Source: a virus
IMG/VR virus record: IMGVR_UViG_3300013104_000071
Coordinates: 1-25,578 of that record
Length of the DNA: 25,578 nt
Strand: one strand, 5' to 3'
Positions 1-25,578 of this stretch are shown here, one piece after another. The position numbers and the translations under genes are program-made. The notes beneath the pieces were generated by a model. The model saw only the letters and a list, made by a program, of their open reading frames with translations. It had not been told where the DNA came from and did no database searches. Position 1 is the first letter of the stretch; every line of letters begins with the position of its first letter.

Positions 1-87
1 CTGTTGCACGAACTGGACGAATGCGAATTTGACGCTGAAGGCGTGCACACCGTGACACTTAGCTGGCTAAAAAAGGTAGGGGGCTGA
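1..87 (+). CDS. 3' end of an unidentified small protein (partial)
   Basis: The first 28 codons of the window read open in the frame starting at base 1 and stop at TGA 85-87. The visible C-terminus is acidic in its first half and ends SWLKKVGG. The stop lies 2 nt before the ATG of the next gene, so the two are probably co-transcribed, and the last codons of this gene (AGGGGG) provide the next gene's ribosome binding site. The start lies outside the window and the fragment matches no family I recognise. It is called coding because of its tight spacing with the following overlapping genes. Confidence 0.55.
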   Translation: MLHELDECEFDAEGVHTVTLSWLKKVGG

Positions 88-89
88 TC

Positions 90-455
90 ATGATTTACGA
101 AAATTCCCGTTCGCTTGACATGAATGATGTAGCCGTATTGTTTTCCGCCATGGTGCAGGTTAACCAATCGCCGCTCGCCGATAGTTCAGACCGTTCGCTG
201 GTGAGCATTGGCTACGGTGAAGGGCTGGCCCGTTGCAAGAAGGCCGCGCAACTTGTGGCAAGGCACCATAGCGACGAAGGCGACGATTGGGATGGCGTCT
301 GGTGGTTTGAGATCTTCGAAAGCCCCCGTGAAGGTTGCCTAGCTCATAAACTTTTCATGCTGGATTTAACCGAGGAGGACGACGGCGCCAAATGGGGCGC
401 GGCTATCCGTGAAATCGTTCTTTCGTGGCTGGCACTGCATCAAGGGGATGAATAA
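90..455 (+). CDS. Hypothetical phage protein, 121 aa
   Basis: An ATG at 90 is preceded by a purine-rich AGGGGG ribosome binding site inside the end of the upstream gene. The product is acidic and probably soluble and cytoplasmic. It has no membrane segment and carries aromatic-rich patches (WDGVWWFEIFE in the middle, SWLALHQGDE at the end). I do not recognise a family. It belongs to a chain of tightly overlapping small rightward genes: its TAA at 453-455 shares an A with the ATG of the next gene (TAATG), which indicates translational coupling. Small accessory genes of this sort in phages often act early against host functions, but nothing in the sequence shows what this one does. Confidence 0.75.
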   Translation: MIYENSRSLDMNDVAVLFSAMVQVNQSPLADSSDRSLVSIGYGEGLARCKKAAQLVARHHSDEGDDWDGVWWFEIFESPREGCLAHKLFMLDLTEEDDGAKWGAAIREIVLSWLALHQGDE

Positions 456-751
456 TGAGTAACTCTAAATTCGTGAACATGGGCGCCAGCAATGCGGCTA
501 AGTCCCCTGATGAACCCCTAGGCTGTTTCCAAGTGTTCGCTGAGCGCAAATACATGGCCGACGTTCGCGGCTACCTGAATTTCCGTGGCGCCTTCGACAG
601 TCTGGCGGCGGCCAAGGCCCACGCCGAATTGCTGGCGGCCAATACCGACTATTACACGGGTTACGAATGGGTGCAGGTGGCGGACGTGTTCCACGGTCAA
701 GTCTGGGACTTTGACGACGGCGTATGGTCGGTTAACGGGTGGGACTTGTGA
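455..751 (+). CDS. Hypothetical phage protein, 98 aa
   Basis: The ATG overlaps the previous stop codon as TAATG, and the stop (TGA 749-751) overlaps the next ATG, so the gene sits in a translationally coupled chain. The predicted protein is small and soluble, rich in aromatic residues (FQVF, GYLNF, DYYTGYEW, VWDFDDGVWSV), with an alanine-rich helix near residues 50-62. No family is recognised. The aromatic content and alternating pattern suggest a small alpha/beta domain, which is inference only. Reading frames on the opposite strand and in the +1 frame over this interval are shadows. Confidence 0.75.
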   Translation: MSNSKFVNMGASNAAKSPDEPLGCFQVFAERKYMADVRGYLNFRGAFDSLAAAKAHAELLAANTDYYTGYEWVQVADVFHGQVWDFDDGVWSVNGWDL

Positions 752-978
752 TGGTCGGCGAAACTGTATTTTTGTGGCTTGTGTTGTGCCTAGACGGTGC
801 GGCGTGCAAGTCGGCGCAGGTCTATCAGATGGATTCCTTCACGGGCCCGGCGGCTATGTCGGATTGTCAGAAGGGGTTCCACCAGGTGAACACCAGGTTT
901 ATAAAATCGGCGCCGCCTGGTAGCCGCCTGGGGTGCAAGACAGTGTCAGCTTTCAACCGGGAAGGGCTCGAATCATGA
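751..978 (+). CDS. Small hypothetical protein with N-terminal hydrophobic segment, 75 aa
   Basis: The ATG at 751 overlaps the upstream TGA (TGATG). I prefer it to a GTG at 739 because the coupling matches the neighbouring genes. The N-terminus is hydrophobic (VFLWLVLCLDGAAC, residues about 5-19) and could be a short signal peptide or membrane anchor. There is no proper lipobox before Cys19. Two further Cys residues follow in a polar C-terminal part, so a small exported, disulfide-bonded protein is possible. The stop TGA (976-978) overlaps the next ATG. No family is recognised and the function is unknown. Confidence 0.6.
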   Translation: MVGETVFLWLVLCLDGAACKSAQVYQMDSFTGPAAMSDCQKGFHQVNTRFIKSAPPGSRLGCKTVSAFNREGLES

Positions 979-1166
979 GCGCGAAACTTAATCCTGTAGT
1001 GCAGGTAGTCGCCGGGCTGGTGGTCGTGTTGGGCGGGATAACGGCGGCCGGTTATGCGGTGTCGCGGGGCGAAACATTCTTAGCGTTTCTGGCGGTTGCC
1101 GCAATGCTCGGGGCGCTGGTGCCGCTCTACCCGCCCGAGGATCCACCGGACGGCATGATTCGATAG
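975..1166 (+). CDS. Small membrane protein with two hydrophobic segments, 63 aa
   Basis: The start is taken at ATG 975, which overlaps the upstream stop as ATGA and has a GAAGGG ribosome binding site at 961-966, rather than an upstream alternative at 933. The protein has two strongly hydrophobic stretches at roughly residues 8-26 and 33-51, separated by a short charged turn (SRGE), and a short proline- and acid-rich tail (PPEDPPDGMIR). This is a typical two-helix phage inner-membrane protein. Holins can look like this, but no endolysin or spanin lies next to it, so I do not call it a holin. The stop is followed 4 bp later by the -35 box of a new promoter. Confidence 0.65.
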   Translation: MSAKLNPVVQVVAGLVVVLGGITAAGYAVSRGETFLAFLAVAAMLGALVPLYPPEDPPDGMIR

Positions 1167-1169
1167 GGT

Positions 1170-1198
1170 TTGACACCTTCCACGGGTTTATCTATTAT
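1170..1198 (+). promoter_or_regulatory. Strong sigma70-type promoter
   Basis: TTGACA at 1170-1175 and TATTAT at 1193-1198 are separated by exactly 17 bp, close to the E. coli-type consensus. Initiation would fall near 1205, giving a leader of about 28 nt before the ATG at 1233. It lies just after the stop at 1166 and would give the genes 1233-2072 their own transcript, ended by the terminator at 2096-2118. Confidence 0.75.
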
Positions 1199-1226
1199 CC
1201 GCCTACACACACACGGTTAGGCGGAT
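1197..1226. promoter_or_regulatory. Dyad over promoter -10/start region, probable operator
   Basis: A perfect 9-bp inverted repeat (ATCCGCCTA at 1197-1205, TAGGCGGAT at 1218-1226) has a 12-nt centre made largely of CA repeats. It overlaps the last bases of the -10 box and the expected start site. The left arm is therefore mostly not transcribed, which favours a repressor operator over an RNA hairpin. If transcription started a few bases earlier, the right arm, which contains the GGCGGA ribosome binding site, could be masked in RNA. Confidence 0.5.
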
Positions 1227-1232
1227 TTACTC

Positions 1233-1430
1233 ATGAATAATATCGGCGCTTTTGTACTTGCTCTCTTCTTTGGCGGCGTGGTCATGCCGACGTTGATGCT
1301 TATGGTCGTGGCCGACATCGACGGCGCGGGCAAGGCCCATGCCGCCAAGGTGCAACAGGCCGAAAAGCAAGGCGCGCGCCTGATCAATGGCAAGATCAGC
1401 GTGGCCCTGTGGAAGTCCGGCGAACTCTAA
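1233..1430 (+). CDS. Small membrane protein, 65 aa
   Basis: The ATG at 1233 follows a GGCGGA ribosome binding site (1220-1225) and is the first gene after the promoter at 1170-1198. Residues about 5-27 form one long hydrophobic segment (FVLALFFGGVVMPTLMLMVVA). A charged, helical, alanine- and glutamine-rich part follows (HAAKVQQAEKQGARL), with a short tail. It is a likely single-pass inner-membrane protein with a cytoplasmic or periplasmic helix. No family is recognised. A reading frame on the other strand here is a shadow. Confidence 0.65.
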   Translation: MNNIGAFVLALFFGGVVMPTLMLMVVADIDGAGKAHAAKVQQAEKQGARLINGKISVALWKSGEL

Positions 1431-1451
1431 CCCCACCGAGGATTTACGGTC

Positions 1452-1598
1452 ATGCGTACCTATCAAGAATCGGCAGTCCCTAACAGCGAATTGCGCGCCG
1501 ACATGGCGGCAGATTTGCGCTTTCTGGCGGTCGGCGTTGTGCTGGTCGTGGCGTTGGTTGGCGGCGTTGCGGGTCTCGCCTTGGCGGTGTTCGGATGA
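1452..1598 (+). CDS. Very small membrane protein, 48 aa
   Basis: The ATG at 1452 is preceded by GAGGA (1438-1442) with a 9-nt spacer, and TGA 1596-1598 overlaps the ATG at 1595 (ATGA). The product has a polar N-terminus of about 22 residues (MRTYQESAVPNSELRADMAA) and one hydrophobic segment from about residue 24 to the end (FLAVGVVLVVALVGGVAGLALAVFG). That makes it a tail-anchored single-pass membrane peptide. The ribosome binding site and the coupled overlap on both sides are the reason for calling so short a gene. The function is unknown. Confidence 0.6.
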   Translation: MRTYQESAVPNSELRADMAADLRFLAVGVVLVVALVGGVAGLALAVFG

Positions 1599-1873
1599 CC
1601 ATCACCCGAACCAGCTTGACCAACCCGAACTACCTTGAGCGCATCAAGGCCGCCGTGGTGCGCGCCGTTCGCAAGGCGAACCGACCAGCACAGCCTAGGG
1701 GCATTGCTCAGGAACCGGTCTACAACCGACGGACCAAACCGTCTCTGATGGTCGTGGCTCGAAAGGGTGGCGGGTTCGAAGTGTTCGATGATGAGGACCG
1801 CGACGTAACAGACATCGTCAAGGCGGCACTGCGCGACTACCACGCCGCCAAGGGGGCCGACCATGGCCAATGA
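1595..1873 (+). CDS. Hypothetical basic protein, 92 aa
   Basis: The start overlaps the preceding stop as ATGA. The N-terminal half is strongly basic (YLERIKAAVVRAVRKANRPAQPRG) and could bind nucleic acid. The C-terminal half looks like a small beta hairpin plus a helix (MVVARKGGGFEVFDDEDRDVTDIVKAALRDY). No membrane segment is present and no family is recognised. The last 11 bp overlap the start of the next gene, and the GC-rich third-position bias matches the neighbours. Confidence 0.65.
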   Translation: MTITRTSLTNPNYLERIKAAVVRAVRKANRPAQPRGIAQEPVYNRRTKPSLMVVARKGGGFEVFDDEDRDVTDIVKAALRDYHAAKGADHGQ

Positions 1874-2072
1874 CCTGACGTACTGTCGCGCTGTGCTGGA
1901 TATCCATGTCGCTGACGTGGTGGCCAAGTTGCTGGCGGTCAAGGTGGCCTTCTCCTATGTGCCTTTGCCGTCGTGGTGCGAAGTAGTGGTAGACGCCAAA
2001 CATGCGGCCACATTGGCGGCGTGCATCGATCAGATAACCCAACGCCGCATTGATTCGGCCACGTCACCCTAG
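1863..2072 (+). CDS. Hypothetical protein, 69 aa
   Basis: The ATG at 1863 has an AAGGGGG ribosome binding site within the end of the upstream gene, which it overlaps by 11 bp. The product is a small mixed alpha/beta protein with two Cys (YCRAVLDIHVADVVAKLLAVKV and SWCEVVVDAKHAATLAACIDQI). It is not clearly membrane-bound. It is the last gene of the left small-gene block, since an intrinsic terminator follows 24 bp after the stop. No family is recognised. Confidence 0.65.
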   Translation: MANDLTYCRAVLDIHVADVVAKLLAVKVAFSYVPLPSWCEVVVDAKHAATLAACIDQITQRRIDSATSP

Positions 2073-2095
2073 GGCCGCCAACCCGCTGCACCGAT

Positions 2096-2118
2096 AACCC
2101 GCCTTGAGCGGGTTTTTT
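2096..2118 (+). terminator. Intrinsic terminator of the left small-gene block
   Basis: AACCCGC (2096-2102), a 5-nt loop CTTGA and GCGGGTT (2108-2114) form a 7-bp stem running into a T tract (2113-2118). It lies shortly after the last rightward gene. Confidence 0.85.
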
Positions 2119-2272
2119 ATTGCCCGTGATTTGGCCAGTCTCAGGCGGCCCTTCTGATAGGCCCGCGCTGGGCCGCTGTGGTGGCGCCGTGGGGCGTTCG
2201 ACCTGGGGGAGTACCTAGGTAGCGCTTTCATGGGACGCGGCTAGGAAGTGGCTCAGGGGCCGTTTAAACCGT

Positions 2273-2289
2273 ATATGCATTGCGTATAT
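2273..2289. promoter_or_regulatory. Copy 1 of a shared ATATGC-ATTGCGTATAT element
   Basis: ATATGC (2273-2278) followed directly by ATTGCGTATAT (2279-2289) recurs at 12982-13000 with only a TC inserted between the two parts. The element is roughly palindromic (ATATGC against GCGTATAT) and lies in intergenic DNA both times. It is a possible binding site for a phage regulator. The protein that would bind it is unknown. Confidence 0.35.
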
Positions 2290-2460
2290 TCGCGTTATTG
2301 CGAAGGCTAGGCCGTGGGCGTCGTTTGGCGGTTGTGTGGTGGGCGGTCTGGCTAGGGGGTGGCCCATGGTGGGGCGTTGGGGGAGTGGCCGCTATGTGGT
2401 GGGCGCGACACCGTGCGGCATGGGTGAAGCGGCGGCCTGATGGGCTGGCGCTGTTGTGGG

Positions 2461-2510
2461 GATGCGGCCTGACGTGTGTTGTGGGGATGCGGCCTGACGT
2501 GTGTTGTGGG
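2461..2510 (+). repeat. 25-bp tandem duplication
   Basis: Two identical adjacent 25-bp units (2461-2485 and 2486-2510) begin GATGCGGCCTGACGTG and end TTGTGGG. They are preceded by a further partial TGTTGTGGG. They lie in the G/T-rich noncoding stretch. Confidence 0.85.
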
Positions 2511-2871
2511 GTGTTCATTTAGCGGTTTTATAACGTGTGTCTGTAAGCGTCTATAGCAGCGTATAGAAGGCGGTGTCGCCTGGTGTTGTTTTGTGTGTTC
2601 GTTAATGCGTTCTAAGCGTGGTGCGCGTTGTGGTGCGTCTGAGAGGCATGGTTTGAGGGTAGGTCGGTTCGGATCCCTCCCCCTTTTTCTGGCGGCCACG
2701 CGGGGGCGCTGAGCCCCGGCCTCACAGTTTGCTTCGACGCGCTCATGCCACCTTTCCCCGCGTTCAAAGCGCGGTTCGGCAGCGCGTTCGTTATTCGGTG
2801 CAAACCGATTTTTGTTCCAGGGTCAGCCCAAGCCACCTTTCTCGATTTTTCTGCGATTCGACCTGGTTGGC

Positions 2872-3215
2872 GGGGCCGAGAAATCCATTGTGGAAATGCC
2901 AGGGGCCGAAGGGGCCGAGTTTTTCCCTATTCTCAGCAAACCCTCTTATTTATTATTAGTCACTTTGCCTTTTGACCGTTTAATACGGCCCCTTCGGCCC
3001 CTACTGTTATTCTCTATTCTTTATTTCTTATGTAATACCTAATGATTTCAAAGAGATAAAGAAGAAAGAGAGAAGGAAAGACGGGAAGCGTCCGCTTTTG
3101 TGCCGGTGGTCATCACTGGCCGAAAATCGAAATTTTTCGTCGAAATTCTGGCGAGGGGCCGAATAACTTTTTTTCGAAATGCGAAAACTCTGTTTTATTC
3201 GGCCCCTTCGGCCCC
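2872..3215. repeat. Dispersed GGGGCCGA iteron-like repeats, candidate origin
   Basis: GGGGCCGA occurs on the plus strand at 2872-2879, 2902-2909, 2911-2918 and 3155-3162. Its complement TCGGCCCC occurs at 2994-3001, 3199-3206 and 3208-3215, with a one-mismatch copy at 2985-2992. Doubled copies with a 9-bp period form a 17-mer (GGGGCCGAAGGGGCCGA) at 2902-2918. That 17-mer recurs inverted at 3199-3215, and 16 bp of it recur at 2986-3001. AT-rich DNA separates the copies. The repeats lie just beyond the 3' end of the Prim-Pol/helicase gene. Confidence 0.6.
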
Positions 3216-3222
3216 GGGCAAT

Positions 3223-3243
3223 AAAAAACCCGCCGAAGCGGGT
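3223..3243 (-). terminator. Intrinsic terminator of the leftward primase transcript
   Basis: Read on the minus strand, ACCCGC (3243-3238), a 4-nt loop and GCGGGT (3233-3228) are followed by a T run (plus-strand A run at 3223-3228). It lies about 18 bp beyond the primase stop. Confidence 0.8.
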
Positions 3244-3260
3244 CTCGTGTATCGGGTGGT

Positions 3261-5783
3261 CTAAAAGTCCTCTTCCTCATCGGAATTGATGTTTCGTTCG
3301 GCTAGCCATTTGCGCACTTTTGTCGGGTCAACCGCCATGCCGCCATCGAACATTGAGCGAAATTTGTCGGGGTTTCGGCTGTAAAAACGCTGACGAACAC
3401 CCTCGATTTTTATCCGACCCAACGAGAAAAAACCCAAAATTTCGAGCGTTCTTTCGAGCGCTTTCGTCTTCGGAATTTCGATGTCATGGGTCATTTCCAG
3501 ACCCTGCAGCAGCGTGATGTTTAGCAGATCATCGCTGATATCGGGGAACTCTTCGCTCTCGATGATCTCCATAATGCCGCGTGCATCGGTGGGCATTGCC
3601 GCATTTACCATGTGAAAAAACGCCTCGGTTTGCGGTGCGTCACCCTTTGGGTTGAAGTCCTCGGCCATCTCGTGCTGCAACAGCCAGTGCCGAATCGCTG
3701 GTGCCGAATCGTCCAGGGCGGCGTACAGATCAACGTAGTAGTCCGGGTTTTCCGTCTTGAACTCACGCAGTTGATCGCTGTTTTGCCACTGGCTGAATAG
3801 CACCAGAAAGCGCCGTTCGTTCTGGCTGAGCGGCATCGCGTCCCGGTAGTTGGTGAACAGCAGGTAGTTGGTGGTGTTCTCCACGTTGTACGGGTCGCGG
3901 CCCTTCGGGTGGATCTCGATAACCGGGTTCGTGATGAAAGGCTTCACGCGGTTCAACACGTCGTAGCGGTTGTGGCCGATCAGGCGGATCTCTTCGATGG
4001 CCATCACGCACTGGCCCTGCGCCCAGCCGGTGAACGCGCCCTCGAGGATGTGGGCGTTGCCCATCCGCACGTTCGGCAGGCCCATGGTTGCCGCCAGCAG
4101 AAACGCGAAGAACGACTTGCCGTCACCCTGCACACCCTGGATCAGCGGCGCATAGTTGATCCGCTTGCCTGGGTTCTGCACCACGTAGGCCAGCCAGTCG
4201 AGCAACATCCGGCGCTCTTTCGGATCGGCCAGCAGGTGGCGGATGTGCTGCTTCACGCGCTTGATGTTGGCCAGGTCCATCGGCCGGATCGCCTTCGGCT
4301 TCGGTGGCACCTGGTTCTCGGGGTAGGTGTTCACCAGCGTGGCTTCGTTATAGATGAAGATCGAGTCGCGGCCTGGCGCGTACATCCGGCCGTTCACCGT
4401 CGGGATCTTGTAGACGTTCAACGCCAGGTTGGCCGCTGACGACTGCGCCGGCTTGCCCTCGAGGATGTCTTTCTTCGTCATCGAGTGCCGATCGTTGATC
4501 GCGTTGAAGCCCTGCACAGTCACCGCGTACTTCGCGATGGTGTGATAGAAGCGGTCGTCGTTCGAGTCATACACCCAGTCACGGCACCACCGCGGCGTGT
4601 CCTTCGTGTTGATCTCGAAGGCGATCGTTTTCTTGACCTCGGCCAGCGGCACCTTCGCCCCGCTCAACACCTGCAGTCGATCCCGCGCCACTTCGGCGAG
4701 GCCGGCCCGCGTCAGGTGGTCGATCTCTGCAGACCGGGCCTCTTTCGCAGCTTCGTTCCACTCGGTGCGGTCTTTCGCCTGGGCGAACTTGTCGCGCAGA
4801 TCCGATGCCGTCTCGAGCGCCTTCGTTTCGGCAGCCTCTTTGGCCAGCTTGAGGATCAGACGCGCAGTGACCGGCGCCCGTTGCTTGTCCTCGATGTCGA
4901 AGGTCTTCCACTTGCGGTCGAGCGCTTCGCGATCGTAGTTGTTGGCCGACTCAGACCACTCGTGCCACATCTCCCGGCCGATGTCCTCACCGTCGTACTG
5001 GTGGAACAGGCACATGCCGATCTGGAACCAGACGTCGTAATCGTCGTTGCCCGGGACCATCATCAGCCGGCGCTGCAGGTCAGGCTGTGACATGTCGATC
5101 GGGTGGGCGTCGGCAGCGAACGGGTCATTGCGATCGACCTGGCCCGCCGCGGCTTGACGACGGAGGATCGAACCCTGCGCTTCCTTCCAGCCACGCGCCT
5201 GGGCACCCTCCTCGAACATCTCGATGAGTTCCTGCGCCTTGTCCTTGTCGAACTTCGGCAGATCCGACGCCTCGACGGTGGCCGGCTGCTCGGCAGTGAT
5301 CCACTTGTACGGCTTGTTCGTGTCTTTGTGGATGTGGTACGCCACGAATTGCTGGCCGTCACCGAGGATCTCGATGCGGCAGCGATCACCCCACTCATCT
5401 ATATAGGTGCGTGAGGTGATCTTCGGAAACGGCGTCGAGGTGCGATAGAGCATCAGGCGCTTCGGCGCGTTGCCCACACGGACAGGCGACGGCCCCCACA
5501 ATTCGATGGCCTTGTTCTGCAGCTCGAGCGCGAAGTCCTCATCCGGAACGTCGATGTCTACGGCCGGCAGGTTCTTCGTCAGAATGCCGATCCCCTGGTT
5601 GCCGCGCCCCTCTTCCAGCCAACGGCCGAGCAACTTCGGCGTGGCGGTGGTCTTCTGCCAATCCTCGTCAACCGGCCCCTTCTTTCCGGCTTCGATAGGA
5701 ATGATGTTGTAGCCATTTGCAATGAGCTTCTCGCCATACCGTTCGAGAAAACCCCCCAATTTATTCCCCGCAAGTTCGCTCAT
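3261..5783 (-). CDS. Primase-polymerase / superfamily 3-type helicase fusion, 840 aa
   Basis: This protein probably primes and unwinds phage DNA at the replication fork. The N-terminal part (about residues 15-200) resembles a bifunctional primase/polymerase (archaeo-eukaryotic primase fold). It has an acidic pair at D76 and D78 (AVDIDVP), then NAPKRLMLYRT near 105 and IEILGDGQQFVAYH near 137-150. Residues about 245-295 resemble a PriCT-type domain (DYDVWFQIGMCLFHQYDGE). The C-terminal part is a D5/DUF5906-like ATPase, with Walker A GVQGDGKS at 550-557, Walker B CVMAIEE at 592-598 and the SF3 motif C Asn in LLFTN near 646. It ends in an acidic tip, DEEEDF. The ATG at 5783 follows GAGG. It lies 7 nt downstream of the Cro-like gene in the same leftward operon, opposite in direction to the other replication genes. 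Its terminator is at 3223-3243. Confidence 0.9.
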   Translation of the reverse strand: MSELAGNKLGGFLERYGEKLIANGYNIIPIEAGKKGPVDEDWQKTTATPKLLGRWLEEGRGNQGIGILTKNLPAVDIDVPDEDFALELQNKAIELWGPSPVRVGNAPKRLMLYRTSTPFPKITSRTYIDEWGDRCRIEILGDGQQFVAYHIHKDTNKPYKWITAEQPATVEASDLPKFDKDKAQELIEMFEEGAQARGWKEAQGSILRRQAAAGQVDRNDPFAADAHPIDMSQPDLQRRLMMVPGNDDYDVWFQIGMCLFHQYDGEDIGREMWHEWSESANNYDREALDRKWKTFDIEDKQRAPVTARLILKLAKEAAETKALETASDLRDKFAQAKDRTEWNEAAKEARSAEIDHLTRAGLAEVARDRLQVLSGAKVPLAEVKKTIAFEINTKDTPRWCRDWVYDSNDDRFYHTIAKYAVTVQGFNAINDRHSMTKKDILEGKPAQSSAANLALNVYKIPTVNGRMYAPGRDSIFIYNEATLVNTYPENQVPPKPKAIRPMDLANIKRVKQHIRHLLADPKERRMLLDWLAYVVQNPGKRINYAPLIQGVQGDGKSFFAFLLAATMGLPNVRMGNAHILEGAFTGWAQGQCVMAIEEIRLIGHNRYDVLNRVKPFITNPVIEIHPKGRDPYNVENTTNYLLFTNYRDAMPLSQNERRFLVLFSQWQNSDQLREFKTENPDYYVDLYAALDDSAPAIRHWLLQHEMAEDFNPKGDAPQTEAFFHMVNAAMPTDARGIMEIIESEEFPDISDDLLNITLLQGLEMTHDIEIPKTKALERTLEILGFFSLGRIKIEGVRQRFYSRNPDKFRSMFDGGMAVDPTKVRKWLAERNINSDEEEDF

Positions 5784-5790
5784 ATGGGCC

Positions 5791-6054
5791 TCAAAGAAAT
5801 TTGAACATGTCTCGGCTGAAAACGTCGTGGCCGACTAGAGCCTCGACCGCCAAGCTGACCTTTTTTGGCAATTGCCCCCGGTTGATGCAATTCCGTATGT
5901 GTTCCCCCGAGAAACCAGCCTCACGGCTGAGCTGTACCAGCGATGCTTGGGGGTTGTTGTGCAGCGCCGCTAGCGTGAGTCGAAAGCGTAGCTCGGCTTT
6001 AACCCGAGTCTCTTGGCTGAGTGATGGATCTGTGACCCAGGGTGGAAGGTTCAT
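5791..6054 (-). CDS. Cro/YdaS-like helix-turn-helix regulator, 87 aa
   Basis: This is a small DNA-binding protein. Residues about 37-75 (NPQASLVQLSREAGFSGEHI, then a basic NRGQLPKKVSLAVEALVG) fit a helix-turn-helix followed by the helix typical of YdaS/Cro-type repressors, and the end (HDVFSRDMFKFL) matches the short beta tail of that family. I take the ATG at 6054, with AGG about 10 nt upstream. A GTG at 6087 would add 11 residues and has no better ribosome binding site. It precedes the primase gene by 7 nt and faces the rightward replication promoter at 6133-6161, so it probably controls the switch between the two divergent transcripts. A partner CI-type repressor is not visible in the window. 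Confidence 0.7.
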   Translation of the reverse strand: MNLPPWVTDPSLSQETRVKAELRFRLTLAALHNNPQASLVQLSREAGFSGEHIRNCINRGQLPKKVSLAVEALVGHDVFSRDMFKFL

Positions 6055-6086
6055 TTTGCTGCCTATGTTGTGTGCCTGTCTAAGCA

Positions 6087-6102
6087 CGCGAGCATACGCG
6101 AG
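6087..6102. promoter_or_regulatory. CGCGAG direct repeat in the divergent control region
   Basis: CGCGAG occurs at 6087-6092 and 6097-6102, a 10-bp (one helical turn) spacing, around GCATACGC. It lies between the leftward regulator/primase genes and the rightward promoter, where an operator for the Cro-like protein would be expected. A weak leftward -10-like TATGCT (minus strand, complementary to AGCATA at 6092-6097) overlaps it. Confidence 0.35.
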
Positions 6103-6132
6103 AATTTGATTCGATGAAACCGAAAAAAAGTG

Positions 6133-6161
6133 TTGACCGAACGTTTTCGATGCGTTTTAAT
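6133..6161 (+). promoter_or_regulatory. Sigma70-type promoter for the rightward replication operon
   Basis: TTGACC (6133-6138) and TTTAAT (6156-6161) are separated by 17 bp. Initiation near 6168 would give a leader of about 58 nt before the first gene at 6226. It diverges from the Cro-like/primase operon. Confidence 0.65.
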
Positions 6162-6225
6162 TCACCCCGTCGCCGAGATGCAGAACGCACTCGGGACTTA
6201 CTTAGAATTGACCCTGGAGTTTTAA

Positions 6226-6654
6226 ATGGATCTCAACGATTTCGGCAGCAAACTGATCGGCCAACTGTCCCGCATCGCCAACTCGATGGAAGTGCTGGAA
6301 AACGTAGCGAAGGGTGGCAAAGGCGACGTCGTTGCTTCGACCACCGGCAAAACCGAAACCGGCGAAACCGCTGCTGCAAAGAAAAAGCGTGAAGCCGAAG
6401 AAGCCAAGGCTGCCAAGGCTGCCGCCGACGCTGCCAACGCCCCGAAAGCTGACCGTCCAGCCGTGAACAAAGCCCTGGTTTCGCTGAAGGACACCGTCAG
6501 CAAGGAAGCGGCGCAAGCTGTTTACCAGAAGTACGGCTACACCGCCATGTCGAAGATCGAAGAGAAAGACTTCGACGCGATTCTGGCTGACGCTGAAGCG
6601 GCACTTGCTGCTGCTCAGAACGGCGCCAACGATGACGGCGACGACGACCTGTAA
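6226..6654 (+). CDS. Acidic-tailed hypothetical replication-operon protein, 142 aa
   Basis: This is the first gene of the rightward replication operon. The ATG at 6226 follows GGAG (6216-6219) with a 6-nt spacer. Residues 1-30 form a possible helix (DFGSKLIGQLSRIANSMEVLE). Residues about 45-80 are a Lys/Ala/Glu-rich, low-complexity and probably disordered or coiled helical segment (KKKREAEEAKAAKAAADAA). Residues about 85-130 look folded and helical (NKALVSLKDTVSKEAAQAVY, then KIEEKDFDAILADAEAAL). The tail ends NDDGDDDL, resembling the acidic C-terminal tip of single-stranded DNA-binding proteins and nearly identical to the tails of the next two gene products. I do not recognise a family. The position suggests an accessory to the nuclease or SSB that follow. 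Confidence 0.8.
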   Translation: MDLNDFGSKLIGQLSRIANSMEVLENVAKGGKGDVVASTTGKTETGETAAAKKKREAEEAKAAKAAADAANAPKADRPAVNKALVSLKDTVSKEAAQAVYQKYGYTAMSKIEEKDFDAILADAEAALAAAQNGANDDGDDDL

Positions 6655-6666
6655 TCGGGGGCCGTC

Positions 6667-7998
6667 ATGGCGGATCACGGCATCGACTTAGACGCCGTGA
6701 GGGCCAAGCTCAAGGGGCATAGCATTTATGCGCCTTCGGCTTCGGCGATGTGGCTTCACTGTTCCGGCTCCTTGATCGCCAACCTTCTTGCCGAAGATGA
6801 CGCGGGCGAGGATGCGGCTTACGGGACAGTTGCTCACGGTGTTGGCGAGCTGTGGCTCAAGACCGACGTTCGACCGGACCATTTGATTGGTACGGTCGAG
6901 CAGGTGGACGAAGGCCACGCGGTGTTCGATATAACCATCGACGCCATCATGCTCAATTACCTCGAGCAGTATTACAACTGGTGCAGATTCTTGCCCGGCG
7001 ATCACTATGTGGAAAAGCGGGTGGACTTCTCGCGGCTGACGCCGCTTGAGGGCCAGGGTGGCACCGCTGACCACATTGCTTGCCAGCCAGGCGTGCTGAT
7101 CATCACCGATTTGAAGATGGGCAAGGGCGTGCAGGTCTTTGCGGAAAAGAACACTCAGGGTTTGCTGTATGCCCTGGGCGCGTACTTCCGCTGGAACCAC
7201 ATGTACAACTTCGAGCGCATCATCATCCGGATATGCCAACCCCGGCTCGGTCACTTTGACGAGTGGGAAGTCAGCACGAAAGAGTTGCTCGAGTTCGCAG
7301 ACTACGTCATTGAACGGGCGATCTTGGCCTGGGATCCTGACGCGGTACGCACGGCCGGCATTAAGCAATGTCAGTGGTGCAAAGTGAGAGCGTCCTGCAC
7401 TGAGCGGGCTCGCTGGATCTACGAAGTGTTGGACGGGTGCTTTGATGACCTGGCCGAACCGATAGACATGGGGCGGTTTATGGCGATGCTCGAAAACGAT
7501 GAACTGAAAGTACAGCTTGTTCCGGCGCGTGAGCTCTCAATGGCGCAGAAGATCAAGATCATCGGCTATCGCAAGTCGATTGAAAACTGGCTGAAGGACA
7601 TCGAGGACGACATCGAGCGCCACATGATGGCCGGCGAGGAAGTGAAAGGCCGCAAGCTGGTGGCCGGCAAAAGCAAGCGGGTGTTCCTCGAGAAGAACCC
7701 GCACAAGCTGGCCGAAACGCTCGAAATGCTGTCCGGTGTCCCGGCCATTGAGTTCCTTGAGACCTCGGTGTTCGGTATCACCAGAATCGAAGAGGTGCTG
7801 CAGACAAAGGGTGGCTATCGCCCGAAGGATCTGCCCGCCTTGTTCGAAGGGTTCGTACTGAAGATGCCAGGTAAGCCAGTGATGGCCCCTGACTACGACA
7901 AGCGACCCGCCGTCACGGTTGACGACGGAGACTGCTTTGATGCGGTTGACGATGGCGACGGCACGTTCGAGGTGGTAAGCCTCGACGACGACCTGTAA
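6667..7998 (+). CDS. DUF2800 family Cas4/RecB-like PD-(D/E)XK nuclease, 443 aa
   Basis: This is a probable exonuclease for recombination or end processing of phage DNA. The RecB/Cas4 core is visible: an N-terminal Cys32 (WLHCSG), H57 (GTVAHG), D135 in GGTADHI, the D148-x-K150 pair in IITDLKMGKG, and the QxxxY motif Q164GLLY. A C-terminal C235-x2-C238-x5-C244 cluster with upstream Cys32 gives the four-cysteine pattern of Cas4/AddB iron-sulfur nucleases. All catalytic positions appear intact. The second half (about residues 265-400) is helical and resembles the DUF2800 extension. The ribosome binding site is GGGGG at about 6657-6662. The gene starts 13 bp after the previous one. It ends LDDDL, encoded by the same 16-nt string (CGACGACGACCTGTAA) that ends the gene before it. 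Confidence 0.9.
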   Translation: MADHGIDLDAVRAKLKGHSIYAPSASAMWLHCSGSLIANLLAEDDAGEDAAYGTVAHGVGELWLKTDVRPDHLIGTVEQVDEGHAVFDITIDAIMLNYLEQYYNWCRFLPGDHYVEKRVDFSRLTPLEGQGGTADHIACQPGVLIITDLKMGKGVQVFAEKNTQGLLYALGAYFRWNHMYNFERIIIRICQPRLGHFDEWEVSTKELLEFADYVIERAILAWDPDAVRTAGIKQCQWCKVRASCTERARWIYEVLDGCFDDLAEPIDMGRFMAMLENDELKVQLVPARELSMAQKIKIIGYRKSIENWLKDIEDDIERHMMAGEEVKGRKLVAGKSKRVFLEKNPHKLAETLEMLSGVPAIEFLETSVFGITRIEEVLQTKGGYRPKDLPALFEGFVLKMPGKPVMAPDYDKRPAVTVDDGDCFDAVDDGDGTFEVVSLDDDL

Positions 7999-8052
7999 AA
8001 CCATAAATCCCTAAATCCGTAACTCGTGAATCGTCAAAAGGTAAATCGAAAA

Positions 8053-8673
8053 ATGGCTCGTACCATCGTTAAGCAAGTCCCTAACGCAATTCTGTATGAC
8101 GACGGCTGCATCCGTGTTGACGGCGTCGTCGCGTCCTATCCACACCTGGACAAACCGTGGAAAAAGAACGCGAACGACAAGGAGAAGTACAGCATCACCG
8201 GTCTGGCCCCGAAAGAGACCCACGGTGAAGCGAAGACCCTGTTGGTCGAAGTCATCAACTCGCTGCTGGCTGGCGCGAAGATGGGTAAGATCGGCGCCGA
8301 GCATAAGTTCGTGCGCAACGGCGACACCGAAGACGGTCCACTGAAACCTGAAACCGAGGGGATGTGGATCATCAAGGCGTCGGAAAACCCGGATCGTCCA
8401 CCGAAGGTTCGCGATGAGCGCACCAAAGTGATGGCCCCGGACGAGATCCTGAAACGTATCTACCCGGGTTGCGTGATCAACATCCTGATCCGTCCGTGGG
8501 CGCAGAACAATGACTTCGGCAAGAAGATCAACGCCAACCTGATCGCGGTACAGTTCGTCAAAGACGGCACCCGCATCGGCGAAGCAGCGATCGACGACGA
8601 CGACGCCTGGGAAGAGCTGGAAGTCCAAGGTGCTGGCGATCTGGCAAATCTTGACGATGACGAAGATCTGTAA
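8053..8673 (+). CDS. DUF2815 (Enc34-type) single-stranded DNA-binding protein, 206 aa
   Basis: This is a likely phage SSB, coating single-stranded DNA at the fork and partnering with the nuclease upstream and the polymerase downstream. The ATG at 8053 follows AAAAGG (8036-8041). An in-frame ATG at 8026 has no ribosome binding site and would add nine unusual residues. The body carries the DUF2815 features: an ASYPHLDKPW start region, KYSITGLAPKETH, and a C-terminal WAQNNDFGKKINANLIAVQFVKDG strand pair. The Enc34 phage representative of this family has been shown to bind ssDNA. The last 25 residues are very acidic (DDDDAWEELE, then NLDDDEDL), as in many SSBs where the tail recruits partners. 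Two hairpins follow the stop. Confidence 0.88.
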   Translation: MARTIVKQVPNAILYDDGCIRVDGVVASYPHLDKPWKKNANDKEKYSITGLAPKETHGEAKTLLVEVINSLLAGAKMGKIGAEHKFVRNGDTEDGPLKPETEGMWIIKASENPDRPPKVRDERTKVMAPDEILKRIYPGCVINILIRPWAQNNDFGKKINANLIAVQFVKDGTRIGEAAIDDDDAWEELEVQGAGDLANLDDDEDL

Positions 8674-8688
8674 AACCGCTTGACCCCG

Positions 8689-8725
8689 ACCCGCAACACG
8701 TCCAGCTCCACGGCGTGTTGCGGGT
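8689..8725 (+). promoter_or_regulatory. Long perfect hairpin upstream of the terminator
   Basis: ACCCGCAACACG (8689-8700) pairs perfectly over 12 bp with CGTGTTGCGGGT (8714-8725) around a 13-nt loop. It starts 16 bp after the SSB stop and has no T tract of its own. It may protect the 3' end of the upstream mRNA, or regulate the adjacent terminator. Confidence 0.6.
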
Positions 8726-8729
8726 AATG

Positions 8730-8756
8730 GCCCGCCTTATGGTGGGCATTTTTTTT
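8730..8756 (+). terminator. Intrinsic terminator between SSB and polymerase genes
   Basis: GCCCGCC (8730-8736), loop TTAT and GGTGGGC (8741-8747, one G-U pair) are followed by A and eight T (8749-8756). The polymerase ribosome binding site GAGGAG (8759-8764) begins 2 bp later. Some read-through, or an unseen promoter, must serve the polymerase genes. Confidence 0.8.
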
Positions 8757-8772
8757 GTGAGGAGCAAAACCA

Positions 8773-10761
8773 ATGTGGCAACCGACTGGCCGACCCTTGG
8801 CCACGCTCGACATCGAGTGCTATCGCGATTATTTCCTGGTGATGTTTAGCCGGATCATCAAAGGTCAGAAGGTCAAGTACAAAGGCTTCGAAAAGTACTG
8901 GGACCAGCCGCTCGACAGTCGCAGCATCGTGACCGTTCTCAAGCAATTCACCATGGTGACGTTCAACGGCAACGGCTACGACATGTGCATGTTGATGTAC
9001 GCGCTGACCGGCGTGAGCAACAAGCAACTCAAGGCTGCTTCCGACCACATCATCCAGGGCAACTTGCGCAACTGGCAGTTCGAGCAGCAGTACAACGTCG
9101 TCGTCCACCCCCTGGTCGATCACATCGATCTCATGGAAGTCGCCCCGGGACAAGCCAGCCTGAAGATCTACGGCGGCCGGCTGCACTCGAGGCTGATGCA
9201 AGACCTGCCCTATCACCATGACGACTTCATCTTCGCCGACGTCGAGCCGGGCTTCCCGCTCTCGAGCAGCGTTCGTCGCAAGAACACCTACGAGTATTGC
9301 GGCAACGACCACGCCACCACGCAAGACCTGTACCACGGCCTCGAGGAAAAGCTGCACATCCGCGAGGTCATGTCCCAGCAGTACGGCCTGGACCTGCGCT
9401 CGAAGTCTGATGCACAGATCGCTGAGGCGGTGATCAAGACCGAGATCGAACGCCGCACCGGCAAGCGCGTGTGGAAGCCCGACGACTCAACGCGCAACAT
9501 GGCCTTCCACTACCAGGTGCCGGACTTCGTTTCGTTCCAGACCCCCGACATGCAGAAGGTGCTGCGCGTTGTGCGCGACACGCTGTTCGTGGTCGAGAAC
9601 GGCAAGATCCCCATGCCGAAGTCGCTCGAGTCGCTGCAGATCACCATGGGCGACTCGCGCTATCAACTGGGCATCGGCGGCCTGCACTCAACCGAGTCGC
9701 AAGTCTCGCACCACGCCGACGACGACAACGATCTGGAAGAGGACGACGTGCGCAGCTACTACCCGTCGATCATCATCGAGCTGGGCCTGTTCCCGAAGCA
9801 TCTCGGCCCGGTTTTCCTCGAGGTCTACGAACCGATCTACGACGAGCGCCAGGTGTCCAGCGGCACGAAGAAAGAGACGTTCAAAATTATTCTCAACGGG
9901 TCGTTCGGCAAGTTCGGCTCGGGTTACTCCATCCTGTTTGCCCCCGAGCTGATGATCCAGACCACCATCACGGGCCAACTGTGCTTGCTGATGCTGATCG
10001 AGGCGCTGGAAGAGGAAGGCATCCCGGTCGTGTCGGCCAACACCGACGGCGTGGTCACCCGCTGCCCGAAATACCTGCGCAAGACGAAGGATCGCATCCT
10101 CGCCGAGTGGCAAAAGAAGACGGGCTTCGTCATGGAGTCGGCGCCGTACAAGTCGATCTACTCCCGGGACGTCAACAACTACATCGCGATCAAGGCCGAT
10201 GGCACCGCCAAGCGCAAAGGCGCCTACGCGAAGCCGGGCCTGTCCAAGAACCCGACCGTCAACATCTGCAACGAGGCGGCGGTGGCGTTCCTCACCAAAG
10301 GCACGCCGATCGAGGAGACCATCGAGTGGTGCCAGGACGTTCGGGAATTCGTGTCGATCAAGAAGGTGGACGGCGGCGGTGTGCAGGGCGGCGAATCGCT
10401 GGTCGATGACTGGGTGCGCCGTGATGAACGCCACTGGGTGCGTCAGGCGTGGATCGATGCGGGTGAGAGCGACATCTGGCTCGAGAACAAGAAGGTCAAG
10501 CTGGTGACGAAGCGGCCCCCGCCCGTGGCCGTGCAGGTCGATCCGAAGTATCTCGGCAAGGCGGTGCGGTTCTACTATTCGACCAATTCGCCGGGGCCGA
10601 TCCGTCGCGCCAAGACCGGTGCCATCGTTGGCGACTCCACGGGCTCGCTGGCGCTGATGACGCTGCCTGAGCATCTCCCGCTGGATATCGACTATGACTG
10701 GTACATCGCCAAAACCAAACGCATTCTCCGCGAGGTAGCGTATGACCTACGACAGATTTAA
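8773..10761 (+). CDS. Compact family B DNA polymerase with 3'-5' exonuclease, 662 aa
   Basis: This is the replicative phage polymerase. The proofreading domain shows Exo I D13-I-E15 (TLDIECY), Exo II N65..D70 (FNGNGYD) and Exo III Y175-x3-D179 (YCGND). The polymerase domain shows motif A D325 (DVRSYYPSII), motif B K371-x3-N375 (KIILNGSFG) and motif C NTDG at 423-426, where the second, catalytic Asp (D425) is kept but the usual first Asp is Asn. A KGAY at 472-475 may be the KxY-type motif. Motifs A and B are only 46 residues apart, so the fingers are minimal and there is no TPR1-like insertion. The ATG at 8773 follows GAGGAG with 8 nt spacing. The 3' end overlaps the VRR-NUC gene by 20 bp. Family A is excluded by motif A. 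Confidence 0.9.
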   Translation: MWQPTGRPLATLDIECYRDYFLVMFSRIIKGQKVKYKGFEKYWDQPLDSRSIVTVLKQFTMVTFNGNGYDMCMLMYALTGVSNKQLKAASDHIIQGNLRNWQFEQQYNVVVHPLVDHIDLMEVAPGQASLKIYGGRLHSRLMQDLPYHHDDFIFADVEPGFPLSSSVRRKNTYEYCGNDHATTQDLYHGLEEKLHIREVMSQQYGLDLRSKSDAQIAEAVIKTEIERRTGKRVWKPDDSTRNMAFHYQVPDFVSFQTPDMQKVLRVVRDTLFVVENGKIPMPKSLESLQITMGDSRYQLGIGGLHSTESQVSHHADDDNDLEEDDVRSYYPSIIIELGLFPKHLGPVFLEVYEPIYDERQVSSGTKKETFKIILNGSFGKFGSGYSILFAPELMIQTTITGQLCLLMLIEALEEEGIPVVSANTDGVVTRCPKYLRKTKDRILAEWQKKTGFVMESAPYKSIYSRDVNNYIAIKADGTAKRKGAYAKPGLSKNPTVNICNEAAVAFLTKGTPIEETIEWCQDVREFVSIKKVDGGGVQGGESLVDDWVRRDERHWVRQAWIDAGESDIWLENKKVKLVTKRPPPVAVQVDPKYLGKAVRFYYSTNSPGPIRRAKTGAIVGDSTGSLALMTLPEHLPLDIDYDWYIAKTKRILREVAYDLRQI

Positions 10762-11041
10762 CCGTGTTGAGCAGGTCGCCGACGAGAGCGACATCGAGAC
10801 GGCCGGCACCGCCTTCGCGGTCAAGCGTGGCTGGTTCGTCGTCAAGATCATGGCCTGCAGTATTGACTCGATGCCGGATCGCCTGCATCACCGCAAGGGC
10901 GTGACGCTCTACATCGAGTACAAGAAGCCCGGCGAACAGGCCCGACCGAAGCAAGAGAAACGCCATCGCGAATTGCGCGCGCAAGGCATCCCCGTGCACG
11001 TCGTGGACAACCTCGAGGACGCTTATGTCATCCTTAAATAG
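10742..11041 (+). CDS. VRR-NUC domain nuclease, 99 aa
   Basis: This is a stand-alone VRR-NUC protein of the PD-(D/E)XK superfamily, the domain also found at the C-terminus of FAN1. The phage forms are thought to cut branched or junction DNA during replication or recombination. Residues 11-20 hold an early acidic site (QVADESDIE). The core is PDRL (about 45-48), then LYIEYKKPGE (about 57-66) with the E-x-K catalytic pair, and a downstream RPKQ whose Gln is conserved. The length is typical of the single-domain phage form and all key residues are present. It overlaps the polymerase by 20 bp upstream and the SNF2 helicase by 17 bp downstream, indicating translational coupling of the three genes. 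Confidence 0.9.
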   Translation: MTYDRFNRVEQVADESDIETAGTAFAVKRGWFVVKIMACSIDSMPDRLHHRKGVTLYIEYKKPGEQARPKQEKRHRELRAQGIPVHVVDNLEDAYVILK

Positions 11042-12752
11042 CGCCATCCCCGCGATGCCAAAGCTGCTGGGGATCGACGACTTGCACATGTACCAGGACG
11101 AGATCGTCGAGTTTGTCGTCGATCACCCGTTCTGCGCACTGTTCGTTGACCTCGGCCTGGGCAAGACGGTCAGCACCATGACCGCGATGCTGCAGCTCGC
11201 GTGCGACTTCACCGACATGGGCATCACGACGTGGCTGGTGATCGCGCCGTTGCGGGTGGCCAACACGACGTGGCCGACTGAGCTGGAAGAGTGGTCGCAC
11301 ACCCGGGCCATGTCGATCTCGCACATCCGCGACGAAGATCTGGTCGATGCGGTCAACGCGGCGGGTCAGGCTGCCCGGGAGCTGCTCAAGGCGTTCGGCG
11401 TGACTCACCCTGACGTCGTGCACCTGATCCGGCGCCACCGCGAGCTGGAACTGCGCCGTCGCGCGAAAACGAAGCTCAATCTGGTCGGCGCCGACATCAC
11501 CCGCTACGGTCGCGCCCATATCGACGAGGCGATGCTCAAGCCGATCTCGACAGCCGAGCGCAAGGTCTACGTCAACGTGAAACGCGACCAGGCGGCAGCA
11601 GCGGCTGTACGAGCCCACAAGAAGCGCAACCCGGCGAGCATCTACGTCATCAACCGCGAGCAGGTAGAGTTCCTTGTGCGCGCCTGGGGGCGTGACTGGC
11701 CCTATGACGGCGTGGTGGTTGACGAGTCATCCGCGTTCAAGGACCACAAGACCAAACGCTGGGCGGCATTGCGCATGGTGCGTCCGTTCATGAAGCGCAT
11801 GATCCAGCTCACCGCCACGCCGGCCGCCGAGACCTACGCGCACCTGTTCGGCCAGATCGGTCTGCTGGACATGGGCGAGCGCCTGGGCAAGACCTACACC
11901 GAGTTCCTCGGGCGGTACTTCATCCACAACAAATGGACCCGCAAGGACACGCTACGGCCGGGCGCCGAGAACGAGATCGCCGCGGCCATCGCTGACATCT
12001 GCCTGACGATGAAGGCCGAGGACTATCTGCCGATGGATGCCCCGGTCTTCGTCAACCGCTTCGTCGATATGCCGAAGTCGGCCGGCGAGCTGTACAGCGC
12101 CATGGAACGCGACGGCCTGGTCACGCTGCAGGGCCGAGAGATCGAGGCGCCCACCGCGGCGTCGATGTCGCAGAAGCTGCTGCAGATCGCCTCGGGCGTG
12201 CTTTACGAGACCTACTTCCTCGAGGACATCGACACCGAGGACATGGTCAAGGTCAAGCAGGTGCACGAGGTCCACGACCGCAAGATCCAAGACCTCAAGG
12301 AACTGGTCGAGGAAACCGGCGAGCGGATCCTGGTCGCGTACCACTTCAAATCGTCGCTCGACAAGCTGAAAAAGGCGTTCCCGAAAGCCGTGGTGATGGA
12401 CAAGGACGGCAACGCGGTGAAGCCGTGGAACGCCGGGAAGATCCCGATCCTGCTGATGCACCCCCAGTCTGGCGCGCACGGTTTGAACCTGCAGAAAGGT
12501 GGTCGGTACATCTATTTCTTCGACATCCCGTGGTCGCTCGAGCTGTACCTGCAGTTCATCGGTCGTCTGCATCGCCAGGGTCAAAAGGATCTGGTCTACG
12601 TGCTTCACGCGGTGGCCCGGGGCACGCTCGACGAGTACGTGGTCGATTGCATGATGCGCAAGCAGGACGCTCAAGATGGCCTGTTTAGACTGCTCAAGAA
12701 GCTGCAGCGGAAATACAAAAAGGCGTTGACGGCTGAGGTTGAAGATCTATAG
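11025..12752 (+). CDS. SNF2-type superfamily 2 DNA helicase/translocase, 575 aa
   Basis: This is an ATP-driven DNA translocase probably working in replication restart or recombination with the VRR-NUC nuclease. All SF2 motifs are present: Walker A GLGKT at 44-48, motif Ia VIAPLRVANTTWPTE at about 72-86, motif II DESS at 233-236, motif III TATP at 263-266, motif V SGAHGLNLQKGG near 475-490 and motif VI GRLHRQGQ at 513-520. A helical, charged stretch of roughly 100 residues (about 103-200) lies between motifs Ia and II. It contains a run of alanines and basic residues (KRDQAAAAAVRAHKKR) and lengthens the N-terminal lobe. The protein ends in EVEDL. It overlaps the VRR-NUC gene by 17 bp and is the last gene of the replication operon before the terminator at 12902-12948. 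Confidence 0.92.
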   Translation: MSSLNSAIPAMPKLLGIDDLHMYQDEIVEFVVDHPFCALFVDLGLGKTVSTMTAMLQLACDFTDMGITTWLVIAPLRVANTTWPTELEEWSHTRAMSISHIRDEDLVDAVNAAGQAARELLKAFGVTHPDVVHLIRRHRELELRRRAKTKLNLVGADITRYGRAHIDEAMLKPISTAERKVYVNVKRDQAAAAAVRAHKKRNPASIYVINREQVEFLVRAWGRDWPYDGVVVDESSAFKDHKTKRWAALRMVRPFMKRMIQLTATPAAETYAHLFGQIGLLDMGERLGKTYTEFLGRYFIHNKWTRKDTLRPGAENEIAAAIADICLTMKAEDYLPMDAPVFVNRFVDMPKSAGELYSAMERDGLVTLQGREIEAPTAASMSQKLLQIASGVLYETYFLEDIDTEDMVKVKQVHEVHDRKIQDLKELVEETGERILVAYHFKSSLDKLKKAFPKAVVMDKDGNAVKPWNAGKIPILLMHPQSGAHGLNLQKGGRYIYFFDIPWSLELYLQFIGRLHRQGQKDLVYVLHAVARGTLDEYVVDCMMRKQDAQDGLFRLLKKLQRKYKKALTAEVEDL

Positions 12753-12909
12753 AGTGCGAAGCGTTGGCACGGAAGCCCGCTAGCGTTGACTCTCGGCGAA
12801 AACTCTCAATCACTTGATCGTTCTCTATGTAAACCGAGCAGCTCAACCCTAGCGGATTCAGTTCCGACACCATCAGCGGCTTCGCAGGCCCAAGACGGAA
12901 GGCCCGCAT
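12694..12909 (-). CDS. Possible small leftward gene, 71 aa (uncertain)
   Basis: On the minus strand an ATG at 12909 follows GGAGAG (12922-12917) with an ideal 7-nt spacer. The frame covers the whole 150-bp gap after the SNF2 gene and ends inside its 3' end. The first 45 residues (such as KPLMVSELNPLGLSCSVYIE) have a protein-like mix and GC-rich third positions. Against it, the last 20 residues are antisense to the helicase and low in complexity, the start lies within the terminator hairpin arm, and no leftward promoter is evident. No family is recognised. It is listed because nothing else explains the gap. It may be a fortuitous frame. Confidence 0.3.
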   Translation of the reverse strand: MRAFRLGPAKPLMVSELNPLGLSCSVYIENDQVIESFRRESTLAGFRANASHSIDLQPQPSTPFCISAAAS

Positions 12910-12948
12910 TATTTGACTCTCCAGGGGTTTGATAATGCGGGCTTTTTT
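12902..12948 (+). terminator. Intrinsic terminator closing the replication operon
   Basis: GCCCGCATTAT (12902-12912) pairs perfectly over 11 bp with ATAATGCGGGC (12932-12942) around a 19-nt loop and is followed by six T (12943-12948). It separates early/replication transcription from the late block. Confidence 0.85.
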
Positions 12949-12959
12949 ACGTCCCGAGT

Positions 12960-12988
12960 TTGCCACTGCCCCGGCATGTCGATATGCT
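12960..12988 (+). promoter_or_regulatory. Putative sigma70-type promoter of the late block
   Basis: TTGCCA (12960-12965) and TATGCT (12983-12988) are separated by 17 bp, immediately after the terminator and 27 bp before the first late gene. The -10 box lies inside the dyad at 12981-13001, so transcription would be sensitive to anything bound there. Confidence 0.45.
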
Positions 12989-13001
12989 CATTGCGTATAT
13001 C
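12981..13001. promoter_or_regulatory. Dyad operator candidate; copy 2 of the shared element
   Basis: GATATGC and GCGTATATC flank a 5-nt centre to make an imperfect dyad overlapping the putative -10. Within it, ATATGC-TC-ATTGCGTATAT matches the element at 2273-2289 apart from the inserted TC. Binding by the adjacent HTH protein or the Cro-like protein is possible. Confidence 0.4.
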
Positions 13002-13015
13002 AACAGGGCGCCCCG

Positions 13016-13231
13016 GTGAACCAGCTACTACTCGACTTCGAACACCACACCCAGCTCGGCCCGACGTTCGCGTCTGAGCTGCTCGGCTTGGCGTATTCGA
13101 CGTATGCGCAAGTTCGGAGCGGGGCCAGGCCCATGCAAACCTACACGCGCCGTCACCTGCAGGCACTCCACATGCTCAGCAGGCCCGACCTGGAAAAACT
13201 CATAAAGGAACATGTCCGTGGCCGCAATTAA
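13016..13231 (+). CDS. Small helix-turn-helix protein, 71 aa
   Basis: The start is taken at GTG 13016, which has AGGG (13005-13008) with a 7-nt spacer. An upstream ATG at 12929 would begin inside the terminator hairpin and the promoter. Residues about 15-50 (FASELLGLAYSTYAQVRSGA, then a basic RPMQTYTRRHLQAL) fit an XRE-like helix-turn-helix with a basic recognition region. It may be a transcription regulator, perhaps autoregulating through the dyad at 12981-13001, or a small DNA-binding partner of packaging, as it overlaps the small terminase gene by about 20 bp. It is the first gene of the late block. I am fairly sure of the gene and less sure of the role. Confidence 0.7.
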   Translation: MNQLLLDFEHHTQLGPTFASELLGLAYSTYAQVRSGARPMQTYTRRHLQALHMLSRPDLEKLIKEHVRGRN

Positions 13232-13796
13232 GCACATCGACAGCAAGGTGATGGACGAGGAGACGAAGGGTCTTCTGTTCGAGGGCGCGAGCATCTCGCA
13301 GCTCGGCAAGCTGTTCGGCATGGACAACCGCACCGTGCAGTCGAAGATCACCGGCATCGAGCCTTGCGGGCGCCGTGCCGGCCACCCGATCTATGCTGTG
13401 AAGGATGCCGCGCCGTTCCTCGTTGAGACGCAACTCGACGTGGACGACATCGAGCAGGTCATCACCTACGTTCGCAAACTCAACCACACCAACTTGCCGA
13501 AGATGCTGACCAAAGAGTTTTGGGCGGCCATGACGGCGAAGCAGAAATTCGAGGAAAATGCCGGGGATCTGTGGCGCACCGACAAGGTGTCGGAGGTCTT
13601 CGCCGATCTGGTGAAGGCGATCCGCATCCCCCTGGTACTGGCCCACGACACCATCGCCAACGAGATGGAATTGAGCGATGGCCAGCGCCGAGCATTGACC
13701 CACATCATCGACGGACTACTCGAGGAACTATCAGATGCCGTTGCTAAGCAATTCGGCCCGGGAACGGCTGCTCAACTCGGGGAAAGTGAGCTTTAG
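13212..13796 (+). CDS. Small terminase subunit, DUF1441-like, 194 aa
   Basis: This is the DNA recognition subunit of the packaging motor. The N-terminal region (about residues 27-60: GASISQLGKLFGMDNRTVQS) is a winged helix-turn-helix like that of lambda Nu1/DUF1441 proteins. The rest is helical and would form the oligomerisation and large-subunit binding part. The ATG at 13212 is only 2 nt from the AGGA of its ribosome binding site (13206-13209). An in-frame GTG at 13218 has an 8-nt spacer and may be the true start, removing two residues. It lies directly upstream of the large subunit and overlaps it by 62 bp. It occupies the Nu1 position in a lambda-ordered cluster. Confidence 0.85.
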   Translation: MSVAAIKHIDSKVMDEETKGLLFEGASISQLGKLFGMDNRTVQSKITGIEPCGRRAGHPIYAVKDAAPFLVETQLDVDDIEQVITYVRKLNHTNLPKMLTKEFWAAMTAKQKFEENAGDLWRTDKVSEVFADLVKAIRIPLVLAHDTIANEMELSDGQRRALTHIIDGLLEELSDAVAKQFGPGTAAQLGESEL

Positions 13797-15876
13797 CAGC
13801 CTCAATCAAATCGCCCTGGGCGTGGGCCAGATGTTCAACCCGCCCGAGCGCCTGACGGTGGCCGAGTGCGCCGCCAAGTACCGCAAGTTGAACAACCTTG
13901 GCTCGTACACCGGCCCGTGGCTCAACGAGAAGGTCGCGTACATGGTCGAGCCGATGGACACGCTCGATTCGCGGTTCTTTGACGCGGTGATTTTCGTAGG
14001 GCCGGCCCAGTCCGGAAAGACCGACGCCCTGATCCTCAACTGGACGCTGTACAGCGTGAAGTCCAGCCCGATGGACCTGACGATCTACAACCCGACGACC
14101 GCCGCTGCTCGCGACTTCTCGATGCGCCGGATCGACCGTCTGAGCCGCACCAGCAGCGTGATGAAAGACCTGCTGGTGAAACGCCGGGACGCCGACAACA
14201 AGTTCGACAAGCACTTCACCAACGGCATGATGTTGAGCCTGAGCTGGCCGTCGGTTACGGAGATGGCGGGCAAGCCGATTCCTCGCGTGGCGCTGACCGA
14301 CTTCGACCGGATGGATGACGACATCGAGGGCGACGGCAACCCGTTCGACCTGGCGGCGAAACGCACCACCACGTTCGGCAGCTTTGCGATGGCCCTGGCC
14401 GAAAGCTCGCCGTCGAAGCCGGTACTCGATCCGCGCTACATCACGAAGGGTCACGAGGCGCCACCGGCCGAGGGCATTCTCGCGCTGTACAACCGCGGTG
14501 ACCGGCGCCGCTGGTACTGGCCTTGCTTGCATTGCGGTCACTACTTCGAGGGTCGCTTCTCGATGCTGCGCTACGACACGTTCAACAAGGAGACGGGCGA
14601 GATCTTCGACCCGGTGAGCGCCTCGGAAACCGTGCGCCTCGAGTGCCCGAGCTGCAAGGCGATGATCCACCCGGATGAGCGCCACGAGATGCAGCAGTGG
14701 GGCATGTGGGTGAAGGACGGCGAGGCGGTGAACAAGAAGGGTCAGCGCTACGGTGTCGGCCGGCGCACGAAGACCGCGAGCTTCTGGCTCAACGGCATGG
14801 CCGCATCGTTCACGAACTGGGCGGGCCTGGTCCGGACCTTCATCACCGCCGAAGAGGAGTACGCCAGCACCAACAGCGAGGAGGCGCTGAAGAAATTCTA
14901 CAACACCGACCTTGGCGAGCCGTACCTGCCGAAAGCCATCGGTGAAGACCGCCTTCCCGAGCATCTGGCCGCGCGCGCTGAAATGCTCGAGGAGAAACAG
15001 GTTCCGCTCGGCACCAGGTTCCTCGTGGCCAACATCGACGTCCAGAAGAACATGTTCGTCGTGCAGGTTCACGGCATCGCGCCGGGCCGCCCGTTCGATA
15101 TGGTGCTGATCGATCGCTTCCAGATCCGCCTGTCCAAACGCCTGCACCCGGATAGCGGCGAAACATTGTGGGTCAAGCCGGCCACCTACCTCGAGGACTG
15201 GGATCTACTGCTCGAGGAAGTGATGGAACGCACTTATGAACTGGGCGACGGCAGCAAACGCCGCATGGCCATCAAAATGACGACCTGTGACTCGGGCGGC
15301 TACTCGAAGGAAAAAGGCCAGTCGGTGACGGCCATGGCCTACGACTTCTACCGCAAGGTGCGCAAGCTCGGCATCCAGGGTCGCTTCCAGCTCGTCAAGG
15401 GCGACAGCAAACCGGGCGTACCGCGAGCCCGCATCACGCACCCGGATGCCCAGCAGCGCGACAAGAACGCCACGGCTCGAGGCGACGTGCCCGTATTGAT
15501 GCTGAATTCCAACACCCTAAAGGATATGCTGCACGCACGTTTGGATTCGCTGGAACCGGGCAAGGGCATGTACCGCATCCCGAACTGGCTGCCAGACTGG
15601 TGGTATCAGGAGATGTGCGCCGAGACCCGAACGCCGAAAGGCTGGGAAAAACGGCAGCACGCCAACAACGAAGCGTGGGACTTGTCTTATTATTGCATCG
15701 GGGTTTGCGTGTCGCCGCTCTTGCTGGTCGAGAAAATGGACTGGGCCAACGCACCGAAATGGGCAACGGAATGGGATCAAAACATTCTCGTCAGCCAGCC
15801 GAACCAGCCGAAGCGGTTTGCTCAACCGACGAAGGCTAAACACGATTTTTCCAAACTTGCCGAGGCTATGGGATGA
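13735..15876 (+). CDS. Large terminase subunit, lambda gpA family, 713 aa
   Basis: This is the ATPase and endonuclease that packages phage DNA into proheads and cuts it at the ends. The length suits the gpA family (lambda gpA is 641 aa). Walker A is VGPAQSGKT at 88-96. The Walker B region is RVALTDFDRMDDDIEGDG near 184-201, where an acidic TDFDRM replaces the more common DE pair. Two CxxC pairs (C264/C267 and C304/C307) suggest a zinc ribbon. The C-terminal nuclease shows acidic motifs in ANIDVQKN (near 430), TTCDSGGYS (near 515) and EAWDLSYYC near the end. GAGG (13722-13725) precedes the ATG by 9 nt. A gpA-type terminase implies cohesive (cos) ends, so a cos site should exist, but I could not identify it by eye. 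Confidence 0.93.
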   Translation: MPLLSNSARERLLNSGKVSFSSLNQIALGVGQMFNPPERLTVAECAAKYRKLNNLGSYTGPWLNEKVAYMVEPMDTLDSRFFDAVIFVGPAQSGKTDALILNWTLYSVKSSPMDLTIYNPTTAAARDFSMRRIDRLSRTSSVMKDLLVKRRDADNKFDKHFTNGMMLSLSWPSVTEMAGKPIPRVALTDFDRMDDDIEGDGNPFDLAAKRTTTFGSFAMALAESSPSKPVLDPRYITKGHEAPPAEGILALYNRGDRRRWYWPCLHCGHYFEGRFSMLRYDTFNKETGEIFDPVSASETVRLECPSCKAMIHPDERHEMQQWGMWVKDGEAVNKKGQRYGVGRRTKTASFWLNGMAASFTNWAGLVRTFITAEEEYASTNSEEALKKFYNTDLGEPYLPKAIGEDRLPEHLAARAEMLEEKQVPLGTRFLVANIDVQKNMFVVQVHGIAPGRPFDMVLIDRFQIRLSKRLHPDSGETLWVKPATYLEDWDLLLEEVMERTYELGDGSKRRMAIKMTTCDSGGYSKEKGQSVTAMAYDFYRKVRKLGIQGRFQLVKGDSKPGVPRARITHPDAQQRDKNATARGDVPVLMLNSNTLKDMLHARLDSLEPGKGMYRIPNWLPDWWYQEMCAETRTPKGWEKRQHANNEAWDLSYYCIGVCVSPLLLVEKMDWANAPKWATEWDQNILVSQPNQPKRFAQPTKAKHDFSKLAEAMG

Positions 15877-16100
15877 ACTGCAGCGGATATACCACCGAGA
15901 TGCTCGCCGAACTACGGGGCGATTACAAAGACCTGATCTCAGGCAACAAGGCCCGGGTCATCGTTGACCAGAACGGCGAGCGCGTCGAGTTCACCGCGGC
16001 GAACGCCCAGCGGCTCTACGCATTGATTCAGGAGGTGGCCGCGTGCCTATCGCCTGGTACCGCACCGCGTGCTAACCGGCCAATGGGGTTCTATTTCTAA
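15873..16100 (+). CDS. Head-tail joining protein, lambda gpW family, 75 aa
   Basis: This is a small head-completion protein that plugs the portal before tail attachment. The central KARVIVDQNGERVEFTAANA and the C-terminal RPMGFYF match the layout of lambda gpW (68 aa, with VEFTAT and a GPAGFYV end). The start overlaps the terminase stop as ATGA and the stop overlaps the portal start as TAATG. Position and length both agree with gpW between terminase and portal in lambda. Confidence 0.9.
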   Translation: MNCSGYTTEMLAELRGDYKDLISGNKARVIVDQNGERVEFTAANAQRLYALIQEVAACLSPGTAPRANRPMGFYF

Positions 16101-17758
16101 TGACGCGCACAGCCAAGAAATCGAAAGGCGACGTCACTGTCGCAGACGCCACCCCGGCCAGCCAGCAGGCGCTCGGCGGCGGCCTGGAAGGCGCCAGTCG
16201 GATCGACCGCGAGGTTGCATTGTGGAACCCGTCCTTCTCTTCGCCTGACCAGATCATCAACCCGGGCAAGGCTCTGGCGGATGCTCGCGGCCGGGACATC
16301 GTGCAGAACGACGGCTACGCGACGGGGGCCGTGGCGCTGCACCGTGACAACATCGTGGGCTCGCAGTACCGCCTCAACGCCAAGCCGAACGTCGTCGCGC
16401 TGGGCGTCACCGAGGAGTGGGCCGAAGAGTTCCAGGTCAACGTCGAGTCGCGCTTCAACACGATGGCCGACTCGCAAGATTGCTGGTTCGACGCCTCACG
16501 GAAAAACACCCTGACCGGCCTGGTCCGGCTCGCGGTCGGCGGCTTCCTGATGTCGGGCGAAGTGCTGGCCACGGCCGAGTGGATCAAGGAGTACCGGCGC
16601 CCCTTCAGCACCGCGATTCAGATGATCTCGCCGACCCGCCTGAGCAACCCGGACGACATGCCGGACGATCAGCGCCTTCGCCGTGGCATGGCCCTCGACT
16701 TCCGTGGTCGCTGCACCTCGTACTGGATCCGCAACGGCTACTCGGATGACCCTTATGGGCTGACCTACCGCTGGACGAACGTCCCGGCCGAAAAGCCGTG
16801 GGGCCGCAAGCTGGTGTGCCACATCGTCGAGCAGTTGATGCCCGAGCAGAGTCGCGGCATCGCCGACATGGTCGCCGTCCTCAAGCAAATGAAGATGACG
16901 AAAAAGTTCCAAGAGATCACGCTGCAGCAGGCCGTCGTCGCCGCGACCTACGCCGCCGCAATCGAATCGGAACTGCCACCGGGCCAGGTCTTCGAGCAGA
17001 TGGGCGGGGGTGGTGTGGACCCGAACGCGCTGGGTGAGTACATCGGCAACTACATGTCGATGATGGGTGAGTACCTGGCCGCCTCGAAGAACATCGCCAT
17101 CGACGGCGTGAAGATGCCGCACCTGTTCCCGGGCACGAAGCTCAACATCAAGTCGCTGGGTGCACCAGGTGGCGTTGGCGACGGCTTCGAGCGCTCGCTG
17201 TTGCGTCACACGGCTTCGGCGCTGGGCCTGTCCTACGAACAGTTCTCCCGGGACTACAGCAACACGAACTACAGCTCGGCCCGCGCCTCGATGGGCGAGA
17301 CCTGGAAGTTCATGGCCTCGCGCAAAAAGATGGTGGCCGACCGGGTGGCATCGTTCATCTATCAACTGTGGCTCGAGGAAGAGTGGAACGCCGGCCGCAT
17401 CCCGATGCCCGAGGGCAAAACGAAGGCATGGTTCTACGAGCCTGGCGTCAAGGACGCACTGTCGGCAGCAACGTGGATCGGTGCCAGCCGTGGCCAGATC
17501 GACGAGCTGAAAGAGACTCAAGCTGCTATTCTGCGCATCAATTCGGGCCTGTCCACCTACGAGAAAGAGATCGCGCGTCTTGGCGAGGACTTCCGCGAAG
17601 TGTTCGAGCAGCGTGCCCGCGAGATGAAAATGGCGGGCCGCCTCGGTCTCGATTTCACGATGCAGGCTGAGAAGACAACGAGCGGGGCCAGCACTCAGGG
17701 TACGCTCAAGGAAAACGGCGGTCGCGACAACGCCGATAACCCCGACGAGGAATTGTAA
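16100..17758 (+). CDS. Portal protein, lambda gpB family, 552 aa
   Basis: This protein forms the dodecameric ring at the unique capsid vertex through which DNA enters. The length is close to lambda gpB (533 aa). Recognisable family stretches are NDGYATGAVALHRDNIVGSQ near residues 70-93, a long helical middle, and the DYSNTNYSSARASMGETWKF segment near 388-407, typical of this portal family. The N-terminal 30 residues are basic and probably flexible. The C-terminus is polar and acidic (NADNPDEEL) and may be trimmed, as in lambda. TAATG overlaps on both sides couple it to gpW and the protease. Confidence 0.93.
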   Translation: MTRTAKKSKGDVTVADATPASQQALGGGLEGASRIDREVALWNPSFSSPDQIINPGKALADARGRDIVQNDGYATGAVALHRDNIVGSQYRLNAKPNVVALGVTEEWAEEFQVNVESRFNTMADSQDCWFDASRKNTLTGLVRLAVGGFLMSGEVLATAEWIKEYRRPFSTAIQMISPTRLSNPDDMPDDQRLRRGMALDFRGRCTSYWIRNGYSDDPYGLTYRWTNVPAEKPWGRKLVCHIVEQLMPEQSRGIADMVAVLKQMKMTKKFQEITLQQAVVAATYAAAIESELPPGQVFEQMGGGGVDPNALGEYIGNYMSMMGEYLAASKNIAIDGVKMPHLFPGTKLNIKSLGAPGGVGDGFERSLLRHTASALGLSYEQFSRDYSNTNYSSARASMGETWKFMASRKKMVADRVASFIYQLWLEEEWNAGRIPMPEGKTKAWFYEPGVKDALSAATWIGASRGQIDELKETQAAILRINSGLSTYEKEIARLGEDFREVFEQRAREMKMAGRLGLDFTMQAEKTTSGASTQGTLKENGGRDNADNPDEEL

Positions 17759-19116
17759 TGCCGACACCACTGGCTCTCGCCCGACAGATCGCCCACCGTA
17801 CCAACCTCAACCCGGTGATGATCGCGCCGCAAGCCGACTTCGCCGCGGATCTTATCCAGCTCTCGCAGACCAACACGGCCGACGAGAATGCGCGCGTCAT
17901 CGAGAGCCGTGCCGATCTGGTCGCCATGTACGGGATCGACGGCTACGCCGAGAAGCCGTTCGCCTTCGCCAACGGCATCGCGGTCATCCCGGTTCACGGC
18001 AGCCTGATCAACCGCTTCACTCGTAGCTGGGGATTCGTCACCGGCTACAACTTCATTCAAAACCAGCTCCGCGCGGCCCTCGATGACGACGACGTGAAGG
18101 GCATCATCTTCGACTGCAACAGCCCGGGTGGCGAGGTCAACGGCCTGTTCGAAACAGCCGATGAGATCTACCTGTCACGCGGGCAGAAGCCGATGATCGC
18201 GATGATCGACACGGCCTCGTACTCGGCGTGCTACGCCATCGCCAGCTCGTGCGATCGCATGATCCTCACACCGAGCGGCGGGGTCGGTTCCATCGGCGCC
18301 ATGTGTATGCACGTCAGCTACGAGTCGATGCTCGAAGAGGCCGGCATCAAGGTCACGCCGATCTACTCGGGCACGCACAAGGTCGATGGCACCCCGTACA
18401 AGGATTTGCCCGAGTCGGTACGTGCCGAGATCCAAGTGGCGGTGGACGCTTCTCGCGCCACGTTCGTTTCGCTCGTTGCGCGTAACCGGGGGATGGAAGA
18501 AAAGGTTATATTTGACACCGAGGCGGCCTGCTACCGGGCAACCGAGGCGCTGGCCATGGGTCTTGTTGATGATGTAATGACCCCGTCGCAAGCTGCAATC
18601 CGTTTACTTAACGAGCTGAATGGCTCACCCGAAACTGAGGATGACGACATGACTCCAGAACAAATCGCTGCTGCCGCTCAGGCCGCTACTCTCGCTGCCG
18701 CTGCGCCTGCTGCCGCTGCGCCTGCTGCCGCTGCGCCTGCTGCCCCGGCTGTAGCTGCCGCCGCTGCAACCGATGCTGCTGCGCTGCAACAAGCCGAACG
18801 CACTCGCTGCCAGGGCATCATGAATTGCGAGCAGGCCAAGGGCAAAGAAACCCTGGCCAACCACATCGCGTTCAACACCAACATGTCGATCGAAGAGGCT
18901 CAACAAATGTTGGCCGCTGCGCCGGCTGCGACGGTTGCCGCTGCACCTGCTGTTGCCGCACCTGCTGCATCTGCCGATGACCCGTTCCGTGAAGCCATGA
19001 ACAACGGTCAGCAGCCTAACGTCGGTGCTGATGGTCAGCCGGTCAAAGCTGATGCTGATGCCGCCAACGACCTGCTCGGTGCCTTCGCCTTGGCGACTGG
19101 CGTAAAGCTGGGTTAA
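17758..19116 (+). CDS. Head maturation protease, S49/SppA-like (lambda gpC family), 452 aa
   Basis: This is a capsid serine protease that processes scaffold and portal during head maturation. The SppA-type fold spans about residues 70-280. The substrate/oxyanion region is CNSPGGEVNG (about 120-129), the nucleophile is Ser156 in DTASYSACY, and the catalytic Lys is Lys208 in YSGTHKVDG. The 52-residue Ser-Lys spacing equals that reported for lambda gpC (S166/K218). Residues about 298-452 are an alanine/proline-rich and glutamine-rich scaffold-like extension, including three exact AAAAP repeats, and an internal start at Met298 would make this part separately. The start overlaps the portal stop (TAATG). 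It is fused as in lambda C/Nu3. Confidence 0.92.
   Translation: MPTPLALARQIAHRTNLNPVMIAPQADFAADLIQLSQTNTADENARVIESRADLVAMYGIDGYAEKPFAFANGIAVIPVHGSLINRFTRSWGFVTGYNFIQNQLRAALDDDDVKGIIFDCNSPGGEVNGLFETADEIYLSRGQKPMIAMIDTASYSACYAIASSCDRMILTPSGGVGSIGAMCMHVSYESMLEEAGIKVTPIYSGTHKVDGTPYKDLPESVRAEIQVAVDASRATFVSLVARNRGMEEKVIFDTEAACYRATEALAMGLVDDVMTPSQAAIRLLNELNGSPETEDDDMTPEQIAAAAQAATLAAAAPAAAAPAAAAPAAPAVAAAAATDAAALQQAERTRCQGIMNCEQAKGKETLANHIAFNTNMSIEEAQQMLAAAPAATVAAAPAVAAPAASADDPFREAMNNGQQPNVGADGQPVKADADAANDLLGAFALATGVKLG
18649..19116 (+). CDS. Nested in-frame scaffold protein (Nu3-like), 155 aa
   Basis: An ATG at 18649, in the same frame as the protease gene, is preceded by GAGG (18637-18640) with an 8-nt spacer, a good internal ribosome binding site. 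Translation from it gives the C-terminal 155 residues: an Ala/Pro-rich repeat segment, a helical middle (AALQQAERTRCQGIMNCEQA) and a polar C-terminus (DADAANDLLGAFALATGV). In lambda the scaffold Nu3 is made exactly this way from the 3' part of gene C, and assembles the prohead before being removed by the protease. The evidence here is the ribosome binding site, the frame and the family precedent. It has not been shown experimentally for this phage. Confidence 0.75.
   Translation: MTPEQIAAAAQAATLAAAAPAAAAPAAAAPAAPAVAAAAATDAAALQQAERTRCQGIMNCEQAKGKETLANHIAFNTNMSIEEAQQMLAAAPAATVAAAPAVAAPAASADDPFREAMNNGQQPNVGADGQPVKADADAANDLLGAFALATGVKLG
18694..18738 (+). repeat. Three 15-bp coding repeats (AAAAP units)
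   Basis: Three identical units of GCTGCCGCTGCGCCT lie in tandem (18694-18708, 18709-18723, 18724-18738) within the scaffold segment and add flexible Ala/Pro linker. The copy number could vary by slippage between relatives. Confidence 0.85.
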
Positions 19117-19167
19117 TCATTAAGCTGCACACCTGACAGCAGCTATCTTCCTCGAGGGAAATACAAC

Positions 19168-19524
19168 ATGAACGACATCGCAGGCGGCCGTACCGTCCTC
19201 GGCACCTTCACCCCGGTTCAACTGTTCGCTGGTGAAGCTCCAATCATCACCAACGACTACGAGCTGACTACCAACGTCACCAAATATCAGGTCTGCCGGC
19301 TTGATGCTGCAGGCAAGCAAGTCGCGGTTGATGCCGTCGGCGCTGTCGGCTTCGTGATCGCCAGCCAAGCCGGTGTCATCGGTGACCGCATCGCGTTCTA
19401 CGAGGGTGGTTTCTTCAACCACGAAGCGTTGACCGGCTGGCCGGCTGCTGCCGATACCTTCGAAGAACGTCGTGCCCTGGTCGGCCCGAACGGTTCCCTG
19501 AAAATCGGCCGTCTGGTCAACTAA
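19168..19524 (+). CDS. Head decoration protein, lambda gpD family, 118 aa
   Basis: This is a small capsid-stabilising protein that binds the expanded head at three-fold positions. The family features are an N-terminal flexible arm, then TPVQLFAGEAPIITNDYELT and a beta-rich core with VGFVIASQAG and DRIAFYEGGFFN. The length is close to lambda gpD (110 aa). The start follows GAGGGA (19154-19159) and lies 51 bp after the protease stop. It sits between protease/scaffold and major capsid, the lambda position. Confidence 0.9.
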   Translation: MNDIAGGRTVLGTFTPVQLFAGEAPIITNDYELTTNVTKYQVCRLDAAGKQVAVDAVGAVGFVIASQAGVIGDRIAFYEGGFFNHEALTGWPAAADTFEERRALVGPNGSLKIGRLVN

Positions 19525-19583
19525 GAAACCCTTTTGCAGCACGGCGATTGCGTCGTGCCCAAACCCATTACGGAGATACAAAC

Positions 19584-20633
19584 ATGGGGCCGTTTGACCT
19601 GATTACCCTTCTCGGCGTGCTGAAAGTCACCAAGACCCTGCCGTCTTTCTGGCTGCAGTTCTTCCCTGACGAGATGACCTTCAACACCGAATCCATCGCG
19701 ATGGACGAGATCAGCGAAGACTACCGCCGCATGGCGCCGTTCGTTGCTCCCAACGTCCAGGGCCGTGTGCAAAAGCAACGCGGTTTCCAGACCGTGTCCT
19801 ACCGCCCGGCTTACGTGAAGCCGAAGGACATCGTCGATCCGAACAACAACTTCTTCAGCCGTACCCCGGGTGAGTCGTTGACCACCGGCACCCTGACCCC
19901 GGAACAGCGCTACAAGGCGACCGTGGCCAAGCTGCTGATCGAGCAACGCATCAAGATCGACAATCGCCTCGAGTGGATGGCGGCCAAGGCCATTCAAGAC
20001 GGTTCGATCACTTGCGACGGCGTGGATTACCCGACGGTAACCATCAACTTCAACCGTGACGCGAGCCTGACCCGCGTTCTGACCGGCACCGCGAAGTGGA
20101 ACAGCACTGCTGCCAACCCACTGGCGGACATCAAGTCGGCTAACCGTGCTTCCAACGACCTGTGCGGTGCGACCAACCACGAAATGATCTTCGGCACCGA
20201 CGCCTTCGATTCGTTCGTGGCGTGGATCCTGGCCAACGACCTGAAGCTGATCGACACCAACTATCGCGGCTCGGGCACCAACCTCGCGTTGATCACCAAC
20301 GGCTTCGACGGTCTGGAATACGCCGGTCGTGTGCAGGGTCTGGCTGGTGGTGCTGGTTTCGACTGCTGGATCTACTCGGCCAAGGTCACGCTGGAAGACG
20401 GCACCCAGGAAGCGCTGCTGGCGCCGAACAAGGTGCTGGGTGTGTCCCGCATGGTCAACGGCGTGCAAGCGTTCGGTGCCATCAAGGACAAGAAAGCCGG
20501 CCTGGCCGCGCTGCGCTACTTCCCGAAAATGTGGGAAGTGGAAGACCCGAGCGTTGAATACATCATGACCCAGTCGGCGCCGCTGCTGGTTCCTCGTGTG
20601 ACCAACGCCACCTGGTCGCTGACCGTTCAGTAA
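19584..20633 (+). CDS. Major capsid protein, lambda gpE family, 349 aa
   Basis: This is the HK97-fold shell protein of the head. The ATG at 19584 follows CGGAGA (19571-19576). An upstream GTG frame start at 19548 would add 12 residues from the intergenic region and lacks a ribosome binding site. The length matches lambda gpE (341 aa). Family-like stretches are MAPFVAPNVQGRVQKQRGFQ (about residues 45-64), AYVKPKDIVDP (about 72-82) and RMVNGVQAFGAIKDKKAGLA near the C-terminus, with a final RVTNATWSLTVQ. The gene shows the strongest preferred-codon use around it, as expected for the most abundant protein. A GC-rich hairpin follows. Confidence 0.93.
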   Translation: MGPFDLITLLGVLKVTKTLPSFWLQFFPDEMTFNTESIAMDEISEDYRRMAPFVAPNVQGRVQKQRGFQTVSYRPAYVKPKDIVDPNNNFFSRTPGESLTTGTLTPEQRYKATVAKLLIEQRIKIDNRLEWMAAKAIQDGSITCDGVDYPTVTINFNRDASLTRVLTGTAKWNSTAANPLADIKSANRASNDLCGATNHEMIFGTDAFDSFVAWILANDLKLIDTNYRGSGTNLALITNGFDGLEYAGRVQGLAGGAGFDCWIYSAKVTLEDGTQEALLAPNKVLGVSRMVNGVQAFGAIKDKKAGLAALRYFPKMWEVEDPSVEYIMTQSAPLLVPRVTNATWSLTVQ

Positions 20634-20671
20634 GTCTGGTAAGCTGGCCGCCACGGTTGCCAGCTACCAAC

Positions 20672-20700
20672 CCCGCGCTTTCGGGCGCGGTTCCCTTTTC
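20672..20700 (+). terminator. Weak terminator-like hairpin after the capsid gene
   Basis: CCGCGC (20673-20678), loop TTTCGG and GCGCGG (20685-20690) are followed by TTCCCTTTTC, a broken T tract. It may partly terminate or stabilise the capsid mRNA, which would lower expression of the downstream tail genes. Confidence 0.5.
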
Positions 20701-20717
20701 CGTTAGGAGTCTCTGCA

Positions 20718-21059
20718 ATGCCAAAACGTATCGCTCTCGGTGCCATCGGTGTAACCCGCGACGGCAAAACCGTTTACCCGCCAATCGGCACCGCCACTGC
20801 TGGCGTACCGTTCGACTTCACCGCCGACGAACTGACCGAGATCACTGCTCTCGAGAAGGCGTCCGGCTCGGTACTCGTGCGCAAGATCATCAACGAAGCC
20901 TCGACCGGCGAAGAAGAGCCGACCGGCGAGAAAGCCCTGACCGACATGACCGTCAAAGAGCTGCAGGCTGAAGCCGCCAAGCGCGAAATCGACCTCGGCG
21001 CGGCCAAGACCAAAGCCGAAATCCTGGCAGTGATCGAAGCTGCAGGCGAAGAGCTGTAA
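20718..21059 (+). CDS. HeH/LEM-type domain protein in the FI position, 113 aa
   Basis: The N-terminal part (residues 1-55) has an extended, beta-like pattern (KRIALGAIGVTRDGKTVYPP, then VPFDFTADELTEITAL), similar to small head-associated proteins. The C-terminal 35 residues (MTVKELQAEAAKREIDLGAA, then KTKAEILAVIEAAGEEL) fit a helix-extended loop-helix (HeH/LEM, SAP-like) domain that usually binds DNA or protein. In lambda this slot between E and FII holds FI, a packaging-stimulating protein, so a role in prohead-terminase docking is plausible but inferred from position. The ribosome binding site is TTAGGAG (20703-20709), and the next gene starts 1 bp after its stop. Confidence 0.8.
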   Translation: MPKRIALGAIGVTRDGKTVYPPIGTATAGVPFDFTADELTEITALEKASGSVLVRKIINEASTGEEEPTGEKALTDMTVKELQAEAAKREIDLGAAKTKAEILAVIEAAGEEL

Positions 21060-21060
21060 G

Positions 21061-21408
21061 ATGGCCTTCGACTTCGCCGCCGCGAAGAACCGCACACGCC
21101 GGGCTGTCATGGACACGCTCGGCGTTGATGCGTTGTACAAGGACGACTCGATGAGTGCCCCGGTCGCGATCCGCGCTCGGTGGCATTCCAAGATCGACCG
21201 CTTCGGCGACATGGGCAACGCTGGCTATGCTGAAGTGATCGAGGGGATCGAGCGTGTGATCCTCGGCATCGAGCAGGCCCGCTCTTTGAACGTGTCGCGG
21301 GGTGGTGTTATCACGTTCCCAACGCTGGGCGGCAACTCGGTTACGCTCGAGGCGATGGAACCCAAGGACGGCCCTATCGAGGAGATCTGGTCGGTGACAT
21401 CAACATGA
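21061..21408 (+). CDS. Head-tail joining protein, lambda FII-like, 115 aa
   Basis: This is a head-tail connector thought to create the tail binding site on the filled head. The length is close to lambda gpFII (117 aa). The N-terminal helix region (FDFAAAKNRTRRAVMDTLGV) and the beta-rich remainder (IRARWHSKID, VITFPTLGGNSVTLEAMEP) match FII-family layout, and the position between the FI-slot gene and the Z-like gene agrees. The start lies 1 bp after the upstream stop and the stop overlaps the next ATG (ATGA), so it is translationally coupled on both sides. Confidence 0.78.
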   Translation: MAFDFAAAKNRTRRAVMDTLGVDALYKDDSMSAPVAIRARWHSKIDRFGDMGNAGYAEVIEGIERVILGIEQARSLNVSRGGVITFPTLGGNSVTLEAMEPKDGPIEEIWSVTST

Positions 21409-22025
21409 GCGTGAGCGTAGTCTCGGACCTATTCCCCGAGATCGAGAAATACTTTGACGGGCTGCCCGGTGTTACCACTGAGGCGGCCCGAATTGCTTTA
21501 AACGACACCGCACGCGGGCCGGCCCTCGGGTTGGCGCGTATGCAAATGAACAGCGAGATCAACTTCCCGGCCGGCTACCTCAAGGGGCCGCGACTGGGCG
21601 TGTCGAAGCTGGCACGCAATGCCGATCTCGAGGCAGTCATCACCGGCCGCGACAGGCCGACGTCGCTCGCCCGCTTCGCCACATCCGGCAGCATCGGCGG
21701 GAAAAACGGCGTCACGGTGGAAGTGGGCAAGGGCAAATCGCGACATCTGCGCCGGGCGTTTATGGTGAAGCTCAAAGCAGGCAAAACCATGGACGGTTCC
21801 ACCTTCAACGTCGGGCTGGCGATCCGGCTGGCCCAGGGCGAGAAGTTGCTCAATCGCCACCTGCCGGCCAACACGAGCAGCAGTTCACTCGGCAACGGCG
21901 TGGTGCTGCTCTACGGCCCGTCTGTAGATCAGGTGTTCAAGGCGGTGGCCGCTGACATCGCGCCCGACGTGGCCAACGAGCTGAGCAAAGAGTTCTTCCG
22001 ACAATTCGACAGGCTTACCCGATGA
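21405..22025 (+). CDS. Minor tail protein, lambda gpZ-like, 206 aa
   Basis: This is a likely tail completion or connector protein at the head-proximal end of the tail. The length is close to lambda gpZ (192 aa). The N-terminal helix with ARIALNDTARGPALGLARMQM and the later basic GKGKSRHLRRAFMVKLKAGK resemble the prophage minor tail Z family. It starts with ATGA overlap on FII and ends overlapping the U-like gene (ATGA at 22022-22025). HK97 gp10-type connectors are an alternative family with a similar role. Confidence 0.75.
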   Translation: MSVSVVSDLFPEIEKYFDGLPGVTTEAARIALNDTARGPALGLARMQMNSEINFPAGYLKGPRLGVSKLARNADLEAVITGRDRPTSLARFATSGSIGGKNGVTVEVGKGKSRHLRRAFMVKLKAGKTMDGSTFNVGLAIRLAQGEKLLNRHLPANTSSSSLGNGVVLLYGPSVDQVFKAVAADIAPDVANELSKEFFRQFDRLTR

Positions 22026-22543
22026 TCCCATTAAAACTTTCCGTACTGCAGCGCCTCACCGCGTTGCTCGAGCAAGCGGCCGGCCCTGACGAATCGGGCC
22101 AACCTTACAACCTGCAGGGCCAGGTCTTCCGAGGCCGTGTTGAGTTCGGCGAAGAGACCACCTTGCCGGCCCTGTCCATCCTCGAGGCACCGATGCCCGA
22201 CCCGGGAATATTCGGCGGCGAGGGCGAGATGCTGAGCGAGAACTGGACGCTGCTGATCCAAGGCTGGGCGAAAGATGACAAGAGCAATCCCAGCGATCCG
22301 GCCTACTATTTAGCATCGGCAGTCAGTGCCCAGCTCGGCAGAATCACCGCGACTCGTGATGACGCTTCGGGCCGCCCACTCGACCCCGTGACCCACCTTC
22401 TCGGTGGTACAATCATCGGCATCGAGGTTGGCGGTTCTGTCGTTCGCCCGCTCGATGCCAAAACCTCAAGCCGGGCGTTCTTCTATCTTCCGATCAGGAT
22501 CCGCCTTGCCAACGCTGTCAGCGATCCGTATCTTCCGGCCTGA
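22022..22543 (+). CDS. Tail terminator protein, lambda gpU-like, 173 aa
   Basis: This protein is expected to cap the tail tube and stop its polymerisation. It starts MIPLKLSVLQRLTALLEQA and contains a beta-rich core (RGRVEFGEETTLPALSILEA, and WTLLIQGWAKDD) typical of gpU-type tail terminators. The position between Z and the tube gene is the lambda order. At 173 aa it is longer than lambda gpU (131 aa). It overlaps the Z-like gene by 4 bp, and a 31-bp gap with AGAGG (22563-22567) leads to the tube gene. Confidence 0.75.
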   Translation: MIPLKLSVLQRLTALLEQAAGPDESGQPYNLQGQVFRGRVEFGEETTLPALSILEAPMPDPGIFGGEGEMLSENWTLLIQGWAKDDKSNPSDPAYYLASAVSAQLGRITATRDDASGRPLDPVTHLLGGTIIGIEVGGSVVRPLDAKTSSRAFFYLPIRIRLANAVSDPYLPA

Positions 22544-22574
22544 CGCACCTACAAACCGATAAAGAGGCATAACC

Positions 22575-23363
22575 ATGCGCAACCCAGGCGGCAAGAACTA
22601 CACGCTCGGCAGCGGCAAGCTGTACTTCGCGATGTACAAGGCGGGAACTCAGACCCCGGAAGGTTATCGCTACTTCGGTAACACCCCTGAGTTCACCAAC
22701 AGCAGCGAACACGAGGAACTCGAACACTTCGATTCCGACAACGGCCAACGCTTCAAGGACGACTCGGTCACGCTGACCAACAGCAGCTCGGGTGCCTTCA
22801 CCACCGACAACATCAGCCTCGAAAACGTGGCCATGTACTACCTCGGTGACGTGTCCAAGTACACCCAACTGGCCGGCACTGCCGTAACCGAGACCCTCGC
22901 GGTCAAGCGCGGTCGTTACTACCAACTGGGCGTCACCGAAGCTAACCCGGCCGGTACTCGCCACATCACCAACGTCAACTTCAAGATCGGCGTTGCGACG
23001 GTTGCCATTCCGGACAACATCGAGCTGGATCTCGAGACCGGTCGCTTCTACGTTGAAGACGACGCCCCGGGCATCCTTGCTGCAGGTGTTGATCTGATCG
23101 TGACCTACGACCAGGTTGCATACACGCAAGACCGCATCATCAGCAAGAACAACAGCATCGTCGGTGCCCTGTTCTTCGAGTGCACCAGCAAGAAGGGTCT
23201 CAAGTTCGACTACACCTGGCCGTATGTCAAAATCTCCCCGGATGGCGACTACAACCTCAAGTCGATGGAAGACTGGTCGGCGATGTCGTTCACCGTCGAG
23301 TTCCTGCAGAAGTCCGGACTCGAAACCGTCTACATCACCGACCGCGGTGTTGCTACCGTATAA
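22575..23363 (+). CDS. Major tail tube protein, lambda gpV-like, 262 aa
   Basis: This is the subunit of the tail tube. The protein is beta-rich with many Asn/Thr/Ser (FTNSSEHEELEHFDSDNGQR, VTLTNSSSGAFTTDNIS), as expected of tube proteins. Its C-terminal part includes GLKFDYTWPYVKISPDGDYN and MSFTVEFLQKSG, a pattern seen in siphophage tube proteins. The length is near lambda gpV (246 aa). There is no obvious C-terminal Ig-like domain. The ATG at 22575 follows AGAGG and the gene uses highly preferred codons, consistent with high expression. It is followed within 12 bp by the chaperone gene. Confidence 0.85.
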   Translation: MRNPGGKNYTLGSGKLYFAMYKAGTQTPEGYRYFGNTPEFTNSSEHEELEHFDSDNGQRFKDDSVTLTNSSSGAFTTDNISLENVAMYYLGDVSKYTQLAGTAVTETLAVKRGRYYQLGVTEANPAGTRHITNVNFKIGVATVAIPDNIELDLETGRFYVEDDAPGILAAGVDLIVTYDQVAYTQDRIISKNNSIVGALFFECTSKKGLKFDYTWPYVKISPDGDYNLKSMEDWSAMSFTVEFLQKSGLETVYITDRGVATV

Positions 23364-23375
23364 GGAAATGCACCT

Positions 23376-23885
23376 ATGGCACTCTCGGATTTCGTCCCTG
23401 AGTGCCGTCAGGTCAAGGTTGATGGCAAGGATCTGTTTAGCGTCCACGCCATCAACCTTGAAACCCTGGCGGTACTTGTTCAAACCCACTTCCCCGACCT
23501 CGAACACGTCTTTGCGATCCTCATGGATGGCGAAGTCGAAGGCGAGACCCTTCCTGCTCAACTGCAGCGCATCTCTCAAGGCATGGCCATGCGTGCCCCG
23601 AGCTTGCTGGCCAACATCATCGCGGTCTGCAGCAACGAGCCGATGTCTGAAGCCCTGGTCAACAACGCCCGTCGTCTGCCCTTCCCGGTGCAGGTCGAGG
23701 CGATGATGCAGATCGGCACGCTGACCTTCGAGGAGGCTGGCGGCGTAAAAAAAGCAATCGAATCTCTGATCGTGCTGATGGCGACTCTTCGGATGAAGAA
23801 AGCCAGGGCGACCGCGGCGGTGGCGCCGGAGATTCCTACGAGTCAACCTTCCACCGTCTCTACGTCGGCCTTCGCCGTGACGTGA
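23376..23885 (+). CDS. Tail assembly chaperone, lambda gpG-like, 169 aa
   Basis: This is a chaperone that coats the tape measure during tail assembly. The first 125 residues are helical and acidic (ALSDFVPECRQVKVDGKDLF, EHVFAILMDGEVEGETLPAQ). After the frameshift site at 23747-23753 the zero frame continues as a low-complexity tail (AVAPEIPTSQPSTVSTSAFA) and stops at 23885. A minority of ribosomes should shift to -1 and make the longer G-T fusion. It lies between the tube gene and tape measure as in lambda. Confidence 0.85.
   Translation: MALSDFVPECRQVKVDGKDLFSVHAINLETLAVLVQTHFPDLEHVFAILMDGEVEGETLPAQLQRISQGMAMRAPSLLANIIAVCSNEPMSEALVNNARRLPFPVQVEAMMQIGTLTFEEAGGVKKAIESLIVLMATLRMKKARATAAVAPEIPTSQPSTVSTSAFAVT
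23731..23753 (+). promoter_or_regulatory. Programmed -1 frameshift signal (SD-like stimulator plus A AAA AAA slip site)
   Basis: The heptamer A AAA AAA at 23747-23753 is in the X XXY YYZ register of the G-like frame (codons AAA AAA at 23748-23753). AGGAGG at 23731-23736 lies exactly 10 nt upstream, the same geometry as the stimulatory Shine-Dalgarno in E. coli dnaX. After slipping, the -1 frame is open from 23753 to 24091. I did not find a clear downstream hairpin by eye. Confidence 0.8.
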
Positions 23886-24094
23886 GTTTGCTGTTAGCTG
23901 AGGGGCACCCTAACGCTCGACGCTATCCTATCGGTATGATGTGGTCAGAAGCCCGGCTCTGCCGCCAACGGATTAACCACCGGTTGGTACAAGAGGTCAT
24001 GCTTATTCAGTCGGCGGTGTCTACCGTTATGGGTGGTAAGCCAGCGGCGAAGAACTTCAACGAATTGACCGATAGGATCGCCACCAGTGACTGA
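23753..24094 (+). CDS. Second tail chaperone frame (gpT-like), expressed by -1 frameshift
   Basis: From the slip site the -1 frame reads without a stop for 113 codons to TGA 24092-24094. It starts with an acidic, Gly-rich linker (DGDSSDEESQGDRGGGAGDS) and continues into a folded-looking part (YESTFHRLYVGLRRDVSLLL, then HPNARRYPIGMMWSEARLCR). The fusion with the first 126 residues of the upstream gene would be about 239 aa, comparable to lambda gpG-T (279 aa). The only stand-alone start inside it (GTG 23882) lacks a convincing ribosome binding site and would cut the conserved-looking YESTFHRL segment, so frameshifting is the better explanation. The end overlaps the tape measure start by 8 bp. 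Confidence 0.78.
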   Translation, partial: SNRISDRADGDSSDEESQGDRGGGAGDSYESTFHRLYVGLRRDVSLLLAEGHPNARRYPIGMMWSEARLCRQRINHRLVQEVMLIQSAVSTVMGGKPAAKNFNELTDRIATSD

Positions 24095-25578
24095 CCAGAC
24101 CCGTGATGTCGAACTTGTAATCAGGGCCAAGAACCTCACCAAAAAAACTCTGACGGATGTCCGCAAGGAGATCGAAGAGGTCAACGCTGCACTGGACGAC
24201 CAGGTCGAAGCCAGTAAGCGTGGTGAGGGTTCTCTCAAGGATCTGAGCAAAGGCTATGGGAAGCTCGAGGACGCGATGAAGGCGTTGCTCGGGCAGCAGG
24301 CCGTAATCAAGAACTTCGAGGCCCAGGCAGCTCGACTCAAGGATCTGCAGGATGCGCTCGGCGCGGCATCGACCCGCCTGAAAGACCATCAAGCCGCCAT
24401 GGAAGGCAGCGAGAAGGTCACCAAACGGCAAACCGCTCAGCTCGCGACCTACCAGAAGGCGGTCGAGAAAGCTGAGGCTGCCGTCGGCAACCAGGCCACC
24501 CGCCTCGCCGCTACCCGCAAAGAAGGTGAAGCTCTCGGCCTCGCGATGAACGACCTGGTCGGATCGCAGGATCGCTTGCTCGCCACCGGCCGCCAGCTCG
24601 CCATCGTCACCGAGAAGCAAAGCGCGGCCTACGACAACTTCGCAGCGAACATCCGTGACGCCAATCGTGCGCAGAAGGAAATGGCCGACGCTGCCGCCTT
24701 CCAGAAAGCCGCCGACGAGGCCGCACGGCTCAACAAGGCCGCGCAGTACGTTCAATTCTGGACCCAACAACTGGATCAGCTCGACGCCGCCCAGCGCCGG
24801 GCCGACGCCTCGAGCAACCTCAACGCCATGGCCGACAACGCACTGGCGGCGGCTCGCGGCTTCACCACCCTGGCCAACTCGACAAAGGCGTTCGTCAAGA
24901 ACAACCAGGACGTCACCCGGTCACTGCGCGACATCCTCGATCCGTCCCAGCAGGCCGTGGCCAACCTGAGCGGCGTTGAGGACCAGATCAACCAGGTCAA
25001 CTCGGCAGCACTGGCCGCCAACGGCCCGATGACATCCTACCGCCAGCAGGTCAAGCTGCTCGCCGACGCCAACAAAGCGTTGTCCGGCACCGCCAGCGGC
25101 ATCGACACGTTCCGTCAGCAGGTCACCGCGTTGCGTGCGGCCCGCGAGGAGTTCGTGCGCAACCGTACAGCGCTGCGCGATTACGCCGCCAGCGTGCGTT
25201 CGGCCGATCAGCCTACCGCTGAGATGGCTGCCGAGCTGAAACGCCTAGAATCGGCGCTGGCGGCCTCAGCCACGGCCTACCAAACCCAGGCCGCTGCCGC
25301 CCGCACGACCCAGGCCACATTGCGCGCTGCCGGTGTCGCCACGAACGACCTTGCCGGTGCCCAGGCTCGACTGGTCACGTCGGCCCGCCAAAGCGTCACC
25401 GCACTGCAGAACCTCGACACCGCGGCGAAGCGGTTCGGCACGTCGGCCGCTGGCGCGAGCGAAGGGCTCAACCTGTTCGAGTCCAACGGGCGAACCGCGC
25501 TGTCGTTCATGCAACGCCTACGCGGTGAGGTGCTGGCACTGGCTGCCGGTTACGCGGGCCTGCAGGGCGCCGTCGGCC
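24087..25578 (+). CDS. Tail tape measure protein (partial, 5' end)
   Basis: This is the start of the long protein that sets tail length and lies inside the tube. The GTG at 24087 follows AGGA (24074-24077) with a 9-nt spacer and overlaps the T-like frame. 497 codons are visible and the frame runs open past the end of the window. The sequence is almost entirely helical and coiled-coil: an N-terminal RDVELVIRAKNLTKKTLTDV, then heptad-rich Ala/Gln/Leu/Lys stretches. The last visible residues (SFMQRLRGEVLALAAGYAGL) begin the first hydrophobic segment, common in tape measures. Opposite-strand frames here are shadows. Confidence 0.9.
   Translation, partial: MTDQTRDVELVIRAKNLTKKTLTDVRKEIEEVNAALDDQVEASKRGEGSLKDLSKGYGKLEDAMKALLGQQAVIKNFEAQAARLKDLQDALGAASTRLKDHQAAMEGSEKVTKRQTAQLATYQKAVEKAEAAVGNQATRLAATRKEGEALGLAMNDLVGSQDRLLATGRQLAIVTEKQSAAYDNFAANIRDANRAQKEMADAAAFQKAADEAARLNKAAQYVQFWTQQLDQLDAAQRRADASSNLNAMADNALAAARGFTTLANSTKAFVKNNQDVTRSLRDILDPSQQAVANLSGVEDQINQVNSAALAANGPMTSYRQQVKLLADANKALSGTASGIDTFRQQVTALRAAREEFVRNRTALRDYAASVRSADQPTAEMAAELKRLESALAASATAYQTQAAAARTTQATLRAAGVATNDLAGAQARLVTSARQSVTALQNLDTAAKRFGTSAAGASEGLNLFESNGRTALSFMQRLRGEVLALAAGYAGLQGAVG

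Follow-up and report, generated by a model that had tools for sequence, protein, structure and literature searches.

The DNA analysed here in its whole length, hereafter the window, is the 25,578 nt IMG/VR virus record IMGVR_UViG_3300013104_000071. It carries a set of tail genes in the order tail terminator, major tail protein, G, T and tape measure, and the tail-gene features described below all lie on the plus strand. The major tail protein gene occupies positions 22575–23363 and matches phrog_807 (E 6.5e-53). The tape measure protein gene (phrog_2335, E 2.8e-59) starts with GTG at 24087 and runs off the window (24087–25578). Between them, the tail assembly chaperone gene G (23376–23885) runs in the zero frame from ATG 23376 to a stop codon at 23883–23885 and encodes a protein of 169 aa, which matches the Pfam family PF23789 Pre_tape_measure (E 8e-34; 117 bits for a curated cut-off of 27) as well as phrog_5260 and phrog_11703. 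The T segment lies in the −1 frame (23753–24094, 113 codons and a stop codon) and overlaps the tape measure gene by 8 nt. Such an overlapping two-frame pair situated between the major tail protein and tape measure genes is the arrangement required of the G/G-T class. Another A AAA AAA run is found at 24141–24147, near the tape measure gene start.

The best matches of both the terminase and G are members of the Casjensviridae (Chi-like). The closest named isolate is Pseudomonas phage vB_Pae-SS2019XI (Maxdohrnvirus, Casjensviridae), with 59% identity for G and 71% for the terminase. Judged by the relationship of its terminase and tail genes, the source phage is a Casjensviridae-like (Chi-like) siphophage. 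A near-clade relative of the tail module (L194, the L-numbers being labels of the relatives' loci in the comparison set) lies inside a Pseudomonas citronellolis genome contig (NZ_FOLS01000028). This location suggests that the relative is a prophage and that the near clade infects Pseudomonas.

Within G, the codons GTA (23745–23747), AAA (23748–23750) and AAA (23751–23753), followed by GCA, place the heptamer A AAA AAA (23747–23753) in the X XXY YYZ register. The initial annotation had drawn attention to this heptamer and to the hexamer AGGAGG (23731–23736) exactly 10 nt upstream, and both readings hold: the register follows from the codon phase set by ATG 23376, and positions 23737–23746 separate the two motifs. 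The first codon following a −1 slip would be AGC (23753–23755), giving a K-K/S-N junction. From there, as had also been reported, the −1 frame remains open for 113 codons across the zero-frame stop and ends with a stop codon at 24092–24094, so that the predicted fusion would have 126 + 113 = 239 aa. The earliest start-type codon in this frame is GTG 23882, part of a GTGA (23882–23885) which overlaps the zero-frame stop, and the protein-like stretch YESTFHRLYVGLRRD indeed lies upstream of every start, as annotated. The phrog_11703 profile (232 positions) is matched by G at positions 1–130 and by the −1 frame segment at positions 129–226 (E 4.3e-30). Since a single profile covers both, the phrog_11703 family is itself a fusion. 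Searches of the PDB with the T profile gave no match; the G profile retrieved TAL effector repeats (E 1e-24), a result taken as a repeat artefact, since the score adds up as many as eight weak stretches in each chain.

Conservation of the slip site was followed in a first comparison set of 32 loci, in a wider scan of 80 distinct loci forming 31 clusters at 55% identity, and in a second scan queried with the T domain only and hence unable to favour the slip site. All 32 of the first loci carry a heptamer at the equivalent place together with an open −1 frame. In the 80 distinct loci, the heptamers are of the types A AAA AAR (76) and G GGA AAN (4). In the T-domain scan, A AAA AAZ or G GGA AAZ was present at 41 sites that were new and at 36 that were repeats, and five records lacked such a heptamer. 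In total, 121 distinct related sites have a slip heptamer of one of these two forms at the equivalent place, so this part of the alignment proposed in the initial annotation clearly shows conservation. The probability of "xxA AAA" arising by chance, once the amino acids and local codon use are taken into account, is ~10^-41 as a product over the 31 clusters, a value which assumes cluster independence and gives scale only. No X XXA AAZ heptamer is present in four distinct T-domain relatives (L158, the L177/L196 pair, L180 and L186). Three of these have a single-lysine A AAG at the equivalent place and the L177/L196 pair has G GGG GAG, which are possibly simpler slip sites.

The region from the slip site to the zero-frame stop (23753–23885) is dual-coded. 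In 78 tallied loci, the −1 frame of this overlap contains no stop in 2008 codons, while the +1 frame contains 173. The initial annotation had pointed out that stops in the −1 frame of related phages would speak against a shift, and none was found in these loci. In the T-only region, substitutions between the window and L003 are distributed 7/6/21 over codon positions 1, 2 and 3, as expected of coding DNA. The frameshift product is already annotated as joined in the Smarc1 and AH2 records and is named in those of FoX4 and JC01.

The observation is real, and the site belongs to the known G/G-T frameshift class, whose mechanism is itself well known. The best explanation of the whole, which the comparative evidence makes very probable, is a programmed −1 ribosomal frameshift of the phage lambda G/G-T type in a Chi-like siphophage. 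The initial annotation had likewise proposed that a −1 shift gives a G-T fusion of the tail chaperones, and comparison with relatives strongly supports this. The majority of ribosomes would finish gene G at its own stop to give the 169 aa protein. In a minority, the two lysyl-tRNAs on AAA AAA would shift one base backwards at A AAA AAA, and the slipped ribosomes would read the −1 frame to produce the 239-residue G-T fusion, ending just inside the tape measure gene. By analogy with lambda, in which G and G-T have described roles in tail assembly (PMC5009743), G would form a coat on the tape measure protein, with the T part of the scarce fusion serving to recruit the major tail protein. The analysis shows the site with its register and conservation, the coding character of the −1 frame and the dependence of T on fusion in relatives; we infer the slippage itself, its rate and this role in assembly. 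Several points count against the proposed shift. A AAA AAA is a weaker slip site in E. coli than A AAA AAG (PMC5009743), no 3′ stimulator is predicted, the GTGA at the G stop of the window could permit some independent T, and the four distinct relatives listed above lack the heptamer.

T could instead be a separate protein made by re-initiation at GTG 23882, a reading for which the GTGA over the G stop provides a site in the window, and which fits the short downstream ORF annotated in several phage records and the existence of phrog_9221, a family of such short proteins. However, residues that are invariant in the T alignment, including R40, lie upstream of 23882, the earliest start available in the window. 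In L015 the first −1 frame start codon is at position 77 of 108, and in L017 and L040 at 76 of 105, whereas the conserved core lies at ~35–38; in 16 loci the first start codon is more than 15 codons past the T core. T in several close relatives can therefore only be made as a fusion, and comparison with relatives thus finds the T frame both coding and available only as a fusion. Moreover, GTGA is not conserved in the near relatives L015, L017 and L040, and re-initiation gives no reason for the conservation of the slip heptamer. We consider it highly improbable. Less probable still is transcriptional slippage on the A7 run, in which mixed mRNAs would produce the change of frame. The site does have seven consecutive As, and slippage of bacterial polymerase on long A runs is documented (9 As; PMC5009743), but relatives carry A AAA AAG, A AAA AAC, G GGA AAG, G GGA AAA or G GGA AAC in place of A7. 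Because the heptamers that break the A run retain the two-tRNA (tandem) slip pattern, ribosomal slippage is preferred to transcriptional slippage, which is very unlikely.

Downstream RNA structure has no visible share in the predicted ribosomal shift. In the window, folding downstream of the slip site is at chance level, with z of 0.8, −0.2 and −0.9 for 35, 60 and 90 nt and of −0.52 for 77 nt. Over 80 loci it is near chance (mean z of 0.00 for 35 nt and −0.39 for 60 nt). No trade-off between the strength of the Shine-Dalgarno (SD) sequence and downstream structure was found, SD-poor loci being no more structured than others. Going by these predictions, conserved 3′ RNA structure appears to play no part in the shift, and the site thus falls short of a full dnaX-type signal. 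The "dnaX-like" description in the initial annotation fails as regards a 3′ hairpin, which is absent in the window and as a family rule.

The AGGAGG at 23731–23736 is a possible internal SD stimulator. SD stimulators of −1 shifting work at spacings of 9–14 nt (PMC5009743), a range within which its 10 nt falls. The hexamer makes up most of the codons for E119-E120 and the next base, and this Glu-Glu pair belongs to the conserved TFEEAGGVKK. It might therefore be no stimulator at all and reflect just the commonest codons for the pair in a phage rich in GC, with a low-rate shift driven by nothing but the heptamer. From the window alone, the chance of matching the SD as well as GAG-GAG-G does is ~0.3 given the peptide and codon use, and AGGAGG occurs five times in the whole window for 10.3 expected, i.e. 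without enrichment. Its conservation is patchy. In the near clade, the full hexamer is present in six of ten loci, L036 has GAAGAGG and L017, L037 and L040 have CGAGAGG, with GAG at the second position in all ten. Outside this clade, full AGGAGG occurs in few loci, and in none of the Chi-like SDVEE types or the Klebsiella types. A number of lineages lack an SD altogether. The 10 nt arrangement, for which the initial annotation had also proposed an alignment, is thus kept by part of the near clade and by few others.

Codon choice across the family was examined over 53 clusters by holding the amino acids constant and modelling codon context. A match of five of six or better to AGGAGG at 7–13 nt accounts for 48% of cluster weight against 31% in simulations, none of 300 of which was as high. 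SD affinity exceeds expectation at a window spacing of ~5–12 nt, the best z being −4.1 for the first set, −5.2 for an independent one and −6.0 for both combined. Right beside the slip site it is below expectation. Among 29 columns, the strongest outlier is codon −4 (59% G-ending, 35% expected). An SD-like choice of codons favoured at ~10 nt over two independent samples (z ~−4 to −6), together with depletion near the slip site, speaks against the peptide and codon use as the only source. On the other side, the signal is limited to codons −4 and −5 ending in G, similar scores are obtained with other G-rich motifs, two more codon columns reach a z of 3 or more, and control positions reach a z of −4.4. 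A further control probe, CUCCUCAUU, was set aside as invalid since the anti-SD core is still inside it. The first synonymous test, in which any position was allowed, gave no excess. This unrestricted test is misleading because Gly-rich codons before the slip site score as SD-like in simulations; an excess appears on restricting the position and adding codon context.

An AGGAGG-like element 7–13 nt upstream is thus modestly favoured by codon choice across the 53 clusters. On balance, these data incline us slightly towards AGGAGG 10 nt upstream being an optional element that raises the shift rate through pairing with 16S rRNA. That the Casjensviridae-like G-T frameshift is tuned by synonymous codons through an internal SD 7–13 nt upstream, with no 3′ structure, and so would represent an SD-only class, is a tentative proposal which we place just below an even chance. 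Codon use as the sole source of AGGAGG is a serious possibility, somewhat short of an even chance. The stimulator that the initial annotation had called dnaX-like therefore stands in part: its 10 nt spacing fits and there is a modest codon preference in the family, but codon use would yield such a match in roughly a third of cases, and AGGAGG is kept in only part of the near clade.

Among known systems, gp56/gp55 of Burkholderia phage AH2 (Ahduovirus, Casjensviridae) are closely comparable, with a −1 shift predicted at A AAA AAG and a stem-loop proposed from fold prediction (PMC3483164). G and T are of the same kind in both phages and precede the tape measure gene, the heptamers are of the same type, and the terminases are 58% identical. 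The window differs in having A AAA AAA rather than A AAA AAG, and AGGAGG at 10 nt rather than GGAGG at 7 nt. In vB_Pae-SS2019XI, the chaperone gene has a slip heptamer at the same codon (A AAA AAG), preceded by GAGAGG in contrast to AGGAGG, and its record has no frameshift annotation. The site shares with lambda G/G-T the gene order, the tandem slip and the in-frame fusion of a chaperone with a T domain, whereas the lambda heptamer is G GGA AAG and a possible SD lies upstream here; the likeness drawn is one of organisation. With E. coli dnaX (A AAA AAG, SD 10 nt upstream and a 3′ stem-loop), it has in common a lysine slip site and an SD-like hexamer at 10 nt. It differs from dnaX in having no 3′ stem-loop and in that the shift would lengthen the protein, while in dnaX it ends it, and the genes are unrelated.

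These results place an uncharacterised Chi-like phage among the carriers of a G-T frameshift that is conserved and in many cases not annotated. They point to a common annotation error, T being either overlooked or taken for a short gene of its own. If the SD is functional, the family, with its full, half-strength and absent SD sequences, would constitute a simple natural set in which to measure how phages tune chaperone ratios. Elsewhere in the window, a big gene of 840 aa, primase/helicase-like by eye, occupies 3261–5783 on the minus strand, opposite to the plus strand used by the structural genes. A Peptidase S49 prohead protease-like gene at 17758–19116 has a C-terminal half with a low-complexity tract rich in Ala and Pro (from ~18650).
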